A stretch of 64,000 nucleotides of DNA from the NCBI RefSeq assembly GCF_020515625.1, contig NZ_JAIWPJ010000001.1, positions 930,001 to 994,000 on the forward strand. Reading direction: 5' to 3'. The translations under genes were made by a program, and so were the position numbers. Numbering within the stretch: the stretch's first letter is position 1; every line of letters begins with the position of its first letter. Origin of the DNA: Natrinema amylolyticum (GTDB taxonomy: Archaea > Halobacteriota > Halobacteria > Halobacteriales > Natrialbaceae). The notes under the pieces are model-generated. The model was not told the DNA's origin. It was given only the letters and a program-made list of their open reading frames with translations, and did not search any database. Below, one piece after another: positions 1-64,000 of this stretch.

Positions 1-1
1 T

Positions 2-325
2 GACCCCGAGGTCACGATACCGGCGAATTTCGAGGATCGGATCGATTCGCTGGCCTCGAGTTCCAGACAGATCATCAACACCGCTGCGGACGTGATTCTC
101 GCCGACGCCGGAGTCAAGGGAGCGCAAACGGCGCTCACCGAACGGGACGAACTGACGGCAGACCTCAGTGCGCTCGATCGGGATCTCTACGCCCATGACG
201 ATCCCGCCGAGGCCTACGTAGTCGGTCTGCTGCTCAACAGTATCCGCCGAACGGGCGAGTACGGCGCGAACATCGCTGGCATTGCTATCCAGCAATGCGC
301 CCGTGAGTGTGAGTGTCTCGATTGA
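2..325 (+). CDS. PhoU-domain protein, C-terminal part (5' end outside window)
   Basis: The reading frame is open from the first bases and ends at 325, so only about 107 C-terminal residues are present. The sequence is helical and ends with SIRRTGEYGANIAGIAIQ, which matches the second PhoU helical bundle of haloarchaeal phosphate-uptake regulators. These often carry an N-terminal AbrB/SpoVT domain, which cannot be seen here. Members of this family modulate phosphate (Pst) transport and Pho-type regulation. The family call rests on that helix signature only. No pst genes lie downstream in this window. Confidence 0.7.
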   Translation, partial: DPEVTIPANFEDRIDSLASSSRQIINTAADVILADAGVKGAQTALTERDELTADLSALDRDLYAHDDPAEAYVVGLLLNSIRRTGEYGANIAGIAIQQCARECECLD

Positions 326-558
326 GTGATCAGTTCGCGACCGTGTCCCGTCTGGAAGCCGCCGGCGCGCCGATTGGAACCACTCACAGGGATCAGCCCG
401 GACACTTCCGCCCAAAGCGAGCTAGCGATTCCCCCACAGGCGAATGTTCTGTACTATCTATGTAGCATATGGGAATACTCATAGCAGCCGTTTTCTGTGT
501 AATATGCTCCCTTCCAATCAGAGTCGTCCAACTCCCGGAAGCGTCAGAAGACACCACT

Positions 559-1368
559 ATGTCCCAACAGAATGGAATCCCTCAAGAGAAGAACAGAGAG
601 ACCGTTGGTCACAGGCGACGAGAGGTGCTTGCGACATTCGTAACCGGAATGGGTGTGTTAGCAGGCTGTGTTTCTAGAGCACAAGAGCAAGGCCAAGAGA
701 ATATCGTCCGCCACTATTCTATCCATACACATCATATGAGAGAAGATATCCGCATACCCATTCCCAGGTCTGTCTACCAGGCGGCTCGCGAGGAAAAAGC
801 CGCAATCCCAAACGCTGTTACCGCTGCTCAGAATAATGAATTTCTTGACGGTATTGTCCGCCGTATCATAGACTCTTCTTCCTCCCTTCCTGAGGCACTT
901 CATGCCGTCCAATCCTTCGTTGATACTATCGACTACGCCACAGATATAGAGTCGACAGAGACTATCGAATACGTTCGCCATCCATCTGAGACGCTTGTGG
1001 ACGGTGAAGGTGACTGTGAGGACAAAGCCGTTCTCCTCGCTGGACTCCTTTCTTGTCCACCTTTTAATTACAAAACAGGGCTTGTCTTCCCACCAAAACA
1101 TTGTGCAACACTTGCGCCTTGGAAGCACCTCCCCACTCAATCATTTTCAGCAGACCCGCTGATTGTGACAGTGAATGGGACAGAGTTTGTATATGTTGAG
1201 TCGGTCGCGGCGGTTCCCTTAGGAAACTGGGCAGAAGACTATGGTCAGGGTCCTATTCTTGCCTCATATGTGGATTTTTGGGAAATACATGATATGAATT
1301 CGCTGATAGCATCGGCTGAGCATGCACTAGGTGATGGTTTGTTCCCGACACTTCGTGCATATACTTAG
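559..1368 (+). CDS. Transglutaminase-like lipoprotein of a low-GC island
   Basis: 269 residues from the ATG at 559; an upstream in-frame ATG at 469 would place hydrophobic residues ahead of the export signal and is less likely. The N-terminus has a twin-arginine-like stretch (GHRRREVLATF) followed by a lipobox (LAGC), so export and lipid anchoring are expected. A transglutaminase/cysteine-protease-like core is suggested by DGEGDCEDKAVLLAGLL (Cys nucleophile) and a later KHCATLA histidine; the acidic third residue is less certain. The gene is clearly less GC-rich than its neighbours, with many A/T third positions, which suggests recent acquisition. The substrate is unknown; the enzyme could act on surface proteins or be an inactive fold. 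Confidence 0.6.
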   Translation: MSQQNGIPQEKNRETVGHRRREVLATFVTGMGVLAGCVSRAQEQGQENIVRHYSIHTHHMREDIRIPIPRSVYQAAREEKAAIPNAVTAAQNNEFLDGIVRRIIDSSSSLPEALHAVQSFVDTIDYATDIESTETIEYVRHPSETLVDGEGDCEDKAVLLAGLLSCPPFNYKTGLVFPPKHCATLAPWKHLPTQSFSADPLIVTVNGTEFVYVESVAAVPLGNWAEDYGQGPILASYVDFWEIHDMNSLIASAEHALGDGLFPTLRAYT

Positions 1369-1832
1369 AATCTAAGTACACTATAAGAAGGTTGCTTTAT
1401 GCGTAAACCCGAATCTGATCAATACAGGTGAGTTATCAGTTGCTCTCCTTCTAACCCAAAACCATGCCGATCTATACTAATTATATATATTAAACTCTTT
1501 GATATTAAAAGAATCATAGCATAGTGTCTAATTCTACAACGCGGACATTCAAGAGATATAGATTACTCAGATTGGCAGTGATGATGGCTGTCAGACTGTA
1601 TCAGTTTGTAATCCTATCAGGCGGAGACACTGTCCCAGAATGGACTGTCGGCGGTCACGCCCATCTCGGTGTCCCTCAATCTTTGCGATTGTGATGGGAT
1701 TCACCGTCCCTACACTGGTCCTGAATAACGAGTCGAAAATCCACCAATAGCACGGCGAGCCAGCACCAGAGCACATTCAACGGACCGGAGGAGTCGTGAC
1801 TTTGAGAGGGCATCCATCTTGCCTCGCGCTAC
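1369..1832. other. AT-rich intergenic stretch, no convincing gene
   Basis: The first 200 bases are strongly AT-rich (TATATATATTAAAC near 1485). The part from about 1590 to 1790 regains GC and has short open stretches on the minus strand (for example LWCWLAVLLVDFRLVIQDQ in one frame) that break after 30-60 codons. They may be relics of a decayed gene, possibly a transposase, but I cannot identify one. Confidence 0.4.
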
Positions 1833-2774
1833 TCAATCGTCATGTTTCTCAGCAAAGGTTTCAACAAAGCCGTTTCGATGACTTCGAAGCGTTGTCGTGG
1901 ACGTCCCCGCTACATCAGCGATTGCTTGCTGAGTGAGCCGATAGCCGGTTTCTTGCGTCGCGCTATAGAGACACGCTGCGGCGAATCCATGCGGATGTCT
2001 GCCGATCGTAAATCCTGCTTCCTCTGCCAGATCAGCCAACTCGAGCGCTCGGTATCGCACCTCGCATGGCACGTCGAGCTCAGTTGCGAGACGGGGAAGG
2101 ATGTCCTGCGGTCGCGAGGTGGGGATCGGCAAATCCAGTTCGGTATTTATGGCGGTGTATGCACACTCCAATTGCGCTCGAGAGCATTGCGCCCCAGCGG
2201 CGATCTCGTCGCGTGTTCGTCCGAGTCTGTTGCACCGACAGACGACGTACACGCTCGCAGCTGCGATTCCCTCGAGTGATCGCCCCGAACAGAGGTTCCG
2301 ATCCTGGGCGCGCCGAAACAGCGTACACGCCTGATCTCGAAGCGACGTCGATAGCTCGAGAACGCTCGCGAGTCGGCGTACTTCGCCGAGGCCGTCTGCC
2401 AGGTTCCGTTCGCGTTTCGAACGCCATTGACTGCGTCGGTGTTGACGACGGAGCCGACTGAGTTGACGACGCTTTCGCCCGGGAATCGGATTCCCTCGTG
2501 CATCGGTCCGCCAGCCGATCTCGGTCGAAAGGCCGCGATCGTGGCGACCCGCAGTGAGCGGTGCACCCGTTCGTCGTTGGCTCGTCCCATCTGTAGATGT
2601 GAACCAGTCGGGACCGTAATCAAGCAGGTCTTCCTCGACGATCAGCCCGCACTCCCGACACTGCGTTTCGTGCGTTATCGTAATGAGGGAGCCACTGCAC
2701 TCCGGACACAATGTCGTCCGTTCTGTACTCGTCTCTCGATCAAATCGACCGCTATCCGAATCTGCTATAGTCAT
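1833..2774 (-). CDS. Divergent transcription initiation factor IIB (TFB)
   Basis: 313 residues. TFB bridges TBP at the TATA box and RNA polymerase. An N-terminal zinc ribbon is present (CPEC at 23-26, CREC at 39-42), then the B-reader/linker region (GLSTEIGWRTDARGNPIPGRKRRQL) and two cyclin-like repeats (about 120-200 and 215-305), the second ending with a recognisable HTH (TQQAIADVAGTSTTTLRSH). It is clearly more divergent than the second TFB at 26.0 kb: the reader carries extra Arg and the first repeat has unusual Cys residues (VVCRCNRL). Haloarchaea carry several TFBs that direct alternative regulons, and this copy lies in an accessory region, so a specialised or element-borne role is plausible. 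Confidence 0.92.
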   Translation of the reverse strand: MTIADSDSGRFDRETSTERTTLCPECSGSLITITHETQCRECGLIVEEDLLDYGPDWFTSTDGTSQRRTGAPLTAGRHDRGLSTEIGWRTDARGNPIPGRKRRQLSRLRRQHRRSQWRSKRERNLADGLGEVRRLASVLELSTSLRDQACTLFRRAQDRNLCSGRSLEGIAAASVYVVCRCNRLGRTRDEIAAGAQCSRAQLECAYTAINTELDLPIPTSRPQDILPRLATELDVPCEVRYRALELADLAEEAGFTIGRHPHGFAAACLYSATQETGYRLTQQAIADVAGTSTTTLRSHRNGFVETFAEKHDD

Positions 2775-2913
2775 AAGTCACTCTGACGGGACGCCTCTCT
2801 GCTCGCCCCGTCACCCCTTTGGGGGCGATAAACTGGCTCGAGATCGTCGAGTGGGGAGGGAATATATCGAACTGGAACTTTCGGAGCGGGTGGCGACTAG
2901 CGAACGGACGGTA

Positions 2914-3087
2914 TTATTCGGTTGAGTCAAAAACATACAGAAATAGGGCCCCAACGACACCGAAGAGCCCTATACCTAGCATACCGGATTGCGGAACCAT
3001 CTGGCTGTAAATAAACACCCCAATCAATGCAATCACTATCAGGAGAAATTCGACCAACAGCAAATGCTTGCGTAGGTCAGAATCCAT
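2914..3087 (-). CDS. Small two-helix membrane protein
   Basis: 57 residues read from the ATG at 3087 to TAA at 2914. It begins MDSDLRKHLLLVEF and has two hydrophobic segments (about residues 9-27 and 36-53) separated by a short polar loop (YSQMVPQSG), ending FDSTE. A haloarchaeal small membrane protein of unknown function is the best description. Its composition (acidic ends, clean hydrophobic spans) supports coding. It sits alone between the divergent TFB gene and the HalOD1/metalloprotease pair. Confidence 0.6.
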   Translation of the reverse strand: MDSDLRKHLLLVEFLLIVIALIGVFIYSQMVPQSGMLGIGLFGVVGALFLYVFDSTE

Positions 3088-3286
3088 CAGTTATCTACGT
3101 AGAAATAATACTGTTATAAATTTAGTGTTCGGTCTATAACGTGAGGATGTTAAGAGCAAAGTCAATTCCGTCGGAACTGACGGACTTTTTCATTTCTCTC
3201 GAGTCATCGTATTGCACCACGCAAGCAAAGCAGTAGGAGAAAACGGACTCTATTTTCTACCTCTACCGCTAATCGTAGTGGTCGTT

Positions 3287-3499
3287 CTACGATCGAGCGA
3301 TAACACGCACCTCGGTTCGCGTGACGAGGACGCAAAACGCTCCGACTGCGAATCTGACCTCGAGGTCATCGCTCGCCGAGTCGACGAGTTGCTCGAGCGC
3401 TTCGATATCGATCACTCGATGCAGTTGGTACGCGTCACGATCGAGTCCCTGCGCTTCGAGCGCGTCGACGATCTCGAGGAGGAGGTTTCGATCACTCAT
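3287..3499 (-). CDS. HalOD1-type small protein
   Basis: 70 residues. The pattern LHRVIDIEALEQLVDSA then VRFAVGAFCVLVTRTEVRVI matches the halobacterial output domain HalOD1, a short alpha/beta domain found alone or attached to signalling proteins in haloarchaea. The start overlaps the end of the upstream metalloprotease gene by 8 bases, so the two are almost certainly co-transcribed and possibly translationally coupled. The HalOD1 function is not established; the pairing with an ArdC/ImmA protein suggests a partner or regulator. Confidence 0.65.
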   Translation of the reverse strand: MSDRNLLLEIVDALEAQGLDRDAYQLHRVIDIEALEQLVDSASDDLEVRFAVGAFCVLVTRTEVRVIARS

Positions 3500-4430
3500 C
3501 CTCGCTCACCTCGTCGACGACGCCGATAATCCTCTCAGCCGTCGAACTGATCCGATCGAGACGTTCGAAGATGGCCTCTGGCTCGTCGCCTCGCCAGGCA
3601 GCGAGATAGAACGCAGAGCCGCTCGTATCGAGTCCGAAGTACTGTCCAACGATGTAGCCGACTGCTTCGGCCTCCAGTTCTCGTTCCGAACGGTCGGTCT
3701 CGTCCCCAGTGTCACCGTGCAACAGTGCGTGGGCGTACTCGTGGATGAGCGTCACAGCGAGATCGGCGCTGTTCTCTCGGTCCCGAACCTTCACCAGTGG
3801 TCGTTCCGCAGGGGCACGATACTGACAGACGCCCCTGGCATTGCCGTGAGGCCATTCCGCGAGAGGAATGACCACGACGTCCACCTCGAGCGATGGCGCT
3901 CCCTCGAGGAGGTGTGACGCCACCTCGTCGCCCTCTCCGATCGCTTCGGTCTCGAGTTCAGGTAGTGACTCGCCTTCCGTCTGCGAGATATCGAACACTG
4001 GTGCTGGCCGAAAGCCAACGAGTCCGTTCTTCCATTCGCTTGGATCGGTCTCGTCGTACTCACACTCGCTTCGATCGTGGTACGACAACGAGTTACCGCA
4101 CTCGGGGCATTTGCTCGCGATGATCGGAGCCCAGATCCAGATCGCTTTCTCGCCTTCTGTCACGTGCCGATCGAACTCGTTTTGCCACGTTCGATAGCCG
4201 GCGATACGAGTCGCGTGCGGACACTGGAGTTTGATCAACAGCGTGTTCCGAGGGGAATAGTCGTGGAACTCGCTCTGGACGTTGAGCCACTCTCTGAACT
4301 GCTCGCTCGAGACGGCGTCGTCGACCTCCCCGACGAGTTCCTCGAGCCACGTTTCGATCGTACTGTGCATCTCGTCGTTCCGGGTGCTCGAATCGTCGAA
4401 CGTTTCCCGGGGGCAACTACTCGTGCTCAT
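3492..4430 (-). CDS. ArdC-like / ImmA-IrrE-type zinc metallopeptidase
   Basis: 312 residues. The N-terminal part (about 20-150) resembles the ArdC ssDNA-binding domain of plasmid antirestriction proteins: FHDYSPRNTLLIKLQ, then the WQNEFDRHVTEGEKAIWIWAP turn. It includes a zinc-knuckle insertion (CPEC at 108-111, then H118 and C123). The C-terminal part carries the metalloprotease signature HEYAH (230-234) with a downstream ELEAEA (251-256) providing the third ligand. Proteins of this build protect incoming plasmids or cleave repressors in mobile elements. It heads an operon with the HalOD1 gene, and lies beside RPA-like and HerA-like genes, which fits an element-maintenance role. Confidence 0.85.
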   Translation of the reverse strand: MSTSSCPRETFDDSSTRNDEMHSTIETWLEELVGEVDDAVSSEQFREWLNVQSEFHDYSPRNTLLIKLQCPHATRIAGYRTWQNEFDRHVTEGEKAIWIWAPIIASKCPECGNSLSYHDRSECEYDETDPSEWKNGLVGFRPAPVFDISQTEGESLPELETEAIGEGDEVASHLLEGAPSLEVDVVVIPLAEWPHGNARGVCQYRAPAERPLVKVRDRENSADLAVTLIHEYAHALLHGDTGDETDRSERELEAEAVGYIVGQYFGLDTSGSAFYLAAWRGDEPEAIFERLDRISSTAERIIGVVDEVSEDE

Positions 4431-4664
4431 GGGTAAACGGCCGTCTCGAATCGACCTCGAGAAGACCGCTGCCCGTCAGCGGGTCTCAAAAAATCGGCAG
4501 ATAGTCAGCGCCGATCCGACGAGGGACTAATCTATGCATCGCAAACAGATCGAGCGAAAGCCCGGCAGCGAACGGCCCTCGGCCGTGAGCAGCCCGGAAC
4601 GTGGAGGCGGGTGGGGCGGCGGGTAGTGGGTGATCGGGACCTAGCAAAAAAGGAGACTACAGCG

Positions 4665-5513
4665 CTACTCCCACCACTGACCGCGCTCTGGAAACACGAT
4701 CTCCGACCATCGAGTCAGCGCGATCGAACACCGTCCATTGTACCAGTTCTTCGCAGCCGCCCTGAATCGCACCCGCTCACCCTTACAGACCATCGTCTGC
4801 CGGCTCTTCGACCAGATAGTGAACTTCGTTCGTCCCGTTTCGTCTTCGATCAACCCCACCTGTTGGATACTCGTACTCGAGGGTTCCCACAGCTCGATCA
4901 CGCGACCGTCCACACTGACCTCTCCCCGCCTGATCTCCTCGAGCCTCCCGATCGGCACGATCGTCCCTGCTTCGTGTTCCATTTCTTCTTTCGTCGCCAT
5001 CACCGCCTCGAACAGCTCTCCGCCCTCGAGAACTCGACTCGCGATCCGCTTCGCGATGACCGCTCGGGTGTAGCCACCGGTGACGTCCTTGGCCAACCGC
5101 TGTGCCTGTCGATTGATCTCTCCCACCACCGTTCGCTCGAGTTTCTCACGGGGATCGTCTCGCACGTTCGTCCGCCGGTCCTGACATGCCTCCTTGACCG
5201 CCGCTCTCGTTCGTTCCGCACGCCCCTCCTGTCGACCGACTGCCGCCTGTTCACTGATTCGCTCGAGTTCTTCCTCTCTGGCTCGAATGCGTTCTTCCTG
5301 GGCCAGAGTTGCGCCGTAGATCCGATCGTCGCTCGTGTCGAAGATTCCGTCTGGGTGGTTCGCATCTACCTTCGCCTGAATCTCCATCTCCACCGTAGCC
5401 CGGAACTCCGGCGTCTCATCGACGATATCCGGATGCTCTTCTCGAGCGCCATCTTGTTCGTATGCTTGTTCATCGACCGAAACGACCTTGCTAATCGACT
5501 TCCTACTAGACAT
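4665..5513 (-). CDS. RPA-like single-stranded DNA-binding protein
   Basis: 282 residues from the ATG at 5513; an in-frame TTG lies five codons upstream. Residues 1-60 are polar, then a long charged helical region with coiled-coil character (QEERIRAREEELERISEQ) spans about 75-150. The C-terminal roughly 90 residues form an OB-fold-like unit (GEVSVDGRVIELWEP ... VGLIEDETGRTKFTIW ... VRFRAAAKNWYNGRCSIAL), as in haloarchaeal RPA/Rfa proteins and in the DNA-binding proteins found on haloarchaeal plasmids. It is not a standard chromosomal RPA: there is a single OB fold and no zinc finger. The pairing with the HerA/VirB4-like gene suggests ssDNA handling during transfer or replication of an element. 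Confidence 0.75.
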   Translation of the reverse strand: MSSRKSISKVVSVDEQAYEQDGAREEHPDIVDETPEFRATVEMEIQAKVDANHPDGIFDTSDDRIYGATLAQEERIRAREEELERISEQAAVGRQEGRAERTRAAVKEACQDRRTNVRDDPREKLERTVVGEINRQAQRLAKDVTGGYTRAVIAKRIASRVLEGGELFEAVMATKEEMEHEAGTIVPIGRLEEIRRGEVSVDGRVIELWEPSSTSIQQVGLIEDETGRTKFTIWSKSRQTMVCKGERVRFRAAAKNWYNGRCSIALTRWSEIVFPERGQWWE

Positions 5514-5605
5514 TGGATTACAGTCCAAAGGCGCTCACTCGGCGTCTTTTCCGACACCACGACTCTCCAGCCCTGGCTCTCGTCGCTCTCCAACGTTCCA
5601 TCACA

Positions 5606-5657
5606 CGCGTCTCGCTCGCGCCTTCGCAAGCGCCCGTCAGGGCGCGAGCGAGACGCG
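5606..5657. repeat. Perfect 17-bp inverted repeat upstream of the RPA-like gene
   Basis: Arm CGCGTCTCGCTCGCGCC at 5606-5622 pairs perfectly with its reverse complement at 5641-5657, leaving an 18-base loop. It lies about 95 bases upstream of the start of the RPA-like gene. The following 300 bases are rich in AGCGA-type motifs typical of haloarchaeal dispersed intergenic repeats. It could be a REP-like element, a replication or transfer structure, or a terminator of an upstream transcript. Confidence 0.7.
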
Positions 5658-5985
5658 CCGATGCCCGAGTAACCAGCACCGCGCGTCGCTTCCACCAGAG
5701 CGAGCGTCCAGTTTTAAGCCGTTTTCGCGTCTGAGCGGGAGCGAAGACCGAAAGCGCGCTTAATACTGGTATCCGAAGAGCGGGAGTGAGCGGAGGGCAG
5801 AAGCGGCGAGTTGTGCGCGCAATTTATGCCGAGGACAGTAACAGACTGTGACCGCTGAACATCCGGCATGGGTGGGGTCCAACGGGCGAGTGCAGTCGAC
5901 GAACCCCGACGACGAAAGCACCGCAGCGAAGCGAGGAGCGCAGCGAGTCGCGGGAGTCGACTGTGCGAGGGGGTTGGAACGTTCA
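5658..5985. other. Gene-poor stretch with AGCGA-rich sequence
   Basis: Several short overlapping reading frames exist on both strands but none has haloarchaeal composition (they are rich in Ser, Arg and Cys). The sequence is dominated by AGCGA/GAGCG motifs, as in decayed intergenic repeats. I see no supportable gene. Confidence 0.4.
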
Positions 5986-6138
5986 TCAGACGGTCGGTCG
6001 CTTGTCCCTGCAATTCTGCTCGAGTATCTGTCCAAGTTCTTCCTGGGGGACGACTGCTTCGAATACGCCTGAATCAAGTCGCTCGCTAAAACCGGTTTGG
6101 AATGACTCCAACTCGTCGCTCCAGTCAGAGATGGTCAT
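5986..6138 (-). CDS. Possible small acidic protein
   Basis: A 50-residue frame from the ATG at 6138. It starts MTISDWSDELESF and continues with FSERLDSGVFEAVVPQEELGQILE, an acidic and amphipathic composition typical of real haloarchaeal proteins and unlike surrounding frames. An upstream in-frame ATG at 6195 would add AT-rich, less convincing residues. There is no recognisable domain. It could be the remnant of a longer protein. Confidence 0.35.
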   Translation of the reverse strand: MTISDWSDELESFQTGFSERLDSGVFEAVVPQEELGQILEQNCRDKRPTV

Positions 6139-6395
6139 ACTTTGCCTAATGATCACTGCAATAATGACCTGTGTGTTTGGTATAATCAGATACATGATCC
6201 ACTGAGACGGTTAGGCAGGTGGAGGATGTCAATGGATGAGATAGACGGGACATTCCAAACCGCCTGTAACGGAAGTCATCTGCGGAGTCTGGAACCGTCC
6301 TTAGACGCGAAGCGTTCTGATGTGCGAACGAAAGCAGAACTCTCCTTAACTACTTGGCCTTCAGCCTGCGTTGCTCCTTGAGGATGGGGACTTAG

Positions 6396-6533
6396 TCTGC
6401 AAAAGTTAACACGGACAACGAGGCCGCAAAGGCTCTCGGCAAGTTCGACCACGAACTGATGCAGATCCTTGCCGCAAAAGAGGATGGTGGTGAACTTGAT
6501 GAGGATGGAACACCGATTGTCACCGAAAGCTAA
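6396..6533 (+). pseudogene. Fragment of an unidentified protein (C-terminal end)
   Basis: An open stretch of about 45 codons follows an in-frame stop at 6393 and ends at TAA 6531-6533. It reads NTDNEAAKALGKFDHELMQ then LAAKEDGGELDEDGTP, composition typical of a haloarchaeal protein tail, but without a start codon near its beginning. I interpret it as the surviving end of a gene lost by deletion. The family is not recognisable. Confidence 0.4.
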
Positions 6534-6620
6534 TTGGCCTCTATTTTCCTGATTTGGGGACCTCGAGTACCCGATCGATCCGTTCGCGGATCTGGTCAAC
6601 TCCCGTTCGTATGGGTTCCC

Positions 6621-6645
6621 GATATATTTATTATATTTTATACCA
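6621..6645 (+). promoter_or_regulatory. AT-rich promoter region before the HerA-like gene
   Basis: GATATATTTATTATATTTTA contains several overlapping TATA-like boxes in otherwise GC-rich sequence, about 90 bases before the ATG at 6731. It is a reasonable archaeal promoter for the large ATPase gene, giving a leader of some 60 bases. The exact box cannot be chosen. Confidence 0.45.
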
Positions 6646-6730
6646 TAACACACGTATTGAAAGTCGTAGTCTCAGAAGCCTCATACTACGGTCCGCGTGA
6701 GCGCTGTCTGTGCCAGACTTCCCGTAACTA

Positions 6731-9700
6731 ATGCCGACAGAGAAAGACGCAACGCCGATACCTGAGGAACCGACGATTACATCTCTCGAGAATTCAAGTT
6801 CGACCACTCTTAAAGATGTCACCGGCAGTGACTCGAGTTCAGAGATATGTGACGAGACAATCAGGAGTCACACTGATTCATCAACCGATAAGCCACGAGC
6901 GTATATCGAAATTCGACCGTCGACGAACCCACCCAACGCGACGGCCGTTTCACAGTCGACGTCGCTGCTGTACGAGAGCCTGCGAGAACTCTCTGACTCG
7001 AGTGTCTGGTCGTCGCTTCGAAATGGAACTCAACAACCGATCGTCGAGTGGCTGCTCGTCGCTGACGGGCAGTCGGATACCAGCATTCGGTATCTCGTTG
7101 GGACAACACACGACGTGTTTCTCGACGAACTCGAGGCGATTCTCCGGACGTGGTTTCCGGACACGTACGAATTGACACGGGTCGAGTGGCATCCGCGTCA
7201 AATCGAAGCCTCGTGTTCGCTCTCTGCAGAGAACGAGCGTTCGACGTCGTCGACTGCTGGTGATAGCGAGGTACCTGAGATCCGAACGCGACCGTACGTC
7301 GCTGGTGTCGAATATCGCGCTACTACCGACATCCGCCAGGACTGGCAAACCTCGCTCGCAACGTTCGACGAGATCACCGACCGTTCCTCACAGCCACGAT
7401 CGACCGAAGACGAGTCGAAATCCCGACGCGTCCCACTGGCGACGCTCGTCGAAACGCTCTGTGATTCGACGGTCCCCATCGTGTATCAGGTCGTCTGTCG
7501 GCCGATGGGAGATCAGCGGGCGACCGCAGAACAGTACCGGTACGATCTCGAGCGCAGCCTCGTCACACCCGCAGATCGCGTCTTCGGATTCATCTTCCCG
7601 AACGCGGACGAGAAACTCGAGACGGCGGCTCTCTCACCCGCATACCGAGACCGCCTCGCCGATCTCGAGACGCGAGACCTCCGACGGACGTTTTGTCTCT
7701 CGGCTCGAGCGGTGGCGTTCGCAGACGAGTCTCGGAATCCAGAGCAAGCCGACGCGATCGTTCGCAGTCTGGCGAGCGTATTCGGACACCTGAGCGGACC
7801 GTACCATACCATTCGGGGACACGTCAGTACGGATAGCGACCTCCATACGGGCACATGTCCGCCTGCGAGACGACTTTTCGAAGAGATCCGTGATCGCTCC
7901 TGTCCCGAACCGACGTACGAAACAGTCGCGACCCGTCTTCCGTGGAAGACGCCCGAGAGCGCTGGGATCGTCGTCTCGCCGGATGAACTTCCCGGATTCT
8001 GTCTGATCGACGGCGTCGGTCTCACGCCAACCGGACAGCGAGCACTCGGCGCTCGACAATCCGAACGAACCGGACTTCCCCTGCCATCGCCGGACGATCT
8101 CGAGCGATATACGGGGTCCGGTCAAGCGCTCTGTATGCCCCTCACTGACGACCGCCAACCATACGAGAACCCGTTCGTCCTCCCCCCATCACTCCAAGAC
8201 AGACATCTCTTCGTCGTCGGAGATACGGGCTCGGGGAAATCCGTCCTCACGACCGGCGCGATGCTTTCGAACGTCGAGGCCACAGACGGCCCGGAGATCC
8301 TCTTCGATTACAAGGGAGGGGGAACGGCCGAGGAGTACCTTCGAGCACACTACGTGGCACACGGCGGCCTCGAGAACGTCCGTTACTTTGACCTCACCAA
8401 ACTGTTGCCCGCGCTGTCGATCTTCGATATCAGGTCGCTGCTCGATGCAGGCCTCTCACGCGAGGAAGCGCGATCGAGAATTGCGGGCCACTACGAGGAG
8501 ATCCTCGCGGGATTGATGGGCGAAGACCAGTACTACGGGGCGACAGAGTCGACGAAGGCGATTCGAAATCACCTTCGAGCATTGTTCGACCCGATTCACG
8601 GCTCTGATACCGTCTCGCACAAAGACCTCTATCGAGCGCTTCAACGCACGCTCGGCGATCGAACGCCACCGCCGACCTCGGATGACCGACTCACCGAATA
8701 CTTCGCCGGATTGCTCGAGCGCGACCGAGACGTCTTCAACATGGTCCTCGGCGGTGCCGTGGCTCGAGTCGAGATCATCGCGACCGACGATCGACTCGCA
8801 CCGCTGTTCGATCACGTCCCCTCTGTTCACGACGCGGAAGACGAGACTGGTGAAGACAGAGCGAGTTCTCGAGAAGAGACAGCTGATGACCAGACGAGCC
8901 CCCACTTCGATTTCATCGACGTCATCAACGATGATGCGGTCATCATCTTCGACTTTGGCGGGATGGAAGAGCGGATTAAACGCGCCCTCACGCTCGTCCT
9001 CCTCTCGAACCTGTGGACGGCACTGAAAGCTCGGTCCGAAAGCCCGGAGCTGTCCGAGAACCCACTTCTAGTCAATCTATATCTCGAGGAAGCGAAAGAC
9101 GTCGTCGCAACACAGTTGGTCGATACACTCCTCTCGCAGGGACGGTCGTTCGGGCTCTCCCTCATGCTCGGCGTTCAGTTTCCGAGTCAGCTCGATTCCC
9201 CGGATCCGTCGAATCACACGTACGAGGAAGCGCTCAACGAGATCGGGACGTTCGTCATCGGCAACGTCAGTATCGAAGACGATCTCGCAAAGGCGCTCGC
9301 GACCGACGACGTTCCGCCGAAAAAAGTCGCCAGGCGGCTTGCAGCTATTCGCCACGGCGAGTGGCTCGTCCGCCCCGCGGCCGCGTTCGGTTCGCCCATC
9401 CCACGGCCGTTTCTCGGACGATCACTGCCCGCCCCTGACGGGCACCCAGTGAGCGACGCTCCCCTCGACGACGAGAGTGCACGGACCTTCGAGGCCGCGT
9501 TCGAACTCACCGAGCTGGAGACCTGGAATGAAGCGGGACTCGATTACGAGACCGCTGCATCAGGGAGGGGCCACACGGGCAACGAAAACGAGTCCGCGGA
9601 GGACGAAACCGAAGCGGAGTCACTCTACGTTGGCTCGCTACTCCCGCACACGAAGCGACTCCCTGAGTGCGTGAGCTACGACGAGTCAATACACGCCCTC

Positions 9701-10597
9701 TGTTGTGACTCGTGTGCAAACCGCTACGACCCGACCATCGACGGAATGAAGCGGGCGATCAACTGCTGTCACACGCTTACGGACATCGATTCGGACGATA
9801 TCCCCGTCTGCGACATCAATCTCAAACTCACACCCGAAGAGCGTGATGCCACCGAATGGAGCGATCGCCAACTGCTCTTCTTACAGACGGTGTACAACGC
9901 CCAACAACTCCGCTACGATCCCCTCGAGTACGACCTCCTCTACGACTCCATGCTCAGACTGCAGGAGTACGTCGGCATCGAACCCGACGAAATCTCCCCG
10001 CTGCTCGAGGCCGACCTCCTCCGACACGATACGGATCACCCGCATCGCCTCTACACCGTCTCTTCCGATGGCAGATCCGTAATCGGGGAAAGCTATCGCA
10101 AAGGCGTCGACTATGGTCACGGGATCGGCGATCTCGACGAATCCAGTGAACATGTCTTCGGAATCGAGGTCACTCGTCGCTATCTCGAGGAAGCGTATGC
10201 AGCGAACCCGGACTCGAGCGTTTCTGAAGTCATCCCATATTACGAACTCGACGATCAACACCGGCTCGACCTCGCAGGCGTGAGCTCCGATGGCGAAATA
10301 ATCGTCACGGCTGAGGTCGAACGCATTAACCACGACACACGACGTGCAGTGCCCGAAGACTTCGATAAGATGGCCGCCTGCGAACCCGAGGCCGCGATCT
10401 GGGTCGTCATGAAACAAGCCGACGGACACAAAATACTCTCCGCACTCAACGACCCGCTCGAGGGCACACCCCGCGTCGAGAAAACGTATGCAGAAACCAC
10501 GCCGCCCCAACAGTTCCGGATCGACACACCCGGAATGACGGCAGTCTACCCCGCAGAGTGGCTCCGAGATCACTCACCGGAACCGGATACAGTGTAA
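6731..10597 (+). CDS. HerA/VirB4-type DNA-translocating ATPase with zinc cluster and nuclease-like C-terminus
   Basis: 1288 residues. The N-terminal 450 residues are variable. An ATPase core follows, with Walker A GDTGSGKS (about 498-504) and a Walker-B-like strand LLVNLYLEEAKDV (about 778-790), then LSQGRSFGLSLMLGVQFPSQL, the arginine/sensor region typical of HerA-FtsK and conjugative VirB4/TraG-like ATPases. A zinc-binding cluster (CCDSCANRY ... CCH, about 990-1015) follows. The last 130 residues (HRLDLAGVSSDGEIIVTAEVERI) look like a restriction-endonuclease-like fold with spaced acidic residues. Such proteins are the signature of haloarchaeal integrative/conjugative elements. The neighbours (RPA-like, ArdC-like) agree. 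The nuclease reading of the C-terminus is inference from the strand pattern. Confidence 0.85.
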   Translation: MPTEKDATPIPEEPTITSLENSSSTTLKDVTGSDSSSEICDETIRSHTDSSTDKPRAYIEIRPSTNPPNATAVSQSTSLLYESLRELSDSSVWSSLRNGTQQPIVEWLLVADGQSDTSIRYLVGTTHDVFLDELEAILRTWFPDTYELTRVEWHPRQIEASCSLSAENERSTSSTAGDSEVPEIRTRPYVAGVEYRATTDIRQDWQTSLATFDEITDRSSQPRSTEDESKSRRVPLATLVETLCDSTVPIVYQVVCRPMGDQRATAEQYRYDLERSLVTPADRVFGFIFPNADEKLETAALSPAYRDRLADLETRDLRRTFCLSARAVAFADESRNPEQADAIVRSLASVFGHLSGPYHTIRGHVSTDSDLHTGTCPPARRLFEEIRDRSCPEPTYETVATRLPWKTPESAGIVVSPDELPGFCLIDGVGLTPTGQRALGARQSERTGLPLPSPDDLERYTGSGQALCMPLTDDRQPYENPFVLPPSLQDRHLFVVGDTGSGKSVLTTGAMLSNVEATDGPEILFDYKGGGTAEEYLRAHYVAHGGLENVRYFDLTKLLPALSIFDIRSLLDAGLSREEARSRIAGHYEEILAGLMGEDQYYGATESTKAIRNHLRALFDPIHGSDTVSHKDLYRALQRTLGDRTPPPTSDDRLTEYFAGLLERDRDVFNMVLGGAVARVEIIATDDRLAPLFDHVPSVHDAEDETGEDRASSREETADDQTSPHFDFIDVINDDAVIIFDFGGMEERIKRALTLVLLSNLWTALKARSESPELSENPLLVNLYLEEAKDVVATQLVDTLLSQGRSFGLSLMLGVQFPSQLDSPDPSNHTYEEALNEIGTFVIGNVSIEDDLAKALATDDVPPKKVARRLAAIRHGEWLVRPAAAFGSPIPRPFLGRSLPAPDGHPVSDAPLDDESARTFEAAFELTELETWNEAGLDYETAASGRGHTGNENESAEDETEAESLYVGSLLPHTKRLPECVSYDESIHALCCDSCANRYDPTIDGMKRAINCCHTLTDIDSDDIPVCDINLKLTPEERDATEWSDRQLLFLQTVYNAQQLRYDPLEYDLLYDSMLRLQEYVGIEPDEISPLLEADLLRHDTDHPHRLYTVSSDGRSVIGESYRKGVDYGHGIGDLDESSEHVFGIEVTRRYLEEAYAANPDSSVSEVIPYYELDDQHRLDLAGVSSDGEIIVTAEVERINHDTRRAVPEDFDKMAACEPEAAIWVVMKQADGHKILSALNDPLEGTPRVEKTYAETTPPQQFRIDTPGMTAVYPAEWLRDHSPEPDTV

Positions 10598-11436
10598 GTC
10601 ACAGCGGGACGGAATTCCCGACGACGATTCGTGTCCAGTCTCACCTCGAGGCGTCGTGTACCCATCGCAGAATCGGTCGTCTCCCATTCATAATCGCCTC
10701 AATCCACCGCAAGGCTGCTGTGGCCGGTCTCTCGAGGGCGGAACTAGGTGGGCTGATTGATGGGATACTGCATGCCTTGACCTGTCGAACTGGGTCTCCT
10801 TGCTCGAGTCATCGTTGAAAGTCGACTCCTGGCTATAGATTCTCAGATTCGCCTCGAGCGTAGGAAATCGCAGCGGAAACCCTCTCTTTGCGCCCGCTGA
10901 TTCGAACTCCCACAGAGCATCTCCGAGATCAATCTCCGAAATCGGGTCCCGAAATCGAATCGAATTCGCCGACTGCTTGAGCATATCGAAGGCCGTAGAG
11001 AACCAAAACCAGCAGACGACGGCCGATTATGAGAGTCAAATCGGACTCTCTTCAGATTACTCCTGCTGACATGGCCGACTCGTCTCTGACGTCCCCTCGC
11101 CGTCTCGAGCTAGTCTCAGCGCCTCTGCTCGAGTCGATGGCCGATTTTTGAACCTCGCTTTCTCTCTTCCTAGAATCTCCCTCTTGCACCCCTCAGCAAC
11201 ACCTTGCGGGGGAGAGAGACGAATATGGGAGGCTAGACCGAGATGAGAGACAATACGGGAGGGCTGTGACTGGCTATCCGGAAGAAGATCCCCATTATGA
11301 TCGACTATACACGTGAATTGCAGGCTGTCGAAGGCAACCACTGTGTCAGATCGTGTTCGGCTCGTCAATAATGACTCCGCCCTCTCAGTCGCCGGTACCA
11401 TCCGCAGTGGCGCATTCGTATCGAGAACGAATCCGA
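10598..11436. other. 839-base gene-poor region after the HerA-like gene
   Basis: There is no complete gene. A minus-strand stretch around 10830-10980 reads IRFRDPISEIDLGDALWEFE and FPLRFPTLEANLRIYSQ, which looks like once-coding sequence but has no partner domain. Another minus-strand stretch near 11350-11430 contains FVLDTNAPLR, reminiscent of a PIN-domain start, but nothing conserved follows. This is likely the decayed edge of the accessory region; no tRNA or integrase is visible. Confidence 0.4.
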
Positions 11437-12264
11437 TTACACGACGACGGAGACGACGCCACCGCCGACGATCGCGAGGCCGCCGAGACCGAAACAGACG
11501 ATCCAGAACGGGACTCGATCGACGACTCGCATGAGGGCGTCGATCGTGAGATAGCCGACGACGGCGCTGAGCGCGAGCGCGGCCAGAGCGGGTCCGAGTC
11601 CGATACCGGGGAGTCCGCCGGCACCCGCGACGGTGAGCGCGGCCGAACCGCAACTCGCGGGGATCGAGAGCAGGAATGAGAGTCGGAACGCTGCCGGCGG
11701 GTCGTAGCTGCGAAACAGCAGCGCGCTCGTCGTGACACCCGATCGAGAGATGCCGGGCAGGATCGCGACGCCCTGAACGGTACCGACCAAGACCGAGTCC
11801 AGCAGCGTCGGCGCGTCGCGGATCCCCATCGAGACCGACTCCGAAACTAACTGCAGAGCTCCCGTCAGAACCAACAGGACGCCGATGACGGCGATGAAGA
11901 CGCCGCCGGTGAGTTGTCCGGCGAGATCGACCGCGAACACGTACAGCGGGATTCCGACGACGCCAGTCACGAACGAAGCGACGACGACGTACGACGCAAT
12001 CGCGTTCTCACCGGTGTAGGCGCTGGCGGGTCGCCAGCCGGGTACTGCGCGCAGGGCCGTCGCGATGTCCTCGCGATAGTAGGTCGCCGCCGAGAGGGTC
12101 GTCCCGAGTTGCAAGAAGAGTGCGAGTTGCAGCGCGACGTCGGGATCCGTCCCCGCGAACGTCAGGAACAATGCCAGATTGCCCTGGCTCGAGACGGGGA
12201 GCCACTCGACGATCCCTTGAACGATCCCGGCGAGTATCGCGACGATGAGTTCCGCGCGGTTCAC
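11437..12264 (-). CDS. uppP: UppP/BacA-family polyprenyl-diphosphate phosphatase
   Basis: 275 residues, about eight membrane segments. Both family signatures are present: EWLPVSSQGNLAL near the N-terminus and PGISRSGVTTSALL near 175, providing the active-site Glu, Ser and Arg residues. In bacteria the enzyme recycles undecaprenyl diphosphate. Archaea lack peptidoglycan and use dolichyl phosphates as glycan carriers for N-glycosylation, so here the substrate is more likely dolichyl (or another polyprenyl) diphosphate. The genes just upstream on the same strand are glmS and glmU, which make UDP-GlcNAc for the same glycan pathways. Confidence 0.9.
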   Translation of the reverse strand: MNRAELIVAILAGIVQGIVEWLPVSSQGNLALFLTFAGTDPDVALQLALFLQLGTTLSAATYYREDIATALRAVPGWRPASAYTGENAIASYVVVASFVTGVVGIPLYVFAVDLAGQLTGGVFIAVIGVLLVLTGALQLVSESVSMGIRDAPTLLDSVLVGTVQGVAILPGISRSGVTTSALLFRSYDPPAAFRLSFLLSIPASCGSAALTVAGAGGLPGIGLGPALAALALSAVVGYLTIDALMRVVDRVPFWIVCFGLGGLAIVGGGVVSVVV

Positions 12265-12333
12265 TGGTGGAAGTGGGAGAACACGACTACTTAAATCGGC
12301 TCGATTCGAGCCGGCGGTCGATACCGGAGACGA

Positions 12334-14136
12334 TCACTCGACGGTCACGCTCTTGGCCAGATTCCGCGGCTTGTCGATCGAGCGGCCGAGCAGGTTCGCG
12401 ACCCAGTAGGCGACCAGTTGTAGCTGTACGTTCGCGAGCACCGATGCGCCGAGGTCGTCGATGGCGGGGATCTCGAGGACGTGGTCTGCGTACCGCGTCA
12501 CGTCCGATTTGCCGTCGGTGACTGCCACGACGGGCACGCCGCGGGCTTCGGCTTCTTTGATGTTCCCGATCGTCTTCCGAGCAGTCTCATCATCACCAGT
12601 GACGACCGCGAACACGGGCGTGTTCTCGGTCACGAGCGCGAGCGGGCCGTGCTTCAGCTCGCCGGCCGCGAACCCTTCCGCGTGCCGGTAGGTGATCTCC
12701 TTCATCTTCAGCGCGCCCTCGAGCGCGACCGGGTAGTGATAGCCGCGTCCGATGAAGAAGTACGCGTCTGCCTCGACGAACGCTTCGGCGACTGCTCGCG
12801 CGTCCGTCGTCTCGAGGACCGACTGGACCTGTCCGGGGATGTCTCGGACCGCCTCGAGTTCCGCACGGGTCGGATCGTCGCCGAGTTCGAACGCCAGCAG
12901 CGTGAGCGCGAGTTGCTGACTCGCGAACGTCTTCGTCGCCGCGACGCTGATTTCGGGGCCGGCCCGAATGTAGAGGGCGTGATCGCACTCGCGTGCGGCG
13001 GAGTTCGCGACCGTGTTCGTCACCGCGAGCGTCGTCGCCCCGGCTCGGTCGGCCTCGCGCAGCGCACGCAGCGTATCGGCGGTCTCGCCGCTCTGGGTGA
13101 CGCCGACGACGAGCGTATCCTCGTCGACGGGGACGCGATCGCTCCCGTACTCACTGGCGAGGAACGCCTGTGCGGTCACGCCGCCCGTCCGCAGTCGCTC
13201 CGCCCCGAACATCGCCGCGTGATACGACGTTCCGCAGGCGACGAACTGGACCGGACCGGTGTGGTCGATATCCTCGAGTTCGGGGATATCGACCGTCCCC
13301 TCGAGTTCGTCGATCCGACCGCGGAGGCACTGACGCAGGGAGGACGGCTGCTCGTGGATCTCCTTGAGCATGTAGTGGTCGTAGCCGCTCTTCTCGGCGT
13401 CCTCGGGATCCCACGCGACCGTTTCCGTCGGCCGGTCGACGCGGTTGCCCTCGGTGTCAGTGACGACCGCGCCGTCCGCGCTCAGCCGGACGAAGTCACC
13501 GTCCTCGAGATAACAGACGCGGTCGGTGTGCTCGACGAACGCGGGGACGTCGCTCGCGAGATACGCCCCGTAGTCGCCGAGACCAACGACGAGTGGGGAG
13601 TCCTGCCGCGCCGCGTACACCGTCTCCGAGCCGTCGATAACCGCGGCGATGGCGTAACTTCCCTCGAGCTGGTCGATCGCCAGTCGGAACGCCTCCTCGG
13701 GGTCCGCGCCGCGATCGAGATAGCGTCCGATCAGGTGGGGGACCACTTCGGTGTCGGTCTCGCTCTGGAACGCGACACCGGCCTCGGTGAGGTCGTCGCG
13801 CAGTCGTTGGTAGTTCTCGATTATCCCGTTGTGGACGACAGCGACCCGACCCTCCTCGTCGGAGTGCGGGTGGGCGTTGACGTCGGACGGCGCTCCGTGC
13901 GTGCTCCAGCGCGTGTGACCGATGCCGACCGATTCGCCCGCGAGTTCATCCCGCGAAACCGTTCCCTCGAGGGCCGACAGCTCGCCGGCGGCCTTAGAGA
14001 CAGTCATCGCGGGGGTCGGTACGGCCAGTCCGGCGGAGTCGTAGCCGCGATACTCGAGGGCCGACAGGCCGTCGAGGACGACATCGACGGCGTCGTCCCC
14101 ACCGCCCGAACCGACGTAGCCGACGATTCCGCACAT
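12334..14136 (-). CDS. glmS: Glutamine-fructose-6-phosphate aminotransferase
   Basis: 600 residues from the ATG that gives MCGIVGYVG; after Met removal Cys becomes the N-terminal nucleophile, which decides this start over the GTG two codons upstream. It makes glucosamine-6-phosphate from fructose-6-phosphate and glutamine. An N-terminal glutaminase domain (1-220: GIGHTRWSTHG, NGIIENY) is followed by two SIS isomerase domains (CGTSYHAA; QSGETADTLRALREA; AEGFAAGELKHGPLALV) and ends KPRNLAKSVTVE as in characterised GlmS. It is separated by only 2 bases from the upstream glmU gene, so an operon is near certain. Confidence 0.97.
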   Translation of the reverse strand: MCGIVGYVGSGGGDDAVDVVLDGLSALEYRGYDSAGLAVPTPAMTVSKAAGELSALEGTVSRDELAGESVGIGHTRWSTHGAPSDVNAHPHSDEEGRVAVVHNGIIENYQRLRDDLTEAGVAFQSETDTEVVPHLIGRYLDRGADPEEAFRLAIDQLEGSYAIAAVIDGSETVYAARQDSPLVVGLGDYGAYLASDVPAFVEHTDRVCYLEDGDFVRLSADGAVVTDTEGNRVDRPTETVAWDPEDAEKSGYDHYMLKEIHEQPSSLRQCLRGRIDELEGTVDIPELEDIDHTGPVQFVACGTSYHAAMFGAERLRTGGVTAQAFLASEYGSDRVPVDEDTLVVGVTQSGETADTLRALREADRAGATTLAVTNTVANSAARECDHALYIRAGPEISVAATKTFASQQLALTLLAFELGDDPTRAELEAVRDIPGQVQSVLETTDARAVAEAFVEADAYFFIGRGYHYPVALEGALKMKEITYRHAEGFAAGELKHGPLALVTENTPVFAVVTGDDETARKTIGNIKEAEARGVPVVAVTDGKSDVTRYADHVLEIPAIDDLGASVLANVQLQLVAYWVANLLGRSIDKPRNLAKSVTVE

Positions 14137-14138
14137 CG

Positions 14139-15317
14139 TCACTGCACCTCGGTTTCGGTTTCGATCGTGCCGCGAACCGTCGCGCCGGCGTTGATGACGG
14201 CATCGGAGCCGACCATCGTTCCCGGCGCGTAGGTTACGCCGCCACCGTCGCGAACGCGGTCCGCGAGCAACGCACCCAGTCGCTCGCCTTCGTGAACGCG
14301 GTCACCGACGCGGACGTCTCCGGGACCGCCGACGACGGTCGAACCGGTGCCGACCCGAACGTTACGGCCGGTGACGCAGTCGACGAGCGTCGCCCCCGAT
14401 CCCACGCGCGTGTCGGCGTCGACGACGCTGTCCTCGACGACGGCGTTCGCGCCGACCGTCGCGTTCTCGCCGAGCGCGACGTTCGGTCCGACGACGGAGC
14501 CGGGGCCGACGACGCAGTCGGCCGAAATCACGACCGGCTCGACGATCGTCGCCGACTCGTGGATCCGCGCGTCCGCTGAGATCGTGCTCTCGACGCCGTC
14601 CGCGTGCTCGAAGAGCGTCTCGGTCACCTCGAGCAGGTCCCACGGGTACGTTGCGTCCATCCAGATGCCCTCGGAGGTGACACCGCGGACGGTCGCCTCA
14701 GCGTCGATCGCGTTCGCGATGCCGTCGACGAGCGAGTACTCGCTCAACTGCGGTTCCGGTCCTCGGAGATACTCGAATAACTCCGGGTCGAACGCGTATA
14801 CGCCGGCGTTGAGCTGATAGGTGCGATCGTCGCGGGGACGTTCGACGATCTCCGCGACGCGGCCGTCGTCTTCGCAGATCACGCCGCCGTACCCGTCGAC
14901 GTCCTCGTGTCGAATGAGTCCGAGCGTCGCAATGGCATTGCCGTCGTCGTGAGCGGTGCGGACGTCCTCGACGATTCGCGAGGCCACGAGCTGATCGCCG
15001 TTGAGGACGAGCCGCGGCTCCGATACCTCGGACTCGGCCGCGAGGAGGGCGTGCCCGCTCCCGAGTTGTTTGTCCTGGACGACGTACTCGATGCTCGCAT
15101 CGCGGTACGTCGACCCGAAATGAGACTGGACGTGGGTCCGTCCGTAGCCGACGACGACGGTAATCTCCGTGATACCGGCCTCGACGAGCGCATCGAAAAC
15201 GTACTCGAGGATGGGTTTGGTCGCCGCGGGAAGCATCGGCTTCGGCCGATACTTCGTCAGCGGCCTGAGGCGGGCACCCTCTCCCGCCGCGAGAACCACC
15301 GCAGAACGGAGTGTCAT
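14139..15317 (-). CDS. glmU: Bifunctional GlmU-type sugar-1-phosphate nucleotidyltransferase/acetyltransferase
   Basis: 392 residues. The N-terminal nucleotidyltransferase domain has LAAGEGARLRPLTKYRPKPM (the G-x-G-x-R-x-x-P-x-T and K-P signature) and LNGDQL. From about 240 the chain becomes a left-handed beta helix of hexapeptide repeats (ISADARIHESATIVEPVVI, VGPGSVVGPNVALG), the acyltransferase module. Archaeal enzymes of this build convert glucosamine-1-phosphate to UDP-GlcNAc, but relatives use dTDP-glucose; the partner glmS strongly favours the GlcNAc reading. First gene of the glmU-glmS pair. Confidence 0.92.
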   Translation of the reverse strand: MTLRSAVVLAAGEGARLRPLTKYRPKPMLPAATKPILEYVFDALVEAGITEITVVVGYGRTHVQSHFGSTYRDASIEYVVQDKQLGSGHALLAAESEVSEPRLVLNGDQLVASRIVEDVRTAHDDGNAIATLGLIRHEDVDGYGGVICEDDGRVAEIVERPRDDRTYQLNAGVYAFDPELFEYLRGPEPQLSEYSLVDGIANAIDAEATVRGVTSEGIWMDATYPWDLLEVTETLFEHADGVESTISADARIHESATIVEPVVISADCVVGPGSVVGPNVALGENATVGANAVVEDSVVDADTRVGSGATLVDCVTGRNVRVGTGSTVVGGPGDVRVGDRVHEGERLGALLADRVRDGGGVTYAPGTMVGSDAVINAGATVRGTIETETEVQ

Positions 15318-15444
15318 ACTGAAACTGAGAGTAACAAGTGACTATTATTCTTGTGGCCTGTACCGAAAGCCCAAGCTAGTAATCTGCTCGCCTCACGACT
15401 GGACGGAAATACGGATTGGCGGCGCAGAATTCGCGATCACCGGT

Positions 15445-15852
15445 TCACGAAACGAGCGCTCGCCAGTCGGGCTTATAATAGACAACGGCAGCGGCGGGAA
15501 CGAAGACGAGCACCGACGGGACCAGGTAGAGCAGTTGCGTCAACGGATCCGGCGGCGCGACAAGCGCGGAGGTGATGAACGCGGCGGTACCACCGATCCC
15601 GAACGCGCCGAGTCCGCGCTCGAGCGGTTCGGGCGACGCGTCTCGAGCAGGGAGTCGAGTCCTGTACACCGCGTAGACTGGAACAGCGATCGGCAGGAAC
15701 AAGACGGCAAACACCGTCCAACCGACGCCGCTCGCGCCGCGAGCGGCCGCGTCCGTTCCGATCGCATAGCAGAGACAGAGCGCCGATGAAAACACGAAGA
15801 GGCCACTGAGCAACGCGAGCGCGATCCACGGCCAGAAGGTGAGCATACTCAT
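15445..15852 (-). CDS. Four-helix membrane protein, unknown function
   Basis: 135 residues. Hydrophobic spans are seen near 6-32, 43-62, 81-99 and 105-125, with a short cytosol-like Arg-rich loop (YRTRLPARDASPEPLERG) between the second and third. The composition and codon use match the region. No catalytic or binding motif is visible. It stands alone between glmU and the flavin oxidoreductase and I do not recognise a named family. Confidence 0.7.
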   Translation of the reverse strand: MSMLTFWPWIALALLSGLFVFSSALCLCYAIGTDAAARGASGVGWTVFAVLFLPIAVPVYAVYRTRLPARDASPEPLERGLGAFGIGGTAAFITSALVAPPDPLTQLLYLVPSVLVFVPAAAVVYYKPDWRALVS

Positions 15853-15966
15853 TCCTCTCGATCGAATACGTACTGAACAGAGATATAGTTCATTGTTCGA
15901 TCACTATGGGGGCGGAACGAAAGGGGCGCGAGACCTCGAGGAAGTGATCGCGCCCTCCAGAGGCGA

Positions 15967-16995
15967 TCAGCCGTCGTCGCGCCGCCGACCCGGGAGTCCA
16001 TCGATCGCGTCTCGCGTTTCCGAAGCGAGTTCCTCGACAACGGTTCCGGCGGATCGGATCTCATCCGTCAGCCCGACGCTCTGGCCGGCGAACAGCGCCA
16101 TCGACTCGATATCGCCGTCGACGTTCGGGGTCGCGAGCGCCTCGTCGTAGCGTTCGATCGGGTTACCCGCTTCGGTGGTCGCGACGATATCGGTCTCGCC
16201 TGGCCGTTCCCCGGTGGGCGGACGACCCTCATGCTCCCACCGCTCCAGCGTCTCGTTTCGCAGGACGCGATGTGGCATCCCGGGCCACCCCTTGTCGAAG
16301 AGGGTCGTGTACTCGGTGTCGGTCTCGTCGCTCTCGCGGAGGCGGCGCTGGTACGTGTCGTGGACGGCCGCTTCTTCGGTCGCGACGAACCGCGTCCCGA
16401 GCCACGCGCCGTCGGCACCGAGCGCGAGCGCGGCCGCGATCCCTCGGCCGTCGGCGATCCCGCCCGCCGCGACGATCGGCACCTCGCCCCCTACGGCGTC
16501 CGCGACGCTGGGAACGAGCGCAGTCGTCGCCACCTCGCTCTGGACGTGGCCGCCGGCCTCGAGGCCCTGTGTCACCACGATGTCCACGCCCGCATCGACT
16601 GCCGTGCGTGCCGCCTCGGCGCTGCCGACGGTCCGGGTCACGACCGCACCCGCGTCGTGGATTCGGCCGACGTACGGCGCTGCGTCGCCGAACGAGAGCG
16701 TGACGATCTCGGCGCCGGCCTCGAGAATCGTCTCGAGGTGGTCCTCGGTCTCTACGGTCGTCGTCGCGTCGTCCAGCACGAGGTTGACCGCGAACGGCTC
16801 GTCGGTCAGTTCACGCGTTTCGCGGATCACCGCGCGCGTTTCCCCGAGGTCGCGCCACGTGACCGCGAGGTGACCGAGCCCGCCGGCGTTCGAGACGGCG
16901 GCCGCGAGTTCGGGATTCGTCGCGCTTCCGATGGGGGCCTGAACGATCGGATACTCGATCTCGAGCAGTTCACAGAGGGGAGTCTGTAGCGTCAT
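15967..16995 (-). CDS. NAD(P)H-dependent flavin oxidoreductase / nitronate monooxygenase family
   Basis: 342 residues, TIM-barrel FMN enzyme of the 2-nitropropane dioxygenase family. Seen are the N-terminal YPIVQAPIGSATNPELAAAV, the conserved GLEAGGHVQSE loop and the phosphate-binding AAGGIADGRGIAAALALGADG followed by WLGTRFVATEEA, all standard for FMN binding. The enzyme oxidises alkyl nitronates or acts as an enoyl-ACP-like reductase in other lineages; the haloarchaeal substrate is unknown. It lies 13 bases downstream of moaC on the same strand and could be its operon partner. Confidence 0.9.
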   Translation of the reverse strand: MTLQTPLCELLEIEYPIVQAPIGSATNPELAAAVSNAGGLGHLAVTWRDLGETRAVIRETRELTDEPFAVNLVLDDATTTVETEDHLETILEAGAEIVTLSFGDAAPYVGRIHDAGAVVTRTVGSAEAARTAVDAGVDIVVTQGLEAGGHVQSEVATTALVPSVADAVGGEVPIVAAGGIADGRGIAAALALGADGAWLGTRFVATEEAAVHDTYQRRLRESDETDTEYTTLFDKGWPGMPHRVLRNETLERWEHEGRPPTGERPGETDIVATTEAGNPIERYDEALATPNVDGDIESMALFAGQSVGLTDEIRSAGTVVEELASETRDAIDGLPGRRRDDG

Positions 16996-17008
16996 CGTTC
17001 GGCCCGGG

Positions 17009-17515
17009 TCAGGCCCGTCGCTTCTCCTTCTCGAGTACCCGCACGTTCTCGATCCCGGTGTCCGGATACTGTCCGTCGTCGTCCTTCTCGATGGCCTTGA
17101 CCATGTCCCAGACGACGTTCAGGCCGGTCGTCACGCCCTCGAGGGCCTCCATCTCGCAGCCCGTCTTGCCGGTGGTCTCGACGGCGACCCGGAGTTCGAT
17201 CCGGTCTCCCTCGAGCGCGAACTCGGTGTCGACGTTCGTGATCGGAATCTGGTGGCACATCGGGATCGTCTCCCAGGTGTGTTTGACGGCCTGAATCGCG
17301 CCGACGCGGGCGGTCGCGAGCACGTCGCCCTTGCCGACCTGATCGTCTCGGATCGCTTCGATCGTCGACGGCTGGAGGCGGATCTCCCCGACCGCGACGG
17401 CGCGGCGCTCGCTGTCGGGCTTGTCGCCGACGTCGACCATCTGGACGTCGCCCTCGTCGGTGGTGTGAGTCAGTTCGTCGGCGTTCGCTGACTCGCTCTC
17501 GGAATCCTCACTCAT
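17009..17515 (-). CDS. moaC: Cyclic pyranopterin monophosphate synthase
   Basis: 168 residues from the ATG at 17515, with a GTG three codons earlier. MoaC closes the pyranopterin ring in the first step of molybdenum-cofactor synthesis, after MoaA. Conserved motifs are MVDVGDKPDSERRAVA, the GDVLATARVGAIQAVKHT helix, IPMCHQIPITNVD and the KTGCEMEALEGVTTGLNVVWDM block with catalytic residues. The first 20 residues are an acidic extension typical of haloarchaea. The start overlaps the end of the NAD(P)H-hydrate repair gene by 8 bases. Confidence 0.96.
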   Translation of the reverse strand: MSEDSESESANADELTHTTDEGDVQMVDVGDKPDSERRAVAVGEIRLQPSTIEAIRDDQVGKGDVLATARVGAIQAVKHTWETIPMCHQIPITNVDTEFALEGDRIELRVAVETTGKTGCEMEALEGVTTGLNVVWDMVKAIEKDDDGQYPDTGIENVRVLEKEKRRA

Positions 17516-18935
17516 TGCGATCACCCCAGAGAACCGCCGGCAGCTCCTCGAGCATATCCGACGCGAGGAAGCCGAACTCCTGGGTCTCCGCGAGGCGCTC
17601 GCCAGCGAGTCCGTTGACGTGGGCGCCCGCCGCGGCGGCGTCGAGCGGCCCGGCGTGTTCCAGCAGCGCCGCGACGATACCGGCGAGCGTGTCGCCGGTA
17701 CCGCCGACTTTCATCCCGACGGTTCCGGATCGGCTGATCCGCGTTCGCTCACCGTCGGTGATCACGTCGTTCGCGCCCTTCGCGAGGACGACGTGACCCA
17801 AGTCGGCCGCGAAAGACTCGATCTCGTCGGCTGCGGCGGCCAGGTCGTCGGTGTCCGGGCCGCCCATCCGCGCGAGTTCGCCCCGGTTGGGCGTACAGAC
17901 CAGCGTCGCGTCCGTCTCGATTTCCGGAACGACATCGAGAGCGTCCGCGTCGACGACGGCCCGCCCCGTGTACGAGGAGAGGAACTGGCGAGTCGCCTCG
18001 AGGGTCTCCTCGTCGGTGCCGAGTCCGGGGCCGATGACGACGACGTTGTCGTAGTTTTCGGCGGTCTCGAGGAGGTCGTCGGCCACCTCGGGCGTGAGCA
18101 CGTCGCTCTCGTAGGACTGGACGATCAGGTCCTCGCTGTAGCCCTGGATCTCGCCGGCGACGGTCTCGGGCGCGGCGACGAAGGAGAGCTCTGCACTGGC
18201 ACGCAGCGCTGCCTGGGCGGCGAGCGCCGGCGCGCCGGTGTAGGGGCCGCCACCGATGATATACGGTCGCCCCTCGCGGCCGTCGGGTCGCGCGAGGTCG
18301 ATATCACCGGGTCCGACGAACCGCTCCGCCGCGGCCGGGATCCCGATATCGGCGACCGTCACGTCGGCCGCGAGGTCCTCGAGCCCCGGTTTCGAGTCGT
18401 GGAAGGTGACGATACGGTCCGCTTCGACACCGTTGGCGGCGTGATCGCCCCTGTCGGCGTCGAAGCCGGAGGGGACGTCGACCGCGACGACGGTCGCGTC
18501 GGCCGCGTTGATCGCCGCGGCCGCGGTCGCTGCGGGCTCCCGGAGGTCGCCGCTGATCCCCGTCCCCAGCATCGCGTCGACGACGACGTCGCAGTCGGGC
18601 AGATCGAATCCGCTCGAGTCCGTGACCTCCCGCGTCTCGTAGTCGGCTCGCTGGAGGGCATCCCAGTTCTCGCGAGCGATTTCGGTACCGATGTTCGCGG
18701 CGCGACCGAGCAAGAGTGTCGTGACGTCGTATCGATCGAGAAAGCGGGCGGCGACGAACGCGTCCCCACCGTTGTTGCCCCGGCCGGCGACGATGGCGAC
18801 TCGGTCGCCCGGCTCTGCGACGTCTCGGACCGCGCGGGCGACGGCGTTCCCGCTCGACTCCATCAACTGCTTTCGCGGCACGCCAAGCGCCGCGGCGTTC
18901 TCGTCGACGGCGCCCATCCGCTCGCCTGTGATCAT
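17508..18935 (-). CDS. nnr: Bifunctional NAD(P)H-hydrate epimerase / ADP-dependent dehydratase
   Basis: 475 residues from the ATG giving MITGERMGAVDENAAALGV, the usual family start; a longer frame reaches 19034 but would run through a tandem repeat. The N-terminal YjeF-type epimerase domain has GRGNNGGDAFVAARFL. The C-terminal ribokinase-like dehydratase has GPGLGTDEETLEATRQFL, NRGELARMGG and the TVGMKVGGTGDTLAGIVAAL signature. Together they repair hydrated NAD(P)H. The overlap with moaC indicates co-transcription. Confidence 0.95.
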   Translation of the reverse strand: MITGERMGAVDENAAALGVPRKQLMESSGNAVARAVRDVAEPGDRVAIVAGRGNNGGDAFVAARFLDRYDVTTLLLGRAANIGTEIARENWDALQRADYETREVTDSSGFDLPDCDVVVDAMLGTGISGDLREPAATAAAAINAADATVVAVDVPSGFDADRGDHAANGVEADRIVTFHDSKPGLEDLAADVTVADIGIPAAAERFVGPGDIDLARPDGREGRPYIIGGGPYTGAPALAAQAALRASAELSFVAAPETVAGEIQGYSEDLIVQSYESDVLTPEVADDLLETAENYDNVVVIGPGLGTDEETLEATRQFLSSYTGRAVVDADALDVVPEIETDATLVCTPNRGELARMGGPDTDDLAAAADEIESFAADLGHVVLAKGANDVITDGERTRISRSGTVGMKVGGTGDTLAGIVAALLEHAGPLDAAAAGAHVNGLAGERLAETQEFGFLASDMLEELPAVLWGDRNE

Positions 18936-18955
18936 GGCTGAGGGTTCGACGGGCC

Positions 18956-19031
18956 GTCCGTTCAACGTTGCGGACCGATCGCACTCGGTCAACGTCCGTT
19001 CAACGTTGCGGGCCGGTCGCACTCGGTCAAC
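18956..19031. repeat. Two tandem copies of a 38-bp unit
   Basis: Unit 1 (18956-18993) and unit 2 (18994-19031) are 36/38 identical and directly adjacent. Each begins GTCCGTTCAACGTTG and ends GCACTCGGTCAAC. Inside each is a perfect 8-base palindrome (CAACGTTG); the first unit also has a GACCGA...TCGGTC stem. They occupy the divergent gap between nnr (minus) and the gene starting at 19078 (plus), so they may be a duplicated operator or simply a recent slippage duplication. Confidence 0.85.
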
Positions 19032-19077
19032 CATCGTTAGGCGGCAGGCCCAATCCCTTCGAGCACCTACCGCCGAC

Positions 19078-19566
19078 GTGAACGTCTTCTGGCTCGACGA
19101 GGACCCGCGGCTCGCCGCGCGCTATCACTGCGATCAGCACGTCAACAAGCTGCTGCTCGAGGCCGCACAGGTCTGTTGCACCGCGGCCCGAGAGAACGGC
19201 TACGAGGCCGACTTCCTCTATCAGCCGACCCACGTCGACCATCCCGTGACGAAGTGGGCCACCGAATCCCGCGCGAACTGGCTCCGCCTGCGCGAGCACG
19301 CCGAAGCGCTCAACGCGGAATTCGTGGAGCGCTACGATAAGGAGAGCGACCACGCGAGTTGGGATGTCATCGAGCGCATCGATCCCGACGAAATCGCGTT
19401 CCCCGCTACCGAGCCGACGCCCCGGCCCCAGGCGATGCCCGACGAGTACAAACGGTCCGACGACCCCGTCGCCGCCTACCGCGCCTACTACGCCGGCGAG
19501 AAGGCCGATTGGGCCGAGTGGAAGTACACCGAGGAACCACCGTGGCTCGAGGCGGCTCTCCCCTGA
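19078..19566 (+). CDS. Conserved haloarchaeal/phage-like protein of unknown function
   Basis: 162 residues from a GTG start giving a VNVFWLDEDPRLAARYHCD beginning; upstream codons in this frame run through the tandem repeat and are not credible. Conserved-looking residues are DQHVNKLLLEAAQVCC, HPVTKWATESRANW and the final PRPQAMPDEYK ... YAGEKADWAEWKY segment with many Trp/Tyr. The same kind of sequence occurs in bacteriophage-encoded hypothetical proteins (my recollection, not verified), so a DNA- or nucleotide-related role is possible. I assign no function. Confidence 0.75.
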   Translation: MNVFWLDEDPRLAARYHCDQHVNKLLLEAAQVCCTAARENGYEADFLYQPTHVDHPVTKWATESRANWLRLREHAEALNAEFVERYDKESDHASWDVIERIDPDEIAFPATEPTPRPQAMPDEYKRSDDPVAAYRAYYAGEKADWAEWKYTEEPPWLEAALP

Positions 19567-19728
19567 CTCGAGTGAGGGCTCGTCGAACGTCCGGATCCGG
19601 CAATCGAGCACCGGACAGTGGGCCGTGGTCGCAGTACCCGTGCGACGGTTACTCGATAACGATTGTTTGTTTTTGATATAAAAACAATAGTTGCCAATTC
19701 ATAAATGCACTGGAGTCGTAGCCGGGAC

Positions 19729-19887
19729 ATGAACACACGCGAAGCCACCGACTCCCTCGACGCGCGACCCAGTGACCAGTTCGACACCCCGATGGCACAG
19801 TCCGATCCCGAGATCTACATGCCCGGAACGCCAACCGTCTCGTTCCTCGAGTACGTCGAAATCGCCGTCAGTACGCTGTTCCACTGA
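19729..19887 (+). CDS. Possible small protein
   Basis: 52 residues from the ATG at 19729 (MNTREATDSLDARPSDQFD), ending VSFLEYVEIAVSTLFH. The first 35 residues are acidic and polar, the end hydrophobic. An AT-rich promoter-like tract (TTTTTGATATAAAAAC) lies about 45-60 bases upstream. The composition is plausible for a haloarchaeal small protein but no family is recognised. The convergent acylphosphatase gene ends 40 bases downstream. Confidence 0.45.
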   Translation: MNTREATDSLDARPSDQFDTPMAQSDPEIYMPGTPTVSFLEYVEIAVSTLFH

Positions 19888-19927
19888 GACGACGAGGGTC
19901 GTCCCGACAGCACCGGCGAAAACCGAC

Positions 19928-20206
19928 TCAGTACCGAATTTCGAAGCCGTCCTCCCCCTGCGGTTCCTCGTACTCGGCCTCGACGTCTTCGACCTCGGCC
20001 GCGGGACTGCCCGTGTGACACCACTCGATCATCTCCTCGACGGCGTCCTCCGGGCCCTCGAAGATCGCTTCGACCCGTCCGTCGTCCAGATTCTTCACCC
20101 AGCCGTCGACCCCCTTCTCTCGCGCCGTATCGCGGGTGTTCGCGCGGTAGTAGACGCCCTGTACCGTCCCCGAGACGAAGACGTGTGCGCGTGTTCGACC
20201 TGCCAT
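19928..20206 (-). CDS. acyP: Acylphosphatase
   Basis: 92 residues from the ATG giving MAGRTRAHVFVSG; an earlier GTG-type start is less likely. The active-site loop SGTVQGVYYRANTR supplies the catalytic Arg, and GWVKNLDDGRVEAIFEG supplies the catalytic Asn and the second signature. The enzyme hydrolyses acyl phosphates such as acetyl phosphate or carbamoyl phosphate. Length and both motifs are standard for the family. Confidence 0.95.
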   Translation of the reverse strand: MAGRTRAHVFVSGTVQGVYYRANTRDTAREKGVDGWVKNLDDGRVEAIFEGPEDAVEEMIEWCHTGSPAAEVEDVEAEYEEPQGEDGFEIRY

Positions 20207-20301
20207 ATGGGAGTGCTCGACGGCGAGCGTCAAAAATCCGATTCCGATTTCCGGACAGTCGAAGCGACAACGGGAGGTGCCTCGGGCCCCTAGCGATTCC
20301 A

Positions 20302-20526
20302 GTGACGGTACGGCACCGAGACGGAATTCATTTCGAACGCGAGCGCGGCGAGTCGGGCGTCGTCGCCGACGCTCGGAGCGCCGTCGGCGCGGTCAACGTG
20401 GTGAGCCACGCCCACGCCGACCACACCTTTCGAACGACGCCGGAGACGGTCGTCTGCTCGGCCGAGTACGGCTATCGGGCCCGGCCGCTGAAGCGAAACC
20501 AGACGACCCTCGAGGAATTCCGCTGA
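20302..20526 (+). pseudogene. Internally deleted metallo-beta-lactamase nuclease remnant
   Basis: 74 residues from the GTG at 20302. The first 55 match the start of the haloarchaeal beta-CASP-like/MBL exonuclease family, including the metal-binding HAHADHTF and ETVVCSAE. The sequence then jumps directly to RARPLKRNQTTLEEFR and stops. The full family is about 300 residues or more; the missing middle would hold the remaining metal ligands, so the product cannot be an active nuclease. The tail QTTLEEF resembles a PCNA-interacting (PIP) box at a natural C-terminus, suggesting an in-frame internal deletion. The stop overlaps the next gene's ATG (TGATG). Confidence 0.6.
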
Positions 20527-20771
20527 TGGGAATCATCGATCGCTTCGAAGAGGAGTATCTCGACATCTCGAGCAGTCGCGCGTCGGTCCGGGAACTCCTC
20601 GAGTTGGTCGTCGGCGCGGTGCTGTTCGTTCTCGGAGCGAGCGCGCTGGCGTACTACCTGCTCGGACGGCAGGTCGCGATCTGGATCGCCGCGGCGCTCG
20701 TCGTCGTGTTCGCGATCACCCTCGTCTCGCAGGCCTACTGGGCCGTCACGGGACGCGAAGATTACGAGTGA
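20526..20771 (+). CDS. Small membrane protein with two helices
   Basis: 81 residues from the ATG at 20526. It begins MGIIDRFEEEYLDISSSRASVRELLELV and contains two transmembrane spans (about 29-50 and 54-74). The start overlaps the stop of the deleted MBL gene, so translation may be coupled. No named function; a compact haloarchaeal membrane protein that probably followed the MBL gene in an ancestral operon. Confidence 0.7.
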   Translation: MGIIDRFEEEYLDISSSRASVRELLELVVGAVLFVLGASALAYYLLGRQVAIWIAAALVVVFAITLVSQAYWAVTGREDYE

Positions 20772-20915
20772 AAAACTGTACGGCTGGCGGCCGCGATCGG
20801 CTCACGATTCTACTGGGCGGTTTTCACGCACGGCAGCGACACGCCGAGCGAACGACCGTGGTGGCTCGAGTTCGACGACGACGCGCTCGCGGCGAGATTA
20901 CGGTCCGTCTCGCGA

Positions 20916-21233
20916 CTACGCCGGTTCCTCGTAGCGACGAGCGCCGACTATCATTCGAGCGGCGAGACCGGCGACGCCGACCGCGAATCCGATCCAGACC
21001 GCTTCGGAGTCGTCGAACGGCTCCGCGTACTCGACCAGGGCGACGAGGAAGATCAGCGCCGCGACGTACAGCGTGTTCGTTCCGATAAACTCTGCCAGCC
21101 CCGCTTCGTCGGTCACCCGATCCGGATCGTAGCCCGCTATCAGCTGGACCATCCCGCCGTATTTGATCAGGATCCCCAGGACGGCGACGAGTCCCGCAGT
21201 GATCAGGAGGGAGAGGACTGGTCCGTTGGCCAT
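20916..21233 (-). CDS. Membrane protein, DUF3784-like
   Basis: 105 residues from the ATG giving MANGPVLSLLITAGLVAVLG; a longer frame reaches 21341 but adds non-hydrophobic residues. Three transmembrane spans are visible with the intervening IKYGGMVQLIAGYDPDRV motif, typical of the DUF3784/SdpI-like small membrane family. The function of these proteins is unknown in archaea. Confidence 0.7.
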   Translation of the reverse strand: MANGPVLSLLITAGLVAVLGILIKYGGMVQLIAGYDPDRVTDEAGLAEFIGTNTLYVAALIFLVALVEYAEPFDDSEAVWIGFAVGVAGLAARMIVGARRYEEPA

Positions 21234-21300
21234 GTGCGTAATTGACAGTCTATTCACAAAATCGTTCCGCAGGCTCGACTCCACGTCCGACAACGACACC

Positions 21301-21453
21301 ATGACGATCCGTGTGAATGAGGATACTTGGAGGTGCCTCAATGGTCGGAACGGTCCTGAGAATTCCTTTAACGATGTGATCTCTGATTTGCTCGACGACG
21401 CTGAGTCTGGTGGTTCGGGAAATCTAACTCCGCTGGCACAAATCGCTGACTGA
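21301..21453 (+). CDS. Small RHH-type (VapB/antitoxin-like) protein
   Basis: 50 residues starting MTIRVNEDTWRCLNGRNGP and continuing ENSFNDVISDLLDDAE. The short beta strand followed by a helical domain with SFNDVISDLL is typical of small haloarchaeal DUF7557-like/antitoxin proteins. No PIN-domain toxin gene accompanies it, so it is either an orphan or a regulator in its own right. It begins 67 bases from the divergent membrane-protein gene. Confidence 0.6.
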   Translation: MTIRVNEDTWRCLNGRNGPENSFNDVISDLLDDAESGGSGNLTPLAQIAD

Positions 21454-21508
21454 CTGCTACATTGCTAAAAACACGAAACCGAGATCAACGCCCATCTCGA
21501 GGTCGGGA

Positions 21509-21661
21509 TCAGTCACCGTATACCAGCAGTTTCGTCACCCTCTTCCGCTCGACCAGATCATATTTCTCGAGCTTTTCCAGGTAGTTCTGCACTGCCACAC
21601 CTGACGGGATCTTGAAGATGACCGGCGTAAATCCCCTCGCAGTAAGTAGCGGGTGTATCCT
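21509..21661 (-). pseudogene. Remnant of a winged-helix regulator
   Basis: About 50 codons on the minus strand read GFTPVIFKIPSGVAVQNYL then EKLEKYDLVERKRVTKLLVYGD before the stop at 21509. This looks like the end of a winged-helix DNA-binding domain (recognition helix plus wing). An in-frame stop lies just upstream (at about 21662), so the gene start is lost. It is a decayed transcription regulator. Confidence 0.45.
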
Positions 21662-21792
21662 TCAAGTCGACTGCTCCCAAGTGAACGATCGTAGTTCAGC
21701 CTCTTTCTGATCCCGAGCCCAGTGAGGCCGTCGTCGCACTCGAGAGTGGGTATCCGGCTATCAACGAGCAAGTATAGATTCGGCGAACAATC

Positions 21793-21801
21793 TTATTATA
21801 C
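21793..21801 (+). promoter_or_regulatory. TATA box of the GLUG-repeat gene
   Basis: TTATTATAC is centred about 25 bases before the ATG at 21822, the spacing expected for an archaeal leaderless transcript. The surrounding sequence is AT-rich compared with coding DNA. Confidence 0.55.
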
Positions 21802-21821
21802 ATCATTACACACGAGGCACT

Positions 21822-23075
21822 ATGGGACTTCGTAGACGAGGGGTGCTATCCCTGCTAGGGGGATCGCTTCTAACTGGTATCGCGGCTGGGAGCGTCTCTT
21901 CCACCGCAACTCAGGAGACAAACATCTCCGAACTGTCAGGCAGCGGGACCGAGGCAGACCCGTATGTGGTTACGACTGCAAGTGAACTTCAGGCGATCAA
22001 CGATGACCTTGCTGCCCACTACGAACTCGATGGGGATATCGATGCGAGCGCGACGGCCGAGTGGAACGGCGGTGACGGCTTCAAGCCGATCGGAAGCACC
22101 GAAACTGAGTTTACCGGGACATTCGATGGACACAATCACACGATCACTGGGCTGACGATCCACCGTTCGGAGGGCGGCTCCCTATTCCATACGATCAATA
22201 ATGCTACAATTGAACGTGTCTCCCTCACGGACGTCGAGATACAGGATGGCGCGGGGGGTGCCGGCCTCGTTGGTGTTTCTCGGACCGGTACTATACGAGA
22301 TGTCTCGGTAAGTGGGACGGTTACCGGAGAACAGCTCGCTGCTGGAGTGGCCGTACATAATGTTGAAGGAGGGACGATCTCAGAGGCAAGCGCAGCTGGC
22401 GATATTGAGTGTATCGATGCCGTAGCTGGTGGTGTCGTTGGTGTAAACCATTCTGAAGCAACTATCGAAAAATCGTCATCAGAGGCGACAGTAACTGGCG
22501 GCCAAACTGCCGGCGGACTCGTCGGTGTGAACGCCAATCGAGCCCAGATCCGTGATTCATATGCAGTCGGAGACGTTACTTCAGATCTTATCGCCGGCGG
22601 GCTCGTCGGGGGGAATACCGGTGAGGCAACTATCTCAAAAACCTATGCTGCCAATACTGTGGCCGCCGGCGATATGGTAGGTGGGCTACTTGGGTACAAC
22701 ACCCAAAACGCGATTATTTCGGCATCATACTGGGATACCAATCTCACTGATGGTCCCGGGGTTTTCGACCAACAAGCTGATAGCGAGGTAACTGGATTGA
22801 CAACCGCCGAGATGCAGGGTGAGAGCGCCACTGAGACGATGGCCGAACTTGATTTCGAATCAACATGGGCCCCGGTCACAGAGGATTACCCGAAACTGGA
22901 GACCTCCAACACGACTGTAAACATCAGCAAGTACATCAATGATAACAACGTCATCGGAACGGACGGTCTCAACACTGCAGTCGCTGACTATCTTAAGGGG
23001 CATCTCACTAGCGAGCAGTTTAATACAGTTGTCTCGTTCTATCTCTCTGGTGAGTCAGTGTCGCACACGTTTTGA
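21822..23075 (+). CDS. Tat-exported GLUG-repeat surface protein with shared C-terminal module
   Basis: 417 residues. The signal starts MGLRRRGVLSLLGGSLLTG, a twin-arginine type. About 60-340 are GLUG-type repeats (GGLVGVN-like turns: GAGLVGVSRTG, GGVVGVNHSE, GGLVGVNANR, GGLVGGNTGE, GGLLGYNTQN), a beta-helical surface/adhesin architecture, ending in the SYWDTNLTDGPG motif common after GLUG blocks. The C-terminal roughly 45 residues (VIGTDGLNTAVADYL ... QFNTVVSFYLSG) recur in the surface proteins at 36.4 and 40.4 kb. There is no PGF-CTERM anchor. Likely role: adhesion or biofilm matrix; substrate unknown. Confidence 0.85.
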   Translation: MGLRRRGVLSLLGGSLLTGIAAGSVSSTATQETNISELSGSGTEADPYVVTTASELQAINDDLAAHYELDGDIDASATAEWNGGDGFKPIGSTETEFTGTFDGHNHTITGLTIHRSEGGSLFHTINNATIERVSLTDVEIQDGAGGAGLVGVSRTGTIRDVSVSGTVTGEQLAAGVAVHNVEGGTISEASAAGDIECIDAVAGGVVGVNHSEATIEKSSSEATVTGGQTAGGLVGVNANRAQIRDSYAVGDVTSDLIAGGLVGGNTGEATISKTYAANTVAAGDMVGGLLGYNTQNAIISASYWDTNLTDGPGVFDQQADSEVTGLTTAEMQGESATETMAELDFESTWAPVTEDYPKLETSNTTVNISKYINDNNVIGTDGLNTAVADYLKGHLTSEQFNTVVSFYLSGESVSHTF

Positions 23076-23389
23076 ACTTGATTAGTTGATTTTCTCTCAC
23101 AATAAGCCTGGCAGCTGGCCGCCGATCGTCTCGTCGAGTACGACGTCGGGCCCGCCGAGGTCGTCAACGCGACAGCCGAGCTCGACTATACGACCGACCG
23201 CTGTCGATCGACCTCGTCGGTGTCGAAGATCCAGCCACAGATCGTATTGTACTGCAGCCCCGATTCGAGGCGGCAGCCGTACCTATCCTCGGGGATCAAC
23301 ACGAAGATCGCACGCTGCGACACCGCTGCTAGAAGTTAATCAGAGAATTTGTACCTGTTCAAGAGGAAGAATATTCTGTTTTCGCTGCC
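23076..23389. other. Intergenic stretch with decayed coding sequence
   Basis: From about 23110 the plus strand reads LAADRLVEYDVGPAEVVNA and a frame shift later SIDLVGVEDPATDRIVLQP, both with normal haloarchaeal composition. Neither has a start or a recognisable family, so this seems to be the scar of a deleted gene between two convergent genes. Confidence 0.4.
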
Positions 23390-24328
23390 TTAAATCTCTC
23401 TTCCGCCAGTTCTGATGTGGTGGAAGACGTACGTCTGGGCGTAGCCCGCGTACTCGCCGCCGTCGGACTCGTCCGACGAGCCTCCGCTCGCGTCGCTCGC
23501 GGAGACGCCGAGCCGCTCGCGAAGCGCCCGCGAGGTCTCGGCATAGGAGCCGCGATCGCAATCGGGATAGTACTCCTCGATCGCCGACTTGATCCACGTA
23601 TCCAACGGAACGGCTTCGTCGAAGCCCAGCGAGAAGAGGAGTACGCAGTCGGCCACCTTGTCGCCGACGCCGACGAACCGTGTCAGGTACTCCCGCGCGG
23701 CCTCGTACTCGAGGCCTCGCGCTTCCTCGGGGTGGGCCTCGCCGCTCGCCACCATCTCGGCCGTCCGAACGACGTAGGGGGCGCGGTAGCCCAGCCCCAG
23801 TTCGCGCAGTTCGGCCTCGGTCGCCGCCGCGAGCTGTGCCGGCGTCGGGAACGCGTGATAGGTCTCGCCGCCAAATTCGATCTCGTCGCCGTACTCGCGG
23901 GCCAGCGTCGAGACCATCGTGTGAATGCGACCGACTCGCATCTGTGCCGAGCAGATAAACGAGATCAGACAGCCGAAGGGCGGGTCCCGAACGAGCCGCA
24001 TCCCGCGATGGGCCTCGTAGGCCTCGCGGAGCAACGGGTCGTCCGGCCCGGCCGCGACGATCGCCTCGAGGTCGTCGTCGAGGCGCAACAGGCGGCGAAC
24101 GGTCGGTTCGGCGTCGGCGGTCGATTCCCACTCGAGGCGTCCGTCGTGGCTCCGGACGCGGATCACGTCGCCGTCGACGACCGTCGCGTACCACGCGCCG
24201 GGAGCCGGCGAGTCCGTGTACATCTCGCCGTCCTCGCGCCGCCAGAGGTAGCTCTGGCCGCTCTCGAGCGTTCGATACAGGTCGAGTCCCCCACCGAGAT
24301 CGTCGATCGGGATGGTCCCCGTCTCCAT
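23390..24328 (-). CDS. ogg: 8-oxoguanine DNA glycosylase (OGG1-like, HhH-GPD)
   Basis: 312 residues from the ATG giving METGTIPIDD. The N-terminal substrate-recognition domain (LESGQSYLWRREDGEMY) and the helix-hairpin-helix/GPD core (FVGVGDKVADCVLLFSLGFDEA then PLDTWIK with the catalytic Asp) are present, and PFGCLISFICSAQMRVGRI matches the OGG helix with the Lys/Gln region. It removes oxidised guanine and nicks the strand. The short Ser/Gly/Asp-rich insertion near the C-terminus (SDASGGSSDESDGG) is a haloarchaeal feature. Confidence 0.9.
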   Translation of the reverse strand: METGTIPIDDLGGGLDLYRTLESGQSYLWRREDGEMYTDSPAPGAWYATVVDGDVIRVRSHDGRLEWESTADAEPTVRRLLRLDDDLEAIVAAGPDDPLLREAYEAHRGMRLVRDPPFGCLISFICSAQMRVGRIHTMVSTLAREYGDEIEFGGETYHAFPTPAQLAAATEAELRELGLGYRAPYVVRTAEMVASGEAHPEEARGLEYEAAREYLTRFVGVGDKVADCVLLFSLGFDEAVPLDTWIKSAIEEYYPDCDRGSYAETSRALRERLGVSASDASGGSSDESDGGEYAGYAQTYVFHHIRTGGREI

Positions 24329-24467
24329 TCGGTCGCCCCTTCGGGCGTGTGGGTCCTTTGCCTTTCGAAGCGCACCGCCGAGCACGCCGAACGGCACACA
24401 GCGCTACGGCGTCGATCCGACCGCCGTGAGGCGAACCTTCTTACTGTATGCGATACAACGTCTATGC

Positions 24468-24959
24468 ATGGATTGCAGGGTTGTCGTCGAAGCTGCCGTG
24501 CCGGTATTCGACGTTGAAACGGAGGACGAGGCGATCCGTATCGCCATCTCGAAGACGGGCGAGATGCTGAACCCTGACCTCAATTACGTCGAGATCAATA
24601 TGGGCGAGCGCACCTCACCGTCGGGCGAGGAGCTCCCGCCCGCGTTCATCGCGGCCGACGAAGCGCTCGTCGCGCTCGAACTGGAGATGACCGTCTTCAA
24701 CGTCGAGCGCGAGGAACACGCCTCGCGTATCGCCCGGAAAGAGATCGGCCAACTCCTCGAGAACATCCCGCTCGAGGTCAAACAGATCGACGTGCTCGAA
24801 GACGAGGACGACGAAGCGGCGGAGACGACCGACGAGTCGTCGGACGCCGATGAGGCGGACGAGCAGACCGAAACGACGGACACCTCGGCCGCTGGAACCG
24901 ACGACGAAGAGGACGAAGACGAGGAAATCCTCCCCGAATTCGAGGACCTCGTCGAGTAA
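24468..24959 (+). CDS. DUF555-family protein with acidic tail
   Basis: 163 residues from the ATG giving MDCRVVVEAAVPVFDV. The body (DEAIRIAISKTGEMLNPDL, then FIAADEALVALELEMTVFNVE and EEHASRIARKEIG) is the haloarchaeal DUF555 pattern. The usual CxxC zinc pair at the centre is replaced by SPSGEE here. From residue about 110 the chain becomes a highly acidic tail (DEDDEAAETTDESSDADEAD). The function of the family is unknown. Confidence 0.75.
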   Translation: MDCRVVVEAAVPVFDVETEDEAIRIAISKTGEMLNPDLNYVEINMGERTSPSGEELPPAFIAADEALVALELEMTVFNVEREEHASRIARKEIGQLLENIPLEVKQIDVLEDEDDEAAETTDESSDADEADEQTETTDTSAAGTDDEEDEDEEILPEFEDLVE

Positions 24960-25183
24960 TCCGCGGTCAGCGGTCCACCGGTCGAACGGTCGGACCCTCG
25001 GAACGATTTCTGCCGTCCGATACCCGCCGAGCGACGAGCAGCTGGACACTGAAACCGTCTCGAGTCCGATGATCGGTCGCCGCCGTCAGCGAGGGGCGGC
25101 ACGCGCGACGGGAATAGTCGATCCGATCGGTAGCGATGTCTCTCATCAGTTGCTGCCGTCGGTCGGAGGATGCAACGAGATGC

Positions 25184-25420
25184 TCAGTCCGCAGTTGCGG
25201 CGACTGCTTCCTGCTCTTCTTCCCGCATGTTCGTCGTAATTCCCCCGGCGAGCGCAAAAACAGCGGCCTTGTGATCGGTTTTCGATTTGTGAATCGATGT
25301 CGGTCGAATACCCCGCGACTCGTATTCTTCGAGATCGATCTGACAGTCTTCCCACGCTGCACACTGATTGGATACCTCCGCGAGAAGGCCGTGAAGGTGA
25401 ATGAGCTCCTGCTTCTTCAT
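25184..25420 (-). CDS. UPF0058 family protein
   Basis: 78 residues from the ATG giving MKKQELIHLHGLLAEV; two codons upstream is another possible start. The helical sequence with IRPTSIHKSKTDHKAAVFAL is the hallmark of the archaeal UPF0058 family. Function unknown. A TATA-like tract (ATAATAATATAAC) lies about 26-39 bases upstream. Confidence 0.8.
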   Translation of the reverse strand: MKKQELIHLHGLLAEVSNQCAAWEDCQIDLEEYESRGIRPTSIHKSKTDHKAAVFALAGGITTNMREEEQEAVAATAD

Positions 25421-25445
25421 AACCATCTTCTCCTACCCACTGCAG

Positions 25446-25458
25446 GGTTATATTATTA
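25446..25458 (-). promoter_or_regulatory. TATA-like box of the UPF0058 gene
   Basis: Minus strand reads AGATAATAATATAACC across this interval, about 33 bases before the ATG at 25420. A GGAG-like purine run (TAGGAGAAG) lies between it and the start. It is the only TATA-like match in the short gap. Confidence 0.4.
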
Positions 25459-25712
25459 TCTTGAGTCGCGTTAACACGCAGCCTGTGTCGACCATCTGGT
25501 GTGTCACCGTCGGGGATGGTTCGAATGCCGTCCCTACTCGAGAAAAATCGCATGATGAAGGCGTGTTACGATCTTATTTACGAGCGTAAGAAGCTCTTTC
25601 TTTCCACTTTCCGATACGGTGGGTTCGGAGACTTAAACCGTGACTACTATTGGAACGAGAGCGGAAAAATGACAGTTCGATACTAGGCGGAAACCCGATC
25701 TCGATGCCGACC

Positions 25713-25892
25713 CTACCTGAGCTGTTTCAGCGTCTGGAGATCGCGGTCCGTTCGCATAAATTCGGCAGTCCGGCGGGACGCGTGACAGTTCGGACAGTGA
25801 AACATCTCGGAGGTTGCGGGAAGTTCGTCCGGAGACATTTGCCAGTCCTTCGTACACTCGGGACACAACAGCTGGACTGTCGTTCTATCCAT
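25713..25892 (-). CDS. Small zinc-ribbon protein
   Basis: 59 residues from the ATG giving MDRTTVQLLCPECTKDWQ. Two CxxC knuckles (CPEC and CPNC, 23 residues apart, with an intervening His) form a zinc ribbon. The remaining C-terminal part is basic and helical (TDRDLQTLKQLR). The family is haloarchaeal and uncharacterised; a nucleic-acid or transcription-linked role is possible because the TFB gene follows on the same strand. TTTCAC...GTGAAA arms flank the upstream sequence at about 25902-25921. Confidence 0.65.
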   Translation of the reverse strand: MDRTTVQLLCPECTKDWQMSPDELPATSEMFHCPNCHASRRTAEFMRTDRDLQTLKQLR

Positions 25893-26001
25893 GCCATACA
25901 CTTTCACACGAGACGTGAAAAACGTTATCGCAATTCCACACGGCCGAAAAGACCACCCGCATCATCGTGATGCGACAGACGACAGCCACAGACTTGACCG
26001 T

Positions 26002-26982
26002 TTAGGCGGGCGCGGCCGTGTCCGAGGCCTCGAGCAGTTCCTTGTACCGGTTGCGGATGGTCACTTCGGAGATGCTCGCGACCTCACTGACCTCGTTCTG
26101 GGTGACCTTCTCGTTAGTCAGGAGCGCAGCGGCGTAGACCGCGGCGGCCGCGAGGCCGACCGGGGACTTGCCGCTGTGAACGCCCTCCTGACGGGCCGAC
26201 TCGAGCAGTTCGCGGGCCATACGCTCGGTCTCGTCGGAGAGATCCAGATCGCTGACGAACCGCGGCACGTAGTGTTCGGGGTCGGCCGGCTTGACCTCGA
26301 GGCCGAGTTCCCGGATGATGTAGCGGTACGTGCGGGTCAGTTCCATCTTCTCGACGCGGGAGACGGCCGAGATCTCGTCGAGACTGCGCGGCGTGCCGGC
26401 CTGGCGAGCGGCGGCGTACAGCGAGGACGTTGCGACGCCTTCGATCGAGCGACCCGGCAGGAGGTCCTCCTCGAGCGCGCGCCGGTAGATGACGCTGGCA
26501 GTCTCTCGGACGTTCTCCGGAAGGCCGAGCGCGCTGGCCATCCGGTCGATCTCGCCGAGTGCCTGCTTCAGGTTGCGCTCCTTGGAGTCGCGGGTGCGGA
26601 ACCGCTCGTTCCAGGTGCGAAGGCGCTGCATCTTCTGGCGCTGGCGACTCGAGAGCGAGCGGCCGTAGGCGTCCTTGTCCTGCCAGCCGATGTTCGTCGA
26701 GAGCCCCTGGTCGTGCATCATGTTGGTCGTCGGTGCACCGACGCGGGACTTCTCGTCCTTCTCGGCGGCGTCGAACGCCCGCCATTCGGGGCCGCGGTCG
26801 ATCTCGTCTTCCTCGACGACGAGACCGCAGTCCGTACAGACCGTCTCGGCGTGTTCGTCGTCCGAGATCAGTCGACCGCCACACTCCGGACAGTGTTCCT
26901 GCTCGTCGGATACCGCCGTGCTTTCCTCCTCGGATTCGGTCTCTTGCTCGTTCGTATAGGTTCGGATGCTTGTGTCTGTCAT
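26002..26982 (-). CDS. Transcription initiation factor IIB (main TFB)
   Basis: 326 residues. The zinc ribbon (CPEC at 31-34, CTDC at 49-52), the B-reader (APTTNMMHDQGLSTNIGWQDKDAYGRSL) and two cyclin repeats (about 110-210 and 215-310) with the C-terminal HTH (VTQNEVSEVASISEVTIRNRYKEL) are all standard. It recruits RNA polymerase to TBP/TATA complexes. This copy has the conserved reader and is likely a housekeeping TFB, in contrast to the divergent one at 1.8 kb. Two TATA boxes lie upstream. Confidence 0.96.
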   Translation of the reverse strand: MTDTSIRTYTNEQETESEEESTAVSDEQEHCPECGGRLISDDEHAETVCTDCGLVVEEDEIDRGPEWRAFDAAEKDEKSRVGAPTTNMMHDQGLSTNIGWQDKDAYGRSLSSRQRQKMQRLRTWNERFRTRDSKERNLKQALGEIDRMASALGLPENVRETASVIYRRALEEDLLPGRSIEGVATSSLYAAARQAGTPRSLDEISAVSRVEKMELTRTYRYIIRELGLEVKPADPEHYVPRFVSDLDLSDETERMARELLESARQEGVHSGKSPVGLAAAAVYAAALLTNEKVTQNEVSEVASISEVTIRNRYKELLEASDTAAPA

Positions 26983-27070
26983 GGTGTATCGGGTGGGTTA
27001 CTCGGGGCTCCCGGGTGGGGTAACCAGAAGAAACCCGGTCGCCTCAGCTAACATAGGGTAAGGCCGTAAG

Positions 27071-27100
27071 CCATATAAACCTTCCGCCTACTTTATAAAC
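27071..27100 (-). promoter_or_regulatory. Two TATA boxes upstream of the TFB gene
   Basis: On the minus strand GTTTATATGG (about 27071-27080) and GTTTATAAAG (27091-27100) are separated by about 20 bases, ahead of the start at 26982. The nearer box would give a leader of some 65 bases. Tandem boxes suggest two start sites or autoregulation by TFB/TBP. Confidence 0.55.
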
Positions 27101-27198
27101 TACCCGGATTTTCTGTTATATAGGTTCCGGTTACATAGTGATTAATCGTTTGAGATGGCAGGGCCAGGCTTCAGGGGCCGGTTGACGAGCGAGTCGCA

Positions 27199-27486
27199 TT
27201 ATTCGACGGTGAAGAGATGGCCCTCTCTCGGCACGTCGAACAACCCGACGCGGGCTCCCGCGTCGAGCCACGCGTGCCCGTATGAAAACGAGGCGAGTGC
27301 ATTGACGAGGTCGTCTCGCTCCCGGAAGTGATTGCCGTCGTCCAAGTACGACGCCGCCATCTCGTAACAGTCGGCGGCCGCCTCGGCCATCGGGGTTCCC
27401 TCGGGGGGCGCGACCGTGGCCTCCTCGAGCGCCTCCGCGAGCAACTCGCCGTACCGGTCCGTCTTCTCCTCGAGATCGGCAGCCAT
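27199..27486 (-). CDS. DUF357 family protein
   Basis: 95 residues, all helical. DRYGELLAEALEEATVAPPEG, then AAADCYEMAASYLDDGNHF and DLVNALASFSYGHAWLDAG are the archaeal DUF357 pattern (helical bundle). No activity is known. It is transcribed away from the surface-protein gene that ends nearby. Confidence 0.75.
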   Translation of the reverse strand: MAADLEEKTDRYGELLAEALEEATVAPPEGTPMAEAAADCYEMAASYLDDGNHFRERDDLVNALASFSYGHAWLDAGARVGLFDVPREGHLFTVE

Positions 27487-27580
27487 GGGTGATGCTCGTC
27501 GCTCGAGCCCGTAAGTGCGTCGCCTTCGCCGATCCCCGGTATCGTCGTTGCCTGCCGCAGTCGAATAGCTCGATGCCGCC

Positions 27581-29635
27581 TCAGTGGCTTCGTCGAGCGA
27601 TCAGCGCTGCACCGAGCAGGGCGACGAGTGCCGCAACGATCCCGAAGCCGGGAACGCTGTCGTCAGTGGCCGACTCGTCGTCCGTCTCATCGTCTTCCGC
27701 TTCCATTGATTCACCGTCGTCCATCGATTCGTCGTCCATGGACGCTTCGTCCGTCTCGGTATCGTCGACCGTCACGCCGGCGAGCGACATGATCGGTCCG
27801 CTGGCAGCCGCGTAGGGACCGTCCGCCGCGCCCTCGCTCTCGAGGAAGTCGTACGTTTCGTCGCCGTCGGTATCTCGATGCGCCATGGCGAAGACGTCGC
27901 CGTCAGCCGTCAGCGGATCGTCCAGTGCGATTTCAACGTTTTCGTGCGTGCCGGGGCCGAGGTAGGCGCTTGTCCCGCGGACGCTCTCGAAGACCGCACC
28001 GTCCGCGAGCGTGCCGTCGTGGATCGTCACGAAGCCGCCGTCGTGGAGGGTGACGGAATCGACGGTGATCGTCTCCCCGTCGCTCTGCTGGTCGGTCGCG
28101 TCGACGGTCGCCGGAACGCTCAGCTTGGCCGTGTCGACGACGGCGCCACCGTTCGCGGTGTACGGGCCGTCTTCGGTACCCTCACTCGCGGGGAAGTCGT
28201 ACTTGTTGTTGTCGTTCGTATCCTGGTGTGCCATCGGAACGACCGTCTGACTGGCCGTCAGTCGCTCGTCGAACATGATCTCAACGTTCTCGTGCGTGCC
28301 GGCCTCGAGGTAGTCGCTCGTGCCGACGACGCTCCCGAAGACGTCTCCTTCGAAGAGGCTGGCGTCGTGAACCGTCACGAAGCCGCCCTCGGAGAGGTCG
28401 ACTCGATCGATCGTCATCGTGGTGCCGTCCGACGACTGTGCTGAAGCGGAGACGGCGGCCGAAACCGTCACGTCGCCCTCGTCCATCACGATGTCGCCGT
28501 CAGTGGTGTACGGGCCGTCTTCAGCGCCCTCACTGGCGGGGAAGTCGTACTTGTTGTTGTCGTTCGTATCCTGGTGTGCCATTCCGAACAGCGTATCGTC
28601 TGCCGCGAGTTCGTCGTCAAGGTGGACCACGACGTCGCGGTGGAGTCCCGCCTCGAGGTAGTCGCTCGTGCCGCGGATGCTCTCGAAGACCGCACCGTCC
28701 GCGATGGTGCTGTCGTGGATCGTCACGAAGCCGCCCTCGGGGACGTAGACCTCGTCCACGACGACGGCGCTCCCGCCGGAGGATTGGGCCTCGAACGAGA
28801 CGGTCGCGTCGTCGCTCACTGTCACGTCAGTGGGAGCCATCACCGGGTCACCGTTCGCGTTCGCGTACGGCCCGTCGTCGGCTCCCTCACTCGTTGCGAA
28901 GTCGTACGCCTCGTTGTCGTTCGAATCCCGGTGAGCCATCGGGTACACCGTCTCGTCGCCCTCGAGGGACTCATCGAGACTAACGCGAACGTTCTCGTGA
29001 ACGCCGGCTTCGAGGTAGTCACTCGTCCCGCGGATGCTCTCGAAGACCGCGCCGTCCGCGATGGTGCCGTCGTGGACCGTCACGAAGCCGCCCTCCGCAA
29101 GCTCGACGCGGTCGACGACGACGCTGTCGCCGGTCGTCGGCTGCTCGCTCATCTCGAGGCCGGCCGAGACGGTAACTTCGGCGCTCTCCATCACGATGTC
29201 ACCGTCGGCAGTGTAGGGCCCGTCTGCCTCGCCGTTACTCGAGACGAACGAGTACACCCGATCCTCGTCGGAGTCGGTGTGTGGCATCGCGAACAGCGTA
29301 TCGTCCTCCGAGATCGGTTTCTCGAGGTAGACGGTGACGTCCTCGTGCGTGCCAGACTCGAGATACGCACTCGAGCCGACGACGCTACCGAGCACCGCAC
29401 CGTCGCCCAGCGAGCTGTCGTGGATCGTCACGAAGCCGCCGTCCGGGAGCGTCACCTCGTCGACGACGACCGTCGAGCCGCCCGACGTCTGCGCGTCGAT
29501 GGTAACCGCCGCGTGATCGTGTTCCTGTGCCGTGGGAGCCGACGCGTTCGCCGCGCCGGCAGCACCCGCCGTCCCGGCCAGCATCGCGCTGACCAAAACG
29601 ATGGTTCCCATCAGTACTGCGCTGTATTGGCGCAT
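27581..29635 (-). CDS. Surface protein with five DUF7282-type repeats and PGF-CTERM-like anchor
   Basis: 684 residues from the ATG giving MRQYSAVLMG. A signal peptide is followed by five repeats of about 115 residues, each with VVVDEV..PDGGFVTIHD, an AVFES.RGTSDYLEAG turn and a MAHQDTND segment followed by DGPY; these match haloarchaeal DUF7282 domains. A linker of acidic Met/Ser repeats (ASMDDESMDDGESMEAE) follows, then VPGFGIVAALVALLGAALIARR, a PGF-CTERM-like sorting anchor cleaved and lipid-linked by archaeosortase. Repeats 3 and 4 share a near-identical DNA stretch (about 28190-28234 and 28541-28584), a sign of recent duplication or gene conversion. Role: cell-surface stalk or adhesin. 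Confidence 0.85.
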   Translation of the reverse strand: MRQYSAVLMGTIVLVSAMLAGTAGAAGAANASAPTAQEHDHAAVTIDAQTSGGSTVVVDEVTLPDGGFVTIHDSSLGDGAVLGSVVGSSAYLESGTHEDVTVYLEKPISEDDTLFAMPHTDSDEDRVYSFVSSNGEADGPYTADGDIVMESAEVTVSAGLEMSEQPTTGDSVVVDRVELAEGGFVTVHDGTIADGAVFESIRGTSDYLEAGVHENVRVSLDESLEGDETVYPMAHRDSNDNEAYDFATSEGADDGPYANANGDPVMAPTDVTVSDDATVSFEAQSSGGSAVVVDEVYVPEGGFVTIHDSTIADGAVFESIRGTSDYLEAGLHRDVVVHLDDELAADDTLFGMAHQDTNDNNKYDFPASEGAEDGPYTTDGDIVMDEGDVTVSAAVSASAQSSDGTTMTIDRVDLSEGGFVTVHDASLFEGDVFGSVVGTSDYLEAGTHENVEIMFDERLTASQTVVPMAHQDTNDNNKYDFPASEGTEDGPYTANGGAVVDTAKLSVPATVDATDQQSDGETITVDSVTLHDGGFVTIHDGTLADGAVFESVRGTSAYLGPGTHENVEIALDDPLTADGDVFAMAHRDTDGDETYDFLESEGAADGPYAAASGPIMSLAGVTVDDTETDEASMDDESMDDGESMEAEDDETDDESATDDSVPGFGIVAALVALLGAALIARRSH

Positions 29636-29893
29636 GGCCCACACTGCCCCGGATACTTAAAAAAGGATTTTCCGAACTCCGACCGCACTCCCGTGGGACT
29701 CCGACCGCACTCGGACCCAAATTCGACCCGAAACCCCTCGTTCGGACCGCTATCTGAAGAGAACAGGGATGTCACGGCCGTGTCGCACAGCGTCACCGTG
29801 CCCGGATCACATCGAGCGGACGGACCGTCGCTGACCGTCGGTATTCCGGTGGCAAACCGAGCCCGAACGCGACCGCCACGAGAAGAGAGACCG

Positions 29894-30205
29894 TCAGTCG
29901 AGGGTGATCCAGAGCAAAAAGGACAGGCCGACCGTCTGGGCGACGTTGATCGCCATTTGGGTCTGCCAGACGATCATCGGCACCAGCGACTCGTCGTGCC
30001 ACCACGCCGAGAGGGCCGGATCGATCAGATAGTAGTATAACACGAGCCCGTTCTCGAGCACCAGGAACAGAGCGAAGACGAGCAGACCGAGCGTATGCTT
30101 CGACCTGAACGTGAGATAATTGCGGCCCCAGATGTATCCGAGCCCGAGCAACAACGCGACGTTGAGGGCGGTTGCGACCTTCGCTACGATAATCCAGGCG
30201 CTCAT
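29894..30205 (-). CDS. Three-helix membrane protein beside an ArsR-type regulator
   Basis: 103 residues with hydrophobic spans at about 5-23, 38-57 and 82-101 (the middle one LLVFALFLVLENGLVLYYYL). It follows the ArsR-like regulator gene by about 55 bases on the same strand, and a tiny 18-codon frame ends in an ATGA overlap with its start. Pairing of a small membrane protein with a winged-helix regulator is common in haloarchaea; the ligand or target is unknown. Confidence 0.7.
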   Translation of the reverse strand: MSAWIIVAKVATALNVALLLGLGYIWGRNYLTFRSKHTLGLLVFALFLVLENGLVLYYYLIDPALSAWWHDESLVPMIVWQTQMAINVAQTVGLSFLLWITLD

Positions 30206-30257
30206 CTATTCCTCCGTTCGAAATAGGGCGAGATATACTCTTTCCCAAATTCGTCCA
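30202..30257 (-). CDS. Possible 18-residue coupled microprotein
   Basis: MDEFGKEYISPYFERRNR is read from the ATG at 30257 to the TGA that overlaps the next ATG. It fills the space between the regulator and the membrane protein gene. It may only be a translational coupling device rather than a functional peptide. Confidence 0.25.
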
Positions 30258-30260
30258 TAA

Positions 30261-30536
30261 TTACTCCACCTTCTCGATTATCCGTTCGACGGTCTCCCAG
30301 TGACGGCGCGTGCGATCCGTCGGGAGGTAAATAGCGCCGTAATCGTCGCCGCTCTTCGTCAGGATGTCGTTCTCGAGGAGCACGTCGAGGTGATGTCGAA
30401 TCGTCTTGTAATCGAGTTCGAGGGACTCCGCGAGTTGGTTCGCATTTCGCGGTTGCTCGTCGAGCGCGTTGAGGATGCGTACGCGGTTCGTGCCGCCGCG
30501 AGTGCCGGTCAGCACGTACCACAGGGCCGCCTCCAT
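30261..30536 (-). CDS. ArsR-type winged-helix transcription regulator
   Basis: 91 residues from the ATG at 30536, chosen because TTTAAG lies about 27 bases upstream, as for a leaderless transcript. NRVRILNALDEQPRNANQLA and LDYKTIRHHLDVLLENDIL are the classic ArsR winged HTH, ending with a wing (GDDYGAIYLPTD). It likely regulates itself and the neighbouring membrane protein gene, for which no metal-binding cysteines are seen, so the signal is unlikely to be metal. Confidence 0.85.
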   Translation of the reverse strand: MEAALWYVLTGTRGGTNRVRILNALDEQPRNANQLAESLELDYKTIRHHLDVLLENDILTKSGDDYGAIYLPTDRTRRHWETVERIIEKVE

Positions 30537-30560
30537 TACCGGGTCCCAGTCACTCAACAC

Positions 30561-30570
30561 TCTTAAACTA
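30561..30570 (-). promoter_or_regulatory. TATA-like box of the ArsR-type gene
   Basis: Minus strand reads AGTTTAAGAG, about 27 bases before the ATG at 30536. This spacing fits a leaderless archaeal promoter. Confidence 0.5.
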
Positions 30571-30741
30571 TCACCTCTCGGGAACAGTAGCCGCAAATTA
30601 CCGGAAGAGCCGGACGAAACCGTTACGATCGGTGTTCGAGCGATTGCGACCTCGGGATTCGTATCCGTCCCGAGAGGGATTCTCGGTTCCGAACGTAACG
30701 ACCCTATCATAGTATCAAGCGGTGCCGCGGTAGGGACGACA

Positions 30742-31047
30742 GTGCGACTCATTCGGGTGTTCGTGCCGGCCGCCGTTCGAGACGACGCGCTCCGCGTACT
30801 AGACGGCGAGGGCCTCGATTGCGTTCGGACCGAAGAGACCAGCAACGGGAGCGACGGCGGCGTCGTGAGCGACGAGATGGGCGTCACCCTCGTCGTCCAG
30901 CGACCCGCGGACCAACCAACCCCGTATCCGGCCCTCGTCGAATCGCTCGAGACGGCGCTCGAGGACGGAACCGACCGCGAGGTGACTGTCACCGTGGAAT
31001 TCGTCGACGGTGCAACAACGACGGATGACGCCGTCGAGCCGTCATAG
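30742..31047 (+). CDS. Stand-alone DUF389-like N-terminal domain
   Basis: 101 residues from a GTG start. VRLIRVFVPAAVRDDALRVL then GLDCVRTEETSN matches the N-terminal ferredoxin-like domain of TIGR00341/DUF389 membrane proteins. The transmembrane part (usually about 250 residues more) is absent; the chain ends with a polar tail (ATTTDDAVEPS). It is either a truncated gene or a genuine single-domain relative. The Grx-TrxR gene follows in the same direction. Confidence 0.5.
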   Translation: MRLIRVFVPAAVRDDALRVLDGEGLDCVRTEETSNGSDGGVVSDEMGVTLVVQRPADQPTPYPALVESLETALEDGTDREVTVTVEFVDGATTTDDAVEPS

Positions 31048-31107
31048 TAAGGGGGTGAGATTGCTGAGAACGCAAGCGGTTTAGGCGCTCTGTCCCTACC
31101 TTGATAC

Positions 31108-32433
31108 ATGAGCGACCAGCCACGCGTCGAGATTTATACCAAGACGGACTGTCCCTATTGCGAGAAGGCCAAAGACCTCTTCGACAGCAAAGGCATCGAG
31201 TACGAGACCTACAACGTCACCGGTGACGACGAACTCTTCGAGGAGATGGTCGAGCGTGCGGACGGCCGCCAGACCGCCCCCGAAGTGTTCATCGACGACG
31301 AACTGATCGGCGGCTGGGACGATACCAGCGCGCTCAACGAGACCGGCGAACTCGACGAGAAACTCGGGCTCGCCACCGAGGACGACGGCGAGATCGTCGA
31401 ACACCGAAAACTGATCATCGCCGGTACCGGCATCGCCGGGCTGACCGCTGCCATCTACGCCGGCCGCTCGAACAACGAGCCGCTCGTCATCGAAGGCGAC
31501 GAACCCGGCGGCCAGCTCACCCTGACCACCGACGTCGCCAACTACCCCGGCTTCCCCGACGGCATCGGCGGTCCGGAGCTGGTCAACAACATGAAAGAGC
31601 AGGCCACACAGTTCGGTGCCGACCTGAAAAACGGCATCATCGAATCCGTCGACGACTCGAGCCGGCCGTTCCGCGTCGAGATGAAAGACGGCGACGTCTA
31701 CACCGCCGACGCCGTCATCGCCGCCTCGGGTGCCAGCGCCCGGACGCTCGGTATCCCCGGCGAGGACGAACTCATGGGCTACGGACTCTCGACGTGTGCG
31801 ACCTGTGACGGCGCGTTCTTCCGCGGCGAGGACATGCTCGTCGTCGGCGGTGGCGACGCCGCTATGGAGGAGGCCACGTTCCTCACGAAGTTCGCCGACA
31901 CCGTCTACATCGCCCACCGTCGCGAGGAGTTCCGTGCGGAGGACTACTGGGTTGACCGCGTGCACGAGAAGGTCGAAGAGGGCGATATCGAGATCATGAA
32001 AAACACCGAACTGATCGAGATCCACGGCTCCCAGGCGGAGGGCGTCGACCACGTGACTCTCGTCGAAAACGATCAGGGCCACCCGACGGACCGCCTCGAT
32101 GACCCCGAAACCGAGGAATTCGACTTCGACGTCGGCGCCGTCTTCTTCGCAATCGGTCACACCCCCAACACCGACTATCTCGAGGACACCGGCGTCGAGA
32201 CGGACGCCGAGGGCTATCTGCAGACCACGGGCGGCGACGGCGGCGGCCAGACCGAGACCCACGTCCCCGGTATCTTCGGCGCCGGCGACGTCGTCGACTA
32301 CCACTACCAGCAGGCCGTGACCGCCGCCGGCATGGGCTCGAAGGCCGCGCTGGACGCCGACGAATACCTCGAAGACCTCGAGCGAGCCGACTCGAGCGCA
32401 GAGGAAGCGGAACCGGCCACGGCCGACGACTAA
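31108..32433 (+). CDS. Glutaredoxin-thioredoxin reductase fusion
   Basis: 441 residues. Residues 1-85 are a glutaredoxin (CPYC active site at 15-18, TAPEVFIDDELIGGWDD substrate loop). Residues 95-420 are a thioredoxin reductase: FAD site GTGIAGLTAAIYAG, redox pair CATC (230-233), NADPH site VVGGGDAAMEEATFL and the closing GIFGAGDVVDYHYQQAVTAAG. Such N-terminal Grx fusions to TrxR are rare. The arrangement would deliver electrons from NAD(P)H through the reductase disulfide directly to the attached glutaredoxin. A short acidic tail (DSSAEEAEPATADD) ends the protein. Confidence 0.9.
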   Translation: MSDQPRVEIYTKTDCPYCEKAKDLFDSKGIEYETYNVTGDDELFEEMVERADGRQTAPEVFIDDELIGGWDDTSALNETGELDEKLGLATEDDGEIVEHRKLIIAGTGIAGLTAAIYAGRSNNEPLVIEGDEPGGQLTLTTDVANYPGFPDGIGGPELVNNMKEQATQFGADLKNGIIESVDDSSRPFRVEMKDGDVYTADAVIAASGASARTLGIPGEDELMGYGLSTCATCDGAFFRGEDMLVVGGGDAAMEEATFLTKFADTVYIAHRREEFRAEDYWVDRVHEKVEEGDIEIMKNTELIEIHGSQAEGVDHVTLVENDQGHPTDRLDDPETEEFDFDVGAVFFAIGHTPNTDYLEDTGVETDAEGYLQTTGGDGGGQTETHVPGIFGAGDVVDYHYQQAVTAAGMGSKAALDADEYLEDLERADSSAEEAEPATADD

Positions 32434-33100
32434 TCGAACCAGTTCTCCGATATCGTCACGAGAATCGTCGCACCGATCGCCGCTCGTTCTCCTCCGTTCG
32501 GCACCACTGTCCTTTCGTCACATCTGCAGTCGTCGTCTCTCGTGTTCACCGACAGTACTCGAGTTCGATTCAAGAGCGTCTGAACTCGGTGGGCGCTCAG
32601 GTGGTTCCGTCTCTCGAGAGCCGCGAGCTCGGATCCGAGACGATCGGTTGCCGACCCTCATACGCACTAACGACACACCATTGCGGGCTAGGATGGCTTG
32701 TACATCAGAGAGCGACCGCACGCCCTCACAGTCTGTGAGTTGCCGTCCCAACGATCGGTACGGACCGGTCACTACATCGTCGATCAGTCGGCGTCCGGCA
32801 GATTCGATCTCCGATGGGAGTATCTCACCGTGTGGTCGGCATGGCTCCTCTCGGACGAATTCGAGTCAGTCAGTGACAGTCAGGTGTGCCCCATCGATGG
32901 CTCGGTCTCCTGTGACTCGAGTATCGGTGTTCCTCGACGACTCGCCCGTGTTCCTCCCAGTACCTCTCTCGGGAGACGGACACCCGTCACTGGTTCGACT
33001 CGAGACTGTCGACACCCGACCTCTCGCTGTCGCTGGTGGGTATGACGTCCAAGAAAAGAAACTGCGGAATAAAGGCCGGCGTGAGCCGGTAGTTTACAGC
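32434..33100. other. 667-base gap between convergent genes
   Basis: There is no complete gene. A minus-strand stretch near 32640-32830 reads EILPSEIESAGRRLIDDV and SLSDVQAILARNGVSLVRMR with plausible haloarchaeal composition, but lacks a start and continues into low-quality sequence. It may be a remnant of a lost gene. Confidence 0.4.
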
Positions 33101-35974
33101 TTAGTTCTGGCGTCGGAGTGCCAGCATGGCTGCGCCGAGCAGAGCGACGAGTGCGACGCCGACACCGAAGCCGGGCGTCTCGTCAGAGCCGCCGTCCTCG
33201 GAGCCGCCGTCCTCGGAGCCGCCGTCCTCGGAGCCGCCGTCCTCGGAGCCGCCATCCTCGGAGCCGCCGTCCTCGGAGCCGCCATCCTCGGAGCCACCGT
33301 CTTCAGAGCCACCGTCCTCGACGTCAGAGGAGTTCTCGGTGACCGACAGCGTACCGGAGTCCTGGCTATCGCCGTCGACGATCAGTTCCCACTCGTAGTC
33401 GCCTTTCTCAGCGGTTTCGAGCAGGTCGAGCGTGATCTCGTCGGAGGCGCTTCCGTTCAGTTCGACGGTCTGGTCGTAGAGCGTCTCACCGTCGAAGACG
33501 AACTCAACGTCTTCGGACTGAACGTCCTCGTTGGGGTTCTCGACAGCGATCGTACCGGTGACGTGGTCACCGACCACAGGCTCGGACGGGTCGGTGGTGA
33601 CGTCGTAATTGAACGGCCGCGGTTCCTCGGCCTTGGAGAGGACGGAGTCGATCGTGACTTCGTCAGCGTTGTTGGCCGTGTTCGTGTCGCGGACGCGGAG
33701 TTCGAATTCGGTGCCGGGCTCGTACTCAGCGAAGTCGAATTCGGCGCTGAAGTACCGGTCACCGTCTTCTTCCATGACGACGGGTTCGTCGTTCTCGACG
33801 AAGTTACCCGTGGATCGGGCGCGGGTGCGGAGCTCCGTACCCGGTGCGACGTTCGTGGAGCCGTCAGCGGTTGCGCCGTCGATCGCGGGCACTTGTGCAG
33901 CACTGTCGTCCCAGTCGAGCTCTCGCTCTTCGAGGGTGACAGAGGTGTTCGACGAGAGTTCGTCGTCCTCGTCGCCGATGTACTTGTTGTCCTCAGTGAC
34001 CGTGAGGCTGACCGTGTACTCCTCACTGGCGTAGCTGAGTTCGCCGTCCTCGTCCTCGATGACGAGGATGAGCTCGCTGCCGTTGTAGTCGCCAGCGTTG
34101 ACTGCAGTGACGTTGAGCTTGTCAGCGTCCTCGCCCGTGAGGTTGAGGATCTGCGCGTCGCGGTTGGTGCCGGGGTTCTCCTGCTCGAGTTCGAGCGAGA
34201 TGCCGGCCTGCTGGAGTTCCTGCGTGACGTCATCGCCGTTGTCGAGGCCGAAGAAGACGCCCGTCATGCCGAGGTCCTCGGCACTGACAACGATGTGGTC
34301 GTCCTGCGCGATCGTTCCAGTCTGCGTGAGCGTGGTGTCCTCGAGGTCTTCGACGTTCTCGAGGTTGTCGTTAGTCGGTGCGGTGTGGGTGGCAACGTCG
34401 CCAATCTCCGATCGCTCCTCGAGGAGGAGGTACGACGAGTCCTGCTCGTCAGCGATCGTGGCGTCACCGTCGCCCATGTCAGCGTCGAGCGACTCCCAGT
34501 CGTTGCCGATGGTCAGGAGGTACTCGCCGGCGCCGAGACTGTCGCCGATCGTGTCCTCGCCCTCGTCGCTGATGTTCGCGTATACGACGTCGACGCTGAC
34601 GTCGTCGATAACGTTACCCTCAGAGTCAACAGCCGCGAAGGAACCGGATTCGTCACCGGTCGTTCCCGCGGTGTAGGTGTTCATCGCGATTCCGAACTCG
34701 TCCTCGTCGTAGTCCGACGAGTCGATTTCGAGGCCGACCTCGTAGGCGGTCTCGCCGTGGTCACCGACCTTAACGACGGTCTCGTCGGTGCCGTCAGTGT
34801 CGATCGGGATGACTGCGGTGTCGCCCTGTTCTGCACTTGCGCTACCGGTGAACGAGCGGTCTGCGCCCGTGCTCTCAGTGACGTTGACCGTGTCCGACGC
34901 TTCGGCGGTCGAGTCAGTCACTGCGAAGTCGAACGTGTATTCGCCGGTGTCGATACCGGTGAAGTTGGTCTCGTATTCGCCGTCCTCGACGTCTTCGAGG
35001 GTGACGGTGCTGTCATCCTCGTCGGTGTCGCTGATGTCGAAGTTCTCGAAGACCTGCTCGAGTTCGTCGACGTCCAGGTCACCGTCGGCCGAGGCTTCGA
35101 TGTCGTACTTCGCGCGAGCGGAGTCGAACTCGAGTCCGAAGTCGTTGGTCGCGTCGTTGACGCTGTCAGACTCGAACTCGGCGGTCTCGAACTTCTGGAC
35201 CAGGATGTCGAACTGGTTGCTTCGGCTGTCGAAGAAGTACTGACCAGTCTCGAGGTTGCTGGTGTCGAACGTGACGTAGCCGTCGGAGTCAGCGGTGAAC
35301 TCGCCCGCCGGTCGGGACGAGCTGTCACCGGTGCTCTCTCGGAGCACGACACTCTCGCCGGAGTTGAAGCCGCCGACTGCGACTTCCTGACCGCTCCAGA
35401 CGAGCTGACCGGAGATGTCGGACGTGGACTCGTAGCTCACGTCGACATCGTCGGAGTCAGACTCGTCCTCGTCGGAGTTGTCGGAGTCGTCGCCGTTGTC
35501 GCTATCGTCACCTTCGACGACAGTAAGTTCGCTGTCGCCGTTAATGTCGTACGACTCGTCCGTCTGAACGACACCATCGAACGTGTAGGTGGTACCGACT
35601 GCAGCGTCCTCAGGAACGGACACTTCGTACGTGACCGTTGCGCTGTCAGATGCGGAGTCGCCGATTGCGTTGAACGTCACCTGATCGTCCCCGGCGTTGT
35701 CGAGGGGACCGGTGCCGTCAACGATCTGGGCGTCCAGCTCGGAGTCGAAGTTGTCCTGGATCTGATACTCAGTTTCTTCAGAGAACGCTACCTCAATATC
35801 TACCGTAACCGTCCCGCCCTGCTCGACTTCCGTCGTCTCGAGCGTGCGGTCGGCCGTGGTAGCCTCCTGTGCCGCGGCAGCGCCAGCGAAGCTGGCGGTC
35901 ATCGCGACCACAGAAAGAACCATCATAGCAGCGAGAATTACGCTGCGTGCCTTGTCTGTAGTTTCGCTTGTCAT
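33101..35974 (-). CDS. S-layer-like surface glycoprotein with GGSED stalk and PGF-CTERM anchor
   Basis: 957 residues. The long signal peptide (KARSVILAAMMVLSVVAM then SFAGAAAAQ) is the halobacterial surface-glycoprotein type. The mature chain is acidic and Ser/Thr-rich with several NxS/T sequons (e.g. NGSASD, NLTGED, NISDEG) for N-glycosylation, and domain patterns like the BGTF surface domain. The C-terminus has nine GGSED repeats plus one variant, then TPGFGVGVALVALLGAAM, the PGF-CTERM sorting signal. It is probably a major surface or accessory S-layer protein. The very long antisense reading frame over it is only the GC shadow. Confidence 0.9.
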   Translation of the reverse strand: MTSETTDKARSVILAAMMVLSVVAMTASFAGAAAAQEATTADRTLETTEVEQGGTVTVDIEVAFSEETEYQIQDNFDSELDAQIVDGTGPLDNAGDDQVTFNAIGDSASDSATVTYEVSVPEDAAVGTTYTFDGVVQTDESYDINGDSELTVVEGDDSDNGDDSDNSDEDESDSDDVDVSYESTSDISGQLVWSGQEVAVGGFNSGESVVLRESTGDSSSRPAGEFTADSDGYVTFDTSNLETGQYFFDSRSNQFDILVQKFETAEFESDSVNDATNDFGLEFDSARAKYDIEASADGDLDVDELEQVFENFDISDTDEDDSTVTLEDVEDGEYETNFTGIDTGEYTFDFAVTDSTAEASDTVNVTESTGADRSFTGSASAEQGDTAVIPIDTDGTDETVVKVGDHGETAYEVGLEIDSSDYDEDEFGIAMNTYTAGTTGDESGSFAAVDSEGNVIDDVSVDVVYANISDEGEDTIGDSLGAGEYLLTIGNDWESLDADMGDGDATIADEQDSSYLLLEERSEIGDVATHTAPTNDNLENVEDLEDTTLTQTGTIAQDDHIVVSAEDLGMTGVFFGLDNGDDVTQELQQAGISLELEQENPGTNRDAQILNLTGEDADKLNVTAVNAGDYNGSELILVIEDEDGELSYASEEYTVSLTVTEDNKYIGDEDDELSSNTSVTLEERELDWDDSAAQVPAIDGATADGSTNVAPGTELRTRARSTGNFVENDEPVVMEEDGDRYFSAEFDFAEYEPGTEFELRVRDTNTANNADEVTIDSVLSKAEEPRPFNYDVTTDPSEPVVGDHVTGTIAVENPNEDVQSEDVEFVFDGETLYDQTVELNGSASDEITLDLLETAEKGDYEWELIVDGDSQDSGTLSVTENSSDVEDGGSEDGGSEDGGSEDGGSEDGGSEDGGSEDGGSEDGGSEDGGSDETPGFGVGVALVALLGAAMLALRRQN
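33183..33318. repeat. 15-bp coding minisatellite (GGSED stalk)
   Basis: Nine near-identical 15-base units (GAGCCGCCGTCCTCG and close variants with CCATCC or CCACC) encode GGSED in the surface glycoprotein stalk. Variation is silent or nearly so, and the unit number could change by slippage, altering stalk length. Confidence 0.9.
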
Positions 35975-36444
35975 GTTTATCGACTTTTGTGCTCGGGGAC
36001 AGGCATGGATTACCCGTCCCGATACACGCGAAACCTTGTGTTGATGTATTAAATGCTTTGTGTTACCTGACGGGCAGACCCAGCCATACTACCCGCGGGA
36101 ATACCCCTCACTGAAGCCTTCTCTAATCATATTCCCAGTCACATGGGGAGAAATAATATTCTATTACCAGTCGGTTCGTTGGCCTGAGAAGCTTCTTAGA
36201 GTGAATAGATTGGCGATAAATTGTGTGAAATGAGGTTTCTGGACTACTCGCAAGTCAAATCAGAGGAAAGTTATGCGGGTTCCGGTTCGAATCAGACAGA
36301 AGTACTGGTACTCGGTCTCGTCGTAGATCAAGATCAACTATCGCGTGCGTATAATAATTATCGCGAAGACGAGTCTAATGGCCGATCAGCGGACGCAAAA
36401 AAGCGTGATTAGGACGGAAAGGACGAGGAATGTCCTTTACGCGA
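35975..36444. other. Gap between two surface-protein genes
   Basis: It contains the promoter of the S-layer-like gene (TATA-like TTTAATAC on the minus strand near 36045) and AT-rich DNA. A 63-codon plus-strand frame at 36221-36412 lacks protein-like composition and I do not call it. No RNA gene is visible. Confidence 0.45.
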
Positions 36445-39400
36445 TTACGCGAGCTGTTCGCCGGAGAGGTACGCGGTAACGATCTCGTTGAAGGTGTAGC
36501 CACCCTGGAGATCGTCACTCAGGTAGTCGGTAACAGCGGCGTTGAGGCCCTCTTCGTCAACGATACCGTTTTCGTTGGTGTAAGGGAGCTCGTTGCTGCC
36601 GTTGTCAGTGTCTTCGCTGACAGTGAGCGTCGCGGTCTGCTCGTTGTTGTCAGCAGAGATACCGTGCTCGTAGTCACCAGCCTCGGCATCGACGGTGTAC
36701 TGGAACTCGACCGTGGTGGTCGCTCCAGCATCGATCGTGAGTTCCTCGGAGTCCACAACTTCTCCGTCGAACACGTAGTCGACCATGCTTGTGGCACTCT
36801 CGGCGGCGGTGTTACTGACGTTTGCCGTCACCGTGATCGTATCGCCCTGAGATGCGTTCGCGGGTGCACCCAGATCAGAGACGGAGAAGCCTTCGGGGGC
36901 TTCGACGTTCTCAATCACGATGTCAGCGTTAGTCGTCCCGAGTGGGAGGTTCTCGTCGATCGTGTAACCGGTTTGACCAGCGAAGCTGGCTTCGGTGCGG
37001 TAGTCCGCACCAGTTCGGAGGTTCGTGAACGCGTACGAACCAGTGGCACCGGTTTCACGCTGACGGATGCTATCGTACTGGTCGGCAGTTTCGTTCCAGA
37101 CGAAGAGTTCGACGGTTGCACCGGGGATGTTGTTGTCTTCGGAGTCGACAACGTCACCAGTGAGCTGACCGACGCCGTAGACTTCGACTTCGGCGTTCTG
37201 GCTTTCGTCCGTCGTGAACTCAGTCTCTTCGACGTTCTCAGTACTGGCGTTGATGTCAGTGAAGCCCGTGTTCGGACCACCGATGAAGGTGGTCGTCGCA
37301 GTACCGTTGTCGTCAGTCGTCAGGTTGACGGCCTCAACCGAACCGACGGACGCGTCAGCGACATCGATCTGGACATCCTGACCCGGAGCGGGGTTCCACT
37401 CATCGTCGCCAGTCTGTGGGTTACGCTCCGTCACAACCTTGACGTTGGTCGCATCGTCAAGCGGAAGTGCGGTCGAGTTCACCCACTCACCGTCTTCCTG
37501 GACATAGACGTTCGTGCGGTAGTCGAAGACGACGTCTTCCTGGAAGATAGCGACGTCCTGCGTGACCTGATCGTTCTCGGCACCAGTGTTAAGGTTCTGG
37601 TCCGTACCAGCGACGTACTGACCAGCAGCGTCGCCCGTTAGGTTGATTCGGTCGTACTGATCGTTGTACTCAACGTAGAGGTTGAAGTCCGTTTCCACAC
37701 CAGCGAGACCGCTGACGACGTAGGCACCGTCTTCGTTGGTCTCGGCGGTCAGGAAGGAATCACCTTGCTCGTTAACGAAGGTCTCGTTAATGTAGTCGTG
37801 AGACTGGTCGACCTGTCCGTCGTAGGCGGCCCAGACGGTAGCGTCTTCGATCGGCTCCTGGGTTTCGCCGTCGCGGATCTCACCGGTGACAACTTCGTCG
37901 CCCTCAAGGACGTAGGTCACGTTAGCTGCAGCACTCGCGTTGGCTGGCGAGGCATCACTGTCGAGACCGGAGACTGCTTCGCCGTCGATGAGGTTCCTGA
38001 CGATCGGCTCGATTTCGCCGTTGACCGTCATGTTGCTCTCGTTGGCGTAGTCAGCACTCACTTCGAACGTCTCGTAGGACCAGTTGCCCGTAGCGGCATT
38101 GTCGTCAATGTTGCCTTCGGAGCTGTCTGGAGTGATCGTGACGGTAAGGTTCTGGGTCGAGTTACCGTTCTCGTCGATGAAGCTCGCAATGTCGAGCTCG
38201 CCCGCGGTGCCATTGATATTGGCGGCCATCGGCTCGAGCTCGTCAGTGGTGAGGTCGACCGTGACGTCGCGGTTCACGGCTGGGTCGTCCTCGTCCTGCG
38301 TCTGCGAGTAGACAACGTACGTCTGCGTGTTATCTAGTTCACCGTCTGCGAGGAGCGTCGTTTCGTTACTGACGATCTGCTGCTGCTCTTCGTCGAAGAC
38401 GCCAATACCGATCTCCTGTGGCGCTTCGTCAGTCTCGAGTTCGACTTCGACGCTGTCACCGGTTTGACCCGGCGTGTAGAGCGAAGCCGTGCGCGTGTTC
38501 GAGACGAGAAGGTCGCTACCTTCAGCTTCAACGACGTAGTCGTACGAGTCTGCCTGCGTAGGACCGACAGCAAGACCCTCGAAGCGGGCGAAGCCGTCTT
38601 CGTTAGTCACCAGCGAATCGAGGGGGACTGCCGTAGTCGGGTCCGTGTTGTACTCGTCAGCATCGTAGATGTTGACAGTAGTACCTGCGACGGGTTCACG
38701 GGTGTCAGCGTTAATCACGTCAGTGCTCACAGTCCCGCTATCGTCCGTTGCAATCGTCAGGTCTGCCCCGCTAGTGGAGTTAGACGTGGCGACACCGTGA
38801 ACGTAGTCGTCGTTGGAGTCAGTGGTAGCGCCAGCGAAGACGCCGTCATCTCCCGTGTTCGGTGTAAACTCAACGTTTGTCTCTCCGCCGGGCGAGACAA
38901 CAACGTTGCTTTGGGAATCGCGCTGATCGCTGCTATCATAGCTCAGAGTAAGAGCAGTACTCCCATTCACGTGGTAGGAGACGGTCTGGTCTCCTTCGAG
39001 GTCACCAGTGTTCTCGATCGTCGCGTTGACCGTGATGTCTGCACCGTACGGTGCGTACGGTGGTGCTTCGAGACCCGTGATCTGATAGTTAGCAGGGCTG
39101 ACAGTCAGCTCGCCAGTGTTCTCAACATCGGCCCAGCCACCCGTAGTAGCCGTAATATCGACACCATCGTTTGGCTCGGCAACGGCAGTCGAGTCACCTG
39201 AGGCAGCGTGGATGTCATAGTTCTGTGCAGCAAGGTTGCTGATATCCACGTTCTCGAAAGTGTGCGCGCCGGCACTAGAGCCATCTACTGATGCGCTGGC
39301 ATACAGGTCCGTGCCGCTATCGTATTGTCCGTTACCGTTTACGTCAACGATATACGCGACGTTATTATCACCTGACTGGTATTCGACTGTAATATCCGAT

Positions 39401-39558
39401 TCGCCTGAATCTGTATCGTCCGAATTAACCGCGGTCGCTGCCGCCGCCGCCCCGCCCGCGAACGCTGCGGACATTGCGATGACAGACAGGACCATCATCA
39501 CGGTCAGGACTACTGCACGTCCCTTCTCGTGATAGGTTGCTGTATTGTCTCTTGTCAT
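36445..39558 (-). CDS. Large surface protein with carboxypeptidase-regulatory-like and CARDB-type domains and shared C-terminal module
   Basis: 1037 residues. The signal peptide (KGRAVVLTVMMVLSVIAM, then AAFAGGAAA) resembles that of the neighbouring S-layer-like protein. The chain is acidic with many sequons. Cna/carboxypeptidase-regulatory-like blocks (INADTREPVAGTTVNIYDAD; VVDSEDNNIPGATVELFVWN) alternate with CARDB-like ones (NISNTAAESATSMVDYVF). It ends not in a PGF-CTERM but in IVDEEGLNAAVTDYLSDDL then FNEIVTAYLSGEQ, the module also found at 23.0 and 40.5 kb. Surface display is clear; anchoring must use another route. Confidence 0.88.
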   Translation of the reverse strand: MTRDNTATYHEKGRAVVLTVMMVLSVIAMSAAFAGGAAAAATAVNSDDTDSGESDITVEYQSGDNNVAYIVDVNGNGQYDSGTDLYASASVDGSSAGAHTFENVDISNLAAQNYDIHAASGDSTAVAEPNDGVDITATTGGWADVENTGELTVSPANYQITGLEAPPYAPYGADITVNATIENTGDLEGDQTVSYHVNGSTALTLSYDSSDQRDSQSNVVVSPGGETNVEFTPNTGDDGVFAGATTDSNDDYVHGVATSNSTSGADLTIATDDSGTVSTDVINADTREPVAGTTVNIYDADEYNTDPTTAVPLDSLVTNEDGFARFEGLAVGPTQADSYDYVVEAEGSDLLVSNTRTASLYTPGQTGDSVEVELETDEAPQEIGIGVFDEEQQQIVSNETTLLADGELDNTQTYVVYSQTQDEDDPAVNRDVTVDLTTDELEPMAANINGTAGELDIASFIDENGNSTQNLTVTITPDSSEGNIDDNAATGNWSYETFEVSADYANESNMTVNGEIEPIVRNLIDGEAVSGLDSDASPANASAAANVTYVLEGDEVVTGEIRDGETQEPIEDATVWAAYDGQVDQSHDYINETFVNEQGDSFLTAETNEDGAYVVSGLAGVETDFNLYVEYNDQYDRINLTGDAAGQYVAGTDQNLNTGAENDQVTQDVAIFQEDVVFDYRTNVYVQEDGEWVNSTALPLDDATNVKVVTERNPQTGDDEWNPAPGQDVQIDVADASVGSVEAVNLTTDDNGTATTTFIGGPNTGFTDINASTENVEETEFTTDESQNAEVEVYGVGQLTGDVVDSEDNNIPGATVELFVWNETADQYDSIRQRETGATGSYAFTNLRTGADYRTEASFAGQTGYTIDENLPLGTTNADIVIENVEAPEGFSVSDLGAPANASQGDTITVTANVSNTAAESATSMVDYVFDGEVVDSEELTIDAGATTTVEFQYTVDAEAGDYEHGISADNNEQTATLTVSEDTDNGSNELPYTNENGIVDEEGLNAAVTDYLSDDLQGGYTFNEIVTAYLSGEQLA

Positions 39559-40438
39559 GTTTTGTATTGTTCGGGTTGCTTCTCCTGTGTGGCCACGCTT
39601 GCGTTCCGATCGTGAATCGGAGTAATCGGACGTTGAAGCCGGTCCGAGAGACGCCGTCCGATCCTACTTGCTTGCATGACCATGGGTAGGGGTACGGCAG
39701 ATATTTCATAGCCATCTCTTATATACTTTGTTGTACGTCACAACGCATGAGTATACTGTATGACATACAAGAAACGGAGTTAGTAGCTAATTAATTTTCC
39801 AGTCGTATCTTCGAGTGTAGTTGTTCTAAGTCGTCTAACGGACTATTTTGCGTAATATCAGTAGCCATTGACCTAATGTAATCAATTCGGTACAAAAAGA
39901 TTGTTTTGGAATACTTTCCTCTTGGTATGATTTTCGAGCTGTTCGTAGCCAGAAGCATGATCGGCGGAAGAAGGACCTAATAAGTTCATAACAAATCTCA
40001 TAATAGTGCTTCTGCCCGTTCAAAGATCTCTATCTGGTGTTATAATTTAACTATTAATTGGAAAATTGAGCACTTGAGGAAGCGTTTCGCGGTCCGAAAA
40101 TCATGCCACGAAATACGTGGCACTCTGACAAGAGACAGTTGCCGGATCTGCATCGAAAGTCGGATGGTTAGCGGTACGTCACCCTGGTACCCCTACCCAC
40201 GGGGCGGGAGTCGGTTGTGTGTGGGTGAGCAGGGTGATACCCCATCCGTCCCCGCCATCCGTGGATATCGACTCGTCGCTTATCAACCTGTCTTATGTCT
40301 GATGATGAACGTCACAGAATACTACTCTAACGTTTGGGAAATAAATATCAGTGAACCGTTCGGTAATAACTTATTAGCACGCGTCCCGAGCGCTGTGAGG
40401 CAGTACATTCATTTCGAAATCCAGTCGGTTTGTCACGA
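39559..40438. other. 880-base AT-rich gap with promoter
   Basis: The minus-strand promoter of the surface-protein gene lies at 39717-39729 (AAGTATATAAGA). The rest is AT-rich with no supportable gene. A plus-strand frame at 40074-40517 has non-haloarchaeal composition and is not called. Confidence 0.5.
39717..39729 (-). promoter_or_regulatory. TATA box of the large surface-protein gene
   Basis: Minus strand AAAGTATATAAGA lies about 160 bases upstream of the ATG at 39558, predicting a leader of some 130 bases, unusually long for this organism and possibly regulated. Confidence 0.45.
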
Positions 40439-41812
40439 TTACGTTACCGGACGTCCCGAAAGGTACGAGCGAACGATCTCGTTGAACTGGCTGTCAGTGA
40501 TATCGCCGAACAGATAGTCGGAAACCGCAGCGTTGAGGCCGTCGCTATCGACGACATCGTCTTCGTTCGTGTAATCCGTGTGCCAGTCGGTGATCGTCAC
40601 TTCGACAGCATCGGCGACGGGCTCACCGCCCACGGTGACCGCGTCACCGATTTCGGCCTCGTCGCGCACGTGATGCAGCCGGGCGGTCACCGTTTGGCTC
40701 TTCTCGAGCGACGGCTCCAAATCGATTGAGAACGCTTCGGCGGCCTCACCGGCTGCGATCACGTTACTGTGGCCGATCACGTCCCCGGATTCGGTTTCGA
40801 TGAGGACGACGGCGTCGGCGGCGTTGTAAAATGCCAGATCGACGGAAAGGGTGTCACCGGTCGACTCCTGGTCATCGACGATCAGGTCGCCGACATCCTG
40901 CGGGAGCGCGTCGGTAATCGATGCCGGGCAATCTTCTGGGACGATGTCCTTTGGATTATTACCGTTCCCCTCCTCGAACGTGATCGATCCCCCGTAGCGA
41001 GTTGCCCACCCGCCGTGGAACCCGTCGTCCCACTCCGTATCTGTAATAGAGAGCCGACTCGGACTATCGTTCGCACCGACGACGAACGAGTAATGGCGAC
41101 CGTCCATCGCGAACTGGCAGTCCCTTACGTTGACCTCGCCGGGTGCCCACGCCCAGACACCGCGGCCGTCGTAGCCGCTCTCGGTGAGTACGGCGGTCGA
41201 GTTGGTAATCGTGTCGCCGTCGCCGCCGACGCGATAGTGAGAGATGCCACAGTCAGCTGCATAACAGCCGTCGATGTGAATCGAGCCCTTCGATCCCTTT
41301 CCCTCTGTCGCCGGAGCGGAGGCGTAGATACCGTTGTTGGGGAACCCTTGGACGTTGACGTTCCTGAACTCGAGCGTTCCGTTGTGCTCCGGGCCGACGA
41401 AGATACCGCCGGGCCCGTGCGCGGAGTCGCCGACCTCGTCCGACCCGTCGCCGAGATAGACGTTCTCGACGACGCTCGTCCCGTTACCGGTGTCGGAGAG
41501 GCCGAACACGGTCCGCGGCGCTCGCTTTCGCCCTCTGAATCCGATATTCCGGATCGTCCAGTCGGTCGACTCTCTCGCGTCGATCGTACAGCCCTCGCCG
41601 GTCGTGTAGTCGATGAGCTTGTTCGCGAACGTCTCGCCGTCGCCGACTGGTATCGTCTGGCCGCGTGCTTCGATGACCTCGTACGATTCGGCATCGTCCG
41701 CCGCGCTCGCTACCGACATCGAGGAGACGGCCGCCGGAACCGCCAGCCCGGCCAGTTTCAGATACGATCGCCGATCGAGTCCGCTCGTGGGTCGCGTCCG
41801 TTCCGTACTCAT
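40439..41812 (-). CDS. Tat-exported beta-helix protein with shared C-terminal module
   Basis: 457 residues. The Tat signal SGLDRRSYLKLAGLAVPAAV precedes a right-handed beta-helix-like domain (about 45-280) with GTLEFRNVNVQGFPNNGIYA and HIDGCYAADCGISHYRVGG turns, as in pectate-lyase-like or polysaccharide-binding folds. Residues about 300-400 resemble one DUF7282-type domain (TLSVDLAFYNAADAVVLIE). The end (DVVDSDGLNAAVSDYLFGD then QFNEIVRSYLSG) repeats the C-terminal module of the proteins at 21.8 and 36.4 kb. The putative substrate (sugar or glycan) is unknown. Confidence 0.85.
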   Translation of the reverse strand: MSTERTRPTSGLDRRSYLKLAGLAVPAAVSSMSVASAADDAESYEVIEARGQTIPVGDGETFANKLIDYTTGEGCTIDARESTDWTIRNIGFRGRKRAPRTVFGLSDTGNGTSVVENVYLGDGSDEVGDSAHGPGGIFVGPEHNGTLEFRNVNVQGFPNNGIYASAPATEGKGSKGSIHIDGCYAADCGISHYRVGGDGDTITNSTAVLTESGYDGRGVWAWAPGEVNVRDCQFAMDGRHYSFVVGANDSPSRLSITDTEWDDGFHGGWATRYGGSITFEEGNGNNPKDIVPEDCPASITDALPQDVGDLIVDDQESTGDTLSVDLAFYNAADAVVLIETESGDVIGHSNVIAAGEAAEAFSIDLEPSLEKSQTVTARLHHVRDEAEIGDAVTVGGEPVADAVEVTITDWHTDYTNEDDVVDSDGLNAAVSDYLFGDITDSQFNEIVRSYLSGRPVT

Positions 41813-41944
41813 CTCTCTCGTGCCGACAGTTCACGTACAACATATAATAGATACTGACAGTAATCAGCTCGTGTGAATTAGCACTCCGTCTCAGCTGCGG
41901 GGTCAATCCATACCCAGTTCGCCGTCGGAGATGACGATGACGAC

Positions 41945-42055
41945 TCAAGCGGTGAACTCGCACTGGGCATCTTCCAGTGTGCCTCTCTGGCCGTGGATGA
42001 GGACGCGGACGACGTTCTGGGAAGCCAGCGCTCGAGAAATCACCGTCTCGATCAT
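41945..42055 (-). CDS. Possible short protein or fragment
   Basis: 36 residues: MIETVISRALASQNVVRVLI then HGQRGTLEDAQCEFTA. A GTG five codons upstream is an alternative start. The sequence has normal coding composition but upstream codons in this frame overlap the TetR gene. It could be a complete small haloarchaeal protein or the tail of a lost gene. No family recognised. Confidence 0.35.
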   Translation of the reverse strand: MIETVISRALASQNVVRVLIHGQRGTLEDAQCEFTA

Positions 42056-42141
42056 GTCTCGAGTCCACACGGCTGCGGAACGCGGTTCGTCGTCACCAGT
42101 CGAGTAGGTCTGTCGAACGCTAACAGATCGGAACCGCCCCC

Positions 42142-42768
42142 TCACTCGTCGGTAGAATCCGAGTCGACTCCCGCGTACACGCGCGTCCGAAGATATTCCT
42201 GTAACTCGCCGTGGATCTCTGCGAGCCACTCGTCGTCGTCGGTGCTCGAGCGCCGAAGGGATGCCCCGATGAAGATCGTCTGCAGGACCTCCGCGACGCG
42301 CTCGGGCTCGCACTCGCGGAACGCGTCGCTTTCGATCCCCGCCCGAATGATCGCGGCGAGCGACCGTTTGAAGACGCGATCGCTTCGGGTGAAGTGGGCC
42401 CGATAGTCCGGATCGTGGACCGCCCGCGCCCGGAGCTCGAGCATCGTCGTCACGAACGCGTGCCACTCGTCGTCGACGTCCGTGGCGAACCACCACTCGA
42501 GTACCTCCTCGAGTCGCGCCCGCGGCTCCTCGACCGTGCCCTGTCCGAGTTCGTCCTCGAAGTGTTCGAGTAAGAATTCGAGACAGGCGAGCACCAGCGC
42601 GTCCTTGTTCTCGTAGTGGTGATAGACGAGCGACGGACTCTGCTCGAGTTCGTCGCCGATCGTTTGCATGGTCAGGTCGGCGTAGCCGTGTTCGCTGAGG
42701 CTCCGGTAGGTCGCCGCCAGGATTTTCTCGCGGGTGTCCGTCGGCTCGTCGAAGACGTCACCGGGCAC
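42142..42768 (-). CDS. TetR/AcrR-family transcription regulator
   Basis: 208 residues. The N-terminal HTH (TREKILAATYRSLSEHGYAD then MQTIGDELEQSPSLVYHHYEN) is a full TetR domain, with the KDALVLACLEFLLEHF helix leading into a variable ligand domain. It is divergent from the exporter operon at 42.95 kb, and a 22-base palindrome lies between them, the expected operator. It probably represses the exporter until a hydrophobic ligand binds. Confidence 0.92.
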   Translation of the reverse strand: MPGDVFDEPTDTREKILAATYRSLSEHGYADLTMQTIGDELEQSPSLVYHHYENKDALVLACLEFLLEHFEDELGQGTVEEPRARLEEVLEWWFATDVDDEWHAFVTTMLELRARAVHDPDYRAHFTRSDRVFKRSLAAIIRAGIESDAFRECEPERVAEVLQTIFIGASLRRSSTDDDEWLAEIHGELQEYLRTRVYAGVDSDSTDE

Positions 42769-42896
42769 GGGAGCCCACCTCAGTACTCATTCTCGAGACC
42801 GATCGGAACGGCCCGACCCGTGAACTGCCAGTTGACGCCGCGACCGAAACGAGTGCGTGCATGCATCGATACGTCACCCCGCGGTGCCATAACCGG

Positions 42897-42918
42897 TTTG
42901 ATTGAACGTTCATTCAAA
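42897..42918. promoter_or_regulatory. TetR operator palindrome
   Basis: TTTGATTGAAC at 42897-42907 and GTTCATTCAAA at 42908-42918 form a 22-base inverted repeat with one mismatched pair; the centre TGAACGTTCA is perfect. It lies between tetR and the exporter operon and directly abuts the exporter TATA box, so binding would block transcription there. Confidence 0.75.
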
Positions 42919-42921
42919 AGA

Positions 42922-42930
42922 GTTATACTG
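42922..42930 (+). promoter_or_regulatory. TATA-like box of the exporter operon
   Basis: GTTATACTG is centred about 28 bases before the ATG at 42953 and sits immediately right of the palindrome. The spacing supports transcription starting at or next to the small leading gene. Confidence 0.5.
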
Positions 42931-42952
42931 ACTGCGCTCCGCTCATTTCTCA

Positions 42953-43051
42953 ATGAGTGACAATCAATTTGACACGTATATCGAACGAGAGAACTCGGCG
43001 ATGAGGGCATCGCCAGTGGCTCTCGGGTCGCGGACGGGGTGGTCCCAATGA
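42953..43051 (+). CDS. 32-residue leader gene of the exporter operon
   Basis: MSDNQFDTYIERENSAMRAS then PVALGSRTGWSQ. It starts at the position expected from the TATA box and its stop overlaps the ATG of the next gene (ATGA), so it is probably translated and coupled to the exported protein. Its own function is unknown. Confidence 0.45.
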   Translation: MSDNQFDTYIERENSAMRASPVALGSRTGWSQ

Positions 43052-44655
43052 ACCGGCGGCGCGGCGCTGCCCTCGCGCTCGCCGTCGTGACTATCGTTAG
43101 CGTGCTCGCCCCCCTCTCGTTCACGGCGATGGCACAGCAAGCCGGTGGCGAATTAACCCGCGGCGAACCGAACCTCGAGCCCGTGGACTCGAACCCGGAG
43201 GTCACGCCGGGCACTGAAACGACGCTCGAGGTCGGTATCAAAAACAGCGGCGAGTTACACACCGGTGCGAACGCCGATCGAGTGGTCACTGCCCGCGGTG
43301 TGACCGCCGAGATCGACGACGCCGGCCCCTTCGAGGCGGCTGGCGGCGAAGTGGGCGTCGGTCCGATTCAGGACGGTGCGATCGCGACGGCTCCGCTCGC
43401 GATCGACGTGCCCCGAGATATCGAGCCGGGCACGTACGAGATCGATGTCGACGTGACGTACGACTACACGACGCTCGTCTCCGACGGGTCGAGAACGCAG
43501 CAACGACAGACGAGAACCGAGACCCTCGAGTACCGAGTGACGGTCCCCGAGGAACCGCGCTTTACCGTTTCGACGGTCGCGAGCGACGTCGCTCCCGGCG
43601 AGAGCGGTGACGTGACGATGGAGATCGAAAACACGGGGTCCGAGGCCGCGAATCACACCCGGGCGTCCGTCACCGGCTTCGGCGGCGTGACGATCGACGG
43701 CGGAACGAGCGAGAACGCGATCGGTGACCTCGCACCCAACGAGTCGACGACGACGACCGTCGAGGCGTCGGTCGCCGAGTCAACCAGCACGACGGACAAA
43801 CCCCTCGAGGTGACGTTCACCTACGAGGACGGGGCCGGTATCGACCGGACCACCGATCCCGTTCGGACGACGCTCTCACTGGCGGAATCGCAGTCGTTCT
43901 CGATTCGGAACCTCGAGGGTTCCCTGTCGGTCGGATACGAGGGCGACATGACCGGTGACGTCGTCAACGACGGACCACGTCCAGTCGACGACGCGGTGTT
44001 GGTCGTCGAACCGATGAGCGACTCGCTGTTCGTCGAGGATACTCGCTATGCCCTTCCCGAACTGAAGCAGGGAGAGGCCGCGTCGTTCAGCTACCCGGTG
44101 GAGGTCAGTGGTCAGGCCGACGCGGGTGCCCGCCAGCTCCGGTTTACCGTTGAGTACACCGGCAGCGGGGACACGACCCTGCAGGACGGCCCGATCTCCC
44201 AGCGAGTCGTCGTCGGCGACCGAGCTGACGAGTTCTCGATCAGCGACGACGGCGCGTCGGTTCGACAAGGCGAGAACAGCGATCTCGTTCTCGAGATTAC
44301 GAACGATCGCCCGGAGACGGTGACGAACATCGACGCTCGACTCTACACCGAAGGGGCCCTCGACGCGCCCGACGACGAAGCGTTCGTCAAGGAACTCGCG
44401 CCCGGCGAGTCGGCCGAGATTCCGTTCGAAATCTCGGCAGCGTCGGACGCGACCGTCGAAACGCATCCGGTCGAACTCGACTTCGAGTACGACACCCGTC
44501 GGGGCGAGACGGTTCTCTCGGACGTCTACAAACACCCCATCGAGGTCGAACCCAGCGAAGATGACGGCGGCGGGTTCCCGTCGGTTATCGTCGGGATACT
44601 CGGTGCGCTCGCCGTGAGTGGAATCGGCATCGGCCTCTGGGTGCGACAACGCTAA
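43048..44655 (+). CDS. Exported COG1361/CARDB-type partner of an RND exporter
   Basis: 535 residues from the ATG giving MNRRRGAALALAVVTIVSV; the signal is a Sec-type peptide. Multiple beta-sandwich domains follow (FTVSTVASDVAPGESGDVTM and similar repeats), rich in NxT sequons, and a C-terminal membrane helix (VIVGILGALAVSGIGIGLWV). Proteins of this type are regularly encoded beside archaeal RND/MMPL transporters and may act as the extracellular part of the exporter. It is the first full gene after the TetR operator. Confidence 0.85.
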   Translation: MNRRRGAALALAVVTIVSVLAPLSFTAMAQQAGGELTRGEPNLEPVDSNPEVTPGTETTLEVGIKNSGELHTGANADRVVTARGVTAEIDDAGPFEAAGGEVGVGPIQDGAIATAPLAIDVPRDIEPGTYEIDVDVTYDYTTLVSDGSRTQQRQTRTETLEYRVTVPEEPRFTVSTVASDVAPGESGDVTMEIENTGSEAANHTRASVTGFGGVTIDGGTSENAIGDLAPNESTTTTVEASVAESTSTTDKPLEVTFTYEDGAGIDRTTDPVRTTLSLAESQSFSIRNLEGSLSVGYEGDMTGDVVNDGPRPVDDAVLVVEPMSDSLFVEDTRYALPELKQGEAASFSYPVEVSGQADAGARQLRFTVEYTGSGDTTLQDGPISQRVVVGDRADEFSISDDGASVRQGENSDLVLEITNDRPETVTNIDARLYTEGALDAPDDEAFVKELAPGESAEIPFEISAASDATVETHPVELDFEYDTRRGETVLSDVYKHPIEVEPSEDDGGGFPSVIVGILGALAVSGIGIGLWVRQR

Positions 44656-44658
44656 TCG

Positions 44659-47196
44659 ATGCCCGACCTCGACGAGACCAGTGGCCGTGACGCTTCGACG
44701 GAGAGCGATCGGTCCCTCAACGAGCGCCTCAACGCGTTGATAACCGACCATCCCTGGCGGATCGTCCTCGCGTTCGCCGTCGTGACCGTCCTGTTCGTCG
44801 GCGGCATCGGTGGCGGCGGCGAACAACAGGCCGGCACCGATCAGTTCACCGACGGACTCGAGGAACAGGAGGCCCTCGAGAACATGCAGGACGACTTCCA
44901 GCGACAGGGTCGCGAGAGCGGCGGTTCGACCGCCAACCTGTTCATCACCGACGAGCATAATACCCTCTCGAAGCCCAGCCTCCTCCGAATGCTCGAGTTC
45001 CAGGAGCGTGCCGAAAACGAAGACGGGCTCAGGGTTTCGTCGTCGACGAGTCCGGCTTCGCTCGTCGCCCAGCAGCTCGATCCGGAGGCGGACACGTCCG
45101 AGAAACAACGGCGTGTCATCGAGCGGGCCTCGCAGCGACAGCTGGAGGCGGCGATTGCGGACGCCGACGAGACCGTCGGGTTGCCGGTGAGCACGGACTT
45201 CACCCGGGAGTCGGCTCAGGCGGACGTCGCTCAGATCGCGGTCACCTACGACACGCCGCCGAACGCTGATACGGACGATAAAGCCGAATTGCAGACGGGA
45301 ACAGTCGAGTTAGCCAATGAGATCGACGGCTACGAGACCGGCGAGAATGTCGAGGTCTTCGGTGATGCGATCATCGAACAGGAGACGCTACAGCTTCTCG
45401 GTGACACTGCGATCGTCGTCTTCCCAGCGGCGCTCGTGTTGATCATGTTCTTCCTGCTGATCTCGTACCGTGACCCGATCGACCTCGGACTGGGTCTGTC
45501 CGCGCTCCTAATGACGATCGTCTGGACGTTCGGGTTCATGGGGTACGCGGGCATTCCGTTCTCGGATACGCTGATCACGGTGTTCCCGCTGTTGCTCGCC
45601 GTCGGGATCGACTTCGGGATCCACATCATCAACCGGTATCGCGAAGAACGAGCGGCGGGGGCAGGAATCGGCGATGCCATGGGCATCACGACGAGACAGC
45701 TCTCGGGCGCGTTCCTGATCGTTACGATAACGACCGTCATCGGGTTCGCAGCGAACCTGACGAGTTCGCTGTCACAACTCCGGGACTTCGGCATCGTCGC
45801 CGCCGTCGGTATCATCTTCACGTTCCTCATCTTCGGCGTCTTCCTGCCCGCCGGGAAGGTGGGACTGGACCGCTTGCGAGAGGGAACTCGAATTCCCGAT
45901 TTCGGAACCGACCCGCTCGGACGCGAGGAATCGATACTCGGCCGGATTCTGCCTCTCGGAACGAAGGTCGCGCGGATCGCTCCCGTGGTCGTCCTCGTGA
46001 GCGCACTCGTCTTCGGCGCGGCGGCGGCCGGCTACGGAACGGGTGTCGACACGGAGTTTTCCCAAGAGGCGTTCTTCCCGGACGAAGACCGGATCGCCCA
46101 GTACGAACGACTCCCCGAACCCTTCGCGCCCAGCGAGTACACGTTCATGACCGTTCTCGACTACCTCGAGGAAGACTTCGATCAAGGGTTCGTAGGATCG
46201 GTGACAGTCTACATCGACGATCCGGACGTCAGATCGGGCGCCGCCTTCCGCGAGGTCGACCGTGCAGTCACGAATCCGCCTGACGCGTTCGTCGAAACCG
46301 ACCGGCGGGCAGAGGCGGACAGTATCGTGAGCGTCATGGAGCAACGGCAATCGACCGATCCCGAGTTCGCGGCGACGGTCAAGCAGGCTGATTCGAATGG
46401 CGACAGACTGCCGGACCGAAACGTCGATCGCGTCTACGACGAGCTGCTCGAGGAAGATGCGGGTCGCCAGTACGTCACGAGCGACCGGAGCGCGACTCGT
46501 ATCGTGTATCAGGTCGATGTCGACGCCGACCAGACGGAGGCGACGAACGCAGCCGAGGAAGTCGCGGCTGGAATGGAGATGGATGCGACGGCGACCGGCA
46601 GCTTAGTGGTCAATCAGGCCGTCATCGACCGCATCAGCGACTCCGCGATCACGAGCCTGATCGTCGCGTTCGTCCTCACCGCGATCTTCCTGATGCTCTC
46701 CTACTGGTGGCTCGAGGGACGGATGATCTACGGCGTGATCAATCTCGTGCCGGTGCTCGTCACGGTCGCGATGCTCGCGGGGTCGATGCGGCTGTTCGAT
46801 ATCCCGCTATCCCCGTTTAACGCGCCCATCCTCTCGGTCTCGATCGGACTCGGCGTCGACTATACGGTCCACTTCATGCACCGATTCGTCGACGAGTACG
46901 AAGGCGGGGCCGACGTCCACGAGGCGCTGGCGGTCACCGTTCGCGGGACCGGCGGTGCCCTGACCGGTAGTATGCTCACGACCGTCTGCGGGCTCGGCGT
47001 GTTGTATCTCGCACTGATCCCTCTCATCATGGAGTTCGGACTCCTGCTCGCGCTGGGGGTCTTCTACGCCTACCTCACGTCGATCTTCATCCTTCCGTCG
47101 ACGATCGTCGTCTGGGATCGCCTCGAGCGGCGCTTCGGTCCGATCGGAGAGATCCGGTGGCGGGAGTCGGCTCGGTCCGTAGCGGGGAAGAACTAG
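44659..47196 (+). CDS. RND-superfamily (MMPL/HAE3-type) exporter
   Basis: 845 residues in two halves, each with one membrane helix, a large extracellular domain and a bundle of five helices. Helices are seen near 34-52, 250-400, 440-460 and 660-830. LALLAVGIDFGIHIINRYRE-like and SVSIGLGVDYTVHFMHRFVD segments carry the Asp residues of the proton/substrate pathway. It begins 3 bases after the COG1361 gene, so both are one transcription unit. Substrates are probably hydrophobic compounds or isoprenoids; expression is likely under the TetR regulator. Confidence 0.92.
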   Translation: MPDLDETSGRDASTESDRSLNERLNALITDHPWRIVLAFAVVTVLFVGGIGGGGEQQAGTDQFTDGLEEQEALENMQDDFQRQGRESGGSTANLFITDEHNTLSKPSLLRMLEFQERAENEDGLRVSSSTSPASLVAQQLDPEADTSEKQRRVIERASQRQLEAAIADADETVGLPVSTDFTRESAQADVAQIAVTYDTPPNADTDDKAELQTGTVELANEIDGYETGENVEVFGDAIIEQETLQLLGDTAIVVFPAALVLIMFFLLISYRDPIDLGLGLSALLMTIVWTFGFMGYAGIPFSDTLITVFPLLLAVGIDFGIHIINRYREERAAGAGIGDAMGITTRQLSGAFLIVTITTVIGFAANLTSSLSQLRDFGIVAAVGIIFTFLIFGVFLPAGKVGLDRLREGTRIPDFGTDPLGREESILGRILPLGTKVARIAPVVVLVSALVFGAAAAGYGTGVDTEFSQEAFFPDEDRIAQYERLPEPFAPSEYTFMTVLDYLEEDFDQGFVGSVTVYIDDPDVRSGAAFREVDRAVTNPPDAFVETDRRAEADSIVSVMEQRQSTDPEFAATVKQADSNGDRLPDRNVDRVYDELLEEDAGRQYVTSDRSATRIVYQVDVDADQTEATNAAEEVAAGMEMDATATGSLVVNQAVIDRISDSAITSLIVAFVLTAIFLMLSYWWLEGRMIYGVINLVPVLVTVAMLAGSMRLFDIPLSPFNAPILSVSIGLGVDYTVHFMHRFVDEYEGGADVHEALAVTVRGTGGALTGSMLTTVCGLGVLYLALIPLIMEFGLLLALGVFYAYLTSIFILPSTIVVWDRLERRFGPIGEIRWRESARSVAGKN

Positions 47197-47343
47197 GCGG
47201 CTCGAGTCCGACGGTTACCCGACTCCTCGTTCTCCCGTTTTCCACCTCGTCTATGCGTATCTCCCGGATCGCTCGATAGGCGAACCCAGCGTACTAACCG
47301 AAACGTGCCATTGTTCCAAGAGCTAATTACAAATCGGCATGAA

Positions 47344-48009
47344 ATGAATCCGATGACCGAGACGACCCACATCCTGCTCAGAGCCGAGAACGAAGATGCT
47401 GCCGACCGGCTCATCCGGGAATACGTCGTTGATGCTATCGACAGGCTTCCGGAGACGGACCCCTGTGACGGGATCTCATTCGCATTTGACGATCATCCGG
47501 AGACGGGAGACTCGAGTGTCGTCGCACTCGTTCTCGACGGCAAAGCGAGTGAATTGGTCGAGACCGAATGCGGACGATGGGACGCTCTCGTCGAGAAGGG
47601 GTTCATCGAAGGGTGGGAGCAAGCAGCCGTTTTCGACCATGATGAACTGGGTGCCAAGTGGAGTGAGAACTATCTGGAACTGTCGTCCGCGATTACGCAA
47701 CTCTCGACCGAGATGACAAAGGACGTGTACGAGACATTTGATGCGCATCCTGCCGCTGTCGATACATTCCCCGATGAGAACGACGGACTACCACCAGTCG
47801 GATGGTGGACGTTGGTACATCATCTCACCAACCAGCAGAACTATTCGTTAGAAGAGGAGCTACGGGCGTACGAATACGGTATCGAGCACACTCTTCGAAA
47901 CAGCGCGGAGTACGACGGTGAAACAGCGGCAGCGGAACGACTCGACCAGCACCTCGAATCCCTCGAGTCAAAGCGCGAGGAAATCCGTGAGGGACGACTG
48001 GATTCGTAA
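47344..48009 (+). CDS. Conserved haloarchaeal protein, unknown function
   Basis: 221 residues from the ATG giving MNPMTETTHILLRAENEDA; an alternative ATG is three codons later. The C-terminal half is helical and acidic (GETAAAERLDQHLESLESKR). The N-terminal part may be an alpha/beta domain (HILLRAENEDAADRLIREYV). No motif is recognised. An AT-rich TAATTACAAAT lies just upstream. Confidence 0.6.
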   Translation: MNPMTETTHILLRAENEDAADRLIREYVVDAIDRLPETDPCDGISFAFDDHPETGDSSVVALVLDGKASELVETECGRWDALVEKGFIEGWEQAAVFDHDELGAKWSENYLELSSAITQLSTEMTKDVYETFDAHPAAVDTFPDENDGLPPVGWWTLVHHLTNQQNYSLEEELRAYEYGIEHTLRNSAEYDGETAAAERLDQHLESLESKREEIREGRLDS

Positions 48010-48400
48010 GTCACGGCAACCCTAAACCGGAGAGAGTGAACGTACAAACACGTCAGGAACAGGGTCTCGCTCGCGACCAGTATCTTCCTTCCCTTCGAGA
48101 TGGAGACCGGTTCAATAGATACGCGCTCTGTATTTGCCGGATATGATCGCGCTCTCCTCGGAGAAAGACTGCGAAGACATCGAGGTGGAACGAGTCCCGC
48201 GAACGACCGACGAGGAATGATCCTGGATTGAAGAGACAGTATCTCCTGAACGAGGCGTGGTACTCGAGGGGTATATGTTTCACAGGTTCCTTACTCGTCT
48301 TCCGTCTGCTACTCAAACGTCAGCGTTCACGGACGCCGTCTATGTTACTATCCGTGATCTCCGAGTGCCTAATAGAGAATCTAAAACACCTATAATTCGA
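48010..48400. other. 391-base gap, no convincing gene
   Basis: Short frames exist on both strands but break after 20-40 codons. Sequence from 48085 to 48225 has GC-rich, partly coding-like composition, suggesting a decayed gene. No RNA gene or repeat is seen. Confidence 0.4.
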
Positions 48401-48736
48401 CTATCGATTCTCGCGCTGTTCGACTTTGTTCAGTTCGATCAACAGCCGGAAGATCGCCTTGACGAGGTTTGCGTCGACGTCGAACTGTTCGGCGTTGTCG
48501 CCCGCTCGCTCCATGACCTGCTGTTCCTGTTTCTCGTCGGTCGTCGGCAACCCCTGTTCGTCTTTGACCGCCGCGATCGTGTCCGCGACGTAGGTTCGCT
48601 GGGCGATCAACTCGACGATCTCCTGGTCGATCGTCCGGATCTCCTCGCGCAGTTCGTCGAGGTCCATCTCCTCGGGGGTGCGATTCTCCGCGTCGATACC
48701 GCCGTCCGTCGCTCCGTCAGTTGGCTCTCGAGTCAT
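48401..48736 (-). CDS. Chorismate mutase (AroQ-type)
   Basis: 111 residues from the ATG giving MTREPTDGATDG; the first 28 are an acidic extension. DELREEIRTIDQEIVELIAQR then TYVADTIAAVKDEQG and the C-terminal KAIFRLLIELNKVEQREN form the all-helical chorismate-mutase fold with catalytic Arg/Lys/Gln. It converts chorismate to prephenate. The start overlaps the end of the shikimate kinase gene by 4 bases. Confidence 0.93.
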   Translation of the reverse strand: MTREPTDGATDGGIDAENRTPEEMDLDELREEIRTIDQEIVELIAQRTYVADTIAAVKDEQGLPTTDEKQEQQVMERAGDNAEQFDVDANLVKAIFRLLIELNKVEQRENR

Positions 48737-49605
48737 GTCGTTCGTGTTCCGTCCGTTCGCGTTCGCAGTAATCGTGTCGTTCCGTCCCGCTCGTCCCATC
48801 GCTCCCGGACCGCCTCGAGCGCGTCCCGCTCTCCGACGGCGACGTAGCTCGGGCCGGTGCCCGAGAGCGAGACGCCGGTCACGTCGGGCAAGGCGTCGAT
48901 CATCGGGCCTGTAGAGAACTCGAGCGCGGCCGAGAAGGCGAAGCCGTTGACGGTCATGGCCTCGCCGTAGCGGCCGTCGAGCGCGAGTTCTTCGACGAGG
49001 GCGGCCATCGGGGCGACGCGTTCGCAGGCCGAGACGTCGGCGTCGGCGCTGTAGGACTGTTCGGGCGGCGTGTAGACCAACGCATGCCAGTCGATCTCCT
49101 CGCGGGCGAGCAGCGCGTCGGCCGCGTTGTCGGTTACCGTCACGCCGCCGAGCATGCTCGCGCTGGCGTCGTCGAACGCGCCGGTCGCCGTCACGCCGGC
49201 GTCGCGAGCGGCCCGGACGCCGAGCCGGCAGGCCTCGATCCGCTCGACCGCGTCGGCGACCTCGAGGGCGTCCAGCGTCGCGAGCACCGTCGCGTTGGCC
49301 GCGGCGCTGGAACTCTTCAACCCGGCGGCCATCGGTACTTCGCTCTCGGTGTGGACTCGAGCCCCGACCGTCGAGTCGTCCAGGCCGGCCCGCTCGGCGT
49401 ACTCACTGATCGTCATCGCGGCACAGCGTTCGACGAGCGTCGTGTCGGCCTCGGGCTGGCCGGCGACCTCGCCGACGACGTCGCCGCCTTCGGTGAGTTC
49501 GACGGTCGCGGTCGTCTCGAGGTCGATCGCGAACGCCGACCCGGTGCCGGTCGCGAGCGCGTTGAGTACCGTTCCGGCTGCGGGGGCGACAGCGCGGCCA
49601 TCCAT
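48733..49605 (-). CDS. aroK: Archaeal shikimate kinase (GHMP type)
   Basis: 290 residues. Unlike bacterial AroK it belongs to the GHMP kinase family: PMAAGLKSSSAAANATVLA is the phosphate-binding loop, TGAFDDASASMLGG the acidic substrate loop and GVSLSGTGPSYVAVGE the C-terminal glycine motif. It phosphorylates shikimate. The coupling with chorismate mutase (ATGA overlap) makes this an aromatic amino-acid operon. Confidence 0.95.
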   Translation of the reverse strand: MDGRAVAPAAGTVLNALATGTGSAFAIDLETTATVELTEGGDVVGEVAGQPEADTTLVERCAAMTISEYAERAGLDDSTVGARVHTESEVPMAAGLKSSSAAANATVLATLDALEVADAVERIEACRLGVRAARDAGVTATGAFDDASASMLGGVTVTDNAADALLAREEIDWHALVYTPPEQSYSADADVSACERVAPMAALVEELALDGRYGEAMTVNGFAFSAALEFSTGPMIDALPDVTGVSLSGTGPSYVAVGERDALEAVRERWDERDGTTRLLRTRTDGTRTT

Positions 49606-49696
49606 ACTCGGACACTCTCAGAGGGCGTACTTACGGCTGACGATCCATAGGAGTCCGACGAACCGTCTTACGTCGCGATAATCGACCGCAGGCCAG

Positions 49697-50224
49697 CTAT
49701 TCTGTCCGGTTTCGGAACTCCGACTCGAGCATTCCGTAGAGAACGGCGTTTACGGATCGTCCGTCGACGTAGTAATGATCGCGGAGCTGCCCCTCCTCGC
49801 GAAAGCCGAGTTTCTCGAGGACGCGCATCGAGGGGTCGTTGTCCTCGAAGACGCGGGCGATGACCTTTCGGAGGTTTCGTTCGTCGAACGCGTACCGGAG
49901 ACAGAGTCCGGCGGCCTCGGTCGCGTACCCCTGTCCCGTCTCGTCGGTGGCGATCCAGTAGCCGAGTTCCCCGTTGCCGTGGACATCGCTGATCTGAAAG
50001 AGCCACGTCAGTCCCACCGGGTCGCCGTCCCGACAGGCGAGGAAGTGGACCGTATCGTCGGCCGCGAGGAGATCAGCGATGTCCGACTCCGTTATCGGCG
50101 CGTATTTGTTGGTCCCGTGGCGGACGGCGGGATCGTTCCAGTGACGGGAGAGAAAGGCGTGGTCGTCCGGTTCGATCGGTCGGAGCGTGAGTCGATCCCC
50201 GGAGAGAAATGCTGAGCCCGGCAT
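49697..50224 (-). CDS. GNAT-family N-acetyltransferase (RimJ-like)
   Basis: 175 residues from the ATG giving MPGSAFLSGDRLTLRPIEPDD. The GNAT core is visible: GELGYWIATDETGQGYATEA (acetyl-CoA loop), then LRYAFDERNLRKVIARVFEDN and SMRVLEKLGFREEG. It resembles ribosomal-protein or small-molecule acetyltransferases such as RimJ/RimL; the substrate is unknown. Confidence 0.9.
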   Translation of the reverse strand: MPGSAFLSGDRLTLRPIEPDDHAFLSRHWNDPAVRHGTNKYAPITESDIADLLAADDTVHFLACRDGDPVGLTWLFQISDVHGNGELGYWIATDETGQGYATEAAGLCLRYAFDERNLRKVIARVFEDNDPSMRVLEKLGFREEGQLRDHYYVDGRSVNAVLYGMLESEFRNRTE

Positions 50225-50350
50225 AGGGAGGCCATCATCTGCGGCGGGCAAGTATCTTCCGACACCTCCGGACGGAAAATATCGACTCCGATTCGAGCGG
50301 ACGACCCGGAGAACGCACCGCTTTTCCCCGATCCGACCCAAAGACGGGTA

Positions 50351-50782
50351 ATGAGTGCACGCAACGACGTCGCCCCGAGCACGATCGGCGTCGATTTCGT
50401 CGACGGTGGCGTGGTCGTCGAGTACCACGACGGCCGAGAGGTGTTCTACCACGGCCCGCCGAAACCGGTCGAGGGGGCCTTGACGACCCCACCGGGGAAG
50501 CAGGTCCACGTCCTCGTCACCGATCCCGACGGCGTCGAGGGCGTCATGACCTATGTCAACGACCGCAACACCCACGACGACATCCTCGAGACGACCGGCG
50601 TCGGTCGCGTGATGCTCGACCGCGACGACGAGGCGGAGCTGTTCCCGGGCGTCACCGTCGCGACGGAGGCGTACTCGATCCGCGTCGAAGCCGACCTCTC
50701 GGTCGTCGACGGGCGGGTGTTCGTCTTCGCGGAGGACGAGATGAGCGAACACGCCTACGAACTCGTGGAGAGCACCGAATAA
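50351..50782 (+). CDS. DUF5796-type haloarchaeal protein
   Basis: 143 residues. VDFVDGGVVVEYHDGREVFY, then VHVLVTDPDGVEGVMTYVND and the DDILETTGVGRVMLDRDD block are characteristic of a small beta-rich haloarchaeal family of unknown function. The DUF number is from memory. Its stop overlaps the next gene's ATG (TAATG). Confidence 0.7.
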   Translation: MSARNDVAPSTIGVDFVDGGVVVEYHDGREVFYHGPPKPVEGALTTPPGKQVHVLVTDPDGVEGVMTYVNDRNTHDDILETTGVGRVMLDRDDEAELFPGVTVATEAYSIRVEADLSVVDGRVFVFAEDEMSEHAYELVESTE

Positions 50783-51027
50783 TGCCACTGCAGAAACCCT
50801 GGCGTGACCTCGAGCGGGAGACGGTCGCCGCCGCGCCGGATCGACCCGGTGTCTACGAACTCGGCGACGGATCGGGGACGGTGCTGGCGGTCGATCACGG
50901 CGTCCTCCGGGACGAACTCAAGAGCGCGTTGGCCTACGGGGACGGCGACCGCGTCCGCTGGACGGAGACCCACACGCTCGAGGGGGCGCGCGAACTCGCG
51001 GCCGAGCATCGCGACCGGCTCGAGTGA
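50782..51027 (+). CDS. Small GIY-YIG-like haloarchaeal protein
   Basis: 81 residues. PGVYELGDGSGTVLAVDHGV and DELKSALAYGDGDRVRWTE resemble the compact GIY-YIG nuclease-like domain at the start of UvrC-type proteins, but only part of the fold is present and the catalytic residues cannot all be seen. It is co-transcribed with the DUF5796-type gene. Confidence 0.55.
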   Translation: MPLQKPWRDLERETVAAAPDRPGVYELGDGSGTVLAVDHGVLRDELKSALAYGDGDRVRWTETHTLEGARELAAEHRDRLE

Positions 51028-51030
51028 CCG

Positions 51031-51165
51031 CTACTGGATGTAGGTCGGATCGGAGCCGTCACACCGCTTTTCGTGCTCCGCCGCGTCGGACTGCTCGTCG
51101 AAGAGGAGTCCGCAGGTCTCGCACTCGTACCAGATCGTGTCGTCGCGTTCTGTCTGGACGACCAT
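51031..51165 (-). CDS. Small zinc-finger protein
   Basis: 44 residues, MVVQTERDDTIWYECETCGL then FDEQSDAAEHEKRCDGSDP. CxxC plus a downstream HxxxC gives a zinc-binding knuckle (C2HC-like), typical of a haloarchaeal small zinc-finger family. It ends 3 bases after the plus-strand neighbour. Function unknown. Confidence 0.7.
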   Translation of the reverse strand: MVVQTERDDTIWYECETCGLLFDEQSDAAEHEKRCDGSDPTYIQ

Positions 51166-51252
51166 GGGTTACGATGGAACACGAACGACAAAAGGCGTTT
51201 CTCCGGTCACCGTCGCCGTCCCGACCGGATCATCGACGCGGAACGGTCGCGA

Positions 51253-52155
51253 TCAAGCGTCGAGTTCGGTCAGTTCCTCGACGTCCGGGATCTGCTCGCT
51301 CGCGGAGGTGATCTGTTGCATTCGCTGTTCGTGTTTCGTGTACGCGTACTCGGCCAGTTCGGAGGGACTCGGGCCGGGACCGGTCTCAGTGCTGGCCCCT
51401 CGATCGCCCGCCAGGCTCTCCTGGACGAGCGGGACCAGTTCGTCGACTGTTTCGCGGAGGAGGTCGGGGTCGACCGCGCCGTCGGCCACGAGCTCCTTGA
51501 GTTTCGCCATCCCGAAGCCGACGTGACGGCCCTCGTCGCTTCGAACCAGTTTGAGCCCCTCGACCAGCCCCGGGAGATCGGGCAGGTCGGGTTCGCTCTC
51601 GCCGTACGCGAGGGTGAGCCCGTAGTAGCCGGTCTGGGCCAGAATCCCCTCGATCGTCAGGTGGTAGTGGCAGTGTGCCTTCGCACGGGTTTCCGGCGTA
51701 TCCTCCTCGAGAAGCCGCGCCATCGCTCGCTCGTTGCGCTCGAACAGTTCGTCGTAGGGCTCGTTGAACCACTTTTCGTCGGTCGGCGACGAGAGTTCCC
51801 GTCCGCGTCGCTCCTCCTCGGCGTGGATCACGTCGCGCCAGTAGCGATCGAAGAAGTCGGTGTGTTTGGACTCCTCGTAGAGCTGCGTCGTGATGAACAT
51901 TTGATCCTCGATATCCTCGAGCACGACGGCCAGCGGCGCGAGGTCTTCGGTCACCGACTCCTCGCCCGCGCCGAACAGCGCGAGCGACTGCTTGAGTCCC
52001 TCGAACGCGGGATCGGGGAGTTCGGCGGCCCCCTCGCGGTCCGCCTCGAGGTCGATATCGTGGGGGTCCCAGTGTTTCTCGACCGCGTTTCGGTAGTAGT
52101 TGTGCGATCGAGTCGTGGTCTCGAGTTGCATCGCGGGGTGGTCGTCGGTGCGCAT
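51253..52155 (-). CDS. R2-like ligand-binding oxidase (R2lox-type)
   Basis: 300 residues from the ATG giving MRTDDHPAMQLETTTRSH. It has the four-helix R2 ferritin-like fold with metal ligands in LEDIEDQMF, YEESKHTDFF, HLTIEGILAQTGYY and RSDEGRHVGFG. Unlike class I ribonucleotide reductase R2, it lacks the C-terminal NrdE-binding tail and no nrdE gene is near, so it fits the R2lox family that uses a Mn/Fe centre. Role: oxidase for an unknown substrate, perhaps in lipid or redox metabolism. Confidence 0.85.
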   Translation of the reverse strand: MRTDDHPAMQLETTTRSHNYYRNAVEKHWDPHDIDLEADREGAAELPDPAFEGLKQSLALFGAGEESVTEDLAPLAVVLEDIEDQMFITTQLYEESKHTDFFDRYWRDVIHAEEERRGRELSSPTDEKWFNEPYDELFERNERAMARLLEEDTPETRAKAHCHYHLTIEGILAQTGYYGLTLAYGESEPDLPDLPGLVEGLKLVRSDEGRHVGFGMAKLKELVADGAVDPDLLRETVDELVPLVQESLAGDRGASTETGPGPSPSELAEYAYTKHEQRMQQITSASEQIPDVEELTELDA

Positions 52156-52190
52156 GCTCACCCGAACAGATGCACCGTCGTCCGATCAGT

Positions 52191-52198
52191 CTATATCT
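52191..52198 (-). promoter_or_regulatory. TATA box of the R2lox-type gene
   Basis: Minus strand AGATATAG is centred about 39 bases before the ATG at 52155. It lies back-to-back with the TATA box of the divergent Bat-type gene. Confidence 0.5.
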
Positions 52199-52212
52199 CA
52201 TGGGTTAGGGTG

Positions 52213-52219
52213 TTTATAT
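52213..52219 (+). promoter_or_regulatory. TATA box of the Bat-type regulator gene
   Basis: TTTATAT is centred 26 bases before the ATG at 52242, the standard position for a leaderless transcript. Confidence 0.6.
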
Positions 52220-52241
52220 CGGTCGCCGCTGAAGGGGCCGT

Positions 52242-52880
52242 ATGGGACTCATCGCCGAGTTTCAGCTCAACTCGTCCGATTTGCCGTTAACGGACGCAGT
52301 GGCGGCTCTCCCCGACGTCACGCTCTATATCGAACGGATCCTCGTCGTCGATCCCAAGCGGCCGGTCGTCCTCTGTCGAGCCGTCGAGGCCACCGACGGA
52401 TTTTCCGAAGCGCTCACGGCCGATCCGACGGTCGAGACCTTCGAGATGATGGACGACACGGACGAGGAAGGAGGCGCAATGTATCGCATCAAGTTGCGGG
52501 ATCCGCCGCTCCCGATCTATCGGAAGTACGTCGAACTGGGGACCACCCCGTTGGGCGGAATCGTCACCGTCGACGGCTGGTGGGGGCGGGCACGGTTTCC
52601 CGACCGAGCGGCGCTCGCCGAGTACCGATCCTTCTGTACGGAACGGGGCGCAACGTTCAAACTCGAGCGACTCACGCGGGAGTCGTCCACGGACGACCCG
52701 CCTTTCGGACTCACCGACGAGCAGTACGAGGCGCTGGTCGCGGCCCGCGACGCGGGCTACTTCGCGGTCCCCCGGGAGGCCTCGACCGAGGAGATCGGCG
52801 ATCGGTTGGGGATTTCGGCACCGTCAGCGTCCGAGCGGTTGCGACGGGGGATCGATCGGGTACTCGAGAACGCATTGTAG
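52242..52880 (+). CDS. Bat-type (bacterio-opsin activator) HTH regulator
   Basis: 212 residues. The N-terminal roughly 150 residues form the sensor-like bacterioopsin-activator region (IAEFQLNSSDLPLTDAVAAL and the GGAMYRIKLRD strands), and the C-terminal HTH_10 block is clear (LTDEQYEALVAARDAGYF, then STEEIGDRLGISAPSASERL). It likely regulates a nearby gene, possibly the divergent R2lox-type oxidase gene whose promoter abuts its own. Confidence 0.9.
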   Translation: MGLIAEFQLNSSDLPLTDAVAALPDVTLYIERILVVDPKRPVVLCRAVEATDGFSEALTADPTVETFEMMDDTDEEGGAMYRIKLRDPPLPIYRKYVELGTTPLGGIVTVDGWWGRARFPDRAALAEYRSFCTERGATFKLERLTRESSTDDPPFGLTDEQYEALVAARDAGYFAVPREASTEEIGDRLGISAPSASERLRRGIDRVLENAL

Positions 52881-52970
52881 CCGGAAGCGGTTCGAATCGG
52901 GAGGCCAGCGACGATCCCGACTGCCCGTGAGAGGGCAATTCTCAAGACGACTGACCCGAAAGGAACGGGT

Positions 52971-55205
52971 ATGAGTTCGTCGGAATCGGACGGCGTGACG
53001 CTGGCGGTCCGCGCGGCGGAGAAGGGAGACGCCGGTCGGGGCGTCGCACGGATTCCGGAACCGGCGCGGCGACAGCTCGGTATCTTGAGCGGCGACACCG
53101 TCGTGATCGAGGGCGACGAGACGACGGTCGCCAAGATGTGGCCCGCCGACCAGTCGGTCCCGGAGAACGCGATCCAGATCGACGGGGACACCCGCGCGAA
53201 CGCCGGCGTTCACGTCGGTGACACGGTCTCCGTTCGCGCGAAAGACAAGTCGGCCATCACCGACGCGGACCGAGTCACGCTGATCGCGCCACCGGCGCTT
53301 CCCGAACGCCAGCGGCGGGCCGCCGAGACCGAGGCGACGGAGAAGCTCCGCAATCGGCCGGTGCGCGCCGGTGAGCAGGTTCGGATCGAAGGTATCGATC
53401 AACAGCCGTTCAGAGTCACCGACACCGATCCCGACGGCGACGTTCGTATCACGGACGCGACGACGATTCGCATCGTCGACGCCGACGCGGGACCGGGCGG
53501 CACCGCGAGTGCGAGCGGGTCCGGGGCCACCGACCGCGGTCGCGGGGCGAACGGCTCCTCGGGCACACCGGCTACCGCCGGCTCCGGTTCCGAAGTCGAT
53601 ATCGACGAACCCGGCCCGAATTCCGGTGTCACCTACGAGGACATCGGCGGGTTAGACGAGGAACTCGAGCTCGTCCGCGAGATGATCGAGCTCCCGCTGT
53701 CGGAGCCGGACCTCTTCCGCCGGCTCGGCGTCGAACCGCCGTCGGGTGTCCTGCTGTACGGCCCGCCGGGGACCGGGAAGACGCTGATCGCCCGCGCGGT
53801 GGCCAACGAGGTCGACGCCAACTTCGAGACGATCTCCGGCCCGGAGATCATGTCGAAGTACAAGGGCGAGAGCGAGGAGCGACTCCGCGAGGTGTTCGAG
53901 CGCGCGGAGGCGAATGCGCCGACGATCGTCTTCTTCGACGAGATCGACTCCATCGCCGGCCAGCGCGACGACGACGGCGACGCCGAAAACCGGATCGTCG
54001 GCCAGCTACTGACGCTGATGGATGGCCTCGACGCCCGCGGCGAGGTGATCGTTATCGGCGCGACCAACCGCGTCGACACCATCGATCCCGCGCTCCGCCG
54101 CGGCGGCCGCTTCGACCGCGAGATCCAGATCGGCGTCCCCGACGAGGAGGGCCGCCGGGAGATCCTCGAGGTCCACACCCGCGGCATGCCGCTCGACGAC
54201 GACGTCGACGTCGACGCGATCGCGAGGCGGACCCACGGCTTCGTCGGCGCGGACTTGGACGCCGTCGCGAGCGAGGCAGCGATGGCCGCGATCCGCGATC
54301 GGCCGACCGAGACCGACGAGCGGCGGGACTGGAACCAGGACCCGACGGTCCGGAAGACGCACTTCGACGCCGCGCTCGCGTCCGTCGAACCGTCCGCGAT
54401 GCGCGAGTACGTCGCCGAATCGCCGACCACCGACTTCGCGGACGTCGGCGGCCTCGAGGCGGCAAAGCAGACGCTCCGGGAGTCCGTCGAGTGGCCGCTG
54501 ACCTACGATCGGCTCTTCGAGGAGACCGACACCGATCCGCCCTCCGGCGTCTTGCTGTACGGGCCGCCCGGCACCGGAAAGACGCTGCTCGCTCGGGCGC
54601 TGGCGGGCGAAACGGACGTCAACTTCGTCCGCGTCGACGGCCCCGAGATCGTCGACCGCTACGTCGGCGAGTCGGAGAAGGCGATCCGCGAGGTGTTCGA
54701 GCGCGCGCGCCAGTCGGCCCCGTCGATCGTCTTCTTCGACGAGATCGACGCCATCGCGGCCGCCCGAGGCGACGGCCACGAAGTCACCGAGCGCGTGGTC
54801 TCCCAGCTCCTGACGGAACTCGACGGGATGCGAGAGAATCCGAATCTCGTCGTACTGGCCGCGACCAACCGCAAGGACCACATCGATCCCGCACTGCTCC
54901 GTCCCGGTCGACTCGACACGCACGTCTTCGTCGGCGAACCCGACAGGGAGGCCCGCGAGAAGATCCTCGACGTCCACACCCAGGGGAAACCGCTCGGCGA
55001 CGACATCGATATCGCGGAACTCGCGGCCGAACTCGAGGGGTACACCGGGGCCGATCTCGAGGCGCTGATCCGGAACGCATCGATGCGAGCGATCCGCGAG
55101 GTCGCCACCGAGTACGGGCCCGAAGCGGCGAACGAGAAGGCATCGGAGGTGCGCATCGAACGCCGTCATCTCGAGGCCGCTCGAGACGAGACGGACGCGA
55201 CGTGA
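52971..55205 (+). CDS. Cdc48/VAT-type AAA ATPase, divergent paralogue
   Basis: 744 residues. An N-terminal double-psi barrel substrate domain (1-170), a Gly/Ser-rich linker (about 180-205: GGTASASGSGATDRGRGANG), then two AAA modules with GPPGTGKT (about 263-270 and 530-537), FFDEIDSIA/FFDEIDAIA Walker B, and arginine fingers in the second module (GRLDTHVFVG). Cdc48 unfolds ubiquitin-like or SAMP-tagged proteins for the proteasome. Compared with the copy at 59.3 kb it has extra linker residues and diverged pore loops. Confidence 0.93.
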   Translation: MSSSESDGVTLAVRAAEKGDAGRGVARIPEPARRQLGILSGDTVVIEGDETTVAKMWPADQSVPENAIQIDGDTRANAGVHVGDTVSVRAKDKSAITDADRVTLIAPPALPERQRRAAETEATEKLRNRPVRAGEQVRIEGIDQQPFRVTDTDPDGDVRITDATTIRIVDADAGPGGTASASGSGATDRGRGANGSSGTPATAGSGSEVDIDEPGPNSGVTYEDIGGLDEELELVREMIELPLSEPDLFRRLGVEPPSGVLLYGPPGTGKTLIARAVANEVDANFETISGPEIMSKYKGESEERLREVFERAEANAPTIVFFDEIDSIAGQRDDDGDAENRIVGQLLTLMDGLDARGEVIVIGATNRVDTIDPALRRGGRFDREIQIGVPDEEGRREILEVHTRGMPLDDDVDVDAIARRTHGFVGADLDAVASEAAMAAIRDRPTETDERRDWNQDPTVRKTHFDAALASVEPSAMREYVAESPTTDFADVGGLEAAKQTLRESVEWPLTYDRLFEETDTDPPSGVLLYGPPGTGKTLLARALAGETDVNFVRVDGPEIVDRYVGESEKAIREVFERARQSAPSIVFFDEIDAIAAARGDGHEVTERVVSQLLTELDGMRENPNLVVLAATNRKDHIDPALLRPGRLDTHVFVGEPDREAREKILDVHTQGKPLGDDIDIAELAAELEGYTGADLEALIRNASMRAIREVATEYGPEAANEKASEVRIERRHLEAARDETDAT

Positions 55206-55249
55206 CGTCCGACCGATCGCTGTTGACTCGCCACGCACCGAGCGGACAA

Positions 55250-56407
55250 TTACGGCTTTTCCTCCTCGTTCGCCGGTAGCGAATCGAGTTCACTGGGCGT
55301 TCCGAGAACGGAGAGTCGGTCGCCCGCCCGTAGCGTCTCGTTTCCGTCGGGAAACGGGATCGCCTCGTCGTCGCGAACCACGACGAGCGCTGTTCCGGAG
55401 AGCCACTCGACGAACTCGTTGTCGAGGGCTCCACCCTCCCGGACCATCACGGACCGGACCATCTCGTCGGCGGCACGGAGCACGGACATGAAGCCGTAGC
55501 CGTCATCGGGCGGATCCGACCGCGTCGTCAGTCGATACGTCGACTCCGGATCGAACGCGAACTCGTCGACGGTATCGGCGCTGACGGTGATCGTCGTGAT
55601 ATCACCCGCTGTGGCCCGGAGCGTCCCGGTTGCGACGAGCCGACTCGAGTCGCCGGCGGTCGTCCAGACTTCGACCGGATCGCCGGCGCTGGCGGTCGGC
55701 GACGGATCGGCTCGAATCGCAACGGCGACCGTCCCCGACGGGAGCATCGCACCGATTCCGGTGCGGCATCGGCCGACCGCAAGATGATCGACCGTCCCGT
55801 CGCCGTCAGTCGTGACGGAGACGTGGCCGATATCATAATCTCGCTCGAGGCGGGTCGACAGTCGCGATCGGAGCGCGGAGGCCTCGCCGGACTGCGGAAC
55901 CAGCATCGTCCGACCGGCGAGCTCGCGCGTGACCGACGCGTCGACGGGCGGGTAACCGTCGATATCGTCGATCCGCTCGGGCAGGTCGATCGGCGTCGGT
56001 CGGCGCGCCGACCGAACGAGCGATGCGACGTCGCCGGTGGCCGCCACGCGCTCGATACCGAAGGCGTCGCGGGCGAACTGATCGCCGATCCGGCGACCGC
56101 CCTCGGCCGCGACCGCACTGACGGCGACCGCACCGAGGAAGTACGCGGCGGTCGCGTGATGGACGAGCGGCGTGTCACCGATACTCGCCGCGCGGTCGAG
56201 CCCCGCCAGATTCAGCCAGCCCGCGACGACGGCGAGCCCGGCGAATACGCCGACGCCGACCGGGACCGCTCGAGCGCTATATCCCCGGTACCCGAACGCG
56301 ACGCCCGTCGCTATGATGCCGGCAAGCAACGCGAACCCGAGGCTATTGACCAGCGCCGTTTCGGTCCATTCGGTTACGATCGACTGCAAAACGACGGATC
56401 CCGTCAC
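55250..56407 (-). CDS. TrkA-C/RCK potassium-channel regulatory protein
   Basis: 385 residues from a GTG start. A short N-terminal membrane part (three helices within about 15-105) is followed by two RCK/TrkA-C like domains (RTMLVPQSGEASALRSRL; VVVRDDEAIPFPDGNETLRA then LSVLGTPSELDSLP). Such proteins regulate K+ uptake in haloarchaea. The start overlaps the stop of the broken neighbour (GTGA), so the two formed one operon. Confidence 0.8.
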   Translation of the reverse strand: MTGSVVLQSIVTEWTETALVNSLGFALLAGIIATGVAFGYRGYSARAVPVGVGVFAGLAVVAGWLNLAGLDRAASIGDTPLVHHATAAYFLGAVAVSAVAAEGGRRIGDQFARDAFGIERVAATGDVASLVRSARRPTPIDLPERIDDIDGYPPVDASVTRELAGRTMLVPQSGEASALRSRLSTRLERDYDIGHVSVTTDGDGTVDHLAVGRCRTGIGAMLPSGTVAVAIRADPSPTASAGDPVEVWTTAGDSSRLVATGTLRATAGDITTITVSADTVDEFAFDPESTYRLTTRSDPPDDGYGFMSVLRAADEMVRSVMVREGGALDNEFVEWLSGTALVVVRDDEAIPFPDGNETLRAGDRLSVLGTPSELDSLPANEEEKP

Positions 56408-57655
56408 GACTTCCCCACCAGTTCTGGCGTCACGGTCGCGTCCGGTCTCGTCTCACAATCGTCGAGACGTCGTTTCACTGCGGCACGCGGACCGACGACG
56501 AACATCTCGGCAGTGGCTTCGAGCGATTCCTCGCTCGGATCGACGGTCCATTGATCGCGGCCGGCTGCCGTTTTCGTGTGCATCGCAACCGTCCCATCGA
56601 CGCCGGTATCGCTACGACGGGTCGCCGCGAGCACGCGGAGGTCGCTCGTTTCGTCGGTCGATTCGAGGATGGCTTCGATCTCGCCGCCCCTCGCGTGACG
56701 AACCGTATAGTCGGCTCGCTCGAGTCTGGAAAGCGCCTCGCGATCGGCGTCCGGCGCGCTGGCGGGAACGACGATGCGACACCGATCGGCAGTGAGCAAC
56801 GTGTCGGCGCGACCGGCGGGCACGGCGACGATGACTCGGGCATCGCCACCGTCCGCTTCAGGGACCGATCGCTGGATCGCGGTCGTCGATCCGGCGGCCA
56901 TCCGACCGTCGGTCTCGGTCGGCCGCTCGGTATCGGTTCCGGGCCGGTGACCGCGTTCGGGTCCCTGATCCGTCCCAGTCCGACCGTTCACGCTCGCTGC
57001 GTCGGCCCGACCGACACTCACGATCGTCCCCCGTACTGCATCGTCTCGAGCGTGAACGACGATCTCGTCACCCGGTGCCGCCCCTGTCGGCAGGGCCGCC
57101 CCTGTCGGCAGGAGAGCCGTAATCGAGACGGCGCGCCAGCTGTCCGGCACTGTCGTCGAGTCGCCGCCGGACGGCGGTGCCGCGGCGATCGTCGCCCGAC
57201 CCCGACCGTCGATCGACACCGAGACCGCAGCCAGGTCGTACTCCGTTCGGAGCCGAGCCGCGAGCCTGGTCTCGAGCGCCGCGAGCGGAAGGTCCGCGGG
57301 GAGGTGCCACGACTCCGTCTCGAGGGCCGTCCGCAGGTCGGGGGAGAGCGACGGGTAGCCGTCGATATCGCGAATTCGTCCCGTCGCGCGGATCGTCACC
57401 TGTCCCATCGCGTCGACCGAGTCGATAGCGTCGCCGGAGAGCGCGCGCGTTCGCATGACCGGTCGCTGGGTCCCGAGCGGGGGTTCCAATGCGACGCGTT
57501 CGCCCTGACTGGCCGCGTACAGTGCCAAGAGAGTGATCGCGACGCTCGCCGATCGCGGGAGCCCCTACGGCACCGAGGAGACCGGCGGCGACCGCGGGGC
57601 CGATTCCGAGTACCAGCCCGAACGCGATGCCGATGATGAGTTCAGCATAATTCGA
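56404..57655 (-). pseudogene. TrkA-C-type gene disrupted by an IS and a frameshift
   Basis: The intact part (56404-57528, 374 residues) has a membrane-helix end (ITLLALYAASQGERVAL) and TrkA-C-like domains. Upstream, in another frame, NYAELIIGIAFGLVLGIGPAV and AAGLLGAVGAP (57560-57652) are clearly the first helix of the same protein; the change of frame falls near 57540-57565. At about 57655 the IS1341-type element begins, cutting off the original start. A shortened product from an internal start (MALYAASQG) is possible. Confidence 0.75.
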
Positions 57656-57793
57656 GGTGGAGCCTCCGGCCTCAAGAAGTGAACGTAGTGAGCGAGTAGG
57701 CCGGTGAGGAAACCGACATAGGACGCCACAACCGGCACACTGCAACGAACCGACTCCCGAGCGTTTAAGAACCATTCTCCCTACATCTGAAAC

Positions 57794-59053
57794 ATGGAGG
57801 TCCGGCGTACCGCACCCGTCAAACTCGTCGTTCCCGACGAGCGACGTGACGACCTCCACGAATCCGCCCGGCAATTCCTTCACTGTGCCAACCGTGCTGC
57901 CGAGTTCTGTTGGTCCGACGCCTCCTACACAGAGTGCGTCACGGCCAACACGACCGCACGCGACGCGCTCTACGATGAACTCCGCGAAGAAACTGACCTC
58001 ACCTCGAACCTCGTTCAAGAAGCCATCCGGCGCGCCGTCCAAGCTGTTAACGGATGCGTCGAACGGTGGAAAAAGGGGAAGCGGGTGAGCCAACCGGAGT
58101 TCACGTCGTGGAGTATGCTTTACGACAAGCGGAGTGCCACGTTCTACCGGAACAAAGTCTCGCTCTCGACTGTCAACGGTCGCGTCGAGTGTGATTTTGA
58201 ACTTCCCTCGGACAGTCCAACACCATACGAGCGGTACGTGCTGTCCAAGGAGTTCGAGTTCCGTGCGAGCACGCTCCAGTATGACGCAGTGGACGACGAG
58301 TTCTACTTCCACATAACCACGCGGAAGTACGACTCTGAAGGAGACGGCGATGACGACGTAGAGGTTTCGGAAGATCCTGAGCACCAAACAGTCCTCGGTA
58401 TCGACCTCGGTGTCAACAGTCTCGCCGTCTCATCCACTGGACGCTTCTGGCAAGGAGACGACTACGATCACTGGTGCCGCGAGTTCGAGAAACGACGGGG
58501 GGAGATGCAACAGCGCGGGACACAACCCGCGCACAACGCCATACTTCGACTCGGAAAGCGAGAAGAAGCATGGCGGAAACAGTACATCCACACGGTCGCC
58601 AACGAAATTGTCGCGGAAGCCGTCGACCACGATTGCGACGTAATCGTGTTCGAGGAGTTGACCGACATTCGAGAGCGGGTTCCGCAAGCGAAGTGGCACC
58701 ACGTGTGGGCGTTCCGACGCCTGTTCGAGTACGTCTCCTACAAGGCACCTGAGAGGGGTGTCTCCGTGGAACAAGTCAAGCCGAACTACACGTCTCAACG
58801 CTGTTCTCGGACGGACTGTGGATTCACACACGACGACAACCGCCACGGCGAACACTTTCACTGCCAGAAGTGCGGATACAAGGTGAACGCGGACTACAAC
58901 GCCGCGAAGAATATCGGGACGCGGTACGCTCGGAAGCGACAGCACAAACTCCGTTCCTCGCCCAAGTCGGGGGGCGGAGACGCACCAGTAAACGTGCGTA
59001 TAAATGGTGGGACGTTGAACGGCGAGAGTCACCAGCCTATTGCTGGCGACTAA
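57794..59053 (+). CDS. tnpB: TnpB RNA-guided nuclease of IS1341 type
   Basis: 419 residues. The N-terminal helical domain MEVRRTAPVKLVVPDERRDD and ESARQFLHCANRAAEF is typical. RuvC-I is VLGIDLGVNSLAV, RuvC-II VIVFEELTDI, and RuvC-III NADYNAAKNI, so the three acidic catalytic residues are intact. A zinc ribbon (CSRTDCGFTHDD then CQKCG) sits before RuvC-III. TnpB cleaves DNA guided by an omega RNA from the element's right end and acts in transposon retention. All motifs look functional. Confidence 0.93.
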   Translation: MEVRRTAPVKLVVPDERRDDLHESARQFLHCANRAAEFCWSDASYTECVTANTTARDALYDELREETDLTSNLVQEAIRRAVQAVNGCVERWKKGKRVSQPEFTSWSMLYDKRSATFYRNKVSLSTVNGRVECDFELPSDSPTPYERYVLSKEFEFRASTLQYDAVDDEFYFHITTRKYDSEGDGDDDVEVSEDPEHQTVLGIDLGVNSLAVSSTGRFWQGDDYDHWCREFEKRRGEMQQRGTQPAHNAILRLGKREEAWRKQYIHTVANEIVAEAVDHDCDVIVFEELTDIRERVPQAKWHHVWAFRRLFEYVSYKAPERGVSVEQVKPNYTSQRCSRTDCGFTHDDNRHGEHFHCQKCGYKVNADYNAAKNIGTRYARKRQHKLRSSPKSGGGDAPVNVRINGGTLNGESHQPIAGD

Positions 59054-59130
59054 TCACCGGGAGTCCACATCAAAGCCCACCCTCAAGGACTGAGGCGTGT
59101 AGCGCCGAGGGAGTAGGGTGGGGTAGTTTA
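58950..59130 (+). ncRNA. Putative omega RNA of the TnpB element
   Basis: In IS200/IS605 elements the guide RNA spans the 3' end of tnpB and the right end. Here the right end folds into a clover-like structure: outer stem CCCACCCT/AGGGTGGG, inner CCTCA-TGAGG and a GGCG-tGTAG-CGCC hairpin. The guide would be the flanking sequence after about 59124-59130 (GTAGTTTACTTGG...). Limits are estimates. Confidence 0.5.
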
Positions 59131-59286
59131 CTTGGAAAGCGGTTCGTATCGAGACGATCACAGTCGTTCTCCGCCGTCGACTCGCTGCGCGAGTTGCACG
59201 CAGCCCTCAAGACGCTCGATATCGACGAAAAAACGAAGTGCAACTGCAATCGAGCGCGGATTCGGATCCGAAGGCGACGATCGCGA

Positions 59287-61515
59287 CTACTGGAAGCCGA
59301 TGCGGCTGCCGCGACGGCCCGTCGGATCGGGGCCGCTCGTGCCGCCCTGGAACTCCTCTTCGATCTGCTCGTAGTAGTCGAGGATGTCGTCGGTGATCGT
59401 CGGCCGGACGTTCTCCATGGCCTGTCGGAAGTGACGCATCTCGACGATGTCGGCCTCCTCGTCCTCGCGCAGCGCCTCGATGGCGGCCTCGCGGGCGATC
59501 GACTCGAGGTCACTGCCGACGTAGCCGTCCGTGATCTCGGCGATCTCGCGCAGGGTGACGTCGGCGGCCAGCGGCGTATCCTCGGTGTGGATCTCGAGGA
59601 TGCGTTCGCGGCCGTCGACATCGGGCTCGCCGATCATGACCAGCCGGTCGAACCGCCCCGAGCGCAGCAGTGCGGGGTCGATCATGTCCGGCCGGTTGGT
59701 CGCGCCGATGACCATCACGTTGCCCATCTCCTCGAGCCCGTCGAGCTCCGTCAGGAGCTGGTTGACGACTCGCTCGGAGACGTTCGAGCCGGTCTCACCG
59801 CCTCGGCCGGGCGCGAGCGCATCGAGCTCGTCGAAGAAGATGACCGTCGGCGAGACCTGTCGGGCCTTGCGGAAGGTCTGCCGGATGGCCTTCTCCGACT
59901 CGCCGACCCATTTCGAGAGGAGCTGCGGGCCGCGCACCGAGATGAAGTTCGCGTTGGTCTCGTTGGCGACGGCTTTCGCCATGAGCGTCTTCCCGGTGCC
60001 GGGCGGGCCGTACAGCAGGACACCGGCCGGCGGATCGACGCCCAGCCGGTCGAACCGCTCGGGGCTCGAGAGCGGCCACTCGACTGACTCCTGGACCTGA
60101 TCTTTGGCGTCCTGAAGCCCGCCGACATCGTCCCAGGAGATCTTCGGGAGCTCGACGAGGACTTCCCGCATCGCGCTCGGTTCGACCTCGTTGAGCGCGC
60201 CGCGGAAGTCCTCGCGCTTGACGATCATCCGATCGATCAGGCTCGGCGGGATGTCCTCCTCGTCGAGATCGATTTCCGGCAGGTAGCGCCGGAGCGCCTT
60301 CATCGCGGCTTCCTTCGTCAGGCTCTCGATGTCGGCACCGACGAAGCCGTGGGTCTCGTCGGCGAGGTGACCGAGGCTGACGTCGTCGGACAGCGGCATG
60401 CCGCGGGTGTGGATCTGCAGGATCTCCTCGCGACCCGTCTCGTCGGGGACGCCGATCTCGATCTCGCGGTCGAAGCGGCCGGGACGGCGCAGTGCGGGAT
60501 CAACGCTGTCGACGCGGTTGGTCGCTGCGATGACGATGACCTGGCCTCGAGACTCGAGGCCGTCCATCATCGTCAGCAGTTGGGCGACGACCCGGCGTTC
60601 GACTTCGCCGGTGACGTCTTCGCGTTTCGGGGCGATCGAGTCGAGTTCGTCGATGAAGATGATCGACGGTGACTCCTCGGTGGCGTCCTCGAAGATCTCC
60701 CTGAGTTGCTGTTCGGACTCGCCGTAGTACTTCGAGATAATCTCCGGCCCGGCGATAGAGAAGAAACTGGCGGAGGTCTCGTTGGCGACGGCCTTGGCGA
60801 GCAAGGTCTTCCCGGTGCCCGGCGGCCCGTGCAGGAGCACGCCCTGTGGCGGCTCGATGCCGAGCTTCTTGAAGATCTGGGGATGCTTCATCGGGAGCTC
60901 GACCATCTCCCGGACCCGCTGGATCTCGTTTTGCAGGCCGCCGATGTCCTCGTATGTGATCCCGCCTCCGGTCTTCTCGAAGCCCGAGATGGGCTCTTCA
61001 CGGAGTTCGACGTCGGTGTCTTCGGTGATGAGAACGACACCCTCCGGTTCGGTCTCGACGGCTATGAGTGGGATCGCCTGGCCGGGCGATCGCATGAACG
61101 GATGGTTCGTCGAGCTCATTACCGGAACGATGTCTCGGCCGACCACGGGCCGCTTCAGGATCTGGCGTTTCACCATGCCAGCGGCGTCGGAGCCGAACTG
61201 GACCGACGCCTCTTCCGGCGGTGCGAGTACCAGCTTGTCGGCCTTCGTCGCTTCCGCTTTCCGGATCGTCACCCGTTCGCCGATGCCCACGTCGGCGTTC
61301 TGCCGAGTGAAGCCGTCGATGCGGACGGTGTCAGTGTTCCAGTCCTGCCGGTCTGCGCGCCAGACCTTCGCGGCGGTCGTATCTGCACCCTCGATTTCGA
61401 TGATGTCGCCCGGACTCAGCTTCAGATGCAACAGCGTGTCCGGGTCGAGTCGGGCGATACCACGACCCGAGTCGTTCGGGTACGCCTTCGCAACCTCGAG
61501 TTGAACTTCGTTCAT
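59287..61515 (-). CDS. Cdc48/VAT-type AAA ATPase, main copy
   Basis: 742 residues. The N-domain ([20 protein letters not shown] then the [20 protein letters not shown] barrel) is followed by two AAA modules: GPPGTGKT with [14 protein letters not shown] (first) and GPPGTGKT with [14 protein letters not shown] (second), each with the usual [15 protein letters not shown] or [14 protein letters not shown] sensor. It acts as an unfoldase for the proteasome system. A second, divergent copy lies at 53-55 kb, so two paralogues are encoded within 9 kb. Confidence 0.95.
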
Positions 61516-61728
61516 ATTTTAGGGACGGCGATGTCAATGACTCCGATTCGTGCGCGGATAGGTTTTTTGCTAGTGTGAGTCATTTCCTGTGCTAGTGGCT
61601 ACCACACTCAGATAAGGCGGGACGCTACAAAGATGTACCGGCCTCGGTTGGTTTTGGCCCTACCGACACCGCACAGACGCGGGCTAGGAGAGGTGGATTT
61701 TTGCGTCTTCCGCTCCGAGAACGGAGGT

Positions 61729-63051
61729 ATGCGAGTCCTCGCTTTCGACGGCCGGATGGGTGCCAGCGGCGACATGCTCCTCGCCGCGCTCCTCGACGCC
61801 GGTGGCGATCCCGACGCCCTCGAGCCCGTGACCGAGGCCCTCGAGGTCGAATATCGGATCGACGACGCAGTAAAGAGCGGTATCGCCGCGACGGCCGTCG
61901 ACGTGTTCCTGACGGATGCGGAGGGCGTTCGTTCATGCGCACACGAGGAGTCTGACGCCGACCACGATCACGCCGACCACGATCACGAGAACGACGACCA
62001 CACTGGTGACACCCGCGACGGCGTTCGAGCCGAGGGCCACGGCCCCCATCGGAGCTATCTCGAGGTCCGCGAGATCGTCGCCGACATGGACCTCGACCCG
62101 GCGGTCGAACGCGACGCGCTCGCGATCTTCGAGTTGCTCGGCGAGGCCGAGGCGAGCGTCCACGGCGAGTCTCTCGAGGAGATTCACTTCCACGAGGTCG
62201 GGGCCGACGACGCCATCGCGGACGTAGTCGGCGTGGCGGCCCTGCTCCACGATCTCGACCCCGATCGCGTCGTGACGACGCCGCTTTCGACCGGCGGCGG
62301 GACGGTGACGATGAGCCACGGCGAGTATCCCGTTCCGACGCCAGCGGTCATCGAGATCGCCGAACGCGCCGACTGGTCGCTGCGCGGCGGGCCGGTCGAC
62401 GCGGAACTGCTCACGCCCACCGGCGCGGCGATTCTGGGCCACGTCGCCGACGGCGTCGACTCGCTGCCCGCGCTCGACCTCGAGGCCTCGGGCAACGGCG
62501 CGGGCGGCTACGACCTCGATCCGCATCCGAACGTCCTGCGGGTGCTGGTCGGTACCGGTGAGGGAACTCTCGTCAAAGACGATATCGCGGTCCTCGAGAC
62601 GAACCTCGACGACGCGACGCCCGAAGTGCTGGGCGGACTGCAGGAGACTCTCGCGGATGCGGGCGCGCGAGACGTTTCTGTTCTCCCCGCGACGATGAAG
62701 AAGTCCCGGCCCGGCCACCTCGTGAAGGTCATCTGCAAGCCTGCGGATCGAGAACGGATCGCTCGGCGATTGGCCGAAGAGACCGGAACGCTCGGGGTTC
62801 GCGACACGGGTGTGACGCATCGATGGATCGCGGACCGAGAGTTCGAGACCGTGACGCTCGAGATCGACGGCGAGGAGTACGAGGTCACCGTGAAGATCGC
62901 GAGCGATGCCGGCGGGGAGGTCTACGACGTGAGCGCGGAGTACGACGATGCAAAAGAGGTCGCGCAGGAAACTGGATTGGCGACTCGAGACGTGCTTCGC
63001 CGAGCAGAAGTCGCAGTTAAATCACCGGCTGAAAGTAGCAGAAATTACTAA
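61729..63051 (+). CDS. larC: Nickel-pincer cofactor biosynthesis protein LarC
   Basis: 440 residues from the ATG giving MRVLAFDGRMGASGDMLLAA. It is a CTP-dependent nickel insertase family (DUF111) with the conserved LEEIHFHEVGADDAIADVVG, MSHGEYPVPTPAVIE and AETGTLGVRDTGVTHR-type segments. A His/Asp-rich stretch (ADHDHADHDHENDDH, about 75-95) probably collects nickel. No larA, larB or larE gene is near; archaea often have larC apart from them. Confidence 0.93.
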   Translation: MRVLAFDGRMGASGDMLLAALLDAGGDPDALEPVTEALEVEYRIDDAVKSGIAATAVDVFLTDAEGVRSCAHEESDADHDHADHDHENDDHTGDTRDGVRAEGHGPHRSYLEVREIVADMDLDPAVERDALAIFELLGEAEASVHGESLEEIHFHEVGADDAIADVVGVAALLHDLDPDRVVTTPLSTGGGTVTMSHGEYPVPTPAVIEIAERADWSLRGGPVDAELLTPTGAAILGHVADGVDSLPALDLEASGNGAGGYDLDPHPNVLRVLVGTGEGTLVKDDIAVLETNLDDATPEVLGGLQETLADAGARDVSVLPATMKKSRPGHLVKVICKPADRERIARRLAEETGTLGVRDTGVTHRWIADREFETVTLEIDGEEYEVTVKIASDAGGEVYDVSAEYDDAKEVAQETGLATRDVLRRAEVAVKSPAESSRNY

Positions 63052-63123
63052 CCAATTCTGGTGTGTAGAGAGTTGTGACTCGGCTGTCTGTCGTCTAAAA
63101 AATAATAGCGGTCTTCGCGCTAA

Positions 63124-63555
63124 TCAGTTGAAGACGTCGTCGAAGTTGATGTCGTCGAAGTCGATGTCGGTGTTGAATTCGTCGTCATCGGTCGCGTCAG
63201 CGTCGGCATCGGCATCGGAACTAGCGTCGATGCTGTTCGAGGAGACCGTGGTCGTGTCCTCGACGTTGGCGTTGTTCGTCTGGTCGACGTCCTGCTGCTG
63301 GTACGCGTTCGTCTCGGCGTAGCTGTGGCCGGAACTACTGTACGAACTCGCGACCTGCGTCTGAGAGTTGCTGTTACTCTGATCGACGGCGATGTTGGTC
63401 GTCGCGGACGAGGTCTGGTTCACGTCATCGACATAAGAGTCGGCGTCTGCGTCGGCGTCGGCGTCAGGCTGTGCTGCTGCAGTTCCTGCGGCCGCTGTGA
63501 ACATGAGGCCGCCGATCAGTGCTACCGTCAGTGCGAGCGTGAGTGCGCGTTTCAT
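63124..63555 (-). CDS. Secreted Q/N/S-rich protein with curlin-like pattern
   Basis: 143 residues from the ATG giving MKRALTLALTVALIGGLMF, a clean Sec signal. The mature chain is low-complexity: DADADADADSYVDDVNQTSS, QSNSNSQTQVASSYSSSG and YQQQDVDQTNNANVED, followed by an acidic end. Alternating Q/N/S positions recall the curlin-type repeats of amyloid fibres and other haloarchaeal short Q/N-rich exported proteins. No anchor is visible. Function is inferred only. Confidence 0.7.
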   Translation of the reverse strand: MKRALTLALTVALIGGLMFTAAAGTAAAQPDADADADADSYVDDVNQTSSATTNIAVDQSNSNSQTQVASSYSSSGHSYAETNAYQQQDVDQTNNANVEDTTTVSSNSIDASSDADADADATDDDEFNTDIDFDDINFDDVFN

Positions 63556-64000
63556 AGTGGTTTCGGTCACCGTGTTTCGGTCGGGCACCACGCGTACGAC
63601 CACAACGGAGCGGAGAGTGCCCCTCGAGGAGAGAAACTCCTCGTCAGACAGCGCTGTTGCTCATCGCGAACAGGCTGCCTCCTCCCGGTCACTCCCCGCC
63701 GTGGCGCGTTGCCCAGTCGCTACTCATCACGGGGACCTATTTGAACCCGGCAAACGGTTTCGGGGCGAATAGCGGCATTAGAGCGCCTGATGGGGATGCT
63801 TATCGTCTCAGGGAAAACGTTCAGTTGCGCCCGGTCGAAAATTGTTGTCGTTTCGACGACGCTATCGAATTTTTCAGTTGTGTTTCACCTAGAGCGCTTC
63901 GCCGCTCCGTCCCCGAAATCTCTCCTGTGTAACGATTGAAACGCGACCGTGACGCGCTAATGGTCGAATTCGATCGCCAAAACTATTAGTACGTCGTTAC
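63556..64000. other. Window end, no supportable gene
   Basis: Frames on both strands are short and have Ser/Arg-rich shadow composition. The AT-rich segment after 63830 may hold the promoter of a gene beyond the window. Confidence 0.4.

Follow-up and report, generated by a model that had tools for sequence, protein, structure and literature searches.

A predicted coupling ATPase with a nuclease-like tail in an integrated, conjugative-type element of a haloarchaeon

Genes at the locus and the transfer operon to its left

We analyzed a 64,000-nucleotide stretch of DNA (G000:C1:930001-994000, hereafter the window) from a haloarchaeal genome whose nearest relatives are Natrinema. The four open reading frames that the original prediction placed at 3287-10597 in the window were all confirmed at their coordinates, and their family names hold. 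The first (3287..3499, minus strand) encodes a stand-alone HalOD1 protein (Pfam/NCBIfam match, 5.5e-6), and its start overlaps the end of ardC by 8 bases (ATGAGTGA). The ArdC/ImmA protein itself (3492..4430, minus strand) combines an ssDNA-binding N domain (ArdcN, 1.6e-5) with an HExxH metalloprotease domain (Peptidase_M78, 3e-4; both Pfam/NCBIfam) and carries an inserted, zinc-ribbon-like Cys/His stretch. An RPA-like OB-fold ssDNA-binding protein (4665..5528, minus strand, with an ATG start at 5513) matched replication factor A at 4e-19. The fourth gene (6731..10597, plus strand) encodes a putative HerA/VirD4-like coupling ATPase of 1288 residues (DUF87/HerA, 1.6e-5; TrwB, 1.4e-5), the C-terminal part of which comprises a Zn cluster, a winged-helix-like segment and a nuclease-like tail. 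A TFB (TFIIB) paralogue belonging to the same element lies at 1833..2774 (minus strand). No tRNA or Rfam RNA was detected in the window.

Positions 1..11271 form the right part of an element that continues leftward beyond the window, where we read a further 40 kb. The stretch from about -24 to -15.5 kb is occupied by a type IV secretion (conjugation) operon, all on the minus strand. It encodes a primase with an NrS-1-type domain (-23414..-22239), a P-loop VirB4 protein (-22233..-20113), a 363-aa protein that takes the VirB3-like position and has hydrophobic segments near its N-terminus, a VirB6/TrbL_3 protein (-19022..-17889; PF19590, E=4e-208), a secreted 563-aa surface protein that bears a hydrophobic segment near its C-terminus, and a 139-aa pilin-like protein with hydrophobic segments; the VirB3-like and pilin-like labels are given from architecture and position only. 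The far left of the element holds a PIN-domain gene and a probable antitoxin. Rightward of the operon come a phosphonate (C-P lyase) cluster and then the TFB, HalOD1, ArdC, RPA and ATPase genes. We rejected a reading of the left region as ordinary chromosome: the 563-aa protein was found in one of 20 relatives, which were chiefly ones without this ATPase copy. The same protein was also considered as a fusexin and rejected, with no PDB match by phmmer or profile.

Within the element, the stretch from the pilin-like gene to TFB holds the phosphonate cluster (about -14500 to 325; PhnI, PhnJ, a phosphonate-binding protein, an ABC transporter and a PhoU-like regulator). The cluster is missing in N. 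ejinorense and in a second genome (G010), and the N. ejinorense TFB is truncated at the junction. Beside the cluster, a transglutaminase-like, lipoprotein-like gene (469-1368) has a low third-position GC (0.43), and a SWIM zinc finger protein (L024:4846-5340, minus strand) is encoded between the pilin-like gene and the cluster, in a stretch common to N. ejinorense.

The 8-base overlap between HalOD1 and ArdC genes is exact, as had been noted, and most relatives within that ArdC clade keep it at this length. Among 40 ArdC loci surveyed in this genome and in related ones, HalOD1 directly follows ardC in all 20 of the closest loci (one fragmentary, one split) and in four of the 20 more distant ones, the other 16 being without HalOD1; where the pair occurs, the overlap is usually the same 8 bases. 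Among plasmid matches to HalOD1, 13 of the best 15 abut an annotated ArdC/ImmA/DUF955 gene. The overlapping genes are a conserved, clade-specific pair of one Natrialbaceae clade. The original prediction had counted ArdC-HalOD1 within the element core; ArdC does recur with that core, but the pair is a separate module. It was rejected as an obligatory part of the ATPase module, given that it stands alone on many plasmids and that distant ArdC genes are without HalOD1. We found no description of the pair in the open-access literature (subscription papers and supplements lay outside the search); stand-alone HalOD1 proteins are an already-known family (PMC5847659).

The ATPase, its C-terminal tail and the relaxase question

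The 1288-residue protein had been called a HerA pump. It is an ATPase pump, but the name fits less well: by profile and predicted fold it is best read as a VirD4/TrwB-like coupling ATPase. In alignments, Walker A (GDTGSGKS, residues 497-504; 8219..8242, plus strand) is intact and the Walker B region is acidic. An AlphaFold model (mean pLDDT 81), made with an alignment without plasmid sequences, has a RecA-like core, the best PDB matches of which were HerA, TrwB (TMt about 0.6), VirB4 and DndH. VirD4 proteins usually carry an N-terminal membrane anchor; none is evident in this ATPase, which has a large extra N-terminal region. No match was found in a phage collection. The Cys cluster predicted after the ATPase core is present (CCDSC...CCH, residues 991-1014, with C991, C992, C995, C1012 and C1013; 9701..9772, plus strand); in the alignment it is kept in most of the nearer subfamily and missing from the plasmid subfamily. 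A winged-helix-like segment, assigned from predicted secondary structure, lies between the ATPase and the tail (9863..10060, plus strand).

The predicted structure of the tail (10118..10594, plus strand) agrees with the nuclease-like character ascribed to it before. Modelled alone with AlphaFold (pLDDT 86, pTM 0.81), it runs helix, three strands, helix, strand, helix, the alpha-beta-beta-beta-alpha-beta core of PD-(D/E)XK. Its top PDB matches by Foldseek were SfsA, YaeQ, EndoMS, the BspD6I nicking subunit, Can2, PaqCI and BpuSI, almost all of which we take to belong to the PD-(D/E)XK fold class; individually these matches are weak (best E 0.02, none below 0.001). Sequence profiles compared with the tail found no known nuclease. 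Six residues (H1141, D1180, E1195, E1197, D1210 and K1213) are invariant in an alignment of 35 tails with identity down to about 25%, giving the pattern D...ExE...DxDK. E1197 takes the position of the canonical ExK lysine, and K1213 lies in the next helix. The active site of BamHI has Glu, not Lys, at the third position (D...ExE). The pattern is kept in most, though not all, of the distant relatives, which are shorter ATPases and stand-alone winged-helix proteins of 270-320 aa. On the predicted fold, the PD-(D/E)XK-type matches, the invariant residues and the retention of the pattern in most distant relatives, the tail is probably a nuclease.

Seven of the stand-alone relatives, several with a weak PadR-like winged-helix match, are possibly a separate nuclease family. 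Five tail-bearing proteins of 800-880 aa, TrwB/TraG-like where scanned, are mostly without a TrbL_3 gene on their own contig and possibly belong to a different system.

Pfam scans that covered nearly all genes of the element detected no MOB relaxase, in line with what had been seen in the window, and two relaxase families (PF03432 and PF08751) are absent genome-wide. Neither nurA nor mre11 nor rad50 occurs among the scanned element genes. A DUF7845 Rep in the element was considered and rejected, being absent there; a DUF7845 (Rep-Arvir) replication protein is encoded 0.5 Mb away (G000:C1:1454781-1455791), probably on a separate element.

The same element and coupling ATPase could carry a tail that is a non-catalytic DNA- or protein-binding domain, with the ssDNA coming from an unrecognized relaxase or from a nuclease of the host, either HerA-NurA-like or the DUF7845 Rep encoded at a distance. 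The weak structural matches and the ExE in place of ExK would fit such a tail, and for the other ssDNA source there is the DUF7845 Rep elsewhere in the genome, of a family reported in archaeal ICEs (PMC13107129). We nonetheless judge this reading rather unlikely, since D, E, E, D and K are invariant in tails only 25-30% identical, and much the same pattern, if not in every one, is found in the distant shorter ATPases and stand-alone winged-helix proteins.

Insertion site, selection and recurrence of the gene set

The element lies between aglB and uppP-glmS and extends from about -26.3 kb, beyond the window, to 11271, about 38 kb in all. In six other Natrinema species (G005, G009, G014, G020, G022 and G025), aglB, uppP and glmS are adjacent, giving empty sites; the one in G020 may be a scar left by deletion and not a pristine site. 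Remnants persist at the site in other genomes: VirB4 and primase in G015 and G027, and an ArdC fragment in G021. The element is 91-94% identical to the copy in N. ejinorense, against 78.6% for aglB and 81.6-84% for the right flank, and the right step, a drop from 91-94% to 84%, falls at 11271. As the element is far closer to its N. ejinorense counterpart than the flanks are, these identities suggest exchange after the species split. In the N. ejinorense copy, an insertion of about 16.7 kb separates ArdC from RPA (L101/L002; G028:C1 1638060-1654765), and there is a further DUF234/ATPase_2 gene between RPA and the ATPase. A search of the flanks for attachment sites had been suggested; the longest direct repeat found between the junctions is 9 bases, none is convincing as an attachment repeat, and no excision site was found. 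The element region holds no PF00589 integrase match, in line with the original prediction, which saw no integrase gene.

The transfer proteins, ATPase, RPA and ArdC gave dN/dS values of 0.09-0.17 (0.13-0.17 for the last three), similar to glmS (0.14); TFB gave 0.23, and HalOD1 0.40 in one comparison (70 codons) and 0.17 in another. Because these values are mostly 0.1-0.2, the element is not decayed. The suggestion of a minimal or decayed transfer/defence module is thus ruled out, both by this strong purifying selection and by the transfer operon just beyond the window edge, and conservation together with purifying selection excludes chance as the source of the four-gene observation. What looks like a low-GC "four-gene core" can turn out to be one end of an entire transfer element. 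The locus is best read as part of a chromosomally integrated, T4SS-bearing (conjugative-type) element that encodes VirB4, a VirB6/TrbL channel protein and a VirD4-type ATPase.

In several Natrinema genomes, the aglB-uppP site again holds the transfer genes and the ATPase. Such a shared site, the purifying selection and the lack of an integrase in the element region could also point to a domesticated chromosomal DNA-exchange system like Ced/Ted that no longer moves as an element. We consider domestication improbable, given that the element shows presence/absence polymorphism, that G015 and G027 retain remnants at the site, that identity to N. ejinorense steps at each of the two borders, and that homologous operons occur on plasmids.

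The core with its antirestriction and ssDNA-binding proteins recurs beyond Natrinema. Co-occurrence elsewhere had been set as a test, and the ATPase, RPA-like, TFB and ArdC genes are found together in a genome of another genus of the same family (G034) and on plasmid pJ7-1. In G034, the order primase-VirB4-VirB3-like-VirB6-563aa-TFB-ArdC-RPA-ATPase is the same over about 24 kb. A Halarchaeum plasmid carries VirB4 through the 563-aa gene, then TFB, RPA and the ATPase, without ArdC; on pJ7-1 the ATPase is accompanied by primase, RPA, TFB and ArdC; and pHS3 has VirB3-like, VirB4, ATPase and primase genes in a row, with the ATPase homologue overlapping both the VirB4 and the primase genes. Across 145 Halobacteria genomes, the ATPase tail is present in 66 and a TrbL_3 protein in 70, with a genome co-occurrence (Fisher 2x2 p=3e-14) that is optimistic given that related genomes are not independent. 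TrbL_3 lies within 60 kb of 51 of the 72 full-length tails in these genomes, with distances grouped around 7.5 kb in the plasmid form; the other 21 ATPases are without TrbL within 60 kb, and some of their contigs end nearby. Repeated linkage to VirB4, VirB6 and primase, not to a dedicated partner, and a core fold at least as close to TrwB make an anti-phage or anti-plasmid HerA-nuclease defence module on a mobile element very improbable, although HerA-nuclease defence systems exist, there are matches to the MADS mad8 profile (E=2.4e-11) and to several defence HerA proteins, and HsdR_N and N-6 methylase genes lie near some relatives.

A proposed route to transfer ssDNA and comparison with known systems

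In bacterial transfer systems, a separate enzyme nicks the DNA. We favor, as the probable reading, that the locus is the coupling and establishment end of an integrated T4SS element in which pump and nuclease tail feed ssDNA to the channel. The 1288-aa ATPase would be the coupling pump of the element, and its winged-helix-like and PD-(D/E)XK-like tail, with D...ExE and the next-helix lysine, would cut or resect element DNA. Pump and nuclease in one protein would then pass ssDNA to the VirB4/VirB6/pilin channel, as proposed for HerA-NurA in Ced/Ted. The RPA-like protein would coat the transferred strand; in the recipient, ArdC would shield this strand from restriction and the primase would start the second strand. 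We infer transfer itself, the nuclease activity and this division of labor, with pump and tail making or processing the transferred ssDNA as a substitute for a relaxase. It is a tentative generalization, and one that may well not hold, that in haloarchaeal conjugative elements a nuclease joined to the coupling ATPase has taken the place of the relaxase, so that one protein recognizes, cuts and pumps, and that this arrangement is widespread in Halobacteria.

Archaeal conjugative systems are reported to have no recognizable relaxase; how they make the transfer strand is a stated open question, and HerA-NurA has been proposed as the ssDNA source in such systems (PMC9905601). If our reading is true, the fused nuclease tail would supply the ssDNA for transfer in a relaxase-free way. 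With a nuclease-like tail on the coupling ATPase itself, encoded beside VirB4, VirB6 and primase and under purifying selection, a single-gene, residue-level test is open in genetically tractable haloarchaea.

The ArdC protein resembles that of R388, which works in the recipient against type I restriction (PMC7213743), in its ssDNA-binding N domain, its metalloprotease domain and the transfer genes alongside; it differs in the inserted Cys/His stretch and the translationally overlapped HalOD1 gene. By analogy, this ArdC may have an anti-restriction role in the recipient. Like the TrwB/VirD4 coupling proteins (R388), the ATPase has a RecA-like core (TMt about 0.6) and is encoded with T4SS genes, but it differs from them in its N-terminal region, without an evident membrane anchor, and in having a Zn cluster, a winged-helix-like segment and a nuclease-like tail in its C-terminal part.

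Work on fusexins has already described haloarchaeal elements that carry VirB4, HerA and VirD4-type genes (Moi et al., 2022, PMC9259645). The Fsx1 integrated mobile elements share with ours the haloarchaeal host, the VirB4, HerA and TraG/VirD4-type ATPase genes and the insertion pattern between related genomes. Unlike them, the element region here has no XerC/D-type integrase, and the 563-aa surface protein has no sequence match to any PDB chain, among which the solved Fsx1 (7P4L) should be included; the passages of that account covered here make no mention of a nuclease-like tail. Nor did we find a description of such a tail on a coupling ATPase in the open-access literature, searched within the same bounds as for the ArdC-HalOD1 pair.

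The Ced/Ted systems (Beltran et al., 2023, PMC9905601) likewise combine parts resembling VirB4 and VirB6 with a small pilin-like protein, have HerA close by and lack a relaxase. The system described here differs in being element-borne and integrated, in joining pump and nuclease-like domain in a single polypeptide, and in the type of that domain, which is PD-(D/E)XK-like here and RNase H-fold in NurA. T4SS-bearing haloarchaeal elements are thus already known, and what is new is the fused nuclease-like tail in a relaxase-less system.
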